The notes: generated from the sequence alone by a model not told the origin. 64,000 bases of DNA from Streptomyces subrutilus (GCF_008704535.1 NZ_CP023701.1:2480001-2544000); one strand, 5' to 3'; positions 1 to 64,000 are shown, numbered from the stretch's first letter. Numbers and translations are program-made.

Positions 1-513
1 GGCGATGACGTCCTCGGCGGCGTCCGGCTCGCCGACGACCAGGACCCGGCTGACGGCCTGGGCCTCGCGGCGGGCCGCGGAGAGGTGGCGGTAGGTCAGC
101 TTGTGGCAGGCGACGGTGATGAGGAGGGCGGGCACCAGGGCCCCGAGGGCGGACAGCCGGGGGGTGTCCTCCTCGGTCACCACGCGGGCCACGGCCAGTA
201 CCCCGATGAGAATCAGCCAGTCGTGCAGAACGGGCAGCACGCCGCGGGATTCGCCGAGCGACCGGGCCGCGTAGCGCCGGCGCAGCGCCTGCACCGCGGT
301 CCAGGCGAGCGCGGCGCCGAGGGCGCAGTACAGGGGCCTGACCTGCCCGGCGGCCTCGAAGACGAGCCCTACGGGCAGGGCGGCGCCCAGGACGTCGGCG
401 GTGACGGCGGCCGGCAGGTACCAGCGGGCCTTGTGACCGAGTCGCCGGGAGGGCTCAGTGGACTCCTGAGCCGATCCGGCCACTCTTTGCGCAGGAAAAT
501 GGACATGCCTCAT
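1..513 (-). CDS. Exopolysaccharide-type sugar transferase, N-terminal part (runs off the window)
   Basis: The reading frame starts with ATG at 513 and stays open to position 1 (171 codons). A run of G (AGGGGGG) just upstream of the ATG is a plausible ribosome site. The product has a short polar N-terminus, then hydrophobic stretches (around residues 33-55, 62-75, 98-110 and 122-138) and then begins a Rossmann-like segment with the motif RVLVVG. This order of membrane helices followed by a nucleotide- or CoA-binding-like domain is that of WcaJ-type polyprenyl-phosphate sugar-1-phosphate transferases, which start exopolysaccharide assembly in the membrane. The catalytic bacterial sugar transferase domain would lie outside the window, so the call rests on architecture only. 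A diverged membrane protein with a similar N-terminus cannot be excluded. Confidence 0.6.
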   Translation of the reverse strand, partial: MRHVHFPAQRVAGSAQESTEPSRRLGHKARWYLPAAVTADVLGAALPVGLVFEAAGQVRPLYCALGAALAWTAVQALRRRYAARSLGESRGVLPVLHDWLILIGVLAVARVVTEEDTPRLSALGALVPALLITVACHKLTYRHLSAARREAQAVSRVLVVGEPDAAEDVIA

Positions 514-897
514 GGGCCCCCCTGGCACGTGGACTTCTGGTGGTGGCGGGTGTCCACGGCTTCCCCTGGCAGTGGACATCCGGCGCACCGGGAAACAGTA
601 CGACAAACGCCCGTACGGTAAATGCCGTTTGCGTCAACGAGACCTCTTGTTGCCCAAGCGTTAGCAACCGGTACCAACCGTTCCGAATTCCGGGGCCCTT
701 GGGGACGCACACGAAGGTGAATGGTTCGGATACCGGATTCGTCTCCTCGGACAACGAACCGTTTCCAGCCAACCTTTTGACGCGGCCCTGACATCACGCT
801 CGCCAAGTGGCACTCTTCGACCGTTCATCGCACCAGCCCTGATCTGCCCGGAGGCCCACCCAGCCGTCCGGAACCCCCCTTGCAGAAGGAGTCTGCG
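514..897. other. Divergent intergenic region, sugar transferase / M4 peptidase
   Basis: No gene is visible. It must hold both divergent promoters. On the minus strand TTGACG (637-632) followed after 16 bp by TACGGG (615-610) is a weak promoter candidate. On the plus strand TTGACG at 777-782 is a -35-like box without a convincing -10. CAAACG (604-609) and CGTTTG (626-631) form a small inverted repeat. The region has a lower GC content than the genes on either side. Confidence 0.4.
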
Positions 898-3168
898 TTG
901 AGGTCCACCCCCCAGAGGCGTGCCACCGCGGCCGGCGCGCTCGTCGCGGCTGCAGCCCTGCTCGCCGTAGGTATACAGACCGGCACCGCGACCGCCGACG
1001 CCACCGCGTCGCAGTCCGCGAAGGCCGCCCAGCCCAACCCGGGCGCGGCCAATCTCGCCCTCAGCGCCTCGGAGCGTGCGACGCTCCTGGCCGAGGCCAA
1101 CTCCACCACCGTGCAGGCGGCCAAGGCCCTCGGCCTCGGCAGCGGCGAGAAGCTCGTCGTCCGTGACGTGGTCAAGGACGCGGACGGCACCACGCACACC
1201 ACGTACGAGCGGACCTACGACGGCCTGCCCGTGCTCGGCGGCGACCTCACCGTGCACGCCAAGGGCGGCGTCACCAAGAGCGTCACCAAGGCCACCAACC
1301 ACGAGATCAAGGTCACGGACACCACCGCCTCGGTCACCCCGTCGGCCGCGGAGAGCCAGGCGGTCTCCGCCGCCGGCGCCGAGGGCGGCAAGGACGCCAA
1401 GGCCTCCAAGGGCGCCCGCAAGGTGATCTGGGCGGCCGAGGGCGCTCCGGTCCTCGCGTACGAGACGGTCGTCGGCGGGCTCCAGCACGACGGGACCCCG
1501 AGCGAACTGCACGTGGTGACCAACGCCAAGACCGGCGCCAAGATCACCGAGTGGCAGGCCATCGAGACCGGCACCGGCAACACCATGTACAGCGGCACGG
1601 TCACCCTGGGCACCACGCAGTCGGGCAGCACCTACACGCTGACCGACGCGGCGCGCGGCGGCCACAAGACCTACAACCTCAACCGCGCCACGTCGGGCAC
1701 CGGCACCCTCTTCTCGGGTCCGGACGACATCTGGGGCAACGGCCTGCCGGCCAACCTGGAGACCGCCGCCGCGGACGCCCACTACGGCGCGGCCGCCACG
1801 TGGGACTACTACAAGAACGTCCACGGCCGCAACGGTCTGCGCAACGACGGCGTGGCGCCGTACTCCCGCGTCCACTACGGCAACGCGTACATCAACGCGT
1901 TCTGGGACGACTCCTGCTTCTGCATGACCTACGGCGACGGGGCCGGCAACACCAAGCCGCTGACCTCCACCGACGTGGCCGCGCACGAGATGACCCACGG
2001 TCTGACCTCGGTCACCGGCAACATGACCTACAGCGGTGAGCCCGGCGGTCTGAACGAGGCGACCTCCGACATCATGGCGGCGGCCGTCGAGTTCTACGAC
2101 AACAACCCGGCCGACGTCGGCGACTACCTGGTCGGCGAGAAGATCAACATCAACGGCGACGGCACCCCGCTGCGCTACATGGACAAGCCGAGCAAGGACG
2201 GCTCGTCCAAGGACGCCTGGTACTCGGGTCTGGGCGGCATCGACGTCCACTACTCCTCGGGCCCGGCCAACCACTGGTACTACCTGGCCTCCGAGGGTTC
2301 GGGCGCCAAGGTCGTCAACGGCGTGAGCTACGACTCGCCGACCTCCGACGGCCTGCCCGTGACGGCCATCGGCCGTGACGCCGCCTCGAAGATCTGGTTC
2401 CGCGCCCTGACGGTCGGCTACTTCAAGTCGACCACCAACTACGCGGACGCCCGTGTGCAGACGCTGAAGGCCGCGGCCGACCTGTACGGCCAGGGCTCGA
2501 CCGTCTACAACAACGTGGCGAACGCCTGGGCGGCCATCAACGTCGGCGCCCGGATCGTCTCCGGTGTCACCGTCAACCCGATCGCCAACCAGAACACCCA
2601 GGTCGGCGGCGCGGCGAGCCTGCAGGTCCAGGCCACCAGCACCAACCCCGGCGCGCTGAGCTACGCGGCGACGGGCCTGCCGGCCGGTCTGTCGATCAAC
2701 TCCTCCACCGGTCTGATCTCGGGTACGGCGACCACCGCGGGCACGTCCAACGTGACCGTCACGGTGACCGACTCGGCGAGCAAGACGGGGACGGCGTCCT
2801 TCACCTGGACCGTCGGAACCAGCCAGCCGAACGTCTTCGAGAACACCACCGACTACCAGATCGCGGACAACGCGTCGGTGGACTCGCCCATCACGGTATC
2901 CGGCCGCACGGGCAACGCCCCGAGCACCCTCAAGGTGGACGTGAACATCGTCCACACCTACGTCGGTGACCTGAAGGTCGACCTGGTCGCCCCCGACGGC
3001 ACCCTGTACAACCTGCGCAACCGCACCGGCGGCAGCGCGGACAACATCGTCCAGTCCTTCACCGTGAACGCCTCCTCCGAGGTCGCCAACGGCGTCTGGA
3101 AGCTGCGGGTCGCCGACCAGGCCAGCGCGGACACCGGCTACATCAACAGCTGGAAGCTCACCTTCTGA
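898..3168 (+). CDS. Secreted M4 (thermolysin-like) zinc metallopeptidase with Ig-like and P domains
   Basis: The TTG at 898 is chosen because AGAAGGAG lies six bases upstream; the earlier in-frame TTG at 880 would place this site inside the gene. The product (756 aa) begins with a typical signal peptide (RSTPQRR, Ala-rich core, cleavage likely near ATA-DA). A propeptide of FTP/PepSY type follows. The catalytic domain carries HEMTH at about 363-367 and the third zinc ligand in GGLNEATSD (Glu 387), both hallmarks of family M4. A putative Ig-like domain (about 560-640) with repeated Thr/Gly strands and a C-terminal P/Homo-B domain (about 645-756) complete the enzyme. The family digests extracellular protein after autoprocessing. 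The gene is monocistronic, with a strong terminator behind it. Confidence 0.93.
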   Translation: MRSTPQRRATAAGALVAAAALLAVGIQTGTATADATASQSAKAAQPNPGAANLALSASERATLLAEANSTTVQAAKALGLGSGEKLVVRDVVKDADGTTHTTYERTYDGLPVLGGDLTVHAKGGVTKSVTKATNHEIKVTDTTASVTPSAAESQAVSAAGAEGGKDAKASKGARKVIWAAEGAPVLAYETVVGGLQHDGTPSELHVVTNAKTGAKITEWQAIETGTGNTMYSGTVTLGTTQSGSTYTLTDAARGGHKTYNLNRATSGTGTLFSGPDDIWGNGLPANLETAAADAHYGAAATWDYYKNVHGRNGLRNDGVAPYSRVHYGNAYINAFWDDSCFCMTYGDGAGNTKPLTSTDVAAHEMTHGLTSVTGNMTYSGEPGGLNEATSDIMAAAVEFYDNNPADVGDYLVGEKININGDGTPLRYMDKPSKDGSSKDAWYSGLGGIDVHYSSGPANHWYYLASEGSGAKVVNGVSYDSPTSDGLPVTAIGRDAASKIWFRALTVGYFKSTTNYADARVQTLKAAADLYGQGSTVYNNVANAWAAINVGARIVSGVTVNPIANQNTQVGGAASLQVQATSTNPGALSYAATGLPAGLSINSSTGLISGTATTAGTSNVTVTVTDSASKTGTASFTWTVGTSQPNVFENTTDYQIADNASVDSPITVSGRTGNAPSTLKVDVNIVHTYVGDLKVDLVAPDGTLYNLRNRTGGSADNIVQSFTVNASSEVANGVWKLRVADQASADTGYINSWKLTF

Positions 3169-3214
3169 TCCCTCCGGGACGGAAAGTGATCCACGGCTGA
3201 ACCCGCAAGAGCAC

Positions 3215-3249
3215 GGGGCCGCCCGGGAGGAAACCTCCCCGGGCGGCCC
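3215..3249 (+). terminator. Terminator of the M4 peptidase gene
   Basis: Stem of 15 bp (GGGCCGCCCGGGAGG against CCTCCCCGGGCGGCCC, one bulged base) closed by an AAA loop, 47 bases after the stop codon and followed by a short T-containing stretch. Confidence 0.85.
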
Positions 3250-3350
3250 TGTTCCATTCGCCCCTCCCGCCGCGGGACCCCCTCCCCCGCGGACCGGGAC
3301 CTTCGGCGCCGTGCGCGCGGCCCGGGCGGGGGGATAGTGGAGTCCAGCGA

Positions 3351-3368
3351 ACCTACGGAACCGTAGGT
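3351..3368. promoter_or_regulatory. Perfect inverted repeat, TetR-like operator
   Basis: ACCTACGG, two-base AA spacer, CCGTAGGT: a perfect 8-bp inverted repeat 26 bases before the start of the nitronate monooxygenase-like gene. A TANNNT-like box (GATAGT, 3333-3338) lies directly upstream, so a bound protein would sit on or just after the transcription start. The CTACGG/CCGTAG half-site is a common TetR-type operator form in Streptomyces. Which regulator binds is not known. Confidence 0.6.
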
Positions 3369-3394
3369 CCGGGTGATCGCCGAGGACGTGCCCC

Positions 3395-4882
3395 ATGCCG
3401 CAGAGCCCCCCGAACCTCCCCGCCGCGCCCCGCCCCTGGCTCATCCAGGGCGGCATGGGCGTCGGCGTGTCCGGCTGGAGGCTGGCCCGGGCCGTGGCCC
3501 GCGAGGGACAGCTCGGGGTGGTCTCCGGGACCGCGCTCGACGTCGTCCTGGCCCGGGTGCTCCAGACCGGCGACCCGGGCGGCCACGCCCGCCGCGCGCT
3601 CGCCGCCTTCCCGCACCCCGGGCTCGCCCGGGCCGTGCTCGACCGCTACCACCGTGCGGACGGCCTCGCCGAGGGCGCGCCGATGCGGCCCGCCCCGCGG
3701 CTGCGGGCGGCCGGCGGCGGACCGGCCGACGTCCTCACCGTCCTCGGCAACTTCGTCGAGGTCTGGCTCGCGAAGGAGGGACATGACGGAACCGTCGGCA
3801 TCAACTACCTGGAGAAGATCCAGCTGGCCACCGCCCCCGCGATGTTCGGCGCGATCCTGGCAGGCGTCGACCACGTGCTCGTGGGTGCGGGGGTCCCCGG
3901 ACAGATCCCGGCCCTCGCCTCGCGGCTGGCGCGCTGCGAACCCTGCCTGACGAAGGTCACCGTGGATGGGGACGAGGAGCCCCTCGACCACCCCTTCGAC
4001 CCGCGCGCCCTGCTCGCCGGGCACCCGCCCGGCCCGCTGCGCCGCCCGGAGGTGCTGGCCATCGTCTCCCTGCCGGTGCTGGCGTCCTACCTCGCCCGCG
4101 ACCCGGCCACCCGGCCCGACGGGTACGTGATCGAGACCAGCGGGGCGGGCGGGCACAGCGCCCCGCCGCGCGGACCGCTGCGGCTCGACGGGGCCGGCGA
4201 GCCGCTCTACGGGCCGCGCGACCATCCGGACCTGGCCCGGATGGCGGCCCTCGGACTGCCGTTCTGGCTGGCCGGCGGACAGGCGAGCCCCGGGGCCCTC
4301 GCCGCCGCCCGGGCGCGGGGGGCGGCCGGCGTGCAGGTCGGCAGCGCCTTCGCGCTGTGCGAGGAGTCGGGCATCGCGCGCCCACTGCGCGAAGAGCTGC
4401 TCGGCCGGGCGCGCGCCGGCACCCTCACCGTCCGCAACGACCCCCGGGCCTCGCCCACCGCGTTCCCGTTCAAGGTCGCCGAGCTGCCGGGCACGCTCTC
4501 CGAGCCGGAGGTGGCCGCGGCCCGGCGCCGGGTGTGCGACCTGGGCTTCCTGCGCACGCCGGTGCGCGGGGAGCGCGGCCTGGTCTACCGGTGCGCGGCC
4601 GAGCCGGTGGCGGCGTACGTCCGCAAGGGCGGGAGCGCGGCCGGCGCGGAGGGCCGGCGGTGCCTGTGCAACGGCCTGCTGGCCACCGTCGGCCTGGCCC
4701 AGCGGCGGCCCGGCGGCCGGGTGGAACCGGCGCTGGTGACCCTCGGCAAGGACCTGTCGTTCCTGCCGGCGCTGTCCCCGGACGGGCGCCCGTACTCGGC
4801 GGCGGCCGTGGTGCGGTGGCTGGGCGGGACGGACCGGGCCGCCGCTGCGGACCGGGCGGGGAGCGCGCCCGGCACGCCGTGA
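3395..4882 (+). CDS. Nitronate monooxygenase-like FMN-dependent oxidoreductase
   Basis: The 495-aa product is a TIM-barrel flavoprotein of the 2-nitropropane dioxygenase / nitronate monooxygenase family. Visible motifs are IQGGMGVGVSGW at the N-terminus (FMN-binding first strand), GVDHVLVGAGVPGQIP, SGAGGHSAPPRG (position of the family AGGH motif) and the phosphate-binding end WLAGGQASPG with GVQVGSAFALCEESG. The protein is longer than typical monooxygenases (about 330-370 aa): a C-terminal extension has several cysteines (RCLCNG). This size and the LEKIQLATAPAMFGAILAGVDHVL region recall PfaD-like enoyl-reductase relatives, so the substrate is open. The ATG at 3395 has only a weak GAGG upstream. 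An operator-like palindrome lies before it and a shared terminator lies between it and the convergent MFS gene. Confidence 0.75.
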   Translation: MPQSPPNLPAAPRPWLIQGGMGVGVSGWRLARAVAREGQLGVVSGTALDVVLARVLQTGDPGGHARRALAAFPHPGLARAVLDRYHRADGLAEGAPMRPAPRLRAAGGGPADVLTVLGNFVEVWLAKEGHDGTVGINYLEKIQLATAPAMFGAILAGVDHVLVGAGVPGQIPALASRLARCEPCLTKVTVDGDEEPLDHPFDPRALLAGHPPGPLRRPEVLAIVSLPVLASYLARDPATRPDGYVIETSGAGGHSAPPRGPLRLDGAGEPLYGPRDHPDLARMAALGLPFWLAGGQASPGALAAARARGAAGVQVGSAFALCEESGIARPLREELLGRARAGTLTVRNDPRASPTAFPFKVAELPGTLSEPEVAAARRRVCDLGFLRTPVRGERGLVYRCAAEPVAAYVRKGGSAAGAEGRRCLCNGLLATVGLAQRRPGGRVEPALVTLGKDLSFLPALSPDGRPYSAAAVVRWLGGTDRAAAADRAGSAPGTP

Positions 4883-4910
4883 GCCCCCGGCCGCCGCGGC
4901 GGCCGGGGGC
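4883..4910. terminator. Bidirectional terminator
   Basis: GCCCCCGGCCGCC and GGCGGCCGGGGGC pair over 13 bp with only GC between the arms. The hairpin starts right after the TGA of the flavoprotein gene and serves the convergent MFS gene too. Confidence 0.8.
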
Positions 4911-4922
4911 CCGACGGGAGGG

Positions 4923-6488
4923 CTACGGACGGACCGCGGGCGCCGTGGCGGACCCGGTCCGGGCGGCCGGAACCGGGCCGCCGGCCGCGGACCCCCGGCC
5001 CGGCGCCCCGTCGGAGGCCGCTCCCGCCGGACGGCGGATCAGCAGCAGCACCGCCAGCGCGCCCGCCAGCCCCATCGCGCCCGAGACGACGAACGTCTCC
5101 CGCAGCCCGCTCGCGAAGGCCGCGTCCACCAGACCGGCCAGGGCCTCCCGGGCGTCGCCGGCCGGCGCGGCGGCCAGCAGCTGCCCGGCCCCGCCGGAGG
5201 CCAGCGGCTCCGACAGCTCCCGGCCGCCCTGGCCGAGGCCCGAGCGCAGCCCGGCGTGGAAGACCGCGCCGAGGACGGCGATGCCCAGGGCGGTGCCCAG
5301 CTGCCGCGCGGTGTTCAGCGCCCCGCCGGCCATGCCCGCGCGGGCCGGGGCCACGGCCCCCATCGCGGTGGCGGCGAGGGCCGGCGTCGCCGCGCCCACC
5401 CCGGCCCCGGTCACCAGCAGCCCCGGCACCAGCGCGGACCAGCCGTCCCCGGCGTCCAGCATCCAGGCCTGGAGCAGCGCGCCCACCCCGATGAGCAGCA
5501 GCCCGCCGCCGATGGTCAGCCGCGCCGGGGCGCCGTGCAGCAGCCGGCCGGCCACCGCGGAGACCACGAAGGCGGCGGCGCTCAGCGGCACCAGCACCAG
5601 CCCCGCGCCCACCGGGCCCATCCCCTCGGCGGACTGGAGCCACAGGGAGACGTACATCAGGTAGGAGAACGCGGAGCCGGACAGCAGCAGTCCGGCGGCC
5701 ATCACGGCGACGAAGGTGCGGCTGCGGAAGAGCGAGAGGTCCAGCATCGGGTGGGTGCTGCGCAGTTCGACGAGGACGAAGGCGGCGAAGGCGGCCGCGG
5801 AGAGGCCGAACAGGCCGAGGGTCGCGGGCGAGGTCCAGCCGTTCTCGCCGACGCGGATCATGGCGTAGGTGACGGCGGCCGCGCCGGCGGTGAAGGTGGC
5901 CATGCCCGGCAGGTCGAGCCCCTTGGCGTGCGGGTCGCGGGACTCGGCGACGGCCTTCAGGGTGACCCAGACGGCCAGGGCGCAGACGGGCAGGTTGATG
6001 AAGAAGATCCAGCGCCAGCCGAACTGCTCGGTGAGCAGGCCGCCGACGATCGGGCCGGCCGCGGCCGCGGCGCCGTTGACCGCGCCCCAGACGCCGAACG
6101 CCACTCCGCGGTCGCGTCCCTGGTAGGCGCCGCTGAGCAGGGCCATGGTGGTGGCGAACATGGCGGCGCCGCCGATGCCCTGGACGGCGCGGAAGGCGAT
6201 CAGCGCGCCCGGGCCGGTGGCCAGGCCGCAGGCGAGCGAGGCGGCGGCGAAGAGGGCGAGGCCGCCGAGGTAGACGCGGCGGCGGCCGAGCCGGTCGGCG
6301 AGCGATCCGGCGCCGAGCAGCAGGGCGGCCAGGGCCAGGGCGTAGACGTCCATGACCCACTGGAGGCCGGCGAAGCCGGTGTGCATGTCGGCGGACATGT
6401 CGGGCAGGGCGACGGTCACGATCGTGACGTCCACGAGCAGCATGAACGCCCCGAGACAGACCGCGATGAGCGGCAGCCATTTGCGCAT
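4923..6488 (-). CDS. MFS drug exporter, DHA2 (EmrB/QacA) family
   Basis: The start is the ATG at 6488 because AGGAGGG lies upstream at the right distance; this gives 521 aa. The protein has about 14 hydrophobic segments, the family size. It shows LGAFMLLVDVTIVTVALP (motif D1 of DHA2 proteins), GSLADRLGRRRVYLGG (motif A, cytoplasmic loop 2-3) and AVNGAAAAAGPIVGG (motif C of antiporters). Members export drugs or dyes in exchange for protons across the plasma membrane. It is divergent from the Lrp/AsnC-type gene, which is a likely regulator. The substrate cannot be read from the sequence. Confidence 0.9.
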   Translation of the reverse strand: MRKWLPLIAVCLGAFMLLVDVTIVTVALPDMSADMHTGFAGLQWVMDVYALALAALLLGAGSLADRLGRRRVYLGGLALFAAASLACGLATGPGALIAFRAVQGIGGAAMFATTMALLSGAYQGRDRGVAFGVWGAVNGAAAAAGPIVGGLLTEQFGWRWIFFINLPVCALAVWVTLKAVAESRDPHAKGLDLPGMATFTAGAAAVTYAMIRVGENGWTSPATLGLFGLSAAAFAAFVLVELRSTHPMLDLSLFRSRTFVAVMAAGLLLSGSAFSYLMYVSLWLQSAEGMGPVGAGLVLVPLSAAAFVVSAVAGRLLHGAPARLTIGGGLLLIGVGALLQAWMLDAGDGWSALVPGLLVTGAGVGAATPALAATAMGAVAPARAGMAGGALNTARQLGTALGIAVLGAVFHAGLRSGLGQGGRELSEPLASGGAGQLLAAAPAGDAREALAGLVDAAFASGLRETFVVSGAMGLAGALAVLLLIRRPAGAASDGAPGRGSAAGGPVPAARTGSATAPAVRP

Positions 6489-6635
6489 GACGGAACCCTC
6501 CTGAGGGGGTGCGGGGTGGTGGGGTGGCGGCGGGCCGGTCTCGGTTCGGTCCGGCGCCCCCCAAGGTCTCAGCGGGCGGCCCGTCCGCCCCACCCAGCGG
6601 CCTCCGGGCGCAGGATTCCGGTCACGCACGCCTCT

Positions 6636-6659
6636 GGGATGATGGAAACCATGCATCCC
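6636..6659. promoter_or_regulatory. Imperfect inverted repeat over the regulator start codon
   Basis: GGGATG-a-TGG, then AAA, then CCA-tg-CATCCC: two 9-bp arms that match apart from the inner one- or two-base gap. The dyad covers the possible ATG codons (6639, 6642, 6651) of the Lrp/AsnC gene and lies about 150 bp from the divergent exporter start, as expected for an autoregulatory site. Confidence 0.4.
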
Positions 6660-7688
6660 GCTCCGCCGGAGGGCCCGCTCGACGCGCTCGACCGGGCCCT
6701 CGTCCAGGCCTTGACCCTCGACGCCCGGGCCCCCTTCGCCCGGCTGGCCGAGGTGCTGGAGGTCTCCGACCAGACCGTCGTGCGCCGCTACCGACGGCTG
6801 CGCACCACCGGCCTGGTGCGGGTGGTGGCCCTGCCGATGGGGCGCCGGGTCGGGCTGTTCGAGTCCTGGCTGCGCATCCAGTGCGCCCCGGACGCGGCCC
6901 TGCCGGTGGCGGAGGCGCTGGCCCGCCGGCCCGACATCGCGTGGGTGACCCTGAACTCGGGCGGTACGGAGATCCAGTGCATGACCCGGGCCCGGACCCG
7001 GCAGGACCGCGACGCGCTGCTGCTGGAGAAGCTGCCGCGCACCCGCCGGGTCACCGGGATCACGGCCCACACCATCCTGCGGAAGTTCTTCGGCGGCCCG
7101 GAGGTGTGGGCCGGGCTGGACGTGCTGCGCCCGGACCAGGTCGCCGCGCTGGAGCGGCCGTCTCCCGCGGCGGACGGCCCGCTCGACGCGGCGTGTCCGG
7201 CGCGCTACGCGCTGGACGCCACGGAACTGGCGCTGCTGGCGGTGCTCGGGCAGGACGGCCGGGCCGGGTACCCGGAGCTGGCGCGGGCCACCGGCCTGTC
7301 GGAGTCCACCGCCCGGCGCCGGGTGGAGCGGCTGCGGGACGCGGGGGCGGTCTTCTTCGACGTGGAGATCGTCCCGGCGCAGCTCGGCTACGAGGCGGAG
7401 GCGACGCTGGTGCTGACCGTCCCGCCGGCCCGGCTGGCGGAGGTGGGTGCGGCGCTCGGCAGCCATCCGGAGGTGCCCTTCGCGGCGGCCGTGACCGGGG
7501 CGGCCTCGCTGATGGCGGTGGTGGTGTGCCGCGACACCGACGCCCTGTACACGTACCTGACCGAGCGGATCGGCGCGGTGCCCGGCATCCAGCAGGTCGA
7601 GCTGATCCCGACCCTGCGCAACGTCAAGCGGGCCGGGATGCTCGTCGAGGACGGCCGTCTGGTGGACCCCCCGCCCGCCGCCCCCTGA
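6639..7688 (+). CDS. Tandem double-domain Lrp/AsnC family regulator
   Basis: The product (about 349 aa) contains two copies of the Lrp/AsnC unit. The first winged HTH is near residues 12-66 (LDRALVQALTLDARAPFARLAEV), followed by a ligand-binding (RAM) part. The second HTH is near 186-240 (LDATELALLAVLGQDGR, ATGLSESTARRRVERLR), followed by a second RAM domain ending GIQQVELIPTLRNVK. Single-unit Lrp proteins are about 150 aa, so this is a fused dimer, a form found in actinobacteria. Starts at 6639, 6642 and 6651 are all in frame and none has a clear Shine-Dalgarno site. The divergent exporter is the likely target, and the ligand is unknown. Confidence 0.85.
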   Translation: MMETMHPAPPEGPLDALDRALVQALTLDARAPFARLAEVLEVSDQTVVRRYRRLRTTGLVRVVALPMGRRVGLFESWLRIQCAPDAALPVAEALARRPDIAWVTLNSGGTEIQCMTRARTRQDRDALLLEKLPRTRRVTGITAHTILRKFFGGPEVWAGLDVLRPDQVAALERPSPAADGPLDAACPARYALDATELALLAVLGQDGRAGYPELARATGLSESTARRRVERLRDAGAVFFDVEIVPAQLGYEAEATLVLTVPPARLAEVGAALGSHPEVPFAAAVTGAASLMAVVVCRDTDALYTYLTERIGAVPGIQQVELIPTLRNVKRAGMLVEDGRLVDPPPAAP

Positions 7689-7773
7689 CCCGGCGGACGC
7701 GGGACGGCGCCCGCGGACACCGACGCGGGACGGCGGTCAGGGGCGGCGGGCGGGGGCGGCGGGCGGGGCGCGC

Positions 7774-7819
7774 GACGGGGCCGGGGCCGGACCGCCCGCG
7801 GCCCCGCCCCGGCCCCGTC
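7774..7819. terminator. Bidirectional terminator between the Lrp-type gene and glgP
   Basis: GACGGGGCCGGGGC (7774-7787) pairs perfectly with GCCCCGGCCCCGTC (7806-7819), with an 18-base loop. It lies between two convergent genes. Confidence 0.7.
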
Positions 7820-7829
7820 CGGGAACCGC

Positions 7830-10466
7830 TCAGCGCAGCAGCACGCCGCCGCCCGCGTCGGTGTCCGCGGGGGCCGCGAGCAGCCCCATCTCGGCCGGGG
7901 TGGCCAGCAGCGGGTGCGCGGGCAGGATGCGCACCGTGTAGCCGAAGGGGCCGGTGCGGTCGAGGGCGAGCGGGCCCTCGTACACCCAGCGGCCCTCCAG
8001 GTCGGGGCCGGCGGCGGGCTTGAGCGGGAAGGTCCGCCCGTCGCGGATCACGTCCTGCGGGTCCACCCGGCCGGCGACGGCCTGCACCTCCACGTCCTCG
8101 GGCGTGAGCGCGTCCAGCGCCACCCGCACCCGCAGCGTGAGCGTGGCGCCGAGCTCGGCGGTGCCGTCCACCGGAGCCGCCGCGACGGCCTCCACGTGCT
8201 CGACGGCCACCCGCGGCCAGGCCTCCCGCACCCCGCCCTTCCACCCGGCGAGCTCCCGGGCCGCGTCGGGGTCCAGCGCCCGGTGGGCGCGGGCGGCCGG
8301 GGCGTACAGCCGCTCCACGTACTCCCGTACCATCCGGCCCGCGAGGACCTTGGGCCCCAGCGAGACCAGCGTGCGCCGGACCATCTCGATCCAGCGCACC
8401 GGCAGTCCGCTGCGCCCGACCCGGTCGTAGAAGCGGGGTGCCACCCGGCCCTCGATCAGCTCGTAGAGCGCGCCGGCCTCCAGGTCGTCGCGCCGCACCT
8501 CGTCCGCGCCGAGGCCGTCGGCCGTGGGGATGGCCCAGCCGAAGTCCGGCTCGAACCACTCGTCCCACCAGCCGTCCAGCACCGACAGGTTGAGGCAGCC
8601 GTTGAGCGCGGCCTTCATGCCGCTGGTGCCGCAGGCCTCCAGCGGCCGAAGCGGGTTGTTCAGCCAGACGTCGCAGCCCGGGTAGAGCTTCTGCGCCATG
8701 GCCATGCCGTAGTCGGGGAGGAAGACGATGCGGTGGCGCACCCGCGGGTCGTCCGCGAACCGCACCAGCTCCTGCACGAGCCGCTTCCCGCCGTCGTCGG
8801 CCGGGTGCGCCTTGCCGGCGACCACGATCTGCACCGGCCGCTCCGGGTCCAGCAGCAGCCTGCGCAGCCGGTCGGGGTCGCGCAGCATCAGCGTCAGCCG
8901 CTTGTACGAGGGCACGCGCCGGGCGAAGCCGATGGTCAGGACGTCCGGGTCGAGCACGGAGTCCACCCAGCCGAGCTCGGCCTCGGCGGCGCCGCGCTGG
9001 CGCCAGGAGGCGCGCAGCCGGTCCCGCACCTCCTGGACCAGCTGCTCGCGCAGCACCCGCCGCAGGTCCCACACGTCCTGGTCGGGGATGTCGGCGACGG
9101 CGTCCCAGCGGGTGGAGCCGCCGACGGACAGCGCGTCCTCGGTGCGGCCCGCGCCGATCTGCCGGGCGCCGAGCCGGACCACTTCGGGGGCCACCCAGGT
9201 CGGTGCGTGGACGCCGTTGGTGACCGAGGTGATGGGCACGTCGGCCGGGTCGAAGCCGGGCCACAGCCCGGCGAACATGCCGCGGCTGACGGCGCCGTGC
9301 AGGGTGGAGACCCCGTTGGCGCGCTGGGCCAGGCGCAGGCCCATGACCGCCATGTTGAACACCCCGGGGTCGCCGCCGGGGTAGGACTCGGCGCCCAGTT
9401 CGAGGATCCGGTCGACGGGGACGCCGGCCAGTTCCGCGCCCTCCCCGAAGTGCCGGGCGACCAGGGCCCGCTCGAAGCGGTCGATGCCGGCGGGGACGGG
9501 GGTGTGCGTGGTGAACACGGTGCCGGCGCGCACCGCCTCGACGGCGGCGTCGAAGCCGAGGTCCCGCTCGCGCTCCAGTTCCCTTATGCGTTCGAGTCCG
9601 AGGAAGCCGGCGTGGCCCTCGTTGGTGTGGAAGACCTCGGGGTCGGGGTGGCCGGTGATCGCGCAGTAGGCGCGCACCGCGCGCACGCCGCCGATGCCGA
9701 GGAGCATCTCCTGGAGCAGCCGGTGGTCGCTGCCGCCGCCGTAGAGCCGGTCGGTCACCTCGCGGGCGGCGACGTCGTTGTCCTCGACGTCGGAGTCGAG
9801 GAGCAGCAGCGGCACGCGGCCGACCCGGGCCTGCCAGATGTGCGCGTGCAGGGCGCGGCTGCCGGGCAGGGTCAGCGAGACCCGGGCCGGGGTGCCGTCG
9901 TCCTGCCGGAGCAGGTCGAGCGGCAGCTCGTTGGGGTCGAGGACGGGGTAGTGCTCCTGCTGCCAGCCGTCACGGGAGAGGGACTGGCGGAAGTAGCCGT
10001 GCCGGTAGAGCAGTCCCACCCCGATGAGCGGGACGCCGAGGTCGCTGGCGGCCTTGAGGTGGTCCCCGGCCAGGATGCCGAGGCCGCCGGAGTACTGGGG
10101 CAGGGCGGCGGTGATCCCGAACTCGGGCGAGAAGTAGGCGATGCCGGCGGGCAGGGCGGCGTCGGGCTGCTGGGCCTGGTACCACCTGCCGCCGTTGACG
10201 TAGTCGTCGAGGTCGGCCACGGCGACGGCCAGGCGACGCAGGAACCGGCGGTCCGCGGCCAGTTCCGCGAGGCGGGCGGCGGGGACGGCGCCGAGCAGCC
10301 GGACGGGGTCGCCGCCGGCGGCCTGCCAGCCCTCGGGGTCGACGGATTGGAAGAGTTCGCGGGTCTCGGCATGCCACGACCAGCGCAGATTGCGCGCGAG
10401 GTCGGTGAGCGGCAGCAGGGTCTCCGGGAGGACGGGGCGCACGGTGAATCGACGGATAGCCTTCAC
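7830..10466 (-). CDS. glgP: Alpha-glucan (glycogen/maltodextrin) phosphorylase
   Basis: The GTG at 10466 is preferred over the one nine bases upstream because GAAGGTGG is well placed before it; the product is 878 aa. It begins with the DUF3417 domain typical of the short, actinobacterial GlgP type (RRFTVRPVLPE, LARNLRWSWH), then FSPEFGI and YSGGLGILAGDHLK, which are strongly conserved in glucan phosphorylases. The PLP lysine is in EACGTSGMKAALNG. The enzyme releases glucose-1-phosphate from alpha-1,4-glucan in the cytoplasm. It is divergent from the glgE-treS-mak-glgB operon, so the locus joins synthesis, branching and breakdown of the same polymer. Confidence 0.95.
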   Translation of the reverse strand: MKAIRRFTVRPVLPETLLPLTDLARNLRWSWHAETRELFQSVDPEGWQAAGGDPVRLLGAVPAARLAELAADRRFLRRLAVAVADLDDYVNGGRWYQAQQPDAALPAGIAYFSPEFGITAALPQYSGGLGILAGDHLKAASDLGVPLIGVGLLYRHGYFRQSLSRDGWQQEHYPVLDPNELPLDLLRQDDGTPARVSLTLPGSRALHAHIWQARVGRVPLLLLDSDVEDNDVAAREVTDRLYGGGSDHRLLQEMLLGIGGVRAVRAYCAITGHPDPEVFHTNEGHAGFLGLERIRELERERDLGFDAAVEAVRAGTVFTTHTPVPAGIDRFERALVARHFGEGAELAGVPVDRILELGAESYPGGDPGVFNMAVMGLRLAQRANGVSTLHGAVSRGMFAGLWPGFDPADVPITSVTNGVHAPTWVAPEVVRLGARQIGAGRTEDALSVGGSTRWDAVADIPDQDVWDLRRVLREQLVQEVRDRLRASWRQRGAAEAELGWVDSVLDPDVLTIGFARRVPSYKRLTLMLRDPDRLRRLLLDPERPVQIVVAGKAHPADDGGKRLVQELVRFADDPRVRHRIVFLPDYGMAMAQKLYPGCDVWLNNPLRPLEACGTSGMKAALNGCLNLSVLDGWWDEWFEPDFGWAIPTADGLGADEVRRDDLEAGALYELIEGRVAPRFYDRVGRSGLPVRWIEMVRRTLVSLGPKVLAGRMVREYVERLYAPAARAHRALDPDAARELAGWKGGVREAWPRVAVEHVEAVAAAPVDGTAELGATLTLRVRVALDALTPEDVEVQAVAGRVDPQDVIRDGRTFPLKPAAGPDLEGRWVYEGPLALDRTGPFGYTVRILPAHPLLATPAEMGLLAAPADTDAGGGVLLR

Positions 10467-11073
10467 ACGTTCCACCTTCGCAGGGGATTGCCGATCGGTG
10501 CGGGCGCACCACGCTGTGCACCCGCGCATCACCCCCGGAAGGCTAGCGAGACGGCCGTCTTCCGGCCATGGCGCCTCCGGCGGGGCCCCCTCGCCATGGG
10601 GTCGAAGACCGGCCAGAGGTGTGCGGGGGCGGCATGCGGGGCGCGCTGCGGGGAAACCGAGAGGGATACCACCGGCCGGGCGCGGCCCGCCGCGAGGGTC
10701 CCGGGACCGGTGGGACGCACGGGATCGCCCCGCAGGTCGGCGGGAGCCCCACCGGCCTGACGGTGCGTCGGCCGGGCCGCATGCGGCCTTGGTGTCCTCC
10801 GTGCTCACTGCGTACGAGGAGTTAACCGACCGCCCGGGTTGGCCGGGGTGAGAGTGGGAAGGGCTCCGGCGGGTACCCGTGGTACCCGCACGGCGCACCC
10901 GCCCCCAACCTTTCCCCGCCACCCGAGTGAACGCGGACAGGAGCGGCCATGCCCGCAGCCCAGCCGTCTTCCGAGCGGCTAGAAACAGAGCGAACAGAGC
11001 GTGCACTACCAGCCGTGATTCCGGCTGGCCTGTTGTCACCGAGCCCTGCGAACTGCCTTCAGGTGATCCCATC
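10467..11073. promoter_or_regulatory. Divergent glgP / glgE control region
   Basis: This 607-bp stretch has no gene. It contains three clear elements: a perfect inverted repeat with 9-bp arms, GCGGGTACC (10869-10877) and GGTACCCGC (10881-10889); two adjacent copies of AACAGAGCG (10984-10992 and 10993-11001); and a small hairpin CCAGCCG / CGGCTGG (11009-11028) in the presumed glgE leader, 45 bases before the start codon. Together they suggest regulated transcription of the glucan operon. No known regulator motif could be assigned. Confidence 0.5.
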
Positions 11074-13064
11074 ATGATCGGTCGCATTCCCGTGCTGGAC
11101 GTCCGCCCCGCCGTCGACTGCGGCGCCAGACCCGCCAAGGCGGTCGTGGACGAGGTCTTCGAGATCTCGGCCACCGTGTTCCGCGAGGGGCACGACGCCG
11201 TCGCGGCCCACGTCGTCCTGCGAGATCCGAGCGGGCGGCTGCGGCCGCCCGTGCCCCTGCGCGAGCTCGCCCCCGGTACCGACCGGTGGGGGGCCCGGGT
11301 GTCCGCCGAGGTCGAGGGGAGGTGGACGTACACGGTCGAGGCGTGGAGCGACCCGGTGGCGACCTGGCGCGCCCATGCGGCGATCAAGATCCCGGCCGGG
11401 ATCGACACCGGGCTGGTGCTGCTGGAGGGCGCCGAGCTGCACGCGCGGGCCGCCGCGAAGATCCCCAAGCGGGACGGCCGCGGGGCCGTGCTGGCCGCCG
11501 CGGAGATCCTGCGGGACGAGGACCGGCCGGCCGCCGAGCGGTACGCGGCCGCCCTCGATCCGGCCGTCGACGCCGCGCTCGCCCGGCGCCCGTACCGGGA
11601 GCTGGTGACGGCGGCCAAGCCGCTGGCGCTGCTGGTCGAGCGCAAGCGGGCCCTCTTCGGCTCCTGGTACGAGCTCTTCCCCCGGTCCGAGGGGGCCGTG
11701 GTGGTGCCGGGCGAGGCGCCGGTCAGCGGCACGTTCCGGACCGCCGCCGAGCGGCTGCCGGCGGTCGCCGCGATGGGCTTCGACGTGGTGTACCTGCCGC
11801 CCGTCCACCCGATCGGGTCCACCTACCGCAAGGGCCCGAACAACACCCTGTCCGCGGGGAGTTGGGATCCGGGCGTGCCGTGGGCCATCGGCTCGACGGA
11901 GGGCGGGCACGACGCCGTCCACCCGGACCTCGGCACGATCGAGGACTTCGACGCCTTCGTCGCGCGCGCCCGCGAGCTGGACCTGGAGATCGCGCTGGAC
12001 TTCGCGCTCCAGTGCTCGCCGGACCACCCCTGGGTGGAGAAGCACCCGGAGTGGTTCCGCCACCGCGCCGACGGCACGATCGCGTACGCCGAGAACCCGC
12101 CGAAGAAGTACCAGGACATCTACCCGATCCACTTCGACACGGACATGGCCGGCCTCGTGCGGGAGACGGTGCGCATCCTGCGGCACTGGATGGAGCACGG
12201 CGTCCGGATCTTCCGCGTCGACAATCCGCACACCAAGCCTGTCGTCTTCTGGCAGAAGGTGATCGCGGACATCAACAAGTCGGACCCGGACGTGATCTTC
12301 CTGGCGGAGGCGTTCACCCGTCCGGCGATGATGCGCGCGCTGGCCGCCGTGGGCTTCCAGCAGTCGTACACGTACTTCACCTGGCGCAACACCAAGGCCG
12401 AGCTCACCGAGTACCTGACCGAGCTCTCCGGGACCCGGTCCGCCTCCGTCATGCGGCCGAATTTCTTCGTCAACACCCCGGACATCCTGCACGGGTACCT
12501 TCAGCACGGCGGTCGCCCGGCCTTCGAGGTGCGGGCGGTGCTCGCCGCCACCCTCTCCCCCACCTGGGGCGTCTACGCGGGCTACGAGCTCTGCGAGAAC
12601 ACCCCGGTGCGCGAGGGCAGCGAGGAGTACCTGCATTCGGAGAAGTACGAGTTCAGGCCACGCGACTGGGCCGCCGCCGAGCGCGAGGGCCGCACCATCG
12701 CCCCGCTGATCACGGCGCTGAACCGCATGCGCCGGCGCAACCCGGCCCTCCAGCAGCTGCGCGACATCCACTTCCATTCGACCGACAACGAACAAGTGAT
12801 CGCCTATTCGAAGCACGCGGGAGCCAATTCCGTACTGGTGGTCGTCAACCTCGATCCGCACCACACCCAGGAGGCGACGGTCTCGTTGGACATGCCGGTA
12901 CTCGGCCTCGACTGGCACGGGTCCCTCGCGGTGCGCGACGAGCTCACCGGCGAGACCTATCACTGGGGCAGGGCGAACTACGTGCGCCTAGAGCCGGGCC
13001 GTACGCCCGCGCACGTGCTGGCCGCTCTGCGACCGTCCCCGCCCACCGGAGGGTCACCCATCAC

Positions 13065-13068
<4 letters not shown>
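11074..13068 (+). CDS. glgE: Alpha-1,4-glucan:maltose-1-phosphate maltosyltransferase
   Basis: ATG 11074 follows AGGTGAT at seven bases; 664 aa, the usual GlgE length. This GH13_3 enzyme adds maltose from maltose-1-phosphate to the non-reducing ends of linear alpha-1,4-glucan. An N-terminal beta-sandwich and the long helical insertion of GlgE (about 115-200) precede the barrel. Catalytic residues visible are the nucleophile Asp 383 in [12 protein letters not shown], the acid/base Glu 412 in [10 protein letters not shown] and Asp 470 in NTPD. They sit about 11 residues before the residues described for S. coelicolor GlgE (Asp 394, Glu 423, Asp 480). The gene overlaps treS by ATGA, so translation is coupled. 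Confidence 0.97.
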
Positions 13069-14810
<1,742 letters not shown>

Positions 14811-14814
14811 CCGG

Positions 14815-14860
14815 GTACGGGGCGGGCAGCACCGAATGGGTCAATCGCCCGCCCCTGTAC
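14815..14860 (+). terminator. Hairpin between treS and the maltokinase gene
   Basis: GTAC-GGGGCGGGC (14815-14827) pairs with GCCCGCCCC-t-GTAC (14847-14860), 13 bp with one bulge and a 19-base loop, beginning four bases after the treS stop. It may be a partial terminator inside the operon or an RNA-stabilising structure. Confidence 0.5.
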
Positions 14861-14962
14861 GGACCATCCTGACCCGACACACGCACATGCCGGAGAAGCA
14901 ACTGACGCACATCCGGGACAATCTGCGCATTCTGTGACGGCCCGGGGAAAGGACGCGACGCC

Positions 14963-16408
14963 ATGTCGGAGGCTGCATCCGCCCGGAGCCGGCTGACGGC
15001 CGACCGGGCCGCCGGGATCGGCCCGCTGGAACCGATGCTGCGGGCCTGGCTGCCCGCACAACGCTGGTTCGCGGGCAAGGGCCGCGCCATCAGCAGGCTG
15101 CGGGCCGTCTCGGCCGCCGAGCTGCTGCCGCCGGGCTCCACGCCCGGCCTGCTCCACCTGCTCCTCGACGTCGACGGGGACTGCTACCAACTGCTGCTGG
15201 GGATCAGGCCCTCCCTGCCCCCCGCCCTCGTGCCCGCGCTGATCGGCCGCGCCGAGGAGGGCCCGTACGCGGGCCGGGCGGTCTACGAGGCGCTGGGCGA
15301 TCCCCGGCTCGCCGCGATGCTGCTGGAGCGGCTGCGCTCCCCCGGCACCCTCGGCCCGCTCCGTTTCGACCGCGATCCGGACGCACCCGTGCCCGCGGGC
15401 CTCACCCCCCGGCCGCTGTCCGGGGAGCAGACGAACTCCTCGCTCATCTACGGAGATTCGTTCATCCTGAAGGTGTTCCGCCGGGTCGGCCCCGGGGTCA
15501 ACCCGGACCTGGAGCTGCCGCGGGCGCTGGCCGCCGCCGGCTGCGCCCGCGTCCCGGCGCCCGTCGCCTGGTACGAGGCGGAGCTGCCCGGCAGCGAACC
15601 GCTGACCCTGGGCGTGCTCCAGCCCTACCTGCGCGGCTCGGACGACGGCTGGCAGCTCGCGCTGCGCCGGCTCGGCGCCGGGGCCGACTTCACGACGGAG
15701 GCGCACGCGCTGGGCCGGGCCACCGCCGAGGTGCACAGTGCGCTGGCCTCCGCCCTGCCCACCGTCGCCCTCGGTCCGGAGCAGACCGCCCGGCTGGCCG
15801 CGGGGATGACGGCGCGGCTGGCCGCCACGGCCCGGGAGGTGCCCGCGCTGCGGCCCTACGAGGCCGGGCTGCGCGGTGCCTTCGACGCGCTGGCCGCCTC
15901 CCGCGGGGCCGGGGTGCCGGCCCAGCGGATCCACGGGGACCTCCATCTGGGGCAGACCCTGCGCACCCTCGACGGCTCCTGGTCGTTGATCGACTTCGAG
16001 GGCGAGCCGGCCCGGCCGCTGGCCGACCGGCGCCGTCCCGAACCGGCGGTGCGCGACATCGCCGGGATACTGCGCTCGTTCGACTACGCAGCCCGTTCCC
16101 ACCGGCCGTTCGCCCCCGCCTGGGCGGACGACTGCCGGGCGGCCTTCTGCGAGGGCTACGCCCGCACCACCGGCCGCGACCCGCGCGAGGACCCCGTCCT
16201 GCTGCGCGCGTACGAGACCGACAAGGCGGTCTACGAGGCCCGCTACGAGTTCCGGCACCGCCCCGACTGGCTGCACGTCCCGATGGCCGCGATCCGGCGG
16301 CTGTCCGAGCCGGTCCGTCCCGCCCACCGCATGCCGCCCGCTCCCCCCGTACCGGGCGCCCTCTCCCCCCACCCCCATCAGAAGCCCCCGAGGAGGCCGC
16401 TCGCGTGA
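14963..16408 (+). CDS. mak: Maltokinase
   Basis: The 481-aa product phosphorylates maltose with ATP to maltose-1-phosphate, the donor used by GlgE. It has the eukaryotic-kinase-like fold of this family: an N-terminal intercalated segment with [11 protein letters not shown], a glycine-poor ATP lobe ([20 protein letters not shown]), the catalytic loop [12 protein letters not shown] and the metal-binding [13 protein letters not shown] 14963 follows GGAAAGGA. It overlaps the next gene by GTGA. It is also called pep2 in Streptomyces. A 152-bp gap with a hairpin separates it from treS, so it may be expressed at a different level from the upstream genes. Confidence 0.95.
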
Positions 16409-18693
16409 GCGCCGCACGACAGCCGTCACCGACCGTCCGCGACGAAGCAGCGGCCCCGGCCGCGGCCGCGAGGAAGCCCCGTACCCCCCGGGCCCGTCGG
16501 GCCGACCCCGCGCACGGGGTGCGGCCGGCGTCCCCGCTGGGGGCCGAGGAGCGGGCCCGGCTGCTGGAGGGCCGCCACCACGATCCGCACGCGGTCCTGG
16601 GCGCCCGCGCCCAGCGCGGCGGGGTCTCCTTCCGCGTGCTGCGCCCGTACGCCAAGGCGGTCACCGTGGTCGCGAAGGGGCTGCGGGCCGAGCTCCACGA
16701 CGACGGGGACGGCCTGTTCTCGGGCCTGTTCCCGCTCTCCGGGGTGCCGGACTACCGGCTGCTGGTGGCCTACGACAGCGACGAGATCGAGGTCCACGAC
16801 CCGTACCGGTTCCTGCCGGCCCTGGGCGAACTGGACCTGCACCTGATCGGCGAGGGCCGGCACGAGCAGCTGTGGACGGCGCTGGGCTCCGAGCCGATGG
16901 AGCACCAGGGGGTGGCCGGCACCCGCTTCACGGTCTGGGCGCCGAACGCCCAGGGGGTGCGGGTCTCGGGCGACTTCTCGTACTGGGACTCGGTCGCCTA
17001 CCCGATGCGCTCGCTCGGGTCGAGCGGCGTGTGGGAGCTGTTCCTGCCCGGCGTCGGCGTCGGCACGCTGTACAAGTACGACATCACGCGCCCCGACGGC
17101 AGCCACACCCTGCGCGCCGACCCGATGGCCCGGGCCGCCGAGGTCCCGCCGGCCACCGCCTCGGTGGTCACCGCCTCCGCCTACGAGTGGCGCGACGCCG
17201 AGTGGATGGCGGCGCGCGGGGCCCGGCCGCCGCACGAGGCGCCCTTCTCGGTGTACGAGCTGCACCTGGCGTCCTGGCGGCCCGGCCTGTCCTACCGCCA
17301 GCTCGCCGAGCAGCTGCCGGCGTACGTCAAGGAGCTCGGCTTCACGCACGTGGAGCTGATGCCGGTCGCCGAGCACCCCTTCGGCGGCTCGTGGGGCTAC
17401 CAGGTCACCGGGTTCTACGCGCCGACCTCGCGGATGGGCTCCCCGGACGACTTCCGCCACCTGGTCGATGCGCTGCACCGGGCCGGGATCGGGGTGATCG
17501 TCGACTGGGTGCCCGCGCACTTCCCGCGCGACGAGTGGGCGCTGGCCGAGTTCGACGGCCGGCCGCTGTACGAGCACCAGGACCCGCAGCGGGCGGCGCA
17601 CCCGGACTGGGGGACGCTGGAGTTCGACTACGGCCGCAAGGAGGTCCGCAACTTCCTCGTCGCCAACGCCGTGTACTGGTGCGAGCAGTTCCACGTGGAC
17701 GGCCTGCGGGTGGACGCGGTGGCCTCGATGCTCTACCTCGACTACTCGCGCACCGAGGGCCAGTGGACGCCCAACGAGCACGGCGGGCGGGAGAACCTGG
17801 ACGCGGTGGCGCTGCTCCAGGAGATGAACGCGACCGTCTACCGGCGCTGCCCGGGCGTGGTGACGATCGCGGAGGAGTCCACGGCGTGGAACGGGGTGAC
17901 CCGGCCGACGGACGCGGGCGGGCTCGGCTTCGGACTGAAGTGGAACATGGGGTGGATGCACGACACCCTGCGCTACATGTCGAAGGAGCCGGTGCACCGC
18001 AAGTACCACCACCACGACATGACCTTCGGGATGGTCTACGCGTTCAGCGAGAACTACGTGCTGCCGATCTCGCACGACGAGGTGGTGCACGGCAAGGCCT
18101 CGCTGGTGTCGAAGATGCCCGGGGAGGACTGGTGGCAGAAGCGGGCCGCGCACCGGGCGTACCTGGGGTTCATGTGGGCCCACCCGGGCAAGCAACTGCT
18201 CTTCATGGGGCAGGAGTTCGCGCAGGGCTCGGAGTGGTCGGAGGCGTACGGGCCGGACTGGTGGCTGCTGGACACCTCCTACCCGGCGGCGGACGACCAC
18301 CGGGGCGTGCGCGACCTCGTGCGCGACCTGAACCGCACGTACGCGGCGGCGCCCGCGCTGTGGGAGCGGGACAGCGTCCCGGAGGGCTTCGCCTGGGTGG
18401 AGGGGGACGCGGCGGAGGACAACGTCTTCGCGTTCCTGCGCTTCGCCGGGGACGGCTCGCCGCTGCTCGCGGTGTCGAACTTCTCGCCGGTGGTGCGGCA
18501 CGGCTACCGGCTCGGGGTCCCGGAGGAGGTCCCGCTGTGGCGGGAGGTCCTCAACACCGACCTGGCGGCGTACGGCGGCAGCGGCATCCACCACACGGCG
18601 CCGCTGCGACCGGAGCCGGTCCCGGCGCAGGGGCGGGCGGCGAGCCTGCGGCTGACGCTGCCGCCGCTGGCCACCCTCTGGTTCCGGCCGTAG
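16405..18693 (+). CDS. glgB: 1,4-alpha-glucan branching enzyme
   Basis: GTG 16405 overlaps the maltokinase stop by GTGA, giving 762 aa. Layout: an Ala/Arg/Pro-rich leader (1-45), two CBM48-type modules (about 55-155 and 165-265), the GH13_9 barrel and a C-terminal beta domain. Nucleophile Asp 437 is in [15 protein letters not shown], acid/base Glu 490 in [10 protein letters not shown], with the third acid in [12 protein letters not shown]. It makes alpha-1,6 branches in the glucan extended by GlgE, and is the last gene of the operon. The two N-terminal modules mark the long (E. coli-like) GlgB form. Confidence 0.97.
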
Positions 18694-18699
18694 CGGGCG

Positions 18700-18732
18700 G
18701 GCGGGTCCGGACCGGCGCGGTCCGGGCCCGCC
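18700..18732. terminator. Bidirectional terminator glgB / thioredoxin gene
   Basis: GGCGGGTCCGGACCG and CGGTCCGGGCCCGCC pair over 15 bp (one G-T type mismatch) around a GCG loop, seven bases after the glgB stop and ten before the end of the convergent thioredoxin gene. Confidence 0.8.
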
Positions 18733-18741
18733 GGCCGCGGT

Positions 18742-19089
18742 TCAGGCGGTGGCCGGCGCCAGGTGCTCCGCCAGCTCCTGGAGCAGCCTGCGCTTGGGGC
18801 GGGCCCCGACCATCTGCCGTACGGGCTCGCCGTCCTTGAAGACGATCAGAGCCGGCAGGGACAGCACTCCGTACCGGGTGACGGTGTCGGGGTTGGTGTC
18901 CGCGTCGATCCGGACGACCTTGAGCCGGTCCGCCTCCTCGGCCGCGACGGCGGAGAGCACCGGGGCGAGCTGGCGGCAGGGGCCGCACCAGTCCGCCGTG
19001 AACTCCACCAGGACCGGCCGGTCCCGCTCGCCGAGCACCGCGGCCCCGAACTCCGCGTCGGTCACCTGGTCCACACCCTGGGCCTTCAT
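18742..19089 (-). CDS. Thioredoxin
   Basis: The 115-aa protein is a complete single-domain thioredoxin with the active site WCGPC (Cys 35 and Cys 38), preceded by VLVEFTAD and followed by the cis-proline region LSLPALIVFKDGEPV. It reduces protein disulfides in the cytoplasm. AGAGGGA lies upstream of ATG 19089. It follows the merR-type gene on the same strand after 64 bp, so the two probably share a transcript, which points to redox- or metal-dependent control. Confidence 0.93.
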   Translation of the reverse strand: MKAQGVDQVTDAEFGAAVLGERDRPVLVEFTADWCGPCRQLAPVLSAVAAEEADRLKVVRIDADTNPDTVTRYGVLSLPALIVFKDGEPVRQMVGARPKRRLLQELAEHLAPATA

Positions 19090-19153
19090 GTCGCGTCCCT
19101 CTTTCCGTCGTCGTCATGGGTGGTCGTGCGCGCCCGGGCGGCGCCGTACGGCG

Positions 19154-19552
19154 TCATCCGGTCATGTCGCAGCGCGGGGCCGGGGCCCGCGGGTGCGCGG
19201 CCGGCCCTTCGGCGGCGGACAGCTGGTGGGCCACGTGGTCCCGTACGGCGGACAGCTGGCCGATGAGGCCGTCCAGCTCGGCGAGCTTGCGGCGGTAGAC
19301 CGCGAGCGAGGCGGGACAGGAGTCGCCGGACGGGTGTCCGGCCCGCAGGCAGTCCACGAAGGGCCGCGTCTCCTCCAGCTCGAAGCCGAAGTCCCGCAGG
19401 GTGCGGATCTGCCGCAGCAGCCGCAGGTCGTCCTCGTCGTAGGTGCGGTGGCCGTTGCCCGACCGCCGGGCGGTCAGCAGCCCCCGCGATTCGTAGTACC
19501 GCAGGGTGCGGGTGCTGGTCCCGGCCCGCGCCGCCAGTTCGCCGATGCGCAT
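19154..19552 (-). CDS. MerR family transcriptional regulator
   Basis: The N-terminus MRIGELAARAGTSTRTLRYYESRGLL is a canonical MerR winged HTH; a helical dimerisation segment follows. Only 132 aa long, with a Cys pair (VDCLRAG, DSCPAS) in the effector region and a further Cys near the C-terminus. ATG 19552 is chosen because the protein then begins with the conserved HTH and because TACGGT lies seven bases before it, giving a leaderless mRNA. The in-frame TTG at 19585 would lie inside the operator. It probably controls itself and the downstream thioredoxin gene. The signal (thiol stress, metal or other) is not readable. Confidence 0.9.
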   Translation of the reverse strand: MRIGELAARAGTSTRTLRYYESRGLLTARRSGNGHRTYDEDDLRLLRQIRTLRDFGFELEETRPFVDCLRAGHPSGDSCPASLAVYRRKLAELDGLIGQLSAVRDHVAHQLSAAEGPAAHPRAPAPRCDMTG

Positions 19553-19559
19553 GGGAACG

Positions 19560-19590
19560 ACCGTACGGGTTGACGTCGACGTCAAGGCAA
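19560..19590 (-). promoter_or_regulatory. MerR-type promoter with dyad in a 19-bp spacer
   Basis: Reading the minus strand: -35 TTGCCT (19590-19585), 19-bp spacer, -10 TACGGT (19565-19560), then seven bases to the ATG. The perfect palindrome TTGACGTCGACGTCAA (19585-19570) fills most of the spacer. A 19-20 bp spacer containing the operator dyad is the classical layout of promoters that MerR proteins activate by DNA distortion. Confidence 0.7.
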
Positions 19591-19740
19591 GGGCCGGCGC
19601 GATGGCCGGTTCGCGCGGGTGGCGGGCGCCGCGGGCTTGCGTTCGGGGGCGCTGGCTGAAACCGTACGGCGAGAGCAGATCGGGGGCTCCGCCCGATTAC
19701 CGGACAGTCGCCCGGAATCCCGACGAATGCCCTTAACCCT

Positions 19741-19819
19741 CTCGTACGTTCCTACGAGTTATGGGCTTGTTTGTTTGGTCTGTAGGCGCAGCAGCCCAGC
19801 CACTCCTACGGTGTGCCCT
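19741..19819 (+). promoter_or_regulatory. Promoter region of the double-HTH gene
   Basis: CTCGTA (19741-19746) and TACGAG (19753-19758) form an inverted repeat with a six-base spacer. TACGGT (19807-19812) stands seven bases before GTG 19820 and fits a -10 box of a leaderless transcript. Confidence 0.45.
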
Positions 19820-20503
19820 GTGCACTCCAGCCCCCCTTTCAATGCCCCCGCCGCGCGTCGCCTGCGCGCGGCCCTGGGCATGGCGCCCGGCCACGTCGCC
19901 TACGGCCTGCGCGCCCAGTACGGATTGCTCGTCGCGCCCGAGACCGTCATGGCGTGGGAACGTGGCGAGATTTCGCCCTCCTCGACCGAGCTGACGGCGC
20001 TCGCCGGTGTCCTGTGGTGTTCCCCGGGGGAGCTGCTCGCCGAGCCGGTCACCCTGCGGGAGCACCGGATCGCCCGGGGGCTGAGCCCGGAGGACCTGGC
20101 CCGGCGGGTCGGGGTGGAGCCGAACGCCTACCAGAAGATGGAGGACGCCGGCCGCTGGAAGGGCAACGAACGGCAGTCCGCGGCCCTGACCCTGGTGTTG
20201 GGGCTGTCGCTGGCCCAGTTCGTGGCGGCCACCGGCAAGGAGGAGGAACTCGCCGAGCTGCTGCGCAGCGCGGTCACCACGCGCTGGCAGGCCTACGGCA
20301 AGCCGCTGTCCAAGCTGCTGCCGATCCCGCGGCCGCACCTGGAGCGGGTGCTGGAGCGGCTGCACGGCGAGTACCAGTCGCGGATGGTGGCGACCCTGAG
20401 CTGGGGCGGCGGCGAGGGGTCGGCCGCGCGGGGCGACGCGGGCCGGGAGTTCCTCGCCGGAATCGTGGACCGCTTCTGGGCCCTGGCCGGCGGTGCGGCG
20501 TAG
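19820..20503 (+). CDS. Protein with two XRE-type helix-turn-helix domains
   Basis: GTG 19820 gives a 227-aa protein starting MHSSPPFNAPAARRLRAALG; the TACGGT box at seven bases supports this start over upstream GTG or TTG codons. Residues about 10-72 form a first HTH (GHVAYGLRAQYGLLVAPETVMAWERGEISPS), residues about 78-135 a second (LREHRIARGLSPEDLARRVGVEPNAYQKMED). The C-terminal third (TTRWQAYGKPLSKLLPIPRPHLERVLERLHGEYQSRM) is helical and conserved among Streptomyces relatives as I remember them. It is a DNA-binding regulator of unknown target, standing alone between merR-trx and the convergent pfkA. Confidence 0.8.
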   Translation: MHSSPPFNAPAARRLRAALGMAPGHVAYGLRAQYGLLVAPETVMAWERGEISPSSTELTALAGVLWCSPGELLAEPVTLREHRIARGLSPEDLARRVGVEPNAYQKMEDAGRWKGNERQSAALTLVLGLSLAQFVAATGKEEELAELLRSAVTTRWQAYGKPLSKLLPIPRPHLERVLERLHGEYQSRMVATLSWGGGEGSAARGDAGREFLAGIVDRFWALAGGAA

Positions 20504-20640
20504 GACACACCGGACGGGCCGGGGCCGGGCGCACGAGGGCCCCGCGCCGTCCCCGGGCGGGGCGGGAGCGGGGCCGTTCGACCGGCCAGGTGGGGCCGGA
20601 GGTCCCGGCCGGCCGGGGCTCGGGTCCCGGCGCCGGAGGG

Positions 20641-21666
20641 CTAGAAGACCGACTCGGCCTCGTACATCCGGTCCTCGGGGACGGTCTTGAGCTCGGTGAC
20701 CGCCTGGGCCAGCGGGGCCATCACGATCTCGGTGCCGCGCAGGGCGGTCATGTTGCCGAAGGCGCCGCGGTGGACGGCCTCGACGGCGTGCCAGCCGAAG
20801 CGGGTGGCGAGGACGCGGTCGTAGGCGGTGGGGGTGCCGCCGCGCTGGACGTGACCGAGGATGACCGGACGGGCCTCCTTGCCCAGGCGCCGCTCCAGCT
20901 CGACGGCGAGGCGGTTGCCGATGCCCGCGAAGCGCTCGTGGCCGTACTGGTCGATCGCGCCCTTCTCGTACGGCATGGAGCCCTCGGCCGGGTGCGCGCC
21001 CTCGGCGACGCAGACGACGGCGAACTTCTTGCCGCGGGCGAAGCGCTCCTCGACCATCTTCACCAGGGCGTCCACCTCGAAGGGGCGCTCCGGCAGGCAG
21101 ATCCCGTGGGCGCCGCCGGCCATGCCGGACTCCAGGGCGATCCAGCCCGCGTGGCGGCCCATGACCTCGACGACCATGACGCGCTGGTGGGACTCGGCGG
21201 TGGTCTTGAGGCGGTCGATGGCCTCGGTGGCGACCATGACGGCGGTGTCGAAGCCGAAGGTGCGGTCGGTGGAGGAGATGTCGTTGTCGATGGTCTTCGG
21301 CACGCCGACCACGGGCATCCCCGCGTCCGACAGCATGCGGGACGCGGTGAGCGTGCCTTCGCCGCCGATGGGAATGAGAGCGTCGATGCCGTAGCGCCGG
21401 GCCAGCTCCTGCGCGTTCTCCGCGGCCTCGTGGAGGCGGGCGCGCTCCATGCGGGCCGACCCGAGGATCGTGCCGCCGCGGGCCAGGATGCCACTGACGG
21501 CGTTGATGTCGAGCGAACGGAAATTGCCGTCGAGCAGACCCTTGAAACCGTCTTCGAACCCGATGACCTCGTCCCCGTGGCCGACCACGGCCCGGTGGAC
21601 GACCGAGCGGATGACAGCGTTGAGGCCCGGGCAGTCGCCGCCTGCGGTGAGAACTCCGATACGCAT
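20641..21666 (-). CDS. pfkA: 6-phosphofructokinase
   Basis: The 341-aa enzyme phosphorylates fructose-6-phosphate to fructose-1,6-bisphosphate in glycolysis. Motifs: GVLTAGGDCPGLNAVIR (ATP phosphate loop), GGEGTLTASR (the GGDG position), PKTIDNDIS with the catalytic Asp of TID, MGRHAGWIAL and HVQRGGTPTAYDR. Start ATG 21666 has GGAG about 11 bases upstream. Gly after GGE fits an ATP-using rather than pyrophosphate-using enzyme, as known for Streptomyces. It is divergent from pta. Confidence 0.95.
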   Translation of the reverse strand: MRIGVLTAGGDCPGLNAVIRSVVHRAVVGHGDEVIGFEDGFKGLLDGNFRSLDINAVSGILARGGTILGSARMERARLHEAAENAQELARRYGIDALIPIGGEGTLTASRMLSDAGMPVVGVPKTIDNDISSTDRTFGFDTAVMVATEAIDRLKTTAESHQRVMVVEVMGRHAGWIALESGMAGGAHGICLPERPFEVDALVKMVEERFARGKKFAVVCVAEGAHPAEGSMPYEKGAIDQYGHERFAGIGNRLAVELERRLGKEARPVILGHVQRGGTPTAYDRVLATRFGWHAVEAVHRGAFGNMTALRGTEIVMAPLAQAVTELKTVPEDRMYEAESVF

Positions 21667-21997
21667 CGTGCTGTGTCTCCTGCTCCTGGTCGTACCTGGC
21701 CGTGCGCGTGCGGGCGGACGGCCGTACAGATGAAGGGCGTATGGGTGAAGCGTGTCCGATTGTTCCATGCGCCGGGGGTGCGGTGCGCGGTGTGCCGCGC
21801 CGCGCGCAGGGCCTTTGGACCCCTCGGGAAGGGGCCTTGTTCCGGCGGGCGCCCTATCCATCCACAGAGGTATTGTCAAGGGGGCAAGACCGTATCAACC
21901 GGGTCAATCGCATCGTAGACCCGCCCCCGCCGCGGGGGGAGCGGAGCCCGCGGCCGCAGTCGGACAGACCAGCCACAGACAGGGACGGAGAGCACGC
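21667..21997. other. Divergent pfkA / pta intergenic region
   Basis: 331 bp without a gene. TTGTCA near 21875 is a -35-like box for pta but no well-spaced -10 is clear. GGGTC and GACCC around 21903-21922 make a weak inverted repeat in the presumed pta leader. I see no strong operator or RNA structure. Confidence 0.35.
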
Positions 21998-24091
21998 GTG
22001 ACGCGCAGCGTGTACGTGACCGGTATCGAGCGGGGGGACGGCCGGCAGGTCGTCGAGCTGGGGATCATGGAGCTGCTGACCCGGCAGACGGCCCGGGTCG
22101 GCGTGTACCGGCCCTTGCTCCACGACGGGCCCGACCGCCTCTTCGACCTGCTGAAGGCCCGGTACCGGATCGAGCAGGACGCCGCGACGGCCTACGGCAT
22201 GGAGTACGACGAGGCCTCCTCGATCCTGGCGGAGAAGGGTACCGACGAACTGGTCTCCCGGCTCGTCGACCGCTACCACCGGGTGGCGCGGGACTACGAG
22301 GTCATGCTGGTCCTCGGCACCGACTACGCCGACACCAACCTCCCCGACGAGCTGGCGCTCAACGCCCGGCTCGCCAACGAGCTGGGCGCGGTCGTCGTGC
22401 CCGTGGTGGGCGGGACCAAGCACCCGGCGGAGGCCGTGCGCGCCGAGGCACGCAACGCGTACCGCGCGTACGAGAGCCTGGGCTGCCACGTCGTCGCGAT
22501 GGTCGTCAACCGGGTCGCCGCCGAGGACCGCGACCTGATAGCCGAGCGGCTGGCCGCCCGTCTCCCGGTGCCCTGCTACGTGCTGCCGGACGACAAGTCG
22601 CTGTCCGCCCCGACCGTCGCCCAGATCACCAGGGCGCTCGGCGGCGAGGTGCTCCTGGGCGACGAGGCCGGGCTGGCCCGCGACGCGCTCGACTTCGTCT
22701 TCGGCGGCGCGATGCTGCCGAACTTCCTCGCCGCCCTGACCCCCGGCTGCCTGGTCGTCACCCCCGGGGACCGCTCCGACCTGGTCGTGGGCGCGCTGGC
22801 CGCGCACACCTCGGGCACCCCGCCGATCGCCGGCGTGCTGCTGACCCTGAACGAGCGGCCGACACGGGCGGTGCTGACGCTGGCCTCGAAGCTGGCGCCG
22901 GGCACGCCCGTGGTGTCGGTCGCCGGGAACAGCTTCCCGACCGCCGCCGAACTCTTCTCGCTGCAGAGCAGGTTGAACTCGGCCACCCCGCGCAAGCTGG
23001 AGACCGCCCTCGGCCTGTTCGAGCGGCACGTGGACACCGGCGAGCTGCGGGACCTGCTGTCGGTGGCCCGTTCGGAGCGGGTCACGCCGATGATGTTCGA
23101 GCACGAGCTGCTGGAGCGGGCCCGGGCCGAGCGCCGCCGGGTGGTGCTGCCCGAGGGCACCGAGGAGCGGGTGCTGCGCGCGGCCGACGTGGTGCTGCGG
23201 CGCGGGGTCTGCGACCTCACCCTGCTGGGCGAGGAGCCGGCGATCCTGAAGAAGGCCGCCGACCTCGGGCTCGACATCTCGGCGGCGCAGCTGATCGACC
23301 CGGCGACCTCCCCGCTGCGGGAACGCTTCGCCGAGTACTACGCCGCGGCCCGCGCCCACAAGGGCATGACCGTCGAGCTGGCGAACGACGTGGTCACCGA
23401 CGTGAACTACTTCGGCACCCTGATGGTGCAGGAGGGCCTGGCCGACGGCATGGTCTCGGGCTCGGTCCATTCCACGGCCGCGACGATCCGACCGGCCTTC
23501 GAGATCATCAAGACGAAGCCGGACGCGTCCATCGTCTCGTCGGTCTTCTTCATGTGCCTGGCCGACAAGGTCCTGGTCTACGGCGACTGCGCCGTCAACC
23601 CGGACCCCGACGCCGAGCAGCTCGCGGACATCGCCGTGCAGTCCGCCGCGACCGCCGCCGCCTTCGGCGTCGAACCGCGGATCGCGATGCTCTCGTACTC
23701 GACGGGCACCTCGGGCTCGGGCGCCGACGTGGACAAGGTCCGCAGGGCCACCGAGCTGGTCCGCGCGCAGCGCCCGGACCTGCTGATCGAGGGGCCGATC
23801 CAGTACGACGCGGCCGTGGAGCCCTCGGTCGCCGCGACCAAGCTGCCCGGGTCGGAGGTGGCCGGCCGCGCGAGCGTGCTGATCTTCCCCGACCTGAACA
23901 CGGGCAACAACACGTACAAGGCCGTGCAGCGCTCGGCGGGCGCCGTCGCGGTCGGCCCCGTGCTCCAGGGCCTGCGCAAGCCGGTCAACGACCTCTCGCG
24001 CGGCGCGTTGGTCCAGGACATCGTCACCACCGTGGCCATCACCGCGATCCAGGCCCAGGGCGGCCCGCGGCCGGCCGACGCCACCGCCTGA
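21998..24091 (+). CDS. pta: Phosphate acetyltransferase, long form with N-terminal DRTGG-type region
   Basis: GTG 21998 has GGAG seven bases upstream; 697 aa. The N-terminal half is a P-loop-like dethiobiotin-synthase-type domain (VYVTGIE, MLVLGTDYAD, VVPVVGGTKHPAE) and a DRTGG domain (GDRSDLVVGAL). The C-terminal half (about 370-690) is the catalytic domain with MMFEHELLERA, VVLPEGTEERVL, GMVSGSVHSTAATIRPAFEIIK and FPDLNTGNNTYKAVQRS. It converts acetyl-CoA and phosphate to acetyl-phosphate. ackA follows after 108 bp, so the pair forms the usual acetate overflow and assimilation module. Confidence 0.96.
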   Translation: MTRSVYVTGIERGDGRQVVELGIMELLTRQTARVGVYRPLLHDGPDRLFDLLKARYRIEQDAATAYGMEYDEASSILAEKGTDELVSRLVDRYHRVARDYEVMLVLGTDYADTNLPDELALNARLANELGAVVVPVVGGTKHPAEAVRAEARNAYRAYESLGCHVVAMVVNRVAAEDRDLIAERLAARLPVPCYVLPDDKSLSAPTVAQITRALGGEVLLGDEAGLARDALDFVFGGAMLPNFLAALTPGCLVVTPGDRSDLVVGALAAHTSGTPPIAGVLLTLNERPTRAVLTLASKLAPGTPVVSVAGNSFPTAAELFSLQSRLNSATPRKLETALGLFERHVDTGELRDLLSVARSERVTPMMFEHELLERARAERRRVVLPEGTEERVLRAADVVLRRGVCDLTLLGEEPAILKKAADLGLDISAAQLIDPATSPLRERFAEYYAAARAHKGMTVELANDVVTDVNYFGTLMVQEGLADGMVSGSVHSTAATIRPAFEIIKTKPDASIVSSVFFMCLADKVLVYGDCAVNPDPDAEQLADIAVQSAATAAAFGVEPRIAMLSYSTGTSGSGADVDKVRRATELVRAQRPDLLIEGPIQYDAAVEPSVAATKLPGSEVAGRASVLIFPDLNTGNNTYKAVQRSAGAVAVGPVLQGLRKPVNDLSRGALVQDIVTTVAITAIQAQGGPRPADATA

Positions 24092-24199
24092 GCACCACCC
24101 GCCCGCTCCGAGCTCCCGTTCCCGCCCCGCCGCCCCCGCCGCACCCGCCGCACCACCGTCCCACCGTCCCACCGTCCGCGACAAGGAAAGACCTCCACC

Positions 24200-25414
24200 G
24201 TGACCGCATCGCGCGTACTCGTCCTCAACTCCGGCTCCTCGTCGGTCAAGTACCAGCTCCTCGACATGGCGGACCGGTCCCGTCTCGCCGCGGGCCTGGT
24301 GGAGCGGATCGGCGAGGTCACCTCCCGCCTCGTCCACGAGCCGCTGGCCGGTCCCGGCGCCGCGGGCGGCCGGCGCGAGCAGGAGGGGCCGATCGCCGAC
24401 CACGCGGCCGCCCTGCGGGCCGTGGCGGCGGAGCTGGCCGCGGACGGGATGGGCCTGGACTCGCCCGAACTGGCCGCCGTGGGGCACCGGGTGGTGCACG
24501 GCGGCACGAAGTTCACGCAGCCGGTCGTCGTCGACGACGCGGTGCTGGCGGAGATCCGCAGCCTGATCCCGCTGGCCCCGCTGCACAATCCGGCGAACGT
24601 GACGGGCATCGAGGTGGCGCGGGAGCTGCGCGCGGACCTGCCGCAGGTGGCGGTCTTCGACACCGCCTTCCACGCGACGATGCCGGAGTACGCGGCCCGG
24701 TACGCCATCGACGCGGCGACGGCCGAGAAGTACTCCGTCCGGCGGTACGGCTTCCACGGCACCTCGCACGCCTACGTCTCCCGGGCCACGGCGGCGCTGC
24801 TCGGCAGGGCGCCGGAGGAGGTCAACGTGATCGTCCTGCACCTGGGCAACGGCGCCTCGGCGTCGGCCGTGCGCGGCGGGGTCTGCGTGGACACCTCGAT
24901 GGGGCTGACGCCACTGGAGGGGCTGGTGATGGGGACGCGCTCGGGCGACCTGGATCCGGCGGTCGTCTTCCACCTGGCGCGGGTGGGCGGCCTCTCGGTG
25001 GATGAGATCGATTCGCTCCTGAACAAGAAGAGCGGTCTGCTGGGCATGTGCGGGGACAACGACATGCGCGAGGTGCTCCGGCGGGCGGGCGAGGGCGACG
25101 AGGCGGCGGCGATCGCCTTCGCGGCGTACGTGCACCGGCTGAAGAAGTACATCGGCGCCTATTCGGCCGTCCTCGGGCGGGTGGACGCGGTGGTGTTCAC
25201 GGCCGGGGTGGGCGAGAACGCCCACCAGGTCCGCGAGGCTGCGGTGGACGGCCTGGCCGAGCTGGGGCTCGCGCTGGACCCGGCGGCCAACGCGGTGCGC
25301 TCCGCGGAGCCGCGGCTGATCTCGGCGGAGTACGCCCGGGTGGCCGTGGCCGTGGTCCCGACGGACGAGGAACTGGAGATCGCCACCCAGGCGTACGCAC
25401 TGGTTACCGAGTAG
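24200..25414 (+). CDS. ackA: Acetate kinase
   Basis: GTG 24200 follows AAGGAAAG; 404 aa, family-typical. ASKHA-fold markers are VLVLNSGSSSVKYQ at the N-terminus, GHRVVHGG, AVFDTAFHATMPEYA, RRYGFHGTSHAYV, LHLGNGASASAV, GLTPLEGLVMGTRSGDLDP and VFTAGVGENAHQVRE. It turns acetyl-phosphate and ADP into acetate and ATP, the second step after Pta. Confidence 0.97.
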   Translation: MTASRVLVLNSGSSSVKYQLLDMADRSRLAAGLVERIGEVTSRLVHEPLAGPGAAGGRREQEGPIADHAAALRAVAAELAADGMGLDSPELAAVGHRVVHGGTKFTQPVVVDDAVLAEIRSLIPLAPLHNPANVTGIEVARELRADLPQVAVFDTAFHATMPEYAARYAIDAATAEKYSVRRYGFHGTSHAYVSRATAALLGRAPEEVNVIVLHLGNGASASAVRGGVCVDTSMGLTPLEGLVMGTRSGDLDPAVVFHLARVGGLSVDEIDSLLNKKSGLLGMCGDNDMREVLRRAGEGDEAAAIAFAAYVHRLKKYIGAYSAVLGRVDAVVFTAGVGENAHQVREAAVDGLAELGLALDPAANAVRSAEPRLISAEYARVAVAVVPTDEELEIATQAYALVTE

Positions 25415-25434
25415 TCACTTGGACTTTCCACCAG

Positions 25435-25476
25435 ACGGAATATTCCGCTACGAAACAAACCGATAGGATCCGCTCC
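25435..25476 (+). promoter_or_regulatory. pyk promoter with a 12-bp palindrome
   Basis: CGGAATATTCCG (25435-25446) is a perfect palindrome. TAGGAT (25464-25469) stands seven bases before ATG 25477, the spacing of a leaderless -10 box. The palindrome then covers the -35 position, where a repressor would block RNA polymerase. TAGGAT could also be read as a weak Shine-Dalgarno site. Confidence 0.5.
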
Positions 25477-26907
25477 ATGCGCCGTTCCAAAATCGTCTGC
25501 ACGCTGGGCCCCGCCGTCGACTCGTATGAGCAGCTGAAAGCGCTCATCGAGGCAGGTATGAACGTGGCCCGATTCAACTTCAGCCACGGCTCCCAGGCAG
25601 AGCACCAGGAGCGGTACGACCGCGTCCGGCAGGTGTCCGAGGACACCGGCCGCGCCGTCGGCGTCCTGGCCGACCTCCAGGGCCCGAAGATCCGTCTGGA
25701 GACCTTCGCCGAGGGCCCCGTCGAGCTGGTGCGCGGTGACGAGTTCACCATCACCACCGAGGACGTCCCGGGCGACAAGTCCATCTGCGGCACCACCTAC
25801 AAGGGGCTGCCGGGCGACGTCTCCAAGGGCGACCAGGTCCTGATCAACGACGGCAACGTCGAGCTGCGGGTCGTCGAGATCGAGGGCCCGCGGGTGCGGA
25901 CCATCGTCATCGAGGGCGGTGTCATCTCGGACCACAAGGGCATCAACCTCCCGGGTGCGGCCGTCAACGTCCCCGCCCTGTCGGAGAAGGACGTCGACGA
26001 CCTCCGCTTCGCCCTGCGGATGGGCTGCGACATGGTCGCCCTCTCCTTCGTCCGCGACGCCAACGACGTCAAGGACGTCCACAAGGTCATGGACGAGGAG
26101 GGCCGCCGGGTCCCCGTCATCGCCAAGGTGGAGAAGCCGCAGGCCGTGGCCAACATGGAGGCCGTCGTCGACGCCTTCGACGCGGTCATGGTGGCCCGTG
26201 GCGACCTCGCCGTCGAGTACCCGCTCGAAAAGGTCCCGATGGTCCAGAAGCGGCTCATCGAGATGTGCCGCCGCAACGCCAAGCCGGTGATCGTCGCGAC
26301 CCAGATGATGGAGTCGATGATCACCAACTCGCGCCCGACGCGCGCGGAGGCCTCCGACGTGGCCAACGCGATCCTCGACGGTGCGGACGCGGTCATGCTG
26401 TCGGCCGAGTCCTCGGTCGGCGCCTACCCGATCGAGACCGTCAAGACGATGTCGAAGATCGTCACGGCGGCCGAGGAGGAGCTCCTCTCCAAGGGCCTCC
26501 AGCCGCTCGTCCCGGGCAAGAAGCCGCGCACCCAGGGCGGCGCCGTCGCCCGCGCCGCCTGCGAGATCGCCGACTTCCTCGGCGCCACCGCGCTGGTCGC
26601 CTTCACCCAGTCCGGGGACACCGCCCGCCGGCTCTCGCGCTACCGCGCGAGCCAGCCGATCCTCGCCTTCACCACCGACCCGGGCACCCGCAACCAGCTC
26701 ACCCTGAGCTGGGGCGTCGAGTCGTACGTGGTCCCCCACGTGGACAACACCGACGCCATGGTCGACCTGGTGGACGCGGAGCTCCTCAAGCTCGGCCGCT
26801 ACGGCCAGGGCGACACCATGATCATCACGGCCGGCTCGCCCCCCGGCGTCCCGGGCACCACCAACATGGTCCGGGTCCACCACCTGGGCGGCGACGCGCG
26901 CGCCTGA
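25477..26907 (+). CDS. pyk: Pyruvate kinase
   Basis: The 476-aa enzyme converts phosphoenolpyruvate and ADP to pyruvate and ATP. Signature parts are RRSKIVCTLGPAVDS, GMNVARFNFSHGS, LADLQGPKIRLE, LSEKDVDDLRFAL, the active-site lysine block PVIAKVEKPQAV with MVARGDLAVEYP, and VIVATQMMESMITNSRPTRAEASDVANAILDGADAVMLS. It has its own promoter after ackA and a strong terminator behind it. pfkA, pta, ackA and pyk in one stretch group glycolysis with acetate metabolism. Confidence 0.97.
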   Translation: MRRSKIVCTLGPAVDSYEQLKALIEAGMNVARFNFSHGSQAEHQERYDRVRQVSEDTGRAVGVLADLQGPKIRLETFAEGPVELVRGDEFTITTEDVPGDKSICGTTYKGLPGDVSKGDQVLINDGNVELRVVEIEGPRVRTIVIEGGVISDHKGINLPGAAVNVPALSEKDVDDLRFALRMGCDMVALSFVRDANDVKDVHKVMDEEGRRVPVIAKVEKPQAVANMEAVVDAFDAVMVARGDLAVEYPLEKVPMVQKRLIEMCRRNAKPVIVATQMMESMITNSRPTRAEASDVANAILDGADAVMLSAESSVGAYPIETVKTMSKIVTAAEEELLSKGLQPLVPGKKPRTQGGAVARAACEIADFLGATALVAFTQSGDTARRLSRYRASQPILAFTTDPGTRNQLTLSWGVESYVVPHVDNTDAMVDLVDAELLKLGRYGQGDTMIITAGSPPGVPGTTNMVRVHHLGGDARA

Positions 26908-26924
26908 TCCGCGCCGCACGCAGC

Positions 26925-26974
26925 GCACGACCGCACGACCTGCACGACCCGCACGACCCGCACGACCTGCACGA
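26925..26974. repeat. Six short tandem repeats (GCACGA-based)
   Basis: GCACGA recurs at 26925, 26933, 26942, 26951, 26960 and 26969, mostly as a 9-bp unit GCACGACCY. It lies between the pyk stop and its terminator. The units are too short and too closely packed for a CRISPR array. Confidence 0.7.
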
Positions 26975-26990
26975 CTCTGCCGCACAGAGA

Positions 26991-27031
26991 CCGAGGGCGG
27001 CGCCCCGATCCACTCGGGGTGCCGCCCTCGG
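26991..27031. terminator. Bidirectional terminator pyk / surface-protein operon
   Basis: An 18-bp stem starting CCGAGGGCGGCGCCCC (26991-27008) pairs with 27014-27031, with one mismatch and a five-base loop TCCAC. It serves pyk and the convergent operon ending at 27086. Confidence 0.85.
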
Positions 27032-27085
27032 TGCGTGCCGTGCCGTGCCGTAGCGTGCCGGGCCGGTGCGGCGCGGAGGCCGTCG

Positions 27086-28414
27086 CTACTCCGGCGGCCC
27101 GATGTAGTTCTTGAGGCCCGGGACGGTGAGCGTGCCGCCGAACTGGCCGGCCTGGACGACCTTGACGCTCGTGAAGAACGCGAAGGGGACGTTCAGCGGC
27201 GGCGGGCTGTTCGGGGTGAACTCGATCGGGATCAGCCCGAACAGGTTGCCCTTGAGGCTCTCGGTGTACATCGTCACCGTGCCGCCGCGGATCTTGGACG
27301 TGGAGCCGGGACGGGACTTCAGGTGGGCGACGTTCCCCTCCTTGCCGACCGTCTGGTACAGGTCCTTGATGTCCAGCGAGTCGGCGGTGAACTTGAGGAC
27401 CTTCTTGGTCTTCCCGCCCGCCGTCTTCACCTCCACGATGCCGTGGTAGTCCAGGCCGTAGAGGGTCAGCAGCGAACTGTCCAGGTACCAGGGCTGGTCC
27501 GGCAGGAGCGGGATGCCCTGCTCCAGGTCGGCGTCGGCCAGGGCCTTGGCGTCGTAGGTCGGACAGGGGAAGGGTTCCTTCCCGTCCGCGTCCTTCGTCG
27601 CCTCCGGGTCGGCGGTGGCCTCGTCGTCGCCCTCGTCCTCGTCCCCGGCCGCCGGGTCGGCCTTCGGGTCGGTCTTCGGATTCTCCTCGCCCTTGGCGCC
27701 CGTCTCGTCCTTCGGGTTCTTCTCGGTGTCCTTGACCTCGTCGGACAGCTCCTCGACCTCGGCTCCGGCCCGCTTGGCAGCGTCGCGGATCGCGTCCGCC
27801 GCCGGGTCCGGGGTCTTCGAGGTGCTCGGCGTGGGGGTCGGGGCGGGCGTCCGGTCCGCCTTCTCCCGGGCCTCCCGCAGCGGCCTGCCGAGCTCGTCGA
27901 AGAACGCGCCGATCTTGTCGCCGACGCCCAACGGGTCCAGCGGGTCGGCCGGTTTGGTCGGCTTGGCCGTCGAGGGGGCGGCCGCCGGTTTCGTCTTCCC
28001 GTTCCCGGCCGGGGCGGACGTGTCCGCCGCGGGCGAGGGGCTGGTGCCCGCCCCGGGCTTGGCCTTGGGCTGCACGGACGTGGACGCGGAGGGCGAGGGG
28101 CTCGCGCTCGGCGAGGTGCTGGGCGACGGCGTCTTCGAGGGGGACGGCGACGGGGACTGCGCCGGCTCGTCGGACCGCGTCACGCACGGACCGGGAGCGA
28201 AGGGGATCTCCTTGTCGTCGGCCGCCGCCAGCTTCGGCGCCATGCCCATCCCGACGAACACGGCGGTCGGCATGGCCGCCAGCGCCATCGTCTTGCCGAC
28301 GGGTATCTGCAACTTGTTCAGCAGCGACTTCCTGGGCGCCGCGTGCCGCGGACCCTTGCTCTCACGGGACTCTGCGCTGGGGGCCGCGCCCCGCTGCGTC
28401 TCGTCACCCCGCAC
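27086..28414 (-). CDS. Membrane-anchored or exported Pro/Ser/Thr-rich protein, third gene of the DUF6230 module
   Basis: GTG 28414 is chosen because GGGAGGA stands four bases upstream; ATG 28429 has no such site. The start overlaps the end of the DUF6114 gene. The 442-aa product has a basic N-terminus (RKSLLNKLQIPVGK), one hydrophobic segment (about 43-65, MALAAMPTAVFVGMGMAP) that may be a signal or anchor, then a SPSPSPSKTPS-type linker, an acidic stretch rich in Asp/Glu (about 190-265) and a C-terminal folded domain (about 270-442) starting PCPTYDAKALADADL. By eye the last domain shares a pattern of an ADxLD motif and Gly/Pro-rich beta strands with DUF6230. Function unknown. The linker suggests the last domain is displayed at the cell surface. 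Confidence 0.65.
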   Translation of the reverse strand: MRGDETQRGAAPSAESRESKGPRHAAPRKSLLNKLQIPVGKTMALAAMPTAVFVGMGMAPKLAAADDKEIPFAPGPCVTRSDEPAQSPSPSPSKTPSPSTSPSASPSPSASTSVQPKAKPGAGTSPSPAADTSAPAGNGKTKPAAAPSTAKPTKPADPLDPLGVGDKIGAFFDELGRPLREAREKADRTPAPTPTPSTSKTPDPAADAIRDAAKRAGAEVEELSDEVKDTEKNPKDETGAKGEENPKTDPKADPAAGDEDEGDDEATADPEATKDADGKEPFPCPTYDAKALADADLEQGIPLLPDQPWYLDSSLLTLYGLDYHGIVEVKTAGGKTKKVLKFTADSLDIKDLYQTVGKEGNVAHLKSRPGSTSKIRGGTVTMYTESLKGNLFGLIPIEFTPNSPPPLNVPFAFFTSVKVVQAGQFGGTLTVPGLKNYIGPPE

Positions 28415-28970
28415 TGTTCCTCCCGCCATCGGCGTGGGCAGTCGTCTCGCTCGCGTGTGCCGTTTCCGTCTCACGGGGACCCGGGATGCCCTGGGGGCCC
28501 GCCGGCGCTTCCGTCTTCCCCGCGTACGCGGGATACCCGTCCGCCGGGGCTTCCGCGGCCGGCTGCCCGGGCACCCAGGCCAGCGCGAGGGCGCCGCCGA
28601 TGAGCGAGAGGGTGAAGCCGATGAAGAAGCCGCCGAGGTTGGAGACCGGGAGGGACACCAGGGCCAGCAGGATCGCGGCGACTCCCGCGAAGACCCGGAT
28701 GGCCTGCTGGAACCAGAGGGCCAGGCCCAGCGTGATCAGCAGGACACCGATGATCAGTGCGCCCGCGCCGCCGGTGGTGGCCATGGCGAGGCTGATGTTT
28801 CCCAGGCGCAGGTCCGCGTACGGGAAGTACGCGATCGGGAAGCCGCCGAGGAGCGTGAACAGCCCGGCCCAGAAAGGACGGCGACCGCTCCAGGCGTGGA
28901 AGTGGTAGTACACCACGGTCAGCCAGGCGTCGTCTTCGGCGCGAACGTAAACCGGGGCCTGGGGGTTCAT
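28404..28970 (-). CDS. DUF6114 family integral membrane protein
   Basis: ATG 28970 (MNPQAPVYVRAEDDAW) has GGGAG nine bases upstream; 188 aa. After a polar N-terminus (HAWSGRRPFW) there are about four hydrophobic helices: FWAGLFTLLGGFPIAYF, AGALIIGVLLITLGLALWF, FAGVAAILLALVSLP and GFFIGFTLSLIGGALALAW. A Pro/Ala/Glu-rich cytoplasmic or external tail ends the protein. It lies between the DUF6230 gene (114 bp upstream) and the anchored protein gene (overlapping), an arrangement I recall from other streptomycetes. No enzymatic motif is visible. It could be a membrane partner that holds or exports the other two proteins. Confidence 0.8.
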   Translation of the reverse strand: MNPQAPVYVRAEDDAWLTVVYYHFHAWSGRRPFWAGLFTLLGGFPIAYFPYADLRLGNISLAMATTGGAGALIIGVLLITLGLALWFQQAIRVFAGVAAILLALVSLPVSNLGGFFIGFTLSLIGGALALAWVPGQPAAEAPADGYPAYAGKTEAPAGPQGIPGPRETETAHASETTAHADGGRNSAG

Positions 28971-29023
28971 GGACAACAGCTCCCTGGAAACGGTGGTACT
29001 GGAGAACTCTGTGGAGCCCGGGA

Positions 29024-29061
29024 GGGCGGGCGGCGGCAACGGCTGCCACCGCCGCCCGCCC
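29024..29061 (-). terminator. Intra-operon terminator or attenuator after the DUF6230 gene
   Basis: GGGCGGGCGGCGG (29024-29036) pairs perfectly over 13 bp with CCGCCGCCCGCCC (29049-29061), with a 12-base loop. It lies between the DUF6230 and DUF6114 genes on the same strand and would lower expression of the two downstream membrane proteins. Confidence 0.65.
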
Positions 29062-29084
29062 CACCGGTCAGGCGCCGGGACGGA

Positions 29085-29723
29085 CTACTTCTCGTCCTGG
29101 TAGCACGGCTGGTCGCCACCGAGCAGGCGCAGCTTCAGGTCGGGCAGCTTGAAGGTGCCCGCCGTGGTCGCCCACGCCTTCTGCCGGACGTTCGACAGGA
29201 TGGCCTTGTCCGCACGCTGGGAGAACGCGTACGGGCTGGCGACCGTACCGGCCTGCGGCTTGGTCTTGTGGCTGGGGTCGCCGACCGCGACACCGATGTC
29301 GAGGTTCTTGAACTCGGCGTCGGTGTCGAGCTCCGCAACATCGAGGTAGATGTTGTCGGCGACGGCCGGCTTGCCCTTGTGACCCGTACGCAGCTGGAGC
29401 GTGATGTTGCCCAGCGGGGTCGGGGTGACCAGGGACTGGCACATGTTGGTGATCTCGGCGTGGCTGAACCCGGAGATGGTGACCGGGTGGGCCGCCGCGT
29501 TCCCCTTGAGGTCGTGCCCCTCGGCGATCCCGCCGTACTGGATGAGGTTGTCACCGTCGAGCTTGTCGGCCGAGACCTTGAAGTCCTGGCCGGAGACGCT
29601 GAAGGACGCCGCGAGGGCACCCTGCGCCAGACCCACACCGACCGCGGCCGTGGCCGCGATGCTCGGCACCATGACGAGCGCGAAGCGCTTCCATCTGGTC
29701 CCGCCACGAACCTGAGAACTCAT
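29085..29723 (-). CDS. DUF6230 family secreted or surface protein
   Basis: ATG 29723 has a very strong ribosome site (GAAGGAGG), the best in the window, suggesting high expression. The 212-aa protein has a basic N-terminus (RGGTRWKRFALV), one hydrophobic signal segment (MVPSIAATAAVGVGLAQGALA) with a likely cut before SFSVSG, and a beta-rich mature part with two cysteines (NMCQSL and DQPCYQDEK) that may form a disulfide. No catalytic motif is visible. Some relatives carry an old cholesterol esterase label, for which I see no support. It is the first gene of a three-gene module and follows an unusually dense regulatory region. Confidence 0.8.
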   Translation of the reverse strand: MSSQVRGGTRWKRFALVMVPSIAATAAVGVGLAQGALAASFSVSGQDFKVSADKLDGDNLIQYGGIAEGHDLKGNAAAHPVTISGFSHAEITNMCQSLVTPTPLGNITLQLRTGHKGKPAVADNIYLDVAELDTDAEFKNLDIGVAVGDPSHKTKPQAGTVASPYAFSQRADKAILSNVRQKAWATTAGTFKLPDLKLRLLGGDQPCYQDEK

Positions 29724-30277
29724 ATCGTTCCTCCTTCTCGGACGTACATCTCCGGTCCGGGCCGTACCCGTCCTGGGATGGGAGAAGTGCTACGTCCTCG
29801 GGAAGGAGCGCAGGCGGCCCGGGCCGCGGTCGTGCCACGTCCGATCCACCGGCGATCACCCCCGAGCGACAACCACTGGGCCACGCGTTCGCGCAACCTG
29901 AGAGGACAGGCCCCGCTGTACGGCGGAGACCCCCCTGTCCCACGACCGGTGCCACTGCCACCGACCGGCCCGGTGGGGACCCTCCACCGCGGCTCCGGAT
30001 GAGCGGCTCTGCGGGAAGGACCGAGCGTCGCCGATCGTGGTCCATTCCCGGCCGGGGCACAAGGGGGTTCGTTACTGGCGGGTAACGGCCAGATAACCGG
30101 GGGCCGACCCAGTGGCGTCGGGCAGCGACACACGGTGTCACCAATGGCCACGACAGATCAGGGGAAGTGTGAACACACCGGACAGTTCACGGGGTTCGGT
30201 TTACTGCGAGTAACAGCAGCCGCAATTACCAAGTTTTGGCAAAGTGCGGCCGCTGTTTATCTCCGTGACAACAAATC
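29724..30277 (-). promoter_or_regulatory. Upstream region of the DUF6230 operon with several dyads
   Basis: About 550 bp without a gene and with lower GC than its surroundings, especially 30150-30277. It contains GTTACTGGCGGGTAAC (30071-30086), GTGTGAACACAC (30167-30178), GTGAAC/GTTCAC arms (30169-30174 and 30185-30190) and TTACTGCGAGTAA (30201-30213). The last fits the half-site pattern TNAC-N5-GTNA of the developmental regulator BldD; the first has the same half-sites one base further apart. A developmentally controlled promoter is plausible; the transcription start could not be placed. Confidence 0.5.
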
Positions 30278-30311
30278 ACCGGCGGTTCGCGGGGCTGCGC
30301 GGGCCGCCGGT
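30278..30311 (-). terminator. Terminator of the thioredoxin-TPR gene
   Basis: ACCGGCGG and CCGCCGGT (30278-30285, 30304-30311) pair perfectly and, read on the minus strand, are followed by GATTTGTTGT. Located ten bases after the stop codon. Confidence 0.7.
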
Positions 30312-30320
30312 GCGCTGCTC

Positions 30321-31322
30321 CTAGAAGAGGACCCGGGCCAGTGCCGTGCGCGCCGCGGAGACCCGCGGGTCGTCCGCGCCGATGACCTCGAACAGCTCCA
30401 GCAGGCGCACCCGAACGGCGTCGCGGTCCTCACCGAACGTCACCCGCACGGTGTCCACCAGGCGCCCGAAGGCGTCCTCCACGTGACCGCCGACCAGGTC
30501 CAGGTCGGCGGCGGCGATCTGCGCCGCCGGGTCGCGCGGGTCGGCGGCCGCCGCGGCCCGCACCGCCTGCGGGTCCATGTCCCGGACGCGGACGAGGAGT
30601 TCGGCCTGGGCCAGCCCCAGCGAGGCCTCGCTGTTGCGCGGGTCCTCGGACAGCACGTTCTTGTACGCCTGGACGGCGCCGGCCAGGTCGCCCGCGTCGA
30701 GCGCGACCACGGCCGCCTCCAGCAGGGCGTCGTGCGGGCCGGCCGGGGGCTCGGCCGCGGCGTCCGCCGCGGGGGCGCCCTCGGCGTCCGGGTCCACCTC
30801 GACGCCGATGATCCCGAAGCGCTCCTCGGCCACCTGGACCAGCTGCGCGAGGGTCTCGCGGATCTGCTGCTCGGGGGCCGCGCCCTGGAACAGCGGCAGC
30901 GCCTGGCCGGCGACCACGGCGAAGACCGCGGGAATGCCCTGGATGCCGAACTGCTGCATGAGCATCTGGTTGGCGTCGACGTCGACCTTGGCGAGCACGA
31001 GGCGGCCGTTGGCCTCGATGGTCAGCCGCTCCAGGAGCGGACTGAGCTGCTTGCACGGTTCGCACCACTCGGCCCAGAAGTCCAGGACGACCGGGACCTC
31101 GGCGGAGAGCTGGATGACGTCGCGTTCAAAACCGGCCTCGTCGACGTCGATGACGAGGGCGGACGGCGGCAGTGCGCCGGCGGACGGGCCTGCGCCGCCG
31201 CCCTGGGCGGCCTGGCGCGCCGCGTCGGCGCGGGCCTGCTCGGCCTTGGCCTTGGCCTCGCCGGCCGCCTTCACCGCGGCGAGGTCGACGACGCCGCTCA
31301 TGGACATGTTTCTGGGCTGCAT
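30321..31322 (-). CDS. CnoX/YbbN-like thioredoxin-TPR protein
   Basis: ATG 31322 has GGGGGAGGA seven to eight bases upstream; 333 aa. An Ala/Lys/Gln-rich helical leader (about 10-45) precedes a thioredoxin domain (about 55-165) with VVLDFWAEWCEPCKQLSPLL and cis-Pro region GIQGIPAVFAVVAGQ, then C-terminal TPR-like helices (about 195-333; DAGDLAGAVQAYKNVLSEDPRNSEA). This is the layout of the co-chaperone CnoX, which protects substrates from oxidation and hands them to chaperonins. Unlike the enterobacterial SXXC form, both cysteines are present (CEPC), so it may have redox activity. It is divergent from the tetR gene. Confidence 0.88.
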   Translation of the reverse strand: MQPRNMSMSGVVDLAAVKAAGEAKAKAEQARADAARQAAQGGGAGPSAGALPPSALVIDVDEAGFERDVIQLSAEVPVVLDFWAEWCEPCKQLSPLLERLTIEANGRLVLAKVDVDANQMLMQQFGIQGIPAVFAVVAGQALPLFQGAAPEQQIRETLAQLVQVAEERFGIIGVEVDPDAEGAPAADAAAEPPAGPHDALLEAAVVALDAGDLAGAVQAYKNVLSEDPRNSEASLGLAQAELLVRVRDMDPQAVRAAAAADPRDPAAQIAAADLDLVGGHVEDAFGRLVDTVRVTFGEDRDAVRVRLLELFEVIGADDPRVSAARTALARVLF

Positions 31323-31451
31323 GCGTACATCCTCCCCCGTGCGTGCGCGCCGACGAAAAAGATCGGGTGAATTCACGCCTCACCGCGATCGCCGTACGGT
31401 CGGCGCCGGGTCCCCACCTGGCGCCTGTAGCCCTTCGCGTGGTTGTCGCTC

Positions 31452-31474
31452 TTACGCTACGAGCCGTAGCGTAA
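31452..31474. promoter_or_regulatory. Perfect inverted repeat, probable TetR operator
   Basis: TTACGCTACG and CGTAGCGTAA are perfect 10-bp arms separated by AGC. The site lies between the thioredoxin-TPR gene and the tetR-type gene, 87 bp before the tetR start, as expected for an autoregulated TetR repressor. Confidence 0.75.
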
Positions 31475-31561
31475 CTCCTCACCCGTCCCCGGCGCCCCGT
31501 GATCTGAACCACACGGAACGTGGCCGCCGACACGTGGCTACTGGCGGGTATGGTCTCGGCC

Positions 31562-32287
31562 ATGCGCAACCCCAGCCCCGGCACCGGCGCCGGTCCGACG
31601 CACGGCCGTACCGGGCGCCCCCGCAGCGCCGCCGCCGACGCCGCCATCCTCGGGGCGACGCGGGACGCACTGGTCGAGCTGGGCTGGTCGAAGCTGACGA
31701 TGGGGGACGTCTCGGCCCGGGCCGGGGTCGCCAAGACCACCCTCTACCGGCGCTGGGCGGGCAAGAACGAGCTGGTGGTGGACGCGGTCGCGGAGCTCTT
31801 CGACGCGCTCGAACTCCCCGACCGGGGCTCCCTCGAAGCGGACATCGCCTACGTGGTCCTGCAGTTCGCGGAGCTGCTGCGGCGGCCGGAGGCCCGGACC
31901 GCGCTGATGGCGGTGGTCGCCGAGTCCACCCGCGACGAGGCGCTGCGCGGCCGGATCCGGTCGGCCATCGTGGACCGGCAGAAACGTCTCGTCGTACTGG
32001 GGCGCGAGCGGGCCCAGGCCCGCGGCGAGCTCCCGCGCGAGGAGGACGAGTCGCTCGCGGACCGCACCACCGACCTGATCTTCGACGTGATAGCGGGCAC
32101 GGTGGTGCACCGCGCCCTGGTGAGCTCCGAACCGGTGGACGCGCTCTGGGTGGCCACCTTCACGGCGCTGCTGATGCACGGTCTCCAGAACCCGGACGCG
32201 GACGCCGGCTCCGGCCCGCGCACGGCCTTGACCGGAGGCCGTGCGCGGGCCGGGAGCGGGCCTCAGAAGCCGGGCGGCTCCGTGTAG
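31562..32287 (+). CDS. TetR family transcriptional regulator
   Basis: ATG 31562 is chosen because TATGGT lies seven bases before it (leaderless pattern); ATG 31550 is in frame but lies within that box. The 241-aa protein has a classical TetR HTH (residues about 24-70; ILGATRDALVELGWSKLTMGDVSARAGVAKTTLYRRWAGKNELV) and a helical ligand domain. The last about 25 residues are low complexity and are encoded across a strong hairpin, so they may not be functional. The gene ends overlap icmA tail-to-tail by 25 bp. The adjacent dyad at 31452-31474 is the likely operator. The ligand is unknown, an acyl-CoA being one possibility from context only. Confidence 0.9.
   Translation: MRNPSPGTGAGPTHGRTGRPRSAAADAAILGATRDALVELGWSKLTMGDVSARAGVAKTTLYRRWAGKNELVVDAVAELFDALELPDRGSLEADIAYVVLQFAELLRRPEARTALMAVVAESTRDEALRGRIRSAIVDRQKRLVVLGRERAQARGELPREEDESLADRTTDLIFDVIAGTVVHRALVSSEPVDALWVATFTALLMHGLQNPDADAGSGPRTALTGGRARAGSGPQKPGGSV
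32211..32253. terminator. Terminator hairpin inside the 3' end of tetR, behind icmA
   Basis: A perfect 18-bp stem: left arm 32211-32228 begins CCGGCCCGCGCACG, right arm 32236-32253 ends GTGCGCGGGCCGG, seven-base loop TGACCGG. It begins ten bases after the icmA stop codon and lies entirely inside the tetR coding region, whose stop is at 32285-32287. Confidence 0.8.
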
Positions 32288-33963
32288 GTGCCCCACTCCT
32301 CGCGCAGCACGTTGCAGATCTCGCCGAGGGTGGCCTCGGCCCGTACGGCGTCGAGCATCGCGGGGATCATGTTCGATCCGTCGCGGGCGGCGGCCAGCAT
32401 GGCCTCCAGCGACGAGGTGACCTTCGCGTCGTCGCGCCGCGCCTTGCGGGCGGCCAGCTCGCGGACCTGGACGGTCTCCACCTCGTGGCTGACCCGCAGG
32501 ATCTCCAGGTCGCCGGTGACCGAGCCGTGGTGGACGTTGACGCCGACGACCCGCTTGTCGCCCTTCTCCAGCGAGCGCTGGTACTGGAAGGCGGATTCGG
32601 CGATCTCGCCGGTGAACCAGCCGTCCTCGATGCCGCGCAGGATGCCCGAGGTGATCGGTCCGATGGGGTGCCGGCCGTCCGGATGGGCGCGCAGGCCGCG
32701 CTCGCGGATCTGGTCGAAGATCTTCTCGGCCTCCGCCTCGATGCGGTCGGTGAGCTGCTCGACGTACCAGGAACCGCCCAGCGGGTCGGCCACGTTGGCC
32801 ACCCCGGTCTCCTCCATGAGCACCTGCTGGGTGCGCAGGGCGATCTCGGCCGCCTGCTCGCTGGGCAGCGCGAGGGTCTCGTCGAGGGCGTTGGTGTGCA
32901 GGGAGTTGGTGCCGCCGAGGACGGCCGCGAGGGCCTCCACGGCGGTGCGCACGACGTTGTTGTAGGGCTGCTGCGCGGTGAGCGAGACCCCGGCGGTCTG
33001 GGTGTGGAAGCGCAGCCACATCGACTTGTCGCTCTTGGCTCCGTAGACCTCCTTCATCCAGCGGGCCCAGATGCGGCGGGCGGCGCGGAACTTGGCGATC
33101 TCCTCGAAGAAGTCGAGGTGCGCGTCGAAGAAGAAGGACAGGCCGGGCGCGAAGACGTCCACGTCCATGCCGCGGGAGAGCCCGAGCTCGACGTAGCCGA
33201 AGCCGTCGGCGAGCGTGTAGGCGAGCTCCTGGGCGGCCGTGGCCCCGGCCTCGCGGATGTGGTAGCCGGAGACGGAGAGCGGCTTGTAGGCGGGGATGCC
33301 CGCGGCGCAGTGCTCCATCAGGTCGCCGATGAGGCGCAGGTGCGGCTCCGGCTCGAAGAGCCACTCCTTCTGGGCGATGTACTCCTTGAAGATGTCGGTC
33401 TGGAGCGTGCCGTTGAGCAGGGCCGGGTCCACGCCCTGCCGCTCCGCGGCGACCAGGTACATGCAGAAGGCGGGCACGGCCGGGCCGGAGATCGTCATGG
33501 AGGTCGTGACGTCCCCGAGCGGGATGTCCCGGAACAGGACCTCCATGTCGGCGGCGGAGTCGATGGCGACGCCGCAGTGGCCGACCTCTCCGAGGGCGCG
33601 GGGGTCGTCGGAGTCCCGGCCCATGAGGGTGGGCATGTCGAAGGCGACGGACAGTCCGCCGCCGCCGGCGGCCAGGATCATCTTGTAGCGCTCGTTGGTC
33701 TGCTCGGCGTTCCCGAACCCGGCGAACTGCCGGATGGTCCAGGTCCGGCCGCGGTAGCCGGTGGCGTGCAGGCCGCGGGTGTAGGGGTACTCCCCCGGCC
33801 ACCCGATGCGCTCGAAGCCCTCGTAGGTGTCGCCGGGGCGGGGCCCGTAGACGGGATCGACCTCGTCGCCGGAGAGCGTGGTGAAGTCGGCCTCGCGCGT
33901 GCGGGCCTTGTCGTAACGGGCCTGCCAGCGTCGGCGGCCCTCCTCGATGAGGTCAGCGTCCAT
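32263..33963 (-). CDS. icmA: Isobutyryl-CoA mutase large subunit
   Basis: With ATG 33963 the product has 566 aa, the length I know for Streptomyces IcmA; a TAAATT -10 box seven bases upstream supports this start over ATG 33969. The enzyme interconverts isobutyryl-CoA and n-butyryl-CoA with coenzyme B12. The two residues that separate it from methylmalonyl-CoA mutase are present: Phe 80 in TIRQFAGFG (Tyr in the mutase for methylmalonyl-CoA) and Gln 198 in EYIAQKEW (Arg there). The large subunit lacks the B12-binding domain, so a small subunit IcmB is needed; none is in the window. The chain links valine breakdown to butyryl-CoA for polyketides and fatty acids. Confidence 0.95.
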   Translation of the reverse strand: MDADLIEEGRRRWQARYDKARTREADFTTLSGDEVDPVYGPRPGDTYEGFERIGWPGEYPYTRGLHATGYRGRTWTIRQFAGFGNAEQTNERYKMILAAGGGGLSVAFDMPTLMGRDSDDPRALGEVGHCGVAIDSAADMEVLFRDIPLGDVTTSMTISGPAVPAFCMYLVAAERQGVDPALLNGTLQTDIFKEYIAQKEWLFEPEPHLRLIGDLMEHCAAGIPAYKPLSVSGYHIREAGATAAQELAYTLADGFGYVELGLSRGMDVDVFAPGLSFFFDAHLDFFEEIAKFRAARRIWARWMKEVYGAKSDKSMWLRFHTQTAGVSLTAQQPYNNVVRTAVEALAAVLGGTNSLHTNALDETLALPSEQAAEIALRTQQVLMEETGVANVADPLGGSWYVEQLTDRIEAEAEKIFDQIRERGLRAHPDGRHPIGPITSGILRGIEDGWFTGEIAESAFQYQRSLEKGDKRVVGVNVHHGSVTGDLEILRVSHEVETVQVRELAARKARRDDAKVTSSLEAMLAAARDGSNMIPAMLDAVRAEATLGEICNVLREEWGTYTEPPGF

Positions 33964-33970
33964 ACCCATG

Positions 33971-34000
33971 AATTTACTAGGACGTCCTAGTAAATGTCGA
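33971..34000 (-). promoter_or_regulatory. icmA promoter covered by a perfect 24-bp palindrome
   Basis: On the minus strand: -35 TCGACA (34000-33995), 18-bp spacer, -10 TAAATT (33976-33971), seven bases to ATG 33963. A perfect palindrome with half-site ATTTACTAGGAC spans 33972-33995, so it fills the spacer and touches both boxes. It is AT-rich in a GC-rich genome. A bound dimer must block transcription. Confidence 0.85.
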
Positions 34001-34062
34001 TGGCAAACCCCCGGGAGTCGTCCCGGGGGTGTCGGCGGGGGTGCCGGCCGAAGTACCGGCGG

Positions 34063-34392
34063 CTACGCCCTGACGGTCGCCGGACCGCCGGTGACCAGCG
34101 GCTCGACCTCGGCGCGGACCTGCCGCTCGACGAAGAAGGCGGCCAGCGGGATGGTGCCGCTGAGCATGACCCAGAGCATCTTGCCGAAGGACCACTTGGC
34201 CTTGGAGCTCAGGTCGAAGGCGAAGACCAGGTAGATCATGAAGAGCACGCCGTGGGCCTGCGACACCACGAACGTCAGGTCCGCGCCCCGGTCGAAGCCG
34301 TACTTGAAGACCATGCAGGTGCACAGCACCAGCAGCATCACGGCGGTCGCGAAAGCCATCACCCGGTAGCGGGTCAGCACACTGCGTTTCAT
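34063..34392 (-). CDS. DUF3817 family small membrane protein (copy 1)
   Basis: 109 aa with three or so hydrophobic helices: VMAFATAVMLLVLCTCMVF, VSQAHGVLFMIYLVFAFDL and FGKMLWVMLSGTIPLAAFFVERQV. The HGVLFMIYLV segment followed by AKWSFGK is the typical DUF3817 core. A TAGGCT box lies seven bases upstream of ATG 34392 (leaderless pattern). A second family member lies at 38795-39139 with the segment [25 protein letters not shown]. No function is known for the family. It sits between the MarR-type gene and icmA on the same strand. Confidence 0.85.
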   Translation of the reverse strand: MKRSVLTRYRVMAFATAVMLLVLCTCMVFKYGFDRGADLTFVVSQAHGVLFMIYLVFAFDLSSKAKWSFGKMLWVMLSGTIPLAAFFVERQVRAEVEPLVTGGPATVRA

Positions 34393-34399
34393 GGCGTCG

Positions 34400-34431
34400 A
34401 GCCTAGCCGTCCGCTTTGCGCGATCTTGACC
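34400..34431 (-). promoter_or_regulatory. Promoter of DUF3817 copy 1 with an element shared with copy 2
   Basis: Minus strand: -35 TCAAGA (34429-34424), 18-bp spacer, -10 TAGGCT (34405-34400). The block at 34411-34431 (plus strand CCGCTTTGCGCGATCTTGAC plus C) is identical at 20 of 21 positions to 39185-39205 before DUF3817 copy 2. Confidence 0.7.
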
Positions 34432-34470
34432 GGGGGCCGTGCGGAGCCCGCCCGACCGCCGTGCTCCGCG

Positions 34471-34980
34471 TCACTTCTCGTCGAAGTCGGCGGCGGCGAC
34501 GCGCAGCGGGCGCAGCAGGGCGAAGATCTCCGCGCACTCCTCGGAGTCGTACGCGCCGAGGCCGAAGTCGATCTCCATCAGGTCCCGGGTGGCCGCCTCG
34601 ACGACCTCGCGGCCCTTGTCCGTGATGGAGGCGAGGGTGCCGCGGCCGTCGTTCGGGTTGGGCCGCTTGTCGACGAGTCCGGAGCGCACGAGGCGGTCCA
34701 CGGTGTTGGTCACCGAGGTCGGGTGGACCATCAGCCGCTCGCCGATCTTCGACATCGGCAGCTCGCCCGCCTTGGAGAAGGTGAGCAGCACCAGCGCCTC
34801 GTACCGGGCGAAGGTCAGCCCGTACGGCTTGACCACCGCGTCCACCTCGCCGAGCAGGATCTGGTGCGCCCGCATGATCGAGGTGATCGCGGCCATCGAG
34901 GGCACCGGCCCCCAGCGCTGCTGCCAGAGCTCGTCTGCGCGGGCGATGGGGTCGAAGGCAAGGCTGAGCGGCTTGGGCAC
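34471..34980 (-). CDS. MarR family transcriptional regulator
   Basis: 169 aa from GTG 34980, which stands seven bases after TAGGGT, again the leaderless pattern. The winged HTH is at about 60-125 with PYGLTFARYEALVLLTFSKAG, MSKIGERLMVHPTSVTNTVDRLVRSGLV and the wing DGRGTLASITDKGREVV. Flanking helices form the dimer. It is followed on the same strand by DUF3817 copy 1 (gap 78 bp) and then icmA. Targets and ligand are unknown. Confidence 0.9.
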   Translation of the reverse strand: MPKPLSLAFDPIARADELWQQRWGPVPSMAAITSIMRAHQILLGEVDAVVKPYGLTFARYEALVLLTFSKAGELPMSKIGERLMVHPTSVTNTVDRLVRSGLVDKRPNPNDGRGTLASITDKGREVVEAATRDLMEIDFGLGAYDSEECAEIFALLRPLRVAAADFDEK

Positions 34981-35001
34981 GCTTCAGACCCTACCGGGCG
35001 G

Positions 35002-36261
35002 TCATTTGGCGGTCAGCCCCGTCTCACTCCTCGGCGCCCCCTCCCCCGTCCCCGCGGCCCGCAGGGCGGCGAGCAGGGCCAGGACGACGGCCGCGCCGAG
35101 GGCTCCGGCCCCGGCGACGACGAGGTGGACGGGCAGGAACTCGGCGGCCAGGCCGGCCAGGGCCATGCCCACGCCCTGGAGGGTCATCAGGCCGGTGCCG
35201 AGCAGGGTCATCGCCCGCCCGCGCAGCTCCTCGGGGACGGCGTCCACGAACCAGCGGTCGAGGCCCAGGGTGTGCGCCTGGGCCAGGCCGGCCAGGAGCA
35301 GGGCCGCGAGGACGGCGTACGGGCCCGGCCGGAGCGCGTACACGAGGAGCGGCAGCGGCGCGAGGACGGCGAGCGGGGCCACGATCCGCGAACGCGTTCG
35401 GGCGGTGAGCGCGGAGCCGGCCCACAGCTCTCCCGCGATCGTGCCGACGGGCGGCGCGCACATCAGGAGCCCGAGGACGGCGGTGGAGGCGCCCAGGCCG
35501 TCGGCGTACGGGGCGAGGAGCGCCTCGGGGACGACGACGAAGAGCGGCGGCAGCCAGAACAGCAGCACGAGCGCGCGCAGCCGGCGGTTCCCGAACACCG
35601 CGCGCAGGCCGGCGAGCGGGGTGCCGCGGTCCCCGGCCGCGCGGGCGGGCCGGGCCGCGGTGCCGAGCCGCAGCAGCAGCGCGGAGCCGAGGAACCCGGC
35701 GGCGGTCAGGGCGATGGCACCGCGCGGCGCGAGGACGGTGAGCAGCAGGCCGCCGAGCCCGAAGCCGATGAGCTGGGCGCTCTGGGCGACCATGCGCAGC
35801 AGCGAGCGGCCGAGGACGAAGGCGTCGCCGGAGCCGAGGATGTCGGCGAGGGAGGCGCTGCGCGTGCCCTGGAAGAGGGGGGCGACGAAGGCCATGGCGC
35901 AGCGCAGCACCAGCAGCAGCGCCACGGGGGTGCCCGGCAGGGCCATGGCCGCGGCGCAGGCCGCGCAGAGCAGGTCGCACCCGACGAGCACGCGCCGGGC
36001 GGGGTGGCGGTCGGCGGTCCCGGCGAGCAGGGTGCCGCCGAGGGCGTACGGGAGGAAGCCGAGGGCGAAGGTGAGCGCGCTCATCAGCGGGGAGCCGGTG
36101 GCGCGGTAGACGAGGACGGTGAGGGAGATCTCGGCGACGACGACGCCGAGCACGGACAGCAGGTGGGCGGCGAAGACGGGCCGGAACTCCCGGACCCGGA
36201 AGACGGCCCGGTATCCGGCGGACGGCGCGGCGGCCTCGGCGGGCGGGGTGACGGTGCTCAT
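35002..36261 (-). CDS. MFS transporter, 12-helix exporter type
   Basis: 419 aa from ATG 36261 (MSTVTPPAEAAAPS, AAGGTG upstream). Twelve hydrophobic segments; loop motif LLAGTADRHPARRVLVG resembles motif A, and GTRSASLADILGSGDAFVLGRSLLRM is typical of macrolide- or quinolone-exporter-like MFS members. The protein is a predicted proton-driven exporter of unknown substrate in the plasma membrane. It is divergent from the ArsR-like regulator gene at 36596, a common pairing for a regulated exporter. Confidence 0.85.
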   Translation of the reverse strand: MSTVTPPAEAAAPSAGYRAVFRVREFRPVFAAHLLSVLGVVVAEISLTVLVYRATGSPLMSALTFALGFLPYALGGTLLAGTADRHPARRVLVGCDLLCAACAAAMALPGTPVALLLVLRCAMAFVAPLFQGTRSASLADILGSGDAFVLGRSLLRMVAQSAQLIGFGLGGLLLTVLAPRGAIALTAAGFLGSALLLRLGTAARPARAAGDRGTPLAGLRAVFGNRRLRALVLLFWLPPLFVVVPEALLAPYADGLGASTAVLGLLMCAPPVGTIAGELWAGSALTARTRSRIVAPLAVLAPLPLLVYALRPGPYAVLAALLLAGLAQAHTLGLDRWFVDAVPEELRGRAMTLLGTGLMTLQGVGMALAGLAAEFLPVHLVVAGAGALGAAVVLALLAALRAAGTGEGAPRSETGLTAK

Positions 36262-36595
36262 CCCGGCACCTTGCGCGCCGGCCCCCCGCGGCCCCAGACA
36301 TTCGGCCCGGCACGAATGTCCCGGGGTGGCGGCGGCCGCCCCGGGACGGCCGGGGACCGGTGCGCCGATGGCGTAGCGTCGGGCGGGAAGGGCCGAAACG
36401 GACCCGGAAGGGCGGCTCTGACGTGCTCTGCGGGCCCAAGGGCTCTGCGGGCCCAAGGGCTCTGCGGGCTCTGCGGGCTCTCACGGGATCAGGCGGGCCC
36501 TGACGGGTCTGACGGCTCTGGGGGCCCAGACGGCTCTGAAGACAGGCGGTACGGAGTGGACGCGGACCGGAGGGGTCCGGGGAGGGGTGCGCCGC
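36262..36595. other. Divergent intergenic region with short tandem repeats
   Basis: No gene. CTCTGCGGG-type units recur at 36426, 36443, 36460 and 36469 (17-bp period, then 9 bp), and diverged CTCTG/TGACGG units go on to about 36540. The repeats lie between the MFS start and the ArsR-like gene. GGAGGGG (36581-36587) is the ribosome site of the latter. I see no clear -10/-35 pair. Confidence 0.5.
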
Positions 36596-37597
36596 GTGGG
36601 CTTCCACTACCGCTTCGGCCCCGGTGACCTGCTGCGGTGCCGGTTCGCCGTCTCGCCGCGCTGGGAGACCCAGGAGGCGGTGCGGGTGCTGCGGGACCCG
36701 CAGCGGCAGGCGTACCACCTGCCCTGGCTGCGCCGGGTCCGCGCCGCTGCCGCGGGGCTCGACCTGCGTCCGCTGTGGCTGCTGATGCCGACCGCCGGGC
36801 ACCACCCGGACTTCCTGAGCCCGCCGCCGCTCGGGCCCTCGGTGACCATGGCGGAGGAGCTGGCCCGGGTGCGGGCCGCCGATCCCGGGGCGGCCCGGGA
36901 GGAGGTGCGGCGCTCCCTCGCGTGCACCCCGGGCGCCCTGGAGAGCGCGGCCGGGCGGCGGATGCTGGCCGATCCGGCCCGTACGGTGCGCGAGCTGGCC
37001 GATCTGACCGAGCGGGCCTGGGAGGCGCTGGTCGCCCCGGACTGGCCGCGGCTGCGCGCCCTGCTGGAGGCGGACGTCCTCTTCCACTCGCGACGGCTGG
37101 CGGCGGGCGGTCTGGAGGCGCTGTTCGACGGGCTCCATCCGGACCTGCGCTGGCACGGGGAGAGCAGCACCCTCGCCATCGAGCGCCGGACGCACCACGA
37201 CCGGTCGCTGGGCGGTCAGGGACTGCTGCTGATGCCGAGCGCGTTCGGCTGGCCGGAAGTGGTCGGGGGCTACGACCCGCCCTGGCAGCCGACCGTCGTC
37301 TACCCGGCCCGGGGCATCGGCGCGCTGTGGGCGGCCGCGCCGGAGCCGACCCCGCGGGCGCTGGCCCGGCTGCTGGGGCCGGTCCGCGCGGACGTGCTGT
37401 GCGCGCTGCACGAGCCGGCCTCGACCACGGCCCTGGCCCACCGCCTGCGCCTGGCCCCGTCCACGGTCTCGGCGCACCTGCGGGTGCTGCGCGCGGCGGG
37501 CCTGCTGATCTCGGCCCGCCACGGGCACCAGGTGCTGTACGAGCGCACCCCGCTGGCCATCGCCCTCACCACGGGCGAACCCCCGCCGACCCCCTGA
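36596..37597 (+). CDS. ArsR-like winged-helix regulator with N-terminal DUF5937-type domain
   Basis: GTG 36596 stands eight bases after GGAGGGG; 333 aa beginning MGFHYRFGPGDLLRCRFAVSPRWE. The first about 240 residues are a helical domain of the DUF5937 kind; the C-terminal 75 residues are an ArsR-type winged HTH (LLGPVRADVLCALHEPASTTALAHRLRLAPSTVSAHLRVLRAAGLL, then HGHQVLYERT). No metal-binding cysteine cluster is present in the HTH, so metal sensing is unlikely. The divergent MFS gene is the likely target. The family assignment of the N-terminal domain is from memory. Confidence 0.8.
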   Translation: MGFHYRFGPGDLLRCRFAVSPRWETQEAVRVLRDPQRQAYHLPWLRRVRAAAAGLDLRPLWLLMPTAGHHPDFLSPPPLGPSVTMAEELARVRAADPGAAREEVRRSLACTPGALESAAGRRMLADPARTVRELADLTERAWEALVAPDWPRLRALLEADVLFHSRRLAAGGLEALFDGLHPDLRWHGESSTLAIERRTHHDRSLGGQGLLLMPSAFGWPEVVGGYDPPWQPTVVYPARGIGALWAAAPEPTPRALARLLGPVRADVLCALHEPASTTALAHRLRLAPSTVSAHLRVLRAAGLLISARHGHQVLYERTPLAIALTTGEPPPTP

Positions 37598-37652
37598 CCA
37601 CGCCCGCGGCGGTGGGTGCCGGTTCCGCCGCGGCATCGTCGGCGAACCACAC

Positions 37653-37681
37653 TTGGCGGGGCGTAATACGCGTCATACACT
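37653..37681 (+). promoter_or_regulatory. Promoter of the RHH-PIN pair, leaderless
   Basis: -35 TTGGCG (37653-37658), a 17-bp spacer and -10 TACACT (37676-37681), followed by six bases and then GTG 37688. The transcript should begin at the start codon. There is no Shine-Dalgarno site. Confidence 0.75.
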
Positions 37682-37687
37682 ACGACC

Positions 37688-38014
37688 GTGGCCAAGACCC
37701 GGATCAGCATCAGCCTTGAACAGCAGCAGGCGGAGCGCATCAGGCAGCACGCCGAGCGGGCCGGCCTGGACGTCTCGGCGTACCTCATGCACGCCGCCAC
37801 GCGGCAGATGGCGGAGACCGAGACCATAGAGGCGCAGTTCGCGGGCGTGGACGCGTTGATCGCGGCAACGGAGGCCGAGGCCGGGCGCGTACTCACGGAG
37901 GCGGAGCCACCGGTCGGGGAGCTGACGGAGCAGGAGCGGCAGGACGTCGAAGCAGCCCTCGACCTCGTCTACGGGCCGGCCAGAACGGGCGCCCGCCCGG
38001 GGCACGCCGCGTGA
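37688..38014 (+). CDS. Ribbon-helix-helix antitoxin-like protein
   Basis: 108 aa. The N-terminus MAKTRISISLEQQQAERIRQHAERAGLDVSAYL matches a ribbon-helix-helix DNA-binding motif (beta strand with alternate polar residues, then two helices). The remainder is acidic and Ala/Glu-rich, typical of the flexible toxin-neutralising part of VapB-type antitoxins. It overlaps the PIN gene by GTGA. Such pairs usually repress their own promoter, here the box at 37653-37681. Confidence 0.75.
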   Translation: MAKTRISISLEQQQAERIRQHAERAGLDVSAYLMHAATRQMAETETIEAQFAGVDALIAATEAEAGRVLTEAEPPVGELTEQERQDVEAALDLVYGPARTGARPGHAA

Positions 38015-38496
38015 GCACGAGGATCCCCGTCTACGACAGCGGCATGCTCATCGCCCTCGCCGACCGCAAGGCCAAGGCGGTCCGCCTGCACGAAGCCCTG
38101 AAGGCCACCCCGCACCGAGCCCTCGTGCTGGGACCCGTGCTGGCTCAGGTGTGGCGCCCGAACCCGGCACTGGTGCACGCGCTGGCCACGGTCCTTCAGG
38201 ACTGCTCCGTACCGCAGGCGCGCGGCTCGGCCGCGCCCATGCGCGAGACCGGGGCCGGCCGACCCGAGTGCATCGCGTGCGCGACGGGCTTCGACCTGAC
38301 GGACTGGCGCCGCATCGGCACCGCACTCGGACGGGCCGGACTTCCCCCGAAGAAGCGGCCGGACGCGGTGGACGCCTGCGTGGCCCTGGCCGCCGCGAAG
38401 CACGGCAGTGCGGTGATCTTCACCAGCGATCCGGAGGACATCGCCGCCTATCTGGCCGTGCTGAATCCGACTGACGTGCATGTCCACGCGGTGTGA
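38011..38496 (+). CDS. PIN-domain protein, VapC-like toxin candidate
   Basis: 161 aa from GTG 38011, coupled to the upstream gene. PIN-fold features are the first acidic residue in IPVYDSGMLIAL (Asp 9), later DAVDACVALAAAKHG and VIFTSDPEDIAAYL, which carry the third and fourth acidic/polar positions of PIN ribonucleases. The middle region (VPQARGSAAPMRETG) is less typical, and the second acid is not obvious. PIN toxins cut RNA, often tRNA, when the antitoxin is lost. Activity is inferred from fold and context only. Confidence 0.75.
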   Translation: MSTRIPVYDSGMLIALADRKAKAVRLHEALKATPHRALVLGPVLAQVWRPNPALVHALATVLQDCSVPQARGSAAPMRETGAGRPECIACATGFDLTDWRRIGTALGRAGLPPKKRPDAVDACVALAAAKHGSAVIFTSDPEDIAAYLAVLNPTDVHVHAV

Positions 38497-38501
38497 GCGC
38501 G

Positions 38502-38798
38502 TCAGCCCCCGGCGAGGTGGCGTTCCACCGTCTCGATCTTCGAGGTGATGCCGTCCGTGACGCCGGGGCGGATGTCGGCCTTGAGGATGAAGGAGACCCG
38601 GGGTGCCCGGGCCTCCACGGCCGCCACCGCGCGCCTGACGACGTCCATCACCTCGTCCCACTCGCCCTCGACGGTGGTGAACATGGCGTCGGTGCGGTGG
38701 GGCAGGCCCGACTCGCGCACGACGCGGACCGCGTCGGCGACGTACGCGCCGACCTCTTCGCCGACGCCCAGCGGGGTCACCGAGAACGCGACGATCAT
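38502..38798 (-). CDS. MTH1187 / UPF0045 family thiamine-binding-like protein
   Basis: 98 aa with the family pattern [53 protein letters not shown] and [11 protein letters not shown]. These small ferredoxin-like proteins form tetramers, and some bind thiamine or a hydroxymethylpyrimidine. ATG 38798 overlaps the stop of DUF3817 copy 2 (ATGA), so the two are co-translated; a physical or functional link is possible. Confidence 0.85.
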
Positions 38799-39139
38799 GC
38801 GCGGGCCGCCTCGCGGGCGCGGGCGGCCACGACGCTGTCGGCCTCGTCCCGCTTGAGGAGCTTGTCGCCGTAGAGCCCGCCGAAGGGGACCAGCGCCAGC
38901 AGGAAGAACAGCGCGACCTTCTTGACCGGCCACTTCGCCCGGTTCCACACGTCGAGCAGGAAGACGGAGTAGATGACGAACAGGATGCCGTGCAGGATGC
39001 CGAGCGGCATCATCAGGTAGTCGATGTCCGTCGTCCGCTTCAGCAGCGAACCGAAGATCAGCAGGGCCGGGAACGACAGCGCCTCCGGGACGGAGATGAG
39101 GCGCAGCCGGTGCAGGGCGGAGGCGGTCTTGATGTCCAC
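38795..39139 (-). CDS. DUF3817 family small membrane protein (copy 2)
   Basis: 114 aa from GTG 39139 with GAAGG upstream. It has [60 protein letters not shown] and [23 protein letters not shown], that is three helices with the HGILFVIY core found in copy 1. The gene is transcribed away from the AIM24 cluster and precedes the MTH1187-type gene. It shares a promoter element with copy 1, which suggests common control. Confidence 0.85.
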
Positions 39140-39174
39140 GGGGAACCTTCGGGATGGAGGCCAGGGTCGGCTCC

Positions 39175-39205
39175 AGTGTCTCAGCCGCTTTGCGGGATCT
39201 TGACC
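39175..39205 (-). promoter_or_regulatory. Promoter of DUF3817 copy 2 with the shared element
   Basis: Minus strand: -35 TCAAGA (39203-39198), 17-bp spacer, -10 GACACT (39180-39175). The block 39185-39205 repeats the element of 34411-34431 with one difference. It also lies within the divergent region before the AIM24 operon. Confidence 0.65.
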
Positions 39206-39291
39206 CGGGTACCCGCGGACGCGGCGCCGGTGTGGCGTATATCGGCCACAAGCCCCTTCTCGGGCCCGCCCGCTGCCGATAACGTCATCCC

Positions 39292-39930
39292 GTGGCTCAG
39301 TTCCGACTCCAAGGCAGCAAGGTGCTCGCCGTCGACCTGACCGGGGACGCCGTCAAAGCGAAGAACGGCGCCATGGTCGCGTACGACGGCCAGATGGCCT
39401 TCAAGAAGATGTCCGGCGGCGGCGAAGGCCTCCGCGGCATGGTGACCCGGCGGCTCACCGGCGAGCAGATGACCGTGATGGAGGTACAGGGACACGGCAC
39501 CTGCTTCTTCGCCGACCGCGCCAGTGAGATCAATCTGGTCAATCTGCGCGGCGAGAAGCTCTACGTCGAGTCCAGCAACCTGCTGTGCACCGACGCCGGC
39601 CTGCGCACCGGCACCACCTTCACCGGGCTGCGCGGCGCCACCACCGGCAACGGGCTGTTCACGACCACCGTCGAGGGCTCGGGCCAGGCGGCCATCACCT
39701 CCGACGGCCCGGCCGTGGTGCTGCGGGTGAGCGCCCAGTACCCGCTGTCCGTCGACCCGGGGGCGTACGTCGCGCACACCGGCAACCTCCACCAGTCCTT
39801 CCAGTCGGGCGTGAACTTCCGCACGCTGATGGGCGAGGGGTCCGGCGAGGCCTTCCAGATCCGCTTCGAGGGCGAGGGCCTGGTCTACGTGCAGCCCAGC
39901 GAGCGCAATACCGTCGGGGGCGACGTCTGA
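39292..39930 (+). CDS. AIM24 family protein (first of three)
   Basis: 212 aa from GTG 39292; TAACGT six bases upstream fits a leaderless start. The protein is a single beta-sandwich of the AIM24 (tryptophan RNA-binding attenuator-like) fold: VLAVDLTGDAVKAKNGAMVAYDGQMAF, GHGTCFFADRASEINLVNL, ESSNLLCTDAGL and the GLFTTTVEGSGQAAI strand pair with YPLSVDPGAYVAHTG. AIM24 is named for a yeast mitochondrial protein; the bacterial role is unknown. Its stop overlaps the next start. Confidence 0.88.
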   Translation: MAQFRLQGSKVLAVDLTGDAVKAKNGAMVAYDGQMAFKKMSGGGEGLRGMVTRRLTGEQMTVMEVQGHGTCFFADRASEINLVNLRGEKLYVESSNLLCTDAGLRTGTTFTGLRGATTGNGLFTTTVEGSGQAAITSDGPAVVLRVSAQYPLSVDPGAYVAHTGNLHQSFQSGVNFRTLMGEGSGEAFQIRFEGEGLVYVQPSERNTVGGDV

Positions 39931-40580
39931 TGCCGTTCCGCGAGGTCAACTCGAAGATGATCGAGGCCCAGGTGGTCCCCGGGCAGAAGATGTACAGCCA
40001 GCGCGGCGCCATGCTCGCGTACCGCGGCGAGGTCTCCTTCACCCCGAGCCTGACCGGCGGTCAGGGCGGCGTGATGGGCATGATCGGCCGGCGGGTGGCG
40101 AACGAGCAGACGCCGCTGATGGAGGTCGAGGGCAGCGGCACGGTGATGTTCGGCCACGGCGGCCACCACATCCAGGTGATCAACCTGTCGGGCGAAACGC
40201 TGTACGTCGAGGCCGACCGGCTGCTGGCCTTCGACGGCACCCTCCGGCAGGGCACGATGTTCATGGGCTCGCAGGGCGGGGTCATGGGCATGGTCCGCGG
40301 CCAGGTGAGCGGCCAGGGCCTGTTCACCACCACCCTCAAGGGGCACGGCGCGGTCGCCGTGATGGCCCACGGCGGGGTCGTCGAGCTGCCGATCACCCCC
40401 CAGCGCCCGGTCCACGTGGACCCGCAGGCGTACGTCGCCCACCACGGGGACGTGCGCAACAGGCTCTCCACGGCGCTCGGCTGGCGCGACATGGTGGGGC
40501 GCGGCTCGGGCGAGGCGTTCCAGCTGGAGCTGTCCGGCCAGGGCGCGGTGTACGTACAGGCCTCGGAGGAGAAGCTGTGA
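39930..40580 (+). CDS. AIM24 family protein (second of three)
   Basis: 216 aa; ATG 39930 shares one base with the upstream stop (TGATG). It has MIEAQVVPGQKMYSQRGAMLAYRGEVSF, EVEGSGTVMFGHGGHHIQVINLSGETLYVEADRLLAFD, GQGLFTTTLKGHGAVAVMAHGG and RPVHVDPQAYVAHHGDV, the same strand order as the first copy but with a Gly/Met-rich loop (GGVMGMIGRR, GGVMGMVRGQ). Translationally coupled to both neighbours, so the three products are probably made in similar amounts. Confidence 0.88.
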   Translation: MPFREVNSKMIEAQVVPGQKMYSQRGAMLAYRGEVSFTPSLTGGQGGVMGMIGRRVANEQTPLMEVEGSGTVMFGHGGHHIQVINLSGETLYVEADRLLAFDGTLRQGTMFMGSQGGVMGMVRGQVSGQGLFTTTLKGHGAVAVMAHGGVVELPITPQRPVHVDPQAYVAHHGDVRNRLSTALGWRDMVGRGSGEAFQLELSGQGAVYVQASEEKL

Positions 40581-41395
40581 ACTTTGGCCCCGTGACCGGC
40601 GGCCCGGGGGGCCCGACGGTCTTCGACCCGTACACCCTGCCGTCCGACGACAACGTGAACGCGTACACCTTCTGCGTGGAGCTCAAGGGGAGCCAGTGGT
40701 TCCTGCAGAAGGGCAAGATGATCTCGTACTACGGGAGCATCGAGTTCAACGGCATCGGCCACGGCCGCTTCGACCGGCTGCTGCGCACCAGCTTCCACTC
40801 CCCGCTGCACGCCTCCGACTGGGTGGTGGCCGAGGGCCAGGGCAAGATGCTGCTGGCCGACCGGGCCTTCGACGTGAACTCCTTCGACCTGGACGACGGC
40901 AACCTGACGATCCGGTCGGGCAACCTGCTCGCGTACCAGCCCTCCCTGGCCCTGAAGCAGTCGATCGTGCCGGGCTTCCTGACCCTGATCGGCACGGGCA
41001 AGTTCGTGGCGGCGTCCAACGGGCCGGTGGTGTTCATGGAGCCGCCGATCCGGGTGGACCCGCAGGCGCTGGTGGGCTGGGCGGACTGCCCCTCCCCCTG
41101 CCACCACTACGACCACGGCTACATGTCGGGCGTGATGGGCGGGCTGCGGTCGCTGACGGGCATCGGGGGCGCCTCGGGCGAGGAGCACCAGTTCGAGTTC
41201 GTGGGGGCCGGCACGGTGCTGCTCCAGTCCTCCGAGATGCTGATGGCGGAGCAGGCGGTCGGCGCGGTCGGCGCCGGTGCGGCCGCGGGCAACGCGCAGG
41301 GCGTGCCGGGTGCGGGCCAGGGTCCGCTGGGGCAGCTCGGCGTGCCGCGGATGCCGGGGCAGCTGGGTGATCTCCAGCGCCGTTTCGGACTGTGA
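40577..41395 (+). CDS. AIM24 family protein (third of three)
   Basis: 272 aa from GTG 40577 (GTGA overlap). The core (about 25-225) has FCVELKGSQWFLQKGKMISYYGSIEFN, EGQGKMLLADRAFDVNSFDLDDGNLTIRSGNLLAYQ and PPIRVDPQALVGWADC. It differs from the first two by a two-Cys insertion CPSPC followed by HHYDHGYM, a possible metal site, and by a Gly/Ala/Pro-rich C-terminal tail (about 230-272). The divergence of the three copies suggests a hetero-oligomer rather than dosage. Confidence 0.88.
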   Translation: MNFGPVTGGPGGPTVFDPYTLPSDDNVNAYTFCVELKGSQWFLQKGKMISYYGSIEFNGIGHGRFDRLLRTSFHSPLHASDWVVAEGQGKMLLADRAFDVNSFDLDDGNLTIRSGNLLAYQPSLALKQSIVPGFLTLIGTGKFVAASNGPVVFMEPPIRVDPQALVGWADCPSPCHHYDHGYMSGVMGGLRSLTGIGGASGEEHQFEFVGAGTVLLQSSEMLMAEQAVGAVGAGAAAGNAQGVPGAGQGPLGQLGVPRMPGQLGDLQRRFGL

Positions 41396-41457
41396 TCCGC
41401 GCCTCCCGACACCCCCGATCTTTGTACGCAATTCAACTTCTTAGGTAGAGTTCATTC

Positions 41458-41943
41458 ATGGAGACCATGGAGACCGGGACGGCCACCCCCTGGCTGAGCG
41501 AGGCCGAGCAGTGCGCCTGGCGCACCCACCTGGACGTCAGCAGACTGCTGATGCACCAGCTGGAAAAGGATCTCCAGCCCTTCGGACTCACCAACAACGA
41601 CTACGAGATCCTCGTGAACCTCTCGGAGTCCGCGGACCACCGGATGCGGATGAGCGACCTCGCGACCGCGACCCTGCAGTCCAAGAGCCGGCTCTCGCAC
41701 CAGATCACGCGCATGGAGGCGGCGGGCCTGGTCCGCCGGGTGAACTGCGAGTCCGACCGCCGCGGGCTGTTCGCGGTGCTCACCGACGAGGGCATGGAGA
41801 CCATGCGCAAGGTCGCCCCGCACCACGTGGCGTCCGTCCGCAGGCACTTCATCGACCTGCTGCCGCCCGACGCCCTGGCCGCCCTGCGCTCCTCCCTGCG
41901 CCCGGTGGCCGAGCACCTGCGGGAGAACCGCGGCAAGGCCTGA
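41458..41943 (+). CDS. MarR family transcriptional regulator
   Basis: 161 aa from ATG 41458. TAGAGT (41446-41451) stands six bases upstream and TTGTAC (41422-41427) 18 bp before it, a good promoter for a leaderless mRNA. HTH at about 55-115: LTNNDYEILVNLSESADHRMRMSDLATATLQSKSRLSHQITRMEAAGLV, wing NCESDRRGLFAVLTDEG. The promoter region is AT-rich, as MarR operators often are. It follows the AIM24 operon by 62 bp but has its own promoter. Targets are unknown. Confidence 0.9.
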   Translation: METMETGTATPWLSEAEQCAWRTHLDVSRLLMHQLEKDLQPFGLTNNDYEILVNLSESADHRMRMSDLATATLQSKSRLSHQITRMEAAGLVRRVNCESDRRGLFAVLTDEGMETMRKVAPHHVASVRRHFIDLLPPDALAALRSSLRPVAEHLRENRGKA

Positions 41944-41977
41944 TCCGCCCGCCCGGCCCCCGGGCCTCCGGGGGCTG

Positions 41978-42011
41978 CCGGCACCGGGTCCCGGAGCGGG
42001 GTGCCGGTGCC
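41978..42011 (+). terminator. Terminator behind the MarR-type gene
   Basis: CCGGCACC (41978-41985) pairs with GGTGCCGG (42000-42007); an alternative register extends to 42011 and is followed by TGTTT. Starts 34 bases after the stop codon. Confidence 0.6.
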
Positions 42012-42154
42012 TGTTTCGCGGTGCGGGGCCCGGGCTCCGCGGGCTCGACGCGCCGTCCGGCGGGTTCGCCCGGACAATGGACCGGGTATCGCCAGCCGCC
42101 GGCCGCTCCCCCGCCCGTCCGTGGGCGCCGTGGCCGGCCGAAGGAGGTCAGCCG

Positions 42155-42712
42155 ATGAAGCGCACCGTGTACATCGCGACAGCCGCGTCCGTGGTCCTGA
42201 TGCTGGGAGGTCCGGTGGCGTCCGCGGCAGCGGCCGCATCCACCGCCGGGTCCGCCACCGCCTCCGTGTCCACCCCCGCCCGGGCCGACGCGACGGCCGA
42301 ATCGGCCGTCAAGGCCGCGCTCAAGGCGTACCCGGGCGTCGTCGAGTCCGTCGACCGCGACGGGTCCGTCTGGCACGTCGACGTGATCACCAAGGCCGGC
42401 AAGCACGCCGAGGTGCAGGTCGACGCCGCGACCGGCGCCGTCACCAGGCAGGAGCGCGACAACGACGACGACGCCGACCAGCACGCTCCGCTGCTCGCCG
42501 CGAAGGTCTCGGCCGCGCAGGCCGTCACGGCGGCCCTGAAGGCGCACCCCGGCACGGTCCGGTCGGTGGACTGGGACGACGGCGACGGCCGCGCGGCCTA
42601 CTGGGACGTCGAGGTCAAGACGACCGGCGGCAAGACCCAGAACGTACACATCGACAGCGCTTCGGCGAAGGTCCTGTCGTCCACCACGGGCGACAACGAC
42701 GACGACAACTGA
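42155..42712 (+). CDS. Secreted protein with two PepSY domains
   Basis: AAGGAGGT six bases before ATG 42155 is a perfect ribosome site. The 185-aa product has a signal peptide (MKRTVYIATAASVVLMLGGPVASAAAAA) and two PepSY-like repeats (about 48-95 and 115-165): each has an AAL/AAVxAALKAxPGxVxSVD helix, a beta hairpin with WHVDVITKAG or YWDVEVKTTGG, and a terminal DAATGAV- or DSASAKV-like turn. Acidic Asp-rich tails follow each. PepSY domains inhibit peptidases or bind calcium; which applies here is unknown. Confidence 0.85.
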   Translation: MKRTVYIATAASVVLMLGGPVASAAAAASTAGSATASVSTPARADATAESAVKAALKAYPGVVESVDRDGSVWHVDVITKAGKHAEVQVDAATGAVTRQERDNDDDADQHAPLLAAKVSAAQAVTAALKAHPGTVRSVDWDDGDGRAAYWDVEVKTTGGKTQNVHIDSASAKVLSSTTGDNDDDN

Positions 42713-42790
42713 CGGCAGGCCGACGCCGACGGCCGGCGACGGCCGGACGGCCCCGGAACACCCGGCCCCCGGGACGGCACGACGGAACGG

Positions 42791-42832
42791 AGGGGCGGGC
42801 GCGGGCTCCGCACAGGGCCCGCGCCCGCCCCT
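42791..42832. terminator. Bidirectional terminator PepSY gene / meaB
   Basis: AGGGGCGGGCGCGGGC (42791-42806) pairs perfectly over 16 bp with GCCCGCGCCCGCCCCT (42817-42832), with a ten-base loop. Ten bases before the end of the convergent meaB. Confidence 0.85.
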
Positions 42833-42841
42833 CCCCCGCGC

Positions 42842-43804
42842 TCAGGCCTCGGTCAGCGTCGCCAGCAGGGAGTCGGCCGCCGCGTACGGGTCCAGCTCGC
42901 CCGCGGCCACCCGCGCGGCCAGGGCGTCCAGCCGGGCGTCGCCCCGCAGGTCCGCGATCCTGGCCCGCAGGGCCGTCACCGCGATCGTCTCCACCTCGCG
43001 CGCGGCCCGCGCCGTGCGCCGCTCCGCCAGCACGCCCCGCTCGCCCGTCCACGCCCGGTGCTTCTCCAGCGCCTCGACCAGCTCGTCGATGCCCTGGCCG
43101 CGGGCCGCGACCGTCTTCACGATCGGCGGCCGCCAGTCACCGGCCCCGCGCGACTCCCCGAGGCCCAGCATGTGGTTCAGCTCCCGGGCCGTGGCGTCGG
43201 CGCCGTCCCGGTCGGCCTTGTTCACCACGTACACGTCGCCGATCTCCAGGATCCCCGCCTTGGCGGCCTGGATGCCGTCGCCCATCCCCGGGGCCAGCAG
43301 CACCACCGAGGTGTCCGCCTGCGAGGCGATCTCCACCTCCGACTGCCCGACCCCGACCGTCTCGACCAGGACCACCTCGCAGCCGGCCGCGTCCAGCACC
43401 CGGATCGCCTGCGGAGCCGCCCAGGCCAGACCGCCCAGGTGCCCCCGGGTGGCCATGGAGCGGATGTACACCCCGGGGTCGGAGGCGTGGTCCGACATCC
43501 GCACCCGGTCCCCGAGCAGCGCGCCGCCCGAGAAGGGCGAGGACGGGTCGACGGCGAGCACCCCGACGCGCTTGCCCGCCGCCCGGTACGCGGACACCAG
43601 GGCCGAGGTCGTCGTCGACTTGCCGACGCCCGGCGAGCCCGTCAGCCCCACCACGTACGCCCCGCCCGTCAGCGGCGCCAGCGCCGCCATCACCTCGCGC
43701 AACTGCGGGGACGCCCCCTCGACCAGCGAGATCAGCCTGGCGACCGCTCTCGGCCTGCCCTCACGCGCCTGGGCCACCAGCTGGGGGACGTCCACCGCCG
43801 TCAT
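42842..43804 (-). CDS. meaB: Methylmalonyl-CoA mutase-associated GTPase MeaB
   Basis: 320 aa. G3E-type P-loop GTPase: Walker A GLTGSPGVGKSTTTSAL, GVLAVDPSSPFSGGALLGDRVRM (switch region), Walker B/G3 EVVLVETVGVGQSEVEI and the base-specifying NKAD in VYVVNKADRDGAD. It guards and gates cofactor loading of B12-dependent acyl-CoA mutases. It follows the thiolase gene by 54 bp on the same strand and lies close to mce, so the locus serves methylmalonyl-CoA and possibly isobutyryl-CoA mutases encoded elsewhere and at 32263-33963. Confidence 0.95.
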   Translation of the reverse strand: MTAVDVPQLVAQAREGRPRAVARLISLVEGASPQLREVMAALAPLTGGAYVVGLTGSPGVGKSTTTSALVSAYRAAGKRVGVLAVDPSSPFSGGALLGDRVRMSDHASDPGVYIRSMATRGHLGGLAWAAPQAIRVLDAAGCEVVLVETVGVGQSEVEIASQADTSVVLLAPGMGDGIQAAKAGILEIGDVYVVNKADRDGADATARELNHMLGLGESRGAGDWRPPIVKTVAARGQGIDELVEALEKHRAWTGERGVLAERRTARAAREVETIAVTALRARIADLRGDARLDALAARVAAGELDPYAAADSLLATLTEA

Positions 43805-43858
43805 ACGTGCTGCGCTCCTCGGTTCTCGCTACGGGTACGGGTACGACTGCGGGCGGTC

Positions 43859-45067
43859 CTAGCCCCGCGCGGACGGCACGCGCACGACGAGCGCGTCGCC
43901 CTGCCCGCCGCCGCCGCACAGCGCGGCCGCGCCGACCCCGCCGCCGCGCCGCTTCAGCTCCAGCGCCAGGTGCAGGACCACCCGGGCGCCGGACATGCCG
44001 ATCGGGTGGCCGAGCGCGATGGCGCCGCCGTTCACGTTCACCTTTTCCGGGGTGACCCCGAGGTCCTTCATTGACTGCACGGCGACCGCGGCGAAGGCCT
44101 CGTTGATCTCGATGAGGTCCAGGTCGGCGACGGCCAGGCCCTCCTTCTCCAGGGCGTGCAGGATCGCGTTCGACGGCTGCGACTGGAGGGAGTTGTCGGG
44201 GCCGGCCACGTTGCCGTGGGCGCCGATCTCGGCGAGCCACTCCAGGCCGAGCTCCTCCGCCTTGGCCCTGCTCATCACGACCACGGCGGCCGCGCCGTCG
44301 CTGATCTGCGAGGAGGTGCCGGCCGTGATGGTGCCCTCCTTCGCGAAGGCCGGGCGGAGCCTGCCCAGGGACTCCGCGGTGGTTTCCGGGCGGATGCCCT
44401 CGTCCTGCGCGAACACCACCGGGTCGCCCTTGCGCTGCGGGATCTCGACCGGCACGATCTCGGCCTCGAAGACGCCGTTCTTCTGCGCGGCGGCGGCCCG
44501 CTGGTGCGAGGCGGCCGCGAAGGCGTCCTGCGGGGCGCGCTCGATGCCCAGGCGGGTGTTGTGCTTCTCGGTGGACTCGCCCATCGCGATGTTCTCGAAG
44601 GCGTCGGTCAGTCCGTCGTGGGCCATCGCGTCGAGCATCTCGACGGCGCCGTACTTGTAGCCCTCGCGCGACTTGGGCAGCAGGTGCGGGGCGTTGGTCA
44701 TGGACTCCTGGCCGCCCGCGACCACGATGTCGAACTCCCCCGCGCGGATCAGCTGGTCGGCCAGCGCGATGGCGTCCAGGCCCGAGAGGCACACCTTGTT
44801 GATGGTGAGCGCGGGCACGTTCATCGGGATGCCGGCCTTGACGGCGGCCTGGCGGGCGGGGATCTGGCCGGCGCCGGCCTGGAGCACCTGTCCCATGATC
44901 ACGTACTGGACCTGGTCGCCGGTGATCCCGGCCCGCTCCAGCGCGGACTTGATGGCGAAGCCGCCGAGGTCGGCGCCCGAGAAGGACTTCAGCGAGCCGA
45001 GCAGCCGCCCCATGGGCGTGCGGGCCCCGGCGACGATCACTGAGGTGGTGTTGTTCGATCCGGACAT
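43859..45067 (-). CDS. Acetyl-CoA C-acetyltransferase (thiolase)
   Basis: 402 aa from ATG 45067 (AAGGGG upstream). Thiolase motifs are complete: the acylated Cys in [15 protein letters not shown], the His in [17 protein letters not shown] and the second Cys in [19 protein letters not shown] is present in [13 protein letters not shown]. It condenses two acetyl-CoA to acetoacetyl-CoA or runs in reverse. It is cotranscribed with meaB and divergent from mce. Its product is the precursor of the hydroxybutyryl-CoA handled by the enzyme at 62454-63302. Confidence 0.94.
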
Positions 45068-45204
45068 GAGGCACAGCCCCTTGAGGATGAGGAGTGAACG
45101 AGGGTTTACCTGAATGTACTGAGCGGTACCCGCGCCGTCACCGGGCTGTCGGTGTGATCGCTGGCACGTTGCGTGACCGCCCTCCTCGGCGGTGCACTGG
45201 TCCC

Positions 45205-45633
45205 ATGCTGACAAGAATCGACCACATCGGGATCGCCTGCTTCGACCTGGACACGACCGTCGAGTTCTACCGTGCCACGTACGGCTTCGAGGTGTTCCAC
45301 ACCGAGGTCAACGAGGAGCAGGGCGTGCGCGAGGCCATGCTCAAGATCAACGGGACCTCGGACGGCGGCGCCTCCTACCTCCAGCTCCTGGAGCCGACCC
45401 GGGAGGACTCCGCGGTGGGCAAGTGGCTGGCCAAGAACGGCGAGGGGGTGCACCACATCGCCTTCGGCACCGAGGACGTCCGGGGCGACTCCGAGGCCAT
45501 CCGCGGCAAGGGCGTCCGCGTCCTGTACGACGAGCCCCGCACCGGCTCGATGGGCTCCTCGATCACCTTCCTGCACCCCAAGGACTGCCACGGCGTCCTG
45601 ACCGAACTGGTCACGGCCAACCCGCAGCACTGA
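45205..45633 (+). CDS. mce: Methylmalonyl-CoA epimerase
   Basis: 142 aa of the vicinal-oxygen-chelate fold. Metal ligands appear in [15 protein letters not shown] (His), ASYLQLLEP (Gln/Glu), [11 protein letters not shown] (His) and the catalytic Glu near GVLTELV. It interconverts the R and S forms of methylmalonyl-CoA, linking mutase and propionyl-CoA carboxylase. TGCACT six bases before ATG 45205 suggests a leaderless start; no Shine-Dalgarno site is visible. Confidence 0.94.
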
Positions 45634-45643
45634 TGTCCCGATT

Positions 45644-45678
45644 CCCCGGCCGGTAGAGTGGCCATGGCTCGGCCGGGG
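45644..45678 (+). terminator. Hairpin behind mce that encloses a -10-like box
   Basis: CCCCGGCCG (45644-45652) and CGGCCGGGG (45670-45678) pair over 9 bp. The 17-base loop contains TAGAGT (45654-45659), a good -10 box that may belong to the scy promoter. Confidence 0.5.
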
Positions 45679-45816
45679 TTTCGGTGCGGAGACGGGGGTC
45701 GGGGCCTGTGACCCCTGCCCCGGTATCTGACACCATTCCCCGGGGGCGTCGTTCAGCGGGCGAGCGATGCTCATTTGGGAGTGAGCTTGCGACCAGGGGA
45801 CGGATGGGACCGCGCT

Positions 45817-48800
45817 GTGCGGGGCTACGAAAGCCAGGAGAGCCATCAGGCCGAGGCCGACCACCTCTCGCTCTTCGAGGCCGAGATGGAGCGGCTGAAG
45901 AAGGAGCGCGGGAAGGCCGTCCAGCACGCCGATGACCTGGGGTACCAGGTCGAGGTGCTGCGCGCCAAGCTCCACGAGGTACGCCGGGCTCTGGCGTCCC
46001 GCCCCGCCTACGACGGCGCGGACATGGGCTACCAGGCGGAGCAGCTGCTCCGCAATGCCCAGATCCAGGCCGACCAGATGCGCTCGGACGCCGAGCGCGA
46101 ACTGCGCGACGCGCGGGCCCAGACCCAGCGCATCCTCCAGGAGCACGCCGAGCACCAGGCGCGCCTCCAGGCGGAGCTGCACGCCGAGGCCGTCAACCGC
46201 CGCCAGCGGCTGGACCAGGAGCTCAACGAGCGCCGCCAGACCGTCGAGGCCCACGTCAACGAGAACGTGGCCTGGGCCGAGCAACTGCGCGCCCGTACCG
46301 AGGCCCAGGCCCGCCGGCTCATGGAGGAGTCCCGCGCCGAGGCCGAGCAGGCCCTCAACGCCGCCCGGTCCGAGGCCGCCCGCGTCGCCGAGGAGACCCG
46401 CCGCCGGCTCGCCGAGGCGTCCGAGACCGGCCGCGCCGAGGCCGAGGCCACGCTGCTGCGCGCCCGCAAGGAGGCCGAGCGGCTGCTGACGGCCGCCTCC
46501 GCCCAGGCCCAGGAGGCCACCGAGCACGCGGAGCGGCTGCGCTCCACCGCCTCCGCCGAGGCCGAGCAGACCCGGCAGCAGAGCATGGACCTCGGGCGGG
46601 TGGCCGAGTCCCGGGTGCAGGAGGCCGACAGCGCGCTGCGCGAGGCCCGCGCCACCGCCGAGAAGCTGCTCGGGGAGGCCGAGGAGAGCGCGGCCCGCCA
46701 GCTGGCCTCGGCCGAGTCGGTCAACGAGCAGCGCACCCGCACCGCCAAGGAGCAGGTGGCCCGGCTGGTCGGGGAGGCCACCAAGGACGCCGAGGCCCTC
46801 AAGACCGAGGCCGAGCAGGCGCTCGCCGACGCCCGCGCCGAGGCCGAGCGGCTGCGCACGGAGGCCGGCGAGCAGGCCCGTACGGCCGCGGCCGAGGACA
46901 CGGCGGCGCAGCTGGCGAAGGCCGCCCGCACCGCCGAGGACGTGCTGAACAAGGCCTCGGAGGACGCCCGGGCGACCACCCGGGCCGCGTCCGAGGAGGC
47001 CGAGCGGATCCGCCGCGAGGCCGAGGCGGAGGCCGACCGGCTGCGGCTCCAGGCGGCGACCACGGCCGACGAGCTCAAGGGCGCCGCGAAGGACGACACC
47101 GAGGAGTACCGGGCCCGCACGGTCGAGCTCCAGGAGGAGGCCCGGCGGCTGCGCGGCGAGGCCGAGCAGCTGCGCGCGGAGGCCGTCGCCGAGGGCGAGC
47201 GGATCCGCGGCGAGGCCCGCCGCGAGGCGGTCCAGCAGATCGAGGAGGCGGCCCGCACGGCCGAGGAGCTCCTCGGCAAGGCCAAGGCGGACGCGGACGA
47301 GCTGCGCGGCGGGGCGACCGCCGAGAGCGAGCGGGTCCGCGCCGAGGCCGTGGAGCGGGCGACGGCCCTGCGCAAGCAGGCCGAGGAGACCCTGGAGCGG
47401 ACCCGCGCGGAGGCGGAGCGGCTGCGCGCCGAGGCCGAGGAGAGGGCGGAGGCCGTCCGGGCCGAGGCGGACGCGGCGGCCGCGGCCCGGCGCGAGGAGA
47501 CCGAGCGGTCCCTCGCGGCGAAGCGGCAGGAGGCCGACGAGGAGCTCGTACGGCTGCACGCGGACGCGGAGGGCCGGCTGGCGACGGCCGAGCAGACGCT
47601 GCGCGACTCCCGCGCGGCGGCGGAGAACGTCCGTCGGGAGACCACCGAGGAGGCCGACCGGCTGCGCGCCGAGGCGGCGGAGCGCATCCGCACCCTGCAG
47701 GCGCAGTCGGAGGCCGAGGCCGACCAGCTGCGCACGGACGCGGCGCAGGACGCCGGCCGGGTGCGCGCGGAGGCCGAGCAGGCCGCCGTACGGCTGACCG
47801 GCGAGGCCGAGGCCGAGGCCGAGCGCGTGCGCTCCGAGGCACAGGAGACCGCGGACCGGCTGCGCGCCGAGGCGAAGGCGGCGGCCGAGCGGGTCGCCGC
47901 GGAGGCCGCGGAGGCGCTGGCGGCGGCGCAGGAGGAGGCGGCCCGCCGCCGCCGGGAGTCCGAGGAGACCCTGGCCTCGGCGCGGACCGACGCGGAGAGC
48001 GAGCGGGCGCAGGCCCGGGAGCAGAGCGAGGAGCTGCTGGCGCAGGCCCGCAAGCGCTCCGAGGAGGCGCAGGCCGAGGCGGTCTGGCTGACGGAGGAGG
48101 CCGAGCGGCGCGCGTCGGAGGTCGTCGCGGCGGCCGAGGCCACCGCGCAGCAGGTGCGCGACGCCGTGGCCGGGCTGCACGAGCAGGCCGAGGAGGAGGT
48201 CGCCGGACTGCGCAGCGCGGCCGAGCACGCGGCGCAGCGCACCCGGACCGAGGCCGAGGAGGAGGCGTCGCGCGTCCGCGCGGACGCCCACGAGGAGCGG
48301 GAGCGGGCCGCCGGGGACGCCGAGCGCATCCGCAGCGAGGCGCGCACCGAGACGGACGCGGCGAAGGCCCTGGCCGAGCGCACGGTCGGCGACGCCATCG
48401 CCGAGGCGGAGCAACTGCGTTCCGACACCGCCGAGTACGCGCAGCGGGTCCGTACGGAGGCCACGGACGCCCTGGCGGCGTCCGAGCGGGACGCGGCCCG
48501 GACCCGGGCGGACGCCCGGGAGGACGCCAACCGCATCCGCGGCGAGGCGGCGGAGTCCCTGGAGGCCTCGCGCGCCGAGGGCCTGGCGATCACCGACGCG
48601 GCGGCCGCGGAGGCCCGCCGGCTCACCGAGGAGGCGCGGGCCGCCAACGCGGTCACGGCCGGGGAGGCGGTGGCCGAGGCCGAGCGGATCACCGCGGAGG
48701 CGGCCCTGACGCTGGAGCAGGCGCGCACGGACGCGGCCCGGCTCACCGAGGAGACCCTGGCGGCCAACGCCGCCACCGTCGGCGAGGCCGAGAGCGCGGC

Positions 48801-50373
48801 CGAGGCGCTGCGCGGCGAGGCCGCCGGCACCCTGGACGAGGCGCGCGCGGAGGGCAACCGGCTGCGCACCGAGGCCGCCGAGCAGGCGGACCGGCTCGTC
48901 GCCGAGGCCGCCTCGGAGGCCGAGAAGCTCACCGCGCGGGCGGCCGAGACGCTGGCGGGGGCGGAGCGCGACGCGACGCGGATCCTGGTGGAGTCGCGCG
49001 CCGAGGGCGACCGGCTCGTGGAGGAGACCCGTGCGGCCAACGAGCTGACGGTCGGCGAGGCCGCGGCGGAGGCCGAGCGGCTGCGCGCGGAGGCGGCGGC
49101 GGCGCTGGACGAGGCGCGCGCGGAGGGCGGCCGGATCATCGGCGAGGCCACCGCGGAGGCCGAGCGGGTCACGGTCGCGGCCAACGAGACGCTGGCCGGC
49201 GCCGAGCGGGACTCCGAGCGGACGATGGACGAGGCGCGCGCGGAGGCCAACCGGCTGCGCAGCGAAGCCGCCGAGCAGGCGGACCGGCTCGTCACCGAGG
49301 CCGCCTCGGAGGCCGAGAAGCTCACCGCGCGCACCCGCAAGGACAACGAGCGCACGGTCGGGGAGGCCGCGAACGAGGCCGAGCGGCTGCGCGCCGAGGC
49401 GGCCGAGGCACTGTCGTCGGCGCAGGAGCACGCGACGCGGACCCGGTCGGAGGCCGAGCGGGTCAAGGCGGAGGCGGCCGCGGCGGCGGAGCGCACCCGT
49501 GCGCAGGCGCGCACCGAGTCCGAGCGGCTGCTCGACGAGGCCCGCGAGGAGGCCAACAAGCGGCGCAGCGAGGCCGCTGAGCAGGTCGACCGGCTCATCA
49601 CCGAGTCCGCGGCGGAGGCCGACAAGCTCACCTCCGACGCGCAGAAGCAGGCCCTGGCCTCCACCACGGCGGCCGAGGAGCAGGCCGACGCGATGGTCGA
49701 CGCGGCGCGCAAGGAGGCGGCGCGGATCACCTCGGAGTCGACGGTCGAGGGCAACTCCCTGGTGGAGAGGGCCCGTACGGACGCCAACGAGCTGCTGGTC
49801 GGCGCGCGCACGGACGCCGCGGCCATAAGGGAGCGTGCGGAGGAGCTGCGCGGCCGGGTCGAGGCGGAGGTCGAGGAGCTGCACGAGCGGGCCCGCCGGG
49901 AGTCGGCCGAGCAGATGAAGTCGGCCGGCGAGCGCGTGGACAAGCTGGTGCGGGCGGCGACCGAGCAGAGCGTCGAGGCCGAGGCGAAGGCCAAGGAGCT
50001 GGTGTCGGACGCGAGCAGCGAGGCGAGCAAGGTCCGCATCGCCGCGGTGCGCAAGGCCGAGGCGCTCCTGAAGGAGGCCGAGCAGAAGAAGGCCGAGCTG
50101 ACCCGCGAGGCGGAGGGCGTCCTGGCCCGGGCGACGGCGGAGGCCGAGCGGCTCGTCGACGAGGGGCGCCGTGAGCTGGCGGTCCTGGTGCGCCGGCGCG
50201 AGGACATTCAGGCGGAGATCTCCCGTGTCCAGGACGTTCTTGAGGCGTTGGAATCATTCGAGGCGCCCTCGGGCGGCGGGAAGCCCGCGGTCGGCGGTCA
50301 GGGCGCGGGGGGCGTGAAGGCCGGCGCGGCAGCGGGGTCCACTCGTTCGGGTGGCAAGTCATCAGAGTCCTAG
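45817..50373 (+). CDS. scy: Scy, polarity-organising coiled-coil protein
   Basis: GTG 45817 gives MRGYESQESHQAEADHLSLFEAEMERLKKER, which matches the N-terminus of Streptomyces Scy as I remember it. The 1518 residues are almost wholly coiled coil, with only Ala, Glu, Arg and Leu-rich helices and few prolines. The N-terminal part (about 15-90; HADDLGYQVEVLRAKLHEVRRAL) resembles the DivIVA-like start. The known role is to organise the tip complex with DivIVA and FilP and set new sites of polar growth. filP follows, as in other streptomycetes. It is longer than the about 1326 aa of S. coelicolor Scy; an internal duplication (residues 1009-1041 and 1140-1172) is visible in the DNA. Confidence 0.95.
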   Translation: MRGYESQESHQAEADHLSLFEAEMERLKKERGKAVQHADDLGYQVEVLRAKLHEVRRALASRPAYDGADMGYQAEQLLRNAQIQADQMRSDAERELRDARAQTQRILQEHAEHQARLQAELHAEAVNRRQRLDQELNERRQTVEAHVNENVAWAEQLRARTEAQARRLMEESRAEAEQALNAARSEAARVAEETRRRLAEASETGRAEAEATLLRARKEAERLLTAASAQAQEATEHAERLRSTASAEAEQTRQQSMDLGRVAESRVQEADSALREARATAEKLLGEAEESAARQLASAESVNEQRTRTAKEQVARLVGEATKDAEALKTEAEQALADARAEAERLRTEAGEQARTAAAEDTAAQLAKAARTAEDVLNKASEDARATTRAASEEAERIRREAEAEADRLRLQAATTADELKGAAKDDTEEYRARTVELQEEARRLRGEAEQLRAEAVAEGERIRGEARREAVQQIEEAARTAEELLGKAKADADELRGGATAESERVRAEAVERATALRKQAEETLERTRAEAERLRAEAEERAEAVRAEADAAAAARREETERSLAAKRQEADEELVRLHADAEGRLATAEQTLRDSRAAAENVRRETTEEADRLRAEAAERIRTLQAQSEAEADQLRTDAAQDAGRVRAEAEQAAVRLTGEAEAEAERVRSEAQETADRLRAEAKAAAERVAAEAAEALAAAQEEAARRRRESEETLASARTDAESERAQAREQSEELLAQARKRSEEAQAEAVWLTEEAERRASEVVAAAEATAQQVRDAVAGLHEQAEEEVAGLRSAAEHAAQRTRTEAEEEASRVRADAHEERERAAGDAERIRSEARTETDAAKALAERTVGDAIAEAEQLRSDTAEYAQRVRTEATDALAASERDAARTRADAREDANRIRGEAAESLEASRAEGLAITDAAAAEARRLTEEARAANAVTAGEAVAEAERITAEAALTLEQARTDAARLTEETLAANAATVGEAESAAEALRGEAAGTLDEARAEGNRLRTEAAEQADRLVAEAASEAEKLTARAAETLAGAERDATRILVESRAEGDRLVEETRAANELTVGEAAAEAERLRAEAAAALDEARAEGGRIIGEATAEAERVTVAANETLAGAERDSERTMDEARAEANRLRSEAAEQADRLVTEAASEAEKLTARTRKDNERTVGEAANEAERLRAEAAEALSSAQEHATRTRSEAERVKAEAAAAAERTRAQARTESERLLDEAREEANKRRSEAAEQVDRLITESAAEADKLTSDAQKQALASTTAAEEQADAMVDAARKEAARITSESTVEGNSLVERARTDANELLVGARTDAAAIRERAEELRGRVEAEVEELHERARRESAEQMKSAGERVDKLVRAATEQSVEAEAKAKELVSDASSEASKVRIAAVRKAEALLKEAEQKKAELTREAEGVLARATAEAERLVDEGRRELAVLVRRREDIQAEISRVQDVLEALESFEAPSGGGKPAVGGQGAGGVKAGAAAGSTRSGGKSSES
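48841..48938 (+). repeat. 98-bp direct repeat inside scy, copy 1
   Basis: Copy 2 is at 49234-49331, 393 bp (131 codons) away and in the same frame, with only four base differences. Identity extends through synonymous positions, which protein constraint alone does not explain. Confidence 0.75.
49234..49331 (+). repeat. 98-bp direct repeat inside scy, copy 2
   Basis: Second copy of 48841-48938. Encodes EAxRLRSEAAEQADRLVT and the following EAASEAEKLTAR segment. Confidence 0.75.
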
Positions 50374-50510
50374 ACGAAGCGCCGCGGCGTGTGCTCCTGA
50401 TGGAGTTTCAGGCGAACGGGGGACAAGCATTCTGTCGCCTTGCCACTCAAAAGGGGTGTCATTGTCCGGATCAAACGCGGATTGACTCGATGACACGCCG
50501 TCCGGGCGCC

Positions 50511-50516
50511 TAGGAT
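50511..50516 (+). promoter_or_regulatory. Probable -10 box of filP
   Basis: TAGGAT at 50511-50516, 52 bases before the filP start. TTGACT (50482-50487) is 23 bp upstream, too far for a standard -35. GTGTCAT (50456-50462) and ATGACAC (50490-50496) form an inverted repeat upstream. The 195-bp scy-filP gap therefore seems to hold a separate filP promoter. Confidence 0.45.
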
Positions 50517-50568
50517 TCCCCTTAACACCTCACGTAGCACCTCATCGGTCTCATTCGACAGGAACCCC

Positions 50569-51507
50569 ATGAGCGACACTTCCTCCCCCTTCGGCTTCGA
50601 GCTCGTGCGGCGTGGTTACGACCGCGGTCAGGTGGACGACCGCATTACCAAGCTGGTCTCCGACCGCGACAGCGCCCTTGGACGCATCAACTCTCTGGAA
50701 AAGCGGATCGAGGAGCTGCACCTCGAAACGCAGAACGCCCAGGCCCAGGTGAGCGACGCCGAGCCGTCGTACGCCGGCCTCGGTGCCCGGGTCGAGAAGA
50801 TCCTCCGGCTGGCCGAAGAGGAGGCGAAGGACCTGCGCGAGGAGGCCCGCCGCGCGGCCGAGCAGCACCGCGAACTCGCCGAGTCGGCCGCCCAGCAGGT
50901 GCGCAACGACGCCGAGTCGTTCGCCGCCGACCGCAAGTCGAAGTCGGAGGACGAGGGCGTCCGCATCGTCGAGAAGGCCAAGGGCGACGCCTCCACCCTG
51001 CGCGCCGAGGCCCAGAAGGACGCGGCCTCCAAGCGCGAGGAGGCCGACGCCCTGTTCGAGGAGACCCGCGCCAAGGCCGCCCAGGCCGCCGCGGACTTCG
51101 AGACGAACCTGGCCAAGCGGCGCGAGCAGTCGGAGCGCGACCTGGCCGGCCGTCAGGCCAAGGCCGAGAAGCGCCTCGCCGAGATCGAGCACCGCGCGGA
51201 GCAGCTGCGCCTGGAGGCCGAGAAGCTCCGTACGGACGCCGAGCGCCGCGCGCGCCAGACGGTGGAGACCGCGCAGCGCCAGGCCGAGGACATCGTGGCC
51301 GACGCCAACGCCAAGGCGGACCGCATCCGCAGCGAGTCCGAGCGCGAGCTGGCGGCGCTCACCAACCGCCGCGACTCGATCAACGCGCAGCTGACCAACG
51401 TCCGCGAGATGCTGGCCACGCTGACCGGTGCGGCCGTCGCCGCGGCCAACCCGATCGTCGACGACGAGCCGGTCTCGCGCGGGGTCCCGGCCCAGCAGAG
51501 CCGCTAG
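50569..51507 (+). CDS. filP: FilP, intermediate-filament-like coiled-coil protein
   Basis: 312 aa; ATG 50569 follows ACAGGAA. The N-terminus SSPFGFELVRRGYDRGQVDDRITKLVSDRDSALGRINSLEKRIEEL shows the DivIVA-like motif region that Streptomyces FilP shares, then a long coiled coil (about 75-285) and a short non-coiled tail (NPIVDDEPVSRGVPAQQSR). FilP forms filament networks behind hyphal tips and supports cell stiffness, interacting with DivIVA and Scy. Size and position next to scy agree with the S. coelicolor protein. Confidence 0.95.
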   Translation: MSDTSSPFGFELVRRGYDRGQVDDRITKLVSDRDSALGRINSLEKRIEELHLETQNAQAQVSDAEPSYAGLGARVEKILRLAEEEAKDLREEARRAAEQHRELAESAAQQVRNDAESFAADRKSKSEDEGVRIVEKAKGDASTLRAEAQKDAASKREEADALFEETRAKAAQAAADFETNLAKRREQSERDLAGRQAKAEKRLAEIEHRAEQLRLEAEKLRTDAERRARQTVETAQRQAEDIVADANAKADRIRSESERELAALTNRRDSINAQLTNVREMLATLTGAAVAAANPIVDDEPVSRGVPAQQSR

Positions 51508-51610
51508 TACGCCGGTTTCCGTACGCCGGGAGCCGCTGCGCATCCCTGAGGGGCCGTATGTCACCTGTTTGAGGTGGCGTACGGCCCTTCGGCGTTCTAG
51601 CGTGGCCCGC

Positions 51611-52639
51611 ATGATCGAGCTTGAGGGACTTACCAAACGATTCGGCGCGAAGACCGCCGTGGACAACCTCAGCTTCCAGGTCAGACCGGGGGTGGTGACG
51701 GGCTTCCTCGGCCCCAACGGGGCGGGCAAGTCCACGACCATGCGCATGATGCTCGACCTCGACAACCCGACCAGCGGTACGGTCCGGATCGACGGCAAGC
51801 ACTACCGGGACCTGCCGGAACCGCTGAAGTACATCGGGGCGCTGCTGGACGCGAAGGCCATGAACGGCGGCCGCAGCGCGTACAACAACCTGCTCTGCCT
51901 CGCCCAGTCGAACCGCATCCCGGAGCGGCGGGTCTCCGAGGTGCTGGACCTGGTGGGCCTGACGGCCGTGGCCCGGAAGAAGTCGAAAGGATTTTCGCTC
52001 GGCATGGGGCAGCGGCTGGGAATCGCCTCCGCCCTGCTCGGCGATCCGGAGATCCTGATGTTCGACGAACCCGTCAATGGTCTGGACCCCGAGGGAATTC
52101 TCTGGATCCGCAATCTGATGAAGGGCCTGGCCGCGGAGGGAAGGACGATCTTCGTCTCCTCGCACCTGATGAGCGAAATGGCGCTGACGGCGGACCATTT
52201 GGTGGTGATCGGGCAGGGCCGGCTGCTGGCGGACCTGTCGATGGCCGATTTCATCCAGCAGAACTCGCGCAGTTTCGTGCGGCTGCGCTCCCCGCAGCAG
52301 GAACGGCTCAAGGACGTCCTGCACGGGGCGGGCATCGACGCGATCAGCGTCCCGGCCACCGGCGCCCTGGAGATCGACGGGGTCGGTCCGGAGCGCCTCG
52401 GCGAGCTCGCGGCCGAGCACCGGATCGTGCTGCACGAACTCAGCCCGCAACGGGCCTCACTGGAGGAAGCGTTCATGCGCATGACGGCGGACTCCGTCGA
52501 GTACCACGCCCACGCCCCCGGAGCCGCCCTCCCCGGCGGACCGGTCGCGCCCGGCGCGGCCACCGACAATCCGGCCCGGCCCGCCGACGTCCCCGCCTGG
52601 GGCGCCGGCTTCGACGCGACGCGCAAGGGCGGCGAGTGA
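51611..52639 (+). CDS. ABC transporter ATP-binding protein (pair 1)
   Basis: 342 aa from ATG 51611; TAGCGT seven bases upstream, leaderless pattern. Walker A GFLGPNGAGKSTTMRM, Q-loop region, signature FSLGMGQRLGIA, Walker B ILMFDEPVNGLDPEG and the switch His in VSSHLMSEM. A C-terminal extension (about 215-342) ends in a Pro/Ala-rich segment. It belongs to the DrrA-like group that works with CcmB/ABC-2-type permeases. It overlaps its permease gene by GTGA. Confidence 0.92.
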   Translation: MIELEGLTKRFGAKTAVDNLSFQVRPGVVTGFLGPNGAGKSTTMRMMLDLDNPTSGTVRIDGKHYRDLPEPLKYIGALLDAKAMNGGRSAYNNLLCLAQSNRIPERRVSEVLDLVGLTAVARKKSKGFSLGMGQRLGIASALLGDPEILMFDEPVNGLDPEGILWIRNLMKGLAAEGRTIFVSSHLMSEMALTADHLVVIGQGRLLADLSMADFIQQNSRSFVRLRSPQQERLKDVLHGAGIDAISVPATGALEIDGVGPERLGELAAEHRIVLHELSPQRASLEEAFMRMTADSVEYHAHAPGAALPGGPVAPGAATDNPARPADVPAWGAGFDATRKGGE

Positions 52640-53421
52640 CCGTGGCCTCCTTCCCCGCCGTCCTCAAGTCCGAGTGGACCAAGATCCGTACGGTCTCCTC
52701 GACCGTCTGGACCCTGGTCGCCGCCGTGGTGGTCACGGTCGGCCTCAGCGCCGCGCTCTGCGCGTTCTTCAACGCCTCCTTCAAGGACATGCCCCCGGAG
52801 CAGCAGCTCACCTTCGACCCGACCGTGGCGAGCTTCGCCGGCATGAGCCTCGGCCAGCTCGCGATGATCGTCTTCGGCGTGCTGGTGGTCGGCACCGAGT
52901 ACAGCTCGGGCATGATCCGCACCTCGCTGGCCGCCGTGCCCCGCCGCGGCAGCTTCCTGTTCGGCAAGCTGCTCGTCGCCACCTCGCTGGCCCTGGTCGT
53001 GGGCCTGGTGACCAGCTTCCTGTCCTTCTTCCTCGGACAGGCCATCCTGGGCGACCGCTCCATCGGCATCGGTGAGGACAACGTGCTGCGGGCCGTGATC
53101 GGCGCCGGGCTCTACATGGCCATGATCGCGCTGTTCTCCATGGGCGTGGCCTCGATCCTGCGCAGCTCGATCCTGGCGCTCGGCATCCTGATGCCGTTCT
53201 TCTTCCTGGTCTCGAACATCCTCGGCGCGGTCGACGCCACCCGGAAGGTCGCCCAGTACTTCCCCGACCAGGCCGGCTCCAAGATCATGCAGGTGGTGCC
53301 GGGCGCCATGGACAGCGGCTCGACCCCCTACGGCCCGTGGGGCGGCTTCGGGATCATGCTTCTGTGGGTGGCCGCCTCGGTGATCGGCGGCTACGTCGTC
53401 CTCCGCAAGCGGGACGCGTGA
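52636..53421 (+). CDS. ABC-2 type permease (pair 1)
   Basis: 261 aa from GTG 52636. The cytosolic N-terminus VASFPAVLKSEWTKIRTVSSTVWTL is typical of ABC-2 permeases fed by LxSEWTKxxSVRS-type elbow helices. Six hydrophobic segments follow (VAAVVVTVGLSAALCAFF, LAMIVFGVLVVGTEY, LALVVGLVTSFLSFFLG and others), ending ASVIGGYVVLRKRDA. It forms the membrane channel of the exporter with the upstream ATPase. Substrate unknown. Confidence 0.9.
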   Translation: MTVASFPAVLKSEWTKIRTVSSTVWTLVAAVVVTVGLSAALCAFFNASFKDMPPEQQLTFDPTVASFAGMSLGQLAMIVFGVLVVGTEYSSGMIRTSLAAVPRRGSFLFGKLLVATSLALVVGLVTSFLSFFLGQAILGDRSIGIGEDNVLRAVIGAGLYMAMIALFSMGVASILRSSILALGILMPFFFLVSNILGAVDATRKVAQYFPDQAGSKIMQVVPGAMDSGSTPYGPWGGFGIMLLWVAASVIGGYVVLRKRDA

Positions 53422-53573
53422 GCACCGTCTCCCCCTGACGTACTACGGGTGATCCCCGAGCCGGCCTCAGGGTCGGTTCAGGGATCACGCCCGGGACGGA
53501 ACCGGCGCGGACTCGATATCCTCTTAATCCTTACGCGGGCGAAAGTCGTCCCGGCCTGGTAAGGGGCAGCAAG

Positions 53574-54689
53574 ATGATCGAGGCAGTCGGCCTGACCAAG
53601 CGCTACGGCGCCAAGACCGCCGTCGACCAGCTGTCCTTCCAGGTCAAGCCGGGTCACGTCACCGGATTCCTGGGGCCCAACGGCTCCGGCAAGTCCACCA
53701 CCATGCGCATGATCGTCGGCCTGGACCGGCCCACCTCGGGCCGGGTCACCATCAACGGCCTGCCCTTCCGGGAGCTGCCGAACGCCCAGCGGCACGTCGG
53801 CGCCCTGCTCGACGCCAAGGCCGTCCACGGCGGCCGCCGGGCCCGTACCCACCTGCTCTCCGTCGCCCAGCTGTCCGGCATCCCGGAGAAGCGGGTCGAC
53901 GAGGTGCTGGCCGTGGTCGGCCTCCAGGACGTCGCCCGGCAGCGCACGAAGGGCTTCTCGCTCGGCATGGGCCAGCGGCTCGGCATCGCCACCGCCCTGC
54001 TCGGCGATCCGCAGGTGCTCCTCTTCGACGAGCCGGTCAACGGCCTCGACCCCGAGGGCATCCTCTGGGTGCGCAACCTCATGCGCCAGCTCGCCTCCGA
54101 GGGCCGCACCGTCTTCGTCTCCTCGCACCTGATGAGCGAGATGGCCCTGACCGCCGACCACCTGATCGTCATCGGCCGCGGCCGGCTGCTCGCCGAGATG
54201 GGCACCCAGGAGTTCATCACCCACAATTCGGCCGGATTCGCTCGGGTCCGCGCGGCCGACACGCGTCCGGATGGCCGGGACGCACTGGGTGCGGCCCTCG
54301 TCGCGGCGGGCGCGCGGGTCCTCAAGGAGCCCGACGGAGCACTGCGCGTGACCGGGCTGGACCTGCCGCGGATCTCGGACCTGGCGCACGGGGCCGGCGT
54401 ACGGCTGTGGGAGCTGTCCCCGCACCGCGCCTCCCTGGAGGAGGCGTACATGCGGATGACCCAGTCCTCCGTCGAGTACACCTCCACCCAGGACCCGCGC
54501 GCCGAGCTGTGGGAGCCCGAGCCGCTGGCCCTGCCCGCGTGGGAGGACGAGGGGACGGCCCCCGAGGTCCCCGGCGACGCCTTCTACGCCCCGCCGCCGC
54601 CCACGGCGGGCGGGCGGCCCTTCCTGATGCCCGGCAGCCCCGGCGAGCTCGCCTCCACCGCGAAGAACGACACCGAGGACACCGCATGA
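53574..54689 (+). CDS. ABC transporter ATP-binding protein (pair 2)
   Basis: 371 aa from ATG 53574 (AAGGGG upstream). It is a clear paralogue of the ATPase of pair 1: IEAVGLTKRYGAKTAVDQLSF, GFLGPNGSGKSTTMRM, FSLGMGQRLGIATALLGDP and FDEPVNGLDPEGILWVRNLM line up almost residue by residue. The C-terminal extension is longer (about 300-371) and rich in Pro and Glu. Overlaps the next gene by ATGA. Confidence 0.92.
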   Translation: MIEAVGLTKRYGAKTAVDQLSFQVKPGHVTGFLGPNGSGKSTTMRMIVGLDRPTSGRVTINGLPFRELPNAQRHVGALLDAKAVHGGRRARTHLLSVAQLSGIPEKRVDEVLAVVGLQDVARQRTKGFSLGMGQRLGIATALLGDPQVLLFDEPVNGLDPEGILWVRNLMRQLASEGRTVFVSSHLMSEMALTADHLIVIGRGRLLAEMGTQEFITHNSAGFARVRAADTRPDGRDALGAALVAAGARVLKEPDGALRVTGLDLPRISDLAHGAGVRLWELSPHRASLEEAYMRMTQSSVEYTSTQDPRAELWEPEPLALPAWEDEGTAPEVPGDAFYAPPPPTAGGRPFLMPGSPGELASTAKNDTEDTA

Positions 54690-55552
54690 CCGCCTCCACC
54701 CCCGGCCCGGCGCCCGCCGCGGCGGGCGCGACCGCGGCCCGCGACGGGAGCCCCGGCTCCGCGCAGCCCGCGCCCCGGCCCCACCTGGGGCACGCGCTGG
54801 CCTCGGAGTGGACCAAGCTGGTCTCCGTCCGCTCCACCCTGTGGACGCTGCTCTCCCTGGTCCTGACCGTCGTCGGCATCGGGCTGCTGTTCGTGGCGCA
54901 GACCGCCGACGGGGACTACCGGGACATCTCCTTCGCCACCCCGGCCCTCTTCGGGCTGCTGGTGGGACAGCTCGCCGTCATCGTGCTCGGCGTCCTGACG
55001 ATCACCTCCGAACACGCGACCGGGCTGGTGAGCACCACCTTCACCGCCGCCCCCGAGCGGCTGCGCGTGCTGACCGCCAAGTACCTCGTCTTCGGCGCGA
55101 CGGCCCTCACCGTGACCACCTGCTCCGTCGTCGCGGTCGGCCTCGCCGCGCGGATCGCGCACGGGGGCGGGGCCGCCGGGGTGCACGGGGCGTCCGAGTG
55201 GGTGGGCGCGCTGCTGGGCAGCCTCTACGTCACGCTGCTCGGTGTGCTCGCGCTCGCCGTCGGCGCGCTGATCCGGCACTCGGCCGGGGCCATCGCCGTG
55301 ATGCTCGGGCTCGTGACGCTGCCGCCGGTGATAGGGGCGATGCTCAACGTCTGGCAGGCCACGGCGCCCCTCGGGCAGGTGGTCCTGCGGCACAACGCCC
55401 CGGTGGCGCTGATGACGATGTTCGGGATGCCGACCGGCGGCGCCGAGGGCGTCACCCTCCCGGGCGACACCGCGCACATGGTGCTCATCCTGCTGGTCAC
55501 CGGCGCCGCGGTGGCCGCCTCGTACGTGGTGGTCGGCCGCCGGGACGTGTGA
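54686..55552 (+). CDS. ABC-2 type permease (pair 2)
   Basis: 288 aa from ATG 54686. A Pro/Ala-rich N-terminus (1-35) precedes LGHALASEWTKLVSVRSTLWTLLSLVLTVVGIGLLF and five further helices, ending AVAASYVVVGRRDV. Topology and the SEWTK motif match the permease of pair 1, so the two ATPase-permease pairs come from duplication. They lie directly downstream of filP on the same strand, but separate promoters are likely. Confidence 0.9.
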   Translation: MTASTPGPAPAAAGATAARDGSPGSAQPAPRPHLGHALASEWTKLVSVRSTLWTLLSLVLTVVGIGLLFVAQTADGDYRDISFATPALFGLLVGQLAVIVLGVLTITSEHATGLVSTTFTAAPERLRVLTAKYLVFGATALTVTTCSVVAVGLAARIAHGGGAAGVHGASEWVGALLGSLYVTLLGVLALAVGALIRHSAGAIAVMLGLVTLPPVIGAMLNVWQATAPLGQVVLRHNAPVALMTMFGMPTGGAEGVTLPGDTAHMVLILLVTGAAVAASYVVVGRRDV

Positions 55553-55586
55553 TGCCGCCGGGCCCGCGGGGTCCGGAGGGGACGGC

Positions 55587-55913
55587 CTAGTACCTGGGCG
55601 CGTTGCGGGACCGCTGCACCTTGGAAGTGCGGCGGTCCTTCGCGTTCCAGCAGGCCTTGTGCCAGTGCCGCCGGTCGTCGACGCCGCCGTACTCGGGCCA
55701 GGCCACCAGGTGCGGGGTGCCGGAGGGGATCTCCTGGTCGCAGCCGGGGCAGCGGTAGCGCTTGCCCGCCGCGCTCGCGCCCGCGACGTGCCGCACCTTC
55801 CACTCCTCGCCCTGGTACTCCTCGGTGCGCTCCAGCCCGTACCGGTCGAGGCCGGTGGAGGGGCGTTCGTCCGGAGTCTCGCCGCCCCTGGGGCGGTTGT
55901 GGCGCGGTGACAC
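55587..55913 (-). CDS. Small conserved protein with a zinc-ribbon-like core
   Basis: GTG 55913 has GAGGT five bases upstream; 108 aa (MSPRHNRPRGGETPDERPSTG). The central part has GKRYRCPGCDQEIPSG and then RRHWHKACWNAK, a Cys-Cys...His-Cys set fit for one zinc ion, followed by a basic tail (RRTSKVQRSRNAPRY). Streptomyces relatives are often annotated as ATP/GTP-binding proteins, but no P-loop is present here. The basic N- and C-termini suggest nucleic acid binding; this is inference. Confidence 0.75.
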   Translation of the reverse strand: MSPRHNRPRGGETPDERPSTGLDRYGLERTEEYQGEEWKVRHVAGASAAGKRYRCPGCDQEIPSGTPHLVAWPEYGGVDDRRHWHKACWNAKDRRTSKVQRSRNAPRY

Positions 55914-56143
55914 GTATACCTCACGGAAGGGCGGGCGGCGGTGAATTTCTTCCAGACTACGCGCCGCGGGGCCGGGTAACCGCAGGGTGTCTGTCGAAGG
56001 CGGATCGTACGACGGGGACTGGCCCGACAATCCCAATAACTTTCCGGTGGGACCGTGCCTTTGGCACGTGTCGGACGTTGTTGCCATAGGGAGAACCGGT
56101 CCACCTGGGGGAGGCCGCGTCAGCCGCGAGGAGGCTAAAGGCG

Positions 56144-57175
56144 ATGCGCGTAGGAGCGTTTGTACTGGCGGCCCAGTTCCCGGGCCAGGGAGCGGGCGAG
56201 GCACTGCACCGGGCGGTGCGGACGGCCGAGGTGTCCGAGGAGGCGGGGCTCGACTCGGTCTGGCTGGCCGAGCACCACTTCGTCCCGTACGGGGTGTGCC
56301 CCTCGGCGGTGACCCTGGCGGCCCTGCTGCTGGGCCGGACGCGGCGGCTGCGGGTGGGGACGGCGGTGACCGTCCTGCCGAGCACGCACCCGGTCGCCCT
56401 CGGGGAGCAGACGGCGCTGCTGCACCTGACGTCGGGCGGCCGGTTCACGCTCGGAGTGGGGCGCGGCGGGCCGTGGGTGGACCTGGAGGTGTTCGGGGGC
56501 GGTCTGGAGGCGTACGAGAGCGGCTTCCCGGCCGATCTGGACCTGCTGCGGCGCTGGCTGTCCGCGTCGCGGGTGGCGGGCGACGGCGAGCGGCACGGCT
56601 TCCGCGAGGTGGCCGTCGTACCGCGGCCCTCGGACTCCCTGGACGGGGACGCGCCGCCGCCCGAGGTGATCGTGGCCTGCACCTCGCCGGCGTCGGTGCG
56701 GATGGCCGCGCAGCGGGGGCTGCCGATGCTGCTGGGCATGCACTGCGGGGACGAGGACAAGGCGGCGATGGTCGCGCTGTGGCGCCGTACGGCGCGGGAG
56801 GCCGGGTACGGGGCGCCGTACGTGGCCGCCGCGGGGCACGTCTCGGCCGGGGTGTGCCAGCTGGCGGACCGCACGGCGGACGCCCGCGAGACCCTGGTGA
56901 AGAACATGCCGGGGTGGTTCCGGCAGGGCCTGGACGCGCACGTGACGGTGGACGGCCGAAAGCGGGCCATGCGGGACCCGGTGGCGTACACGGAGCTGCT
57001 GTGCGCGCTGCACCCGGTGGGCACGCCGGCGCTGGCCGCGGACCGGCTCGCGGCCACGGCGGAGCGGACGGGCATCACGCGTTTCGCGCTCCTGGCGGAG
57101 GGCTCCGGAGATCTCGCCGCGACGGAGGAGAACGTACGGCGCCTGGGCGCCGAAGTCCTGCCCCGCCTCGGCTGA
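56144..57175 (+). CDS. Luciferase-like (LLM class) flavin-dependent oxidoreductase
   Basis: 343 aa from ATG 56144 with GAGGAGG about eight to nine bases upstream. Bacterial-luciferase-type barrel: GAFVLAAQFPGQG, AEVSEEAGLDSVWLAEHHFVPYG, TRRLRVGTAVTVLPSTHPVALGEQTALLHLTSGGRFTLGVGRGGPW and late ARRL-type helices. Such enzymes use reduced FMN or F420. Substrate unknown. It is monocistronic and convergent with the SCO5389-family gene. Confidence 0.88.
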   Translation: MRVGAFVLAAQFPGQGAGEALHRAVRTAEVSEEAGLDSVWLAEHHFVPYGVCPSAVTLAALLLGRTRRLRVGTAVTVLPSTHPVALGEQTALLHLTSGGRFTLGVGRGGPWVDLEVFGGGLEAYESGFPADLDLLRRWLSASRVAGDGERHGFREVAVVPRPSDSLDGDAPPPEVIVACTSPASVRMAAQRGLPMLLGMHCGDEDKAAMVALWRRTAREAGYGAPYVAAAGHVSAGVCQLADRTADARETLVKNMPGWFRQGLDAHVTVDGRKRAMRDPVAYTELLCALHPVGTPALAADRLAATAERTGITRFALLAEGSGDLAATEENVRRLGAEVLPRLG

Positions 57176-57272
57176 GATCGTCCGCCGAAGGGTCCGGGCC
57201 GGGTGTTTCCGGTCCGGTCCCGCCTGCTGTGGTCCGGCTCTGTACGTCGGGTCCCGCAGATTCGGGGTCCGG

Positions 57273-57665
57273 CTAGCAGTCCCGCATTTCCGGCGACTGG
57301 TTGAGCAGCTGGCCGCGGATCGAAGTGAACTTGGCCAGCCGGTCGTCCACCGAGGCGTCCAGCGGGAACACCGCTACCCGGTGGCAGTTCTGGAAAGCCA
57401 GGCGCACTCCGAAGTGCCGCTGCAGGGCACCGCGTATCGCGTCACTCGCGAGGGCGCGCAACAGCTGCCCCCGTGCCTGCTCGTCCGGGGGCGGCGTCTG
57501 GTTGTCGGCGAACTGTCCGCCGTCCACCTTCAGCTGGGCCACCAGCGAGCTGATCATCTCCCATGCGTAGGGCAGGGAGGTCCGGACGCAGTCGACGAAG
57601 GCGGCTTCGTCGACCTCGCCTCGCTCGGCCTGTTCGAGTAGGGCCGGTGAGACGTCGAGCGACAT
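57273..57665 (-). CDS. SCO5389 family protein
   Basis: ATG 57665 has AGAGGAGAA upstream; 130 aa starting MSLDVSPALLEQAERGEVDEAAFVDCVRTSLPYAWEMISSLVAQLK. I recognise it as a highly conserved Streptomyces protein of unknown function. It is soluble, mostly helical, and has a C-terminal beta-rich stretch (HRVAVFPLDASVDDRLAKF). Located beside nucS, divergent across about 220 bp. No motif reveals a function. Confidence 0.85.
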   Translation of the reverse strand: MSLDVSPALLEQAERGEVDEAAFVDCVRTSLPYAWEMISSLVAQLKVDGGQFADNQTPPPDEQARGQLLRALASDAIRGALQRHFGVRLAFQNCHRVAVFPLDASVDDRLAKFTSIRGQLLNQSPEMRDC

Positions 57666-57885
57666 GGGTTCTCCTCTCGCGACCCCGGCCGATTGGGTTG
57701 CCGGAGTCTTACGGGCAGGGAAGGAGGCCGCGACGCAGCGTGCACGCTCGGCAACCTCCCGCTCACCACGGTAGGCGCCCCTCGGGTGCCGCACCAGGAG
57801 AATGCGCATACAACGCGCCATCCGCGAAGGGGGCTTTCAGGGGCGAATCGCGTGGAGGCGCATCCGTCGAGTAGCGTTGCCGACC

Positions 57886-58557
57886 ATGCGTCTCGTCATC
57901 GCCCGCTGCTCCGTCGACTACGCGGGCCGCCTCACCGCCCATCTGCCCTCGGCACCCCGTCTGATCCTCGTGAAGGCCGACGGCAGTGTCTCGATCCACG
58001 CGGACGACCGGGCGTACAAACCGCTCAACTGGATGTCGCCGCCGTGCACCCTCAAAGAGGGGACAGGTGACGAGTCGGGCGTGTGGACGGTCGTCAACAA
58101 GGCCGGTGAGAAGCTCATCATCACGATGGAAGAAGTCCTCCACGACTCCTCCCACGAGCTCGGCATCGACCCGGGTCTCATCAAGGACGGTGTCGAGGCG
58201 CACCTCCAGGAGCTCCTGGCGGACCGCATCGAGACGCTGGGCGAGGGCTACACCCTGATCCGGCGCGAGTACATGACCGCCATCGGCCCGGTGGACATCC
58301 TGTGCCGCGACGCGTCGGGCGCGACGGTGGCCGTGGAGATCAAGCGGCGCGGCGAGATCGACGGCGTGGAGCAGCTGACCCGCTACCTGGAGCTGCTGAA
58401 CCGCGATCCGCACCTGGCCCCGGTACGGGGCGTGTTCGCGGCCCAGGAGATCAAGCCGCAGGCCAAGGTGCTGGCCACGGACCGCGGGATGGACTGCGTG
58501 GTGCTGGACTACAACGCGATGCGCGGCATCGAGGACGACAAGCTCCGCCTGTTCTGA
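57886..58557 (+). CDS. nucS: Mismatch-specific endonuclease NucS (EndoMS)
   Basis: 223 aa. ATG 57886 follows TAGCGT by eight bases, without a Shine-Dalgarno site. An N-terminal beta barrel ([39 protein letters not shown]) precedes the RecB-like nuclease domain with the PD-(D/E)XK set: Asp 137 in GPVDILCRD, then Glu 151 and Lys 153 in [10 protein letters not shown]. NucS cuts both strands at mismatches and replaces MutS/MutL in actinobacteria. The last residues KLRLF fit the clamp-binding C-terminus described for corynebacterial EndoMS. Confidence 0.96.
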
Positions 58558-58567
58558 GCGGGCCGTC

Positions 58568-58630
58568 GGCCGCCGGCGGTGTTCCGGCGGCCGCGCGAAA
58601 GGCCGGGGGCCGGGCCCCCCGGCCTTCGCG
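58568..58630. terminator. Two hairpins between nucS and the convergent P-loop protein gene
   Basis: First stem GGCCGCCGG / CCGGCGGCC (58568-58592). Second stem of 15 bp with one bulge, CGCGAAAGGCCGGGGG (58594-58609) against CCCCCGGCC and TTCGCG (58616-58630). The second reads as a terminator in both directions. Confidence 0.8.
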
Positions 58631-58667
58631 TTGCCCCGTTGCCCCGACGCCCCGTTGCTCCCGTGGT

Positions 58668-61600
58668 CTAGCCGGCGGTGGCGGTCTGCGTCGCGGGCGT
58701 CGTCGGGGTGGTGCCCGTCGGCGGGGGGCTCTCCGGGGGCGTCGGGCTCGGGGTCGGCTCCTGGGACGACGGCGGGGGCGAGGACGGCGTCGGCGACGTG
58801 GACTTCTGCGGCGTGGACGACGGGCGCTTCGACGCGGTCGGGGAGGTGCTCCGGCCGGGGGTCGGCGTGGTGCTCCCGGTGCGCGCGGTGGACGGCTCGG
58901 GCGCGGCGGGGTCGGCGGGCGGCGTGGGCGCGGGATCGTTCCCGCTGGTTCCGGGCGCGACGGACGGCACCACGGCCGCCGGGGTCGTGGCCCCGGGGGC
59001 GGTCGGCGGCGCCTCGGGGTCCGGGGAGCCCATGGCCAGCGCCACCACCGTGCCCAGGGCCACCACCGCCAGCGCCCCCGCCCCGGCGAGCAGCACCACG
59101 CGCCGGCGCCCGGCCGCCGGGGCCGGTGCGGGCGCGGCGGGTACGGGTGCGGGGGGCCGCTTCGGCGTCAGCGGGAACGCTTCCTCGAACACCTGTGCGA
59201 GCTGCGTGGACGGCTCGGAGCGCCGCGTCACGGGCACCACGGGGGTCAGCCGCGTCACGGCCTCGGACGGTTCCGGGGCGCCGGGCCCCTGCCCCGTCCC
59301 GGCCGGCCCGCCCGGGAAGGCGGCGCCGGGTCCGCCGTCCGCGCCGAAGCCCGGGGCTCCGGCCGTGCCGGGCGCTCCGGTGCCCCCGGGCGCTCCGGCC
59401 GACGGGAACGCCCCGGAGCCGCCCGGCAGTCCGGCCGTGCCCGGGAAGCCGGGGGCGGCCGACGGGCCGGGGAAGCCGGGGGCGGCGGACAGGCCGGGCA
59501 CGCCGGTGGCCCGGACGGTCGGGAAGGCGGTGCGGCCGCTCTGCGGGGCGGAGGCGCCGGGTGCGCCGGACGGTTCGGGCGTGCCCTGCCGGGCGGACGT
59601 GCCGGTCGCGGTCGCACCCGGGAAGCCCGACGGGTCGCCGCGTTCGGGCGCGCCGGCGTCCACGGGCGGGGCGGACGCGGCCGGTCCGGCGTCGGACCCG
59701 GGCGTACCGGGTCCGCCCAGCGGGCCGGGGCCGACGGACGCCGCCGACGTGCCGGGCAGGCCGGGTGCGCCGGCTCCCGGGACGGGGGTCGGCGGGAGGT
59801 CCGGGAGGGGGGCCGTGGTGGTCAGGCCCGCCAGGCCGAAGGGGGTCGTGCGGTCGGCCGCGCCGGACACCGGGAAGGGGGTCGTCCGGGCGGGGTCGTC
59901 GCGGTCGGTGGCGGGGAGGGGCACCGTCAGGGGTTCCGGGGCGGCCGGCAGGCCCGCTCCGGCGGCGGCCGCCGCCGAGGCTGCGGCGCCTGGCGCCACC
60001 GTGCCCTGGAGGGCGGCCGGCGCCTCCAGGCGCAGCGGCGGCGAGGGCGGGGCTCCCGCCGACTCCCGGTCCACGACCAGTGCCAGCGCGCGCCGTCCGG
60101 CCACCGTGCCCCGCTTGTCGGCGAGGGCGCCCCGCAGCCCGATCGAGGTCTCCAGCTCGGCCCGGGCCCGGTCGAGGCGGCCCTCGCAGAGCGCGAGCAC
60201 GCCGAGTTCGTGGTGGAAGTACGCCTGCTCGGCGACCTCCCCCGCCTTGCGCGCGGCCTCCGCGCCCGAGCGCAGCACCCGCTCCCAGGCCTCCCAGTGC
60301 AGCGAGGCCGCGAACGCCGGGGCAGCCGTGCGCGCCAGCAGCACCGCGGCGACCACGTCGGCGCCGGCCAGCGCCGCGAGCACCGCGTCGGCCTCGGCCG
60401 CGACCCGCCCCGGGGTCAGCGAGGCGTGCCCGGTCCACCAGACGTAGTGCCGGGCGGCCGTACGGGCCTCCTCGGCGGCGCTGTCGCCGTAGCCGACGTC
60501 CTCCAGCTGCCGGGCGACGCCGGCGGCCAGCCGGTAGCGGGTGCCGACCGGGGTGAGCAGTCCGCAGCCGAGCAGTTCGGCGACGGCCAGGTCGGCGTGG
60601 GTGTCACCGACCAGGGCGGGGAGGTGGGCGTGGTGGGGCAGTTCGCCGCCCAGCGCGCACGCGATGCGCAGCGCGGCCCGCGCGGACTCGCTGACCCGGG
60701 AGGCCAGCAGTTCGGCCGGGGCCGCGCCTTCGGCGAGGGTCGGCAGGGGGACTTCGACGGTGTCGCGCGGGCGCTCCTCGAAGACGCCCGGCTCCTCCTC
60801 GTCGTCGTCCACGTCACAGCGGTTGAGTTCGTCGCGCTGGCGCAGCAGCGCGGCGGCCTGGACGAAGCGCAGCGGCAGGCCCTCGGAGGCGAAGCGCAGG
60901 TCTTCGGCCCAGGCGCTCTCCTGGTCCGTCGGCGCTCTGCGCAGGCCGGCCTCCAGCAGGTCCCGGCACTCGTCCCGGCCGAGCCCGGAGAGGAGGACCT
61001 CCTCCAGGTGCGCGTCGTCGGAGGGGGCCCGGGTGTCGGGGGTCGCGGCGAGCAGGTAGGCGCACTCGGGGGTGGCGCGCAGCAGTTCGTCGAGGGCGGG
61101 GCCGCCCAGCTCCAGGTCGTCGACGAGGACGACCGCGCCGATGTCCCGTACCCGGGAGAGGAGTTCGATCCGGTCGGGCCGTTCCTCGGGGGCCTCGTAG
61201 ACGGCCGCGTAGAGCGCGTGGAGCAGTTCGCCGGGCTGCTGGTGGCCGTGGCCGCTGAGGCGTACGACGCCGTCCGGCGCGAGGTTCGCGCACTCGGCGG
61301 CGACCGCGTCGAGGAGGGTGGTGCGGCCGGAGCCGGCGGGCCCGGTCAGCCGTACGGAGCGGCCGCGGCCCAGCAGGCGTACGAGGCGTTCGCGCTCCTC
61401 CCGGCGGGAGGGCAGCAGCCTCGCGGGGGCGGGCGCGCCGGGTGCCTGGGGCGGTCGGGCTCCCGCCTCGCGGGCCCGGCGGGCGGCGCTCTCGCGCTTG
61501 GCGGGGCGGCGGGTGGTGGTGCCGGGGCGGTGCGGTTCTATCTCGCTGCCGTCGACGGGGTTGACGGTGAGGGAGAAGTCGCCCGCGGTCAGGGTGACGA

Positions 61601-61766
61601 CGCGCAGGGCCTCCGCCGGGGTGCCGGCCGCGGGCTGCTGCCCGGTCGTGCCCGCGGGACCGCCGGCCGGAGCGGCGGGTGCGGGGTCGGCCGGGGCCGG
61701 ACCGCCCTGCGCCGCCGGATCGCCCGGGTCCCCCGGGACGGCCGCCTGCTTGTGTGTCCGGTCCAT
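58668..61766 (-). CDS. Large P-loop ATPase-type protein with TPR-like region, Gly-Pro linker and membrane anchor
   Basis: ATG 61766 has GGGGGAC about eight bases upstream (a TTG six bases earlier is also in frame); 1032 aa. An Ala/Pro-rich leader (1-60) is followed by an AAA/STAND-like ATPase region (about 115-400) with Walker A LTGPAGSGRTTLLDAV and Walker B AVVLVDDLE, and helices of TPR type (about 410-560). Then comes a 260-residue low-complexity linker rich in GFPG, GTP and AGAPG units, a single helix (VVLLAGAGALAVVALGTVVALAM, about 880) and a Ser/Pro/Thr-rich tail outside the membrane. The STAND layout suggests signal-dependent oligomerisation. No DNA-binding domain is seen. Function unknown. 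Confidence 0.7.
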   Translation of the reverse strand: MDRTHKQAAVPGDPGDPAAQGGPAPADPAPAAPAGGPAGTTGQQPAAGTPAEALRVVTLTAGDFSLTVNPVDGSEIEPHRPGTTTRRPAKRESAARRAREAGARPPQAPGAPAPARLLPSRREERERLVRLLGRGRSVRLTGPAGSGRTTLLDAVAAECANLAPDGVVRLSGHGHQQPGELLHALYAAVYEAPEERPDRIELLSRVRDIGAVVLVDDLELGGPALDELLRATPECAYLLAATPDTRAPSDDAHLEEVLLSGLGRDECRDLLEAGLRRAPTDQESAWAEDLRFASEGLPLRFVQAAALLRQRDELNRCDVDDDEEEPGVFEERPRDTVEVPLPTLAEGAAPAELLASRVSESARAALRIACALGGELPHHAHLPALVGDTHADLAVAELLGCGLLTPVGTRYRLAAGVARQLEDVGYGDSAAEEARTAARHYVWWTGHASLTPGRVAAEADAVLAALAGADVVAAVLLARTAAPAFAASLHWEAWERVLRSGAEAARKAGEVAEQAYFHHELGVLALCEGRLDRARAELETSIGLRGALADKRGTVAGRRALALVVDRESAGAPPSPPLRLEAPAALQGTVAPGAAASAAAAAGAGLPAAPEPLTVPLPATDRDDPARTTPFPVSGAADRTTPFGLAGLTTTAPLPDLPPTPVPGAGAPGLPGTSAASVGPGPLGGPGTPGSDAGPAASAPPVDAGAPERGDPSGFPGATATGTSARQGTPEPSGAPGASAPQSGRTAFPTVRATGVPGLSAAPGFPGPSAAPGFPGTAGLPGGSGAFPSAGAPGGTGAPGTAGAPGFGADGGPGAAFPGGPAGTGQGPGAPEPSEAVTRLTPVVPVTRRSEPSTQLAQVFEEAFPLTPKRPPAPVPAAPAPAPAAGRRRVVLLAGAGALAVVALGTVVALAMGSPDPEAPPTAPGATTPAAVVPSVAPGTSGNDPAPTPPADPAAPEPSTARTGSTTPTPGRSTSPTASKRPSSTPQKSTSPTPSSPPPSSQEPTPSPTPPESPPPTGTTPTTPATQTATAG

Positions 61767-61953
61767 GACCAAGTCCCCCGATCGCGGGCCGCGCGCCTCG
61801 CCGTCGTACCGCCCGGCCTTCGCACACGCCGCTGTCGCTTCTGGTCCGGTTTCCGCCCGAACCCTAGACGGTGGCCGGCCGCGCGGGAACCGCCGGGGTG
61901 CCGTTCGCCCCCGTACCGTTACGTTTCCGCAGGGTGTGGTGGCGGCTGCCGGA

Positions 61954-62277
61954 TCAGACCCGGGGCAGGGTTTCGGCCTCCAGGCCGCCCTCGATCGCGA
62001 GGATGCGGTGGAGCCGGGTGGCGACGAGGAGCCGCTGCATCTGCGGCGGCACCCCCCGCAGGACGAGGCGACGTCCGCTCCGGCCGGCCCTCCGGTGCGC
62101 GCCCATGATCACGCCGAGGCCGGTGGCGTCCCAGGAGTCGAGCCTGGTGAGGTCGAGCACGAGGTCGCCGTGGCCGTCGTCGAGGGCGGTGTGGAGGGCC
62201 GAACGGGCGTCCGCCGCGCTGCGCACGTCGAGGCGGCCCCCGACAGCGAGTTCGGCGTGGTCGCCCCTGATGTGCAT
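61954..62277 (-). CDS. STAS domain protein, anti-sigma factor antagonist type
   Basis: 107 aa from ATG 62277 with GGAG five bases upstream. STAS fold: HIRGDHAELAVGGRLDVRSAADARSALHTAL, DLVLDLTRLDSWDATGLGVIMGAHRRA and RLVLRGVPPQMQRLLVATRLHRIL. The phosphorylatable residue of the SpoIIAA loop (DSWDATGLG) is a Ser/Thr at the expected place. Such proteins release sigma factors by binding an anti-sigma kinase. It follows 187 bp after the P-loop gene start on the same strand (transcribed first), so joint expression is possible. Confidence 0.85.
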   Translation of the reverse strand: MHIRGDHAELAVGGRLDVRSAADARSALHTALDDGHGDLVLDLTRLDSWDATGLGVIMGAHRRAGRSGRRLVLRGVPPQMQRLLVATRLHRILAIEGGLEAETLPRV

Positions 62278-62453
62278 GTGTACTCCCGGCGGTACTGCGT
62301 ACGTATGGTCCGACTGGGTCCGTGGTCGGCAACTCTCACTGCAACTGACTGCCGCGCGGGCGGGGAAGTTGCCGACCGTGAGCGAACCGATACCTAATTC
62401 ACTCCGTGGGGTGAACGGCGTTTCGAACGACGGCGCTCGGTGGCCCGGCCGCG

Positions 62454-63302
62454 TCAGTGCTTGTAGAAGCCCTGCCCGCTCTTGCGGCCGATGTCTCCGG
62501 CGTCCACCATCCGGCGCATCAGCTCCGGCGGCGCGAACTTCTCGTCCTGCGATTCGGTGTAGATGTTGCTGGTGGCGTGGAGCAGGATGTCGACGCCCGT
62601 GAGGTCGGCGGTGGCCAGCGGGCCCATCGCGTGGCCGAAGCCGAGCTTGCAGGCGATGTCGATGTCCTCGGCGGAGGCGACGCCCGACTCGTACAGCTTG
62701 GCGGCCTCGACGACCAGCGCGGAGATCAGACGGGTCGTCACGAAGCCGGCGACGTCGCGGTTGACGACGATGCAGGTCTTGCCGACGGACTCGGCGAACG
62801 CGCGGGTGGCGGCGAGGGTCTCGTCGCTGGTCTTGTAGCCGCGCACCAGCTCGCACAGCTGCATCAGCGGGACCGGCGAGAAGAAGTGGGCGCCGACGAC
62901 GCGCTCCGGACGCTCCGTCACGGCCGCGATCTTGGTGATCGGGATGGCGGAGGTGTTGGAGGCGAGGATCGTGTCCTCGCGGACGATCTTGTCGAGGGCG
63001 CGGAAGATCTCGTGCTTGATCTCGATCTTCTCGAAGGCGGCCTCGACGACGATGTCCACGTCGGCCGCCGCGTCCAGGTCGGTGGTCGTCGTGATGCGTG
63101 CGAGCGCGGCCTCGGCGTCCTCGGCCGACAGCCGGCCCTTGGAGACGAACTTGTCGTAAGAGGCCTTGATCCCGTCCGTGCCCCGGGTCAGCGCGGCGTC
63201 GGTGACATCGCGCAGGACGACGTCCCACCCTGCCTGGGCGGAGACCTGTGCGATCCCGGAACCCATCAGTCCGGCACCGATGACGGCGAGCTTCCCAGCC
63301 AC
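62454..63302 (-). CDS. 3-hydroxybutyryl-CoA dehydrogenase
   Basis: 282 aa from GTG 63302 (AGGGG upstream). Rossmann motif LAVIGAGLMGSGIAQVSAQAGWDVVLRD, SNTSAIPITKIAA, the catalytic His in GAHFFSPVPLMQLCELV and the CoA-binding C-terminal domain with GFVTTRLISALVVEAAKLYESG and DIGRKSGQGFYKH. It reduces acetoacetyl-CoA to 3-hydroxybutyryl-CoA with NAD(P)H or works in reverse. The thiolase at 43859-45067 supplies its substrate. Symbol hbd or fadB-like in various genomes. Confidence 0.94.
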   Translation of the reverse strand: MAGKLAVIGAGLMGSGIAQVSAQAGWDVVLRDVTDAALTRGTDGIKASYDKFVSKGRLSAEDAEAALARITTTTDLDAAADVDIVVEAAFEKIEIKHEIFRALDKIVREDTILASNTSAIPITKIAAVTERPERVVGAHFFSPVPLMQLCELVRGYKTSDETLAATRAFAESVGKTCIVVNRDVAGFVTTRLISALVVEAAKLYESGVASAEDIDIACKLGFGHAMGPLATADLTGVDILLHATSNIYTESQDEKFAPPELMRRMVDAGDIGRKSGQGFYKH

Positions 63303-63522
63303 TGCACACCCCTAGTCCTCGAAAACGGCCCGGCCTGACAGGCCTCTGGGGCGGAGACTAGCGCTCGGGCGGTGCGCTGTGACCGCTAAGTAACACGCGT
63401 CACGTCTCAACTGACGGACATCACACCGGTCCGGCCCACTCCCGGTCCCGGTTCGGCCAACCGCTCCCCGATCGGCCCCAGTCGCCCGCTTTTCCGGGCG
63501 GCCCCCCGTCTACGCTGGCCGC

Positions 63523-64000
63523 ATGGTGAACCTGACGCGCATCTACACCCGGACCGGCGACAAGGGCACGACCGCCCTCGGCGACATGAGCCGGACGGCC
63601 AAGACCGACCTGCGGATCTCCGCGTACGCCGACGCCAACGAGGCCAACGCGGCGCTCGGTACGGCCATCGCGCTGGGGTCGCTCCCGGAGGAGGTCGTGA
63701 AGGTCCTGGTGCGGGTGCAGAACGACCTGTTCGACGTCGGCGCGGACCTGTGCACCCCGGTGGTGGAGGACCCGCAGTACCCGCCGCTGCGCGTGGAGCA
63801 GTTCTACGTCGACAAGCTGGAGGCGGACTGCGACCGGTTCCTCGAACAGGTCGAGAAGCTGCGCAGCTTCATCCTGCCCGGGGGCGCCCCGGGCGCGGCC
63901 CTGCTGCACCAGGCGTGCACGGTGGTCCGGCGGGCCGAGCGGTCGACGTGGGCGGCGCTGGAGGTGCACGGCGAGGTGATGAACCCGCTGACGGCCACCT
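63523..64000 (+). CDS. PduO-type ATP:cob(I)alamin adenosyltransferase (3' end outside the window)
   Basis: ATG 63523; the frame is open to the window edge (159 codons). TACGCT (63511-63516) lies six bases upstream, a leaderless pattern. The N-terminus MVNLTRIYTRTGDKGTTALGD with the ATP-binding TRTGDKG motif, then RISAYADANEANAAL, LVRVQNDLFDVGADL and LPGGAPGAALLHQACTVVRRAERS are diagnostic. The enzyme makes adenosylcobalamin, the cofactor of IcmA and methylmalonyl-CoA mutase. Only the last 30 or so residues seem to be missing. Confidence 0.95.
   Translation, partial: MVNLTRIYTRTGDKGTTALGDMSRTAKTDLRISAYADANEANAALGTAIALGSLPEEVVKVLVRVQNDLFDVGADLCTPVVEDPQYPPLRVEQFYVDKLEADCDRFLEQVEKLRSFILPGGAPGAALLHQACTVVRRAERSTWAALEVHGEVMNPLTAT

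Follow-up and report, generated by a model that had tools for sequence, protein, structure and literature searches.

Three adjacent genes of Streptomyces subrutilus, coding for a DUF6230 protein, a DUF6114 protein and an anchored third protein, share a conserved operator with fatty acid degradation genes, a regulon link read from sequence patterns. This shared palindrome is the strongest clue to the function of the trio and is independent of protein chemistry. We propose, with moderate confidence, that the trio is an extracytoplasmic module of the fatty acid degradation regulon for the capture and handover of lipids or lipid esters, possibly with hydrolysis, the biochemical step being the part that we infer. 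The original prediction for this DNA had presented the genes as its best candidate for an undescribed system, of no known function. The latter statement can be amended, as gene 1 apparently corresponds to the Tween-induced "cholesterol esterase" SCO5420 and the operator groups the trio with fatty acid degradation. The former overlooked SCO5420, the Rfam che1 RNA in the leader and the fatty acid operator; the families are already known, and it is the three-gene system itself that is undescribed.

Organization of the three genes

The trio occupies positions 27086 to 29723 on the minus strand of the window (the whole 64-kb stretch of DNA analyzed), which comes from a Streptomyces-type chromosome of 7.6 Mb in a single contig. 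It is flanked by pyk, ending at 26907, and by a thioredoxin-like gene at 30321 to 31376. The first gene (29085 to 29723, minus strand) encodes a 212-amino-acid protein, predicted to be all-beta and secreted or membrane attached, with a single, N-terminal hydrophobic stretch. It matched PF19741 over positions 1 to 145 of the 145-position profile (167.3 bits against a cutoff of 27.5; E value, 3.4e−49) and is thus a DUF6230 member. The second gene (28404 to 28970, minus strand) encodes 188 amino acids and aligned with positions 1 to 105 of 106 in PF19609 (113 bits against a cutoff of 27.9; E value, 1.3e−32), making it a DUF6114 member; about four hydrophobic stretches, the last two merging, predict a four-helix membrane protein.

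For the third gene, the longest open reading frame spans 27086 to 28474. The GTG at 28414 was taken as its start because it is preceded by GGAGGAACA and gives an overlap of 11 nt with the end of the DUF6114 gene, the most frequent overlap between these two genes across 79 orthologous loci. The gene then covers 27086 to 28414 (minus strand) and encodes 442 amino acids. Composition and hydropathy divide the protein into a basic N terminus, one membrane or signal segment at approximately residues 39 to 59, a Pro/Ser-rich (SPSP) linker (27965 to 28180, minus strand), an acidic spacer in which 28 of the 85 residues are Asp or Glu (27560 to 27814, minus strand) and an end domain (27089 to 27577, minus strand). 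These features agree with the original prediction, which had placed DUF6230, DUF6114 and a 442-amino-acid protein here and had described a signal-type segment, four helices and one anchor, followed in the third protein by the same linker, acidic spacer and C-terminal domain. Judging from the signal and anchor segments, the beta domains of DUF6230 and of the third protein are probably extracytoplasmic. The DUF6230 gene had also been credited with the strongest ribosome site in the window. The site, AAGGAGG at 29730 to 29736 (minus strand), is indeed strong and lies 6 nt 5′ of the ATG at 29723, but it is one of two AAGGAGG-type sites found ahead of open reading frames of at least 100 amino acids in the window.

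Conservation, second copies and fusions

A single scan of 84,980 species genomes retained 80 loci with DUF6230; their titles name Streptomyces, with the exception of one "Actinobacteria bacterium." DUF6230, DUF6114 and the third gene were together in 79 of 79 complete loci, the 80th ending too early on its contig, and this retention excludes a chance arrangement. All 80 loci had the thioredoxin-like gene and 67 had pyk; contig ends cut several of the remaining loci short. In 198 evenly sampled Actinomycetes genomes, DUF6230 scored above the cutoff in 38 and DUF6114 in 37; the two sets of genomes were identical except for one genome, in which DUF6230 is on a contig of 16 kb. The DUF6230-DUF6114 pair also occurs in a lineage of the same phylum, outside the class, with genomes of ∼3 Mb, and distant copies without annotation were matched in a plasmid collection.

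A second copy in the same S. subrutilus genome, at 6.155 Mb, has DUF6114 fused to the end domain typical of gene 3 and is adjoined by an acyl-CoA dehydrogenase gene. The same fusion was seen in many genomes of other families (L041 to L043, L045, L046, L049 to L052 and L054), and it links DUF6114 and the end domain in a single task. With the 79 complete loci and the co-occurrence in 37 of 38 genomes, these fusions bear out the linkage on which the original prediction had relied. At the distant loci L035 to L037, the gene order is DUF6230, DUF6114, DUF6230, DUF6114 and a long DUF6230. Other copies adjoin an acyl-CoA ligase gene (L048) or a squalene/phytoene synthase gene (L040).

Several further observations were made around these copies. 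At L040 (6748 to 10652), a third type of DUF6230-DUF6114 pair lies directly 5′ of the squalene/phytoene synthase gene, which encodes a fusion with a domain of the undecaprenyl diphosphate synthase type; the pair also adjoins an MpaB/rubber oxygenase-type gene. Secreted proteins of ∼220 amino acids with no Pfam family are encoded near second copies at L056 (9055 to 9696), L058 (6451 to 7116) and L047 (9489 to 10283); they are alike in build and perhaps also resemble a secreted protein at L158. The DUF6230-DUF6114 pair of another lineage of actinobacteria is adjoined by a transglycosylase/M23 peptidase protein (L215, 3221 to 5752, minus strand; L217, 9721 to 12558, plus strand) with an N-terminal stretch that is weakly DUF6230-like (E values, 0.004 and 0.12 with our own profile; 0.18 with Pfam for L215).

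Remote homology between the end domain and DUF6230

No family was matched when the third protein was searched against Pfam and NCBIfam, and the end domain is therefore classed as a remote homologue rather than a Pfam DUF6230 member; the third-position genes at L036 and L037, however, do exceed the Pfam DUF6230 cutoff. With narrow Streptomyces alignments, hhalign paired only the last strand pair of the two domains (E value, 0.037), so wider sequence sampling was needed. The narrow profile set gave a match to DUF6230 that was collinear across the whole domain (E value, 0.0011), and the wide set gave an hhalign score of 28.8 over 130 columns (E value, 0.00046); none of 200 column shuffles scored above 19.6, and a reversed profile scored 12.1. 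AlphaFold2 models of DUF6230 (pLDDT 85.8) and of the end domain (pLDDT 90.3) were both all-beta. Compared by strand order under the profile alignment, not by superposed coordinates, their long strands follow in the paired order (23, 20 and 20 residues versus 23, 12 and 17), and two short strands come after them. The collinear profile alignment and the modeled strand order place the end domain in the DUF6230 superfamily as a remote homologue. The suggestion that it repeats the DUF6230 strand pattern was accordingly upheld, and neither an unrelated end domain fold nor unlinked genes in other genomes came to light.

Fold prediction and search, which the original prediction had recommended, yielded this common strand order but no match to a solved structure. 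Foldseek against the PDB returned nothing at an E value of ≤0.001 for either model, with top TM scores of about 0.1 to 0.2, and against BFVD the end domain model had no match. Gene 1 and the profiles, used as queries against the sequences of solved structures, gave nothing above chance, and no lipid-binding relative was among the fold matches listed for the two models. An LptA/OstA-like beta-taco, considered on account of the long strands and "ADxL" motifs, was dropped because no such structure was among the 50 PDB matches listed per model and because of these low top TM scores.

An operator shared with fatty acid degradation genes

A predicted palindromic operator, GTTACCCGCCAGTAAC, is located at 30071 to 30086, ∼350 nt 5′ of the DUF6230 start and at the far end of the leader. 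The palindrome GTTACYNGYNRGTAAC was present in 81 of 81 Streptomyces loci (73 exact, 7 with one mismatch and 1 with two). At 23 second-copy or non-Streptomyces DUF6230 loci, it was found within 600 nt upstream, with no more than one mismatch, in 8 and was absent in 15; dinucleotide shuffles of these loci gave a mean of 0.08 palindromes and never more than 1. The SCO3201 site, TGGCAGATTCTGCCA, was also considered and is different from GTTACYNGYNRGTAAC.

The regulon was read from pattern searches for the palindrome in genomes, and flanking genes were annotated at palindrome sites. A control pattern had 1 forward and 0 reverse occurrences in the S. subrutilus genome at ≤1 mismatch. At the same threshold, palindrome sites in this genome precede the operon itself and genes for a thiolase (L159), an acyl-CoA ligase (L161) and an acyl-CoA dehydrogenase (L162); others are at an aldehyde dehydrogenase gene (L160) and at a secreted-protein/DUF6801 locus (L158). 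Sites with two mismatches include those at an enoyl-CoA hydratase gene (L171) and a zinc-dehydrogenase-type, ccr-like gene (L166). When the one-mismatch sites of two further genomes were read without selection, thiolase (L194 and L211), acyl-CoA dehydrogenase (L195, L197 and L207) and aldehyde dehydrogenase (L199 and L209) recurred, with acyl-CoA ligase (L206) behind the palindrome in one of the two; several other sites had unrelated neighbors. The promoter of the SCO6027-type thiolase answers to oleic acid (PMC5539140).

Genes for further secreted proteins that lack a known function also have the palindrome in front of them (L158, 1298 to 3015, the locus that includes DUF6801; L212, 1623 to 2630), and the fatty acid regulon may thus hold more exported proteins of this sort. 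Separately, genes for secreted alpha/beta hydrolases resembling Peptidase_S15 have a related GTTAC...GTAAC palindrome upstream (L156, 1598 to 3016; L193, 1614 to 2999); at L156, a TetR-type gene is divergent from the hydrolase gene.

The leader and its che1 RNA

A predicted noncoding leader of ∼350 nt (29724 to 30070, minus strand) precedes the DUF6230 gene and contains several blocks that are near invariant in 81 Streptomyces loci. Within it, positions 29850 to 29941 (minus strand) match the che1 RNA of Rfam (RF02935) over model positions 1 to 91 of 91 (93.6 bits against a gathering score of 54.1; E value, 1.9e−14), and conserved blocks reach well past the model on both sides. Minimum free energy folding of the whole leader was no better than that of shuffles (z = −1.05), and the case for the leader therefore rests on the Rfam match and on conservation. 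Matches to mir-194 in the same scan fell far under the gathering score and were ignored. che1 was sought at nine second-copy or non-Streptomyces loci and not found there. In S. lividans, it has been placed before SLIV_11405 under the heading of cholesterol metabolism (PMC8079986), and its function has been called unknown (PMC11678152). Near the 3′ end of the leader, two invariant blocks, CTCCTTC and CTTCTCCC, show complementarity to GAGAAGGAGG at the ribosome site, and their pairing with it would make a putative translational switch.

The first gene and the "cholesterol esterase" name

In S. coelicolor, SCO5420 is named a cholesterol esterase and is raised almost 37-fold by Tween, and pyk2 is SCO5423 (PMC7494193). 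Exactly two genes fit between these numbers, as they do here, and we therefore infer from gene order and numbering that the trio is the counterpart of SCO5420 to SCO5422, with gene 1 equivalent to SCO5420. The title of a 2007 report by Xiang et al., which PMC4098958 and PMC3514274 cite, announces a novel family of actinomycete cholesterol esterases. Gene 1 is a putative member of that family, tied to it through the annotation of SCO5420. The chromosomal S. lavendulae orthologue of gene 1 is 81% identical, and proteins named cholesterol esterase are listed in the published proteomes of S. scabiei and SirexAA-E. A literature search for SCO5421, SCO5422 and DUF6114 found no mention of them, nor any direct report on the biochemistry or phenotype of DUF6114 or the third protein.

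Among 47 diverse DUF6230 domains, only two Cys (94 to 96%), two Ser (87% and 77%) and one Asp (81%) are conserved at ≥70%, with no His and no Ser-His-Asp triad among the conserved residues; canonical esterase chemistry is thus unlikely. The all-beta model, which had no fold match, also differs from the alpha/beta hydrolase fold. Cys95 and Cys207 are invariant in a 20-sequence DUF6230 alignment, which suggests a disulfide between them.

Proposed role and alternatives

Sequence supplies the three genes with their linkage and fusions, the homology between the two domains, their predicted fold, che1 and the operator common to fad genes. To these the model adds, as presumptions, that the proteins are exported with the given topology and form a complex, what the ligand is, whether it is hydrolyzed, which way it is transported and what regulates the genes. 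The shared operator, the Tween response, the neighboring lipid genes and the probably extracytoplasmic beta domains argue for lipid handling outside the membrane and, with the usual esterase route unlikely, for capture and handover with possible hydrolysis. The operon would then be the extracytoplasmic arm of the actinobacterial fatty acid degradation regulon. In this model, GTTACYNGYNRGTAAC would be occupied by a repressor, probably a TetR-type protein responsive to acyl-CoA, that is released when fatty acids are present, with the che1 leader RNA probably a second, posttranscriptional layer of control. Outside the membrane, secreted DUF6230 would bind free acyl chains or lipid esters, perhaps with hydrolysis, and DUF6114 with the anchored third protein would act as a membrane-side receptor that takes over the lipid. 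The third protein would present a second DUF6230-like domain on its Pro/Ser and acidic stalk, an arrangement replaced in other genera by direct fusion to DUF6114, and the receptor would pass the lipid on to FadD and beta-oxidation. Several points count against this proposal: the palindrome is absent within 600 nt upstream at 15 of the 23 second-copy or non-Streptomyces loci, several one-mismatch sites in other genomes have unrelated neighbors, and the fold searches gave no lipid-binding relative. Moreover, Tween is both a detergent and a fatty acid source, so the induction of SCO5420 could be a stress response. An extended reading, which we regard as doubtful, is that DUF6230 and its anchored relative represent a new nonenzymatic lipid carrier fold that forms with DUF6114 a hitherto unrecognized fatty acid or sterol ester uptake machine of monoderm actinobacteria, with che1 as a riboswitch or leader sensing the acyl-lipid supply.

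DUF6230 might instead act on its own as a new kind of secreted lipid esterase, with DUF6114 and the third protein serving only to help it through the envelope or retain it at the surface. The name and Tween induction of SCO5420, the title of the 2007 report and the so-named proteins of the two proteomes speak for it, yet the lack of a conserved His in the 47 domains and the all-beta model do not, and an end domain that repeats the DUF6230 fold is needless in an accessory protein; we consider this unlikely. A role in protecting the envelope, by binding or removing membrane-damaging free fatty acids or detergent during lipid feeding rather than by taking lipid up, would also be served by this regulation. 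Suberin lipid monomers have been discussed as membrane perturbants in Streptomyces (PMC4098958), and DUF6114, a small membrane protein, has no transporter signatures. Nothing positive for efflux or tolerance was found, however, and the coregulated genes are catabolic, with no efflux gene among the annotated palindrome sites, which leaves protection with a low probability.

The original prediction had the three proteins act together at the cell surface and proposed a study of the spore and hyphal surface, and the trio could be coat parts that alter wettability without handling lipid. Secreted and anchored proteins, a long stalk and a duplicated beta domain would suit such parts. Against this, the DUF6230-DUF6114 unit extends to the ∼3-Mb lineage outside the class, the regulatory site is the fatty acid one, and the neighbors pyk, ack and trx give no developmental link. 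No support for a spore or hyphal coat role was found; the evidence favors lipid use, and a coat is very improbable.

Capture and handover of lipids thus stands as our preferred reading. Lipid delivery to the cell is poorly described in these bacteria, and according to a 2017 paper, neither the genes by which they catabolize triacylglycerol and fatty acids nor the signals regulating this had been described (PMC5539140). The trio is kept throughout the sampled Streptomyces, and at its head are che1, an Rfam RNA whose function has been called unknown, and a "cholesterol esterase" lacking the esterase triad; a lipid uptake role, if true, would give a role to che1 and to an all-beta fold without a solved counterpart. 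The operator makes the trio testable by supplying a growth condition (long-chain fatty acids or Tween), a regulon and a phenotype.

Comparison with known systems

LptA/OstA- and TULIP-type lipid shuttles are extracytoplasmic beta proteins with long strands and offer a comparison of working principle only; no such structure was among the fold matches listed, and a match to LolA3 had a TM score of 0.10. Genes 1 and 2 are clear members of Pfam DUF6230 (PF19741) and DUF6114 (PF19609), whereas the gene 3 end domain is missed by the Pfam model. che1 (RF02935) is matched at full length, and the conserved leader blocks exceed the Rfam model on both sides. By gene order, gene 1 matches SCO5420, which carries the name of the actinomycete cholesterol esterase family; the literature treats a single enzyme, while here two further genes are linked to it and bring in a membrane partner and another DUF6230-like domain. 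Like the trio, fadAB_1 (SCO6027-SCO6026) and other beta-oxidation genes of S. coelicolor have the palindromic site upstream, but they encode cytoplasmic enzymes, whereas the trio is predicted to supply exported and membrane proteins.
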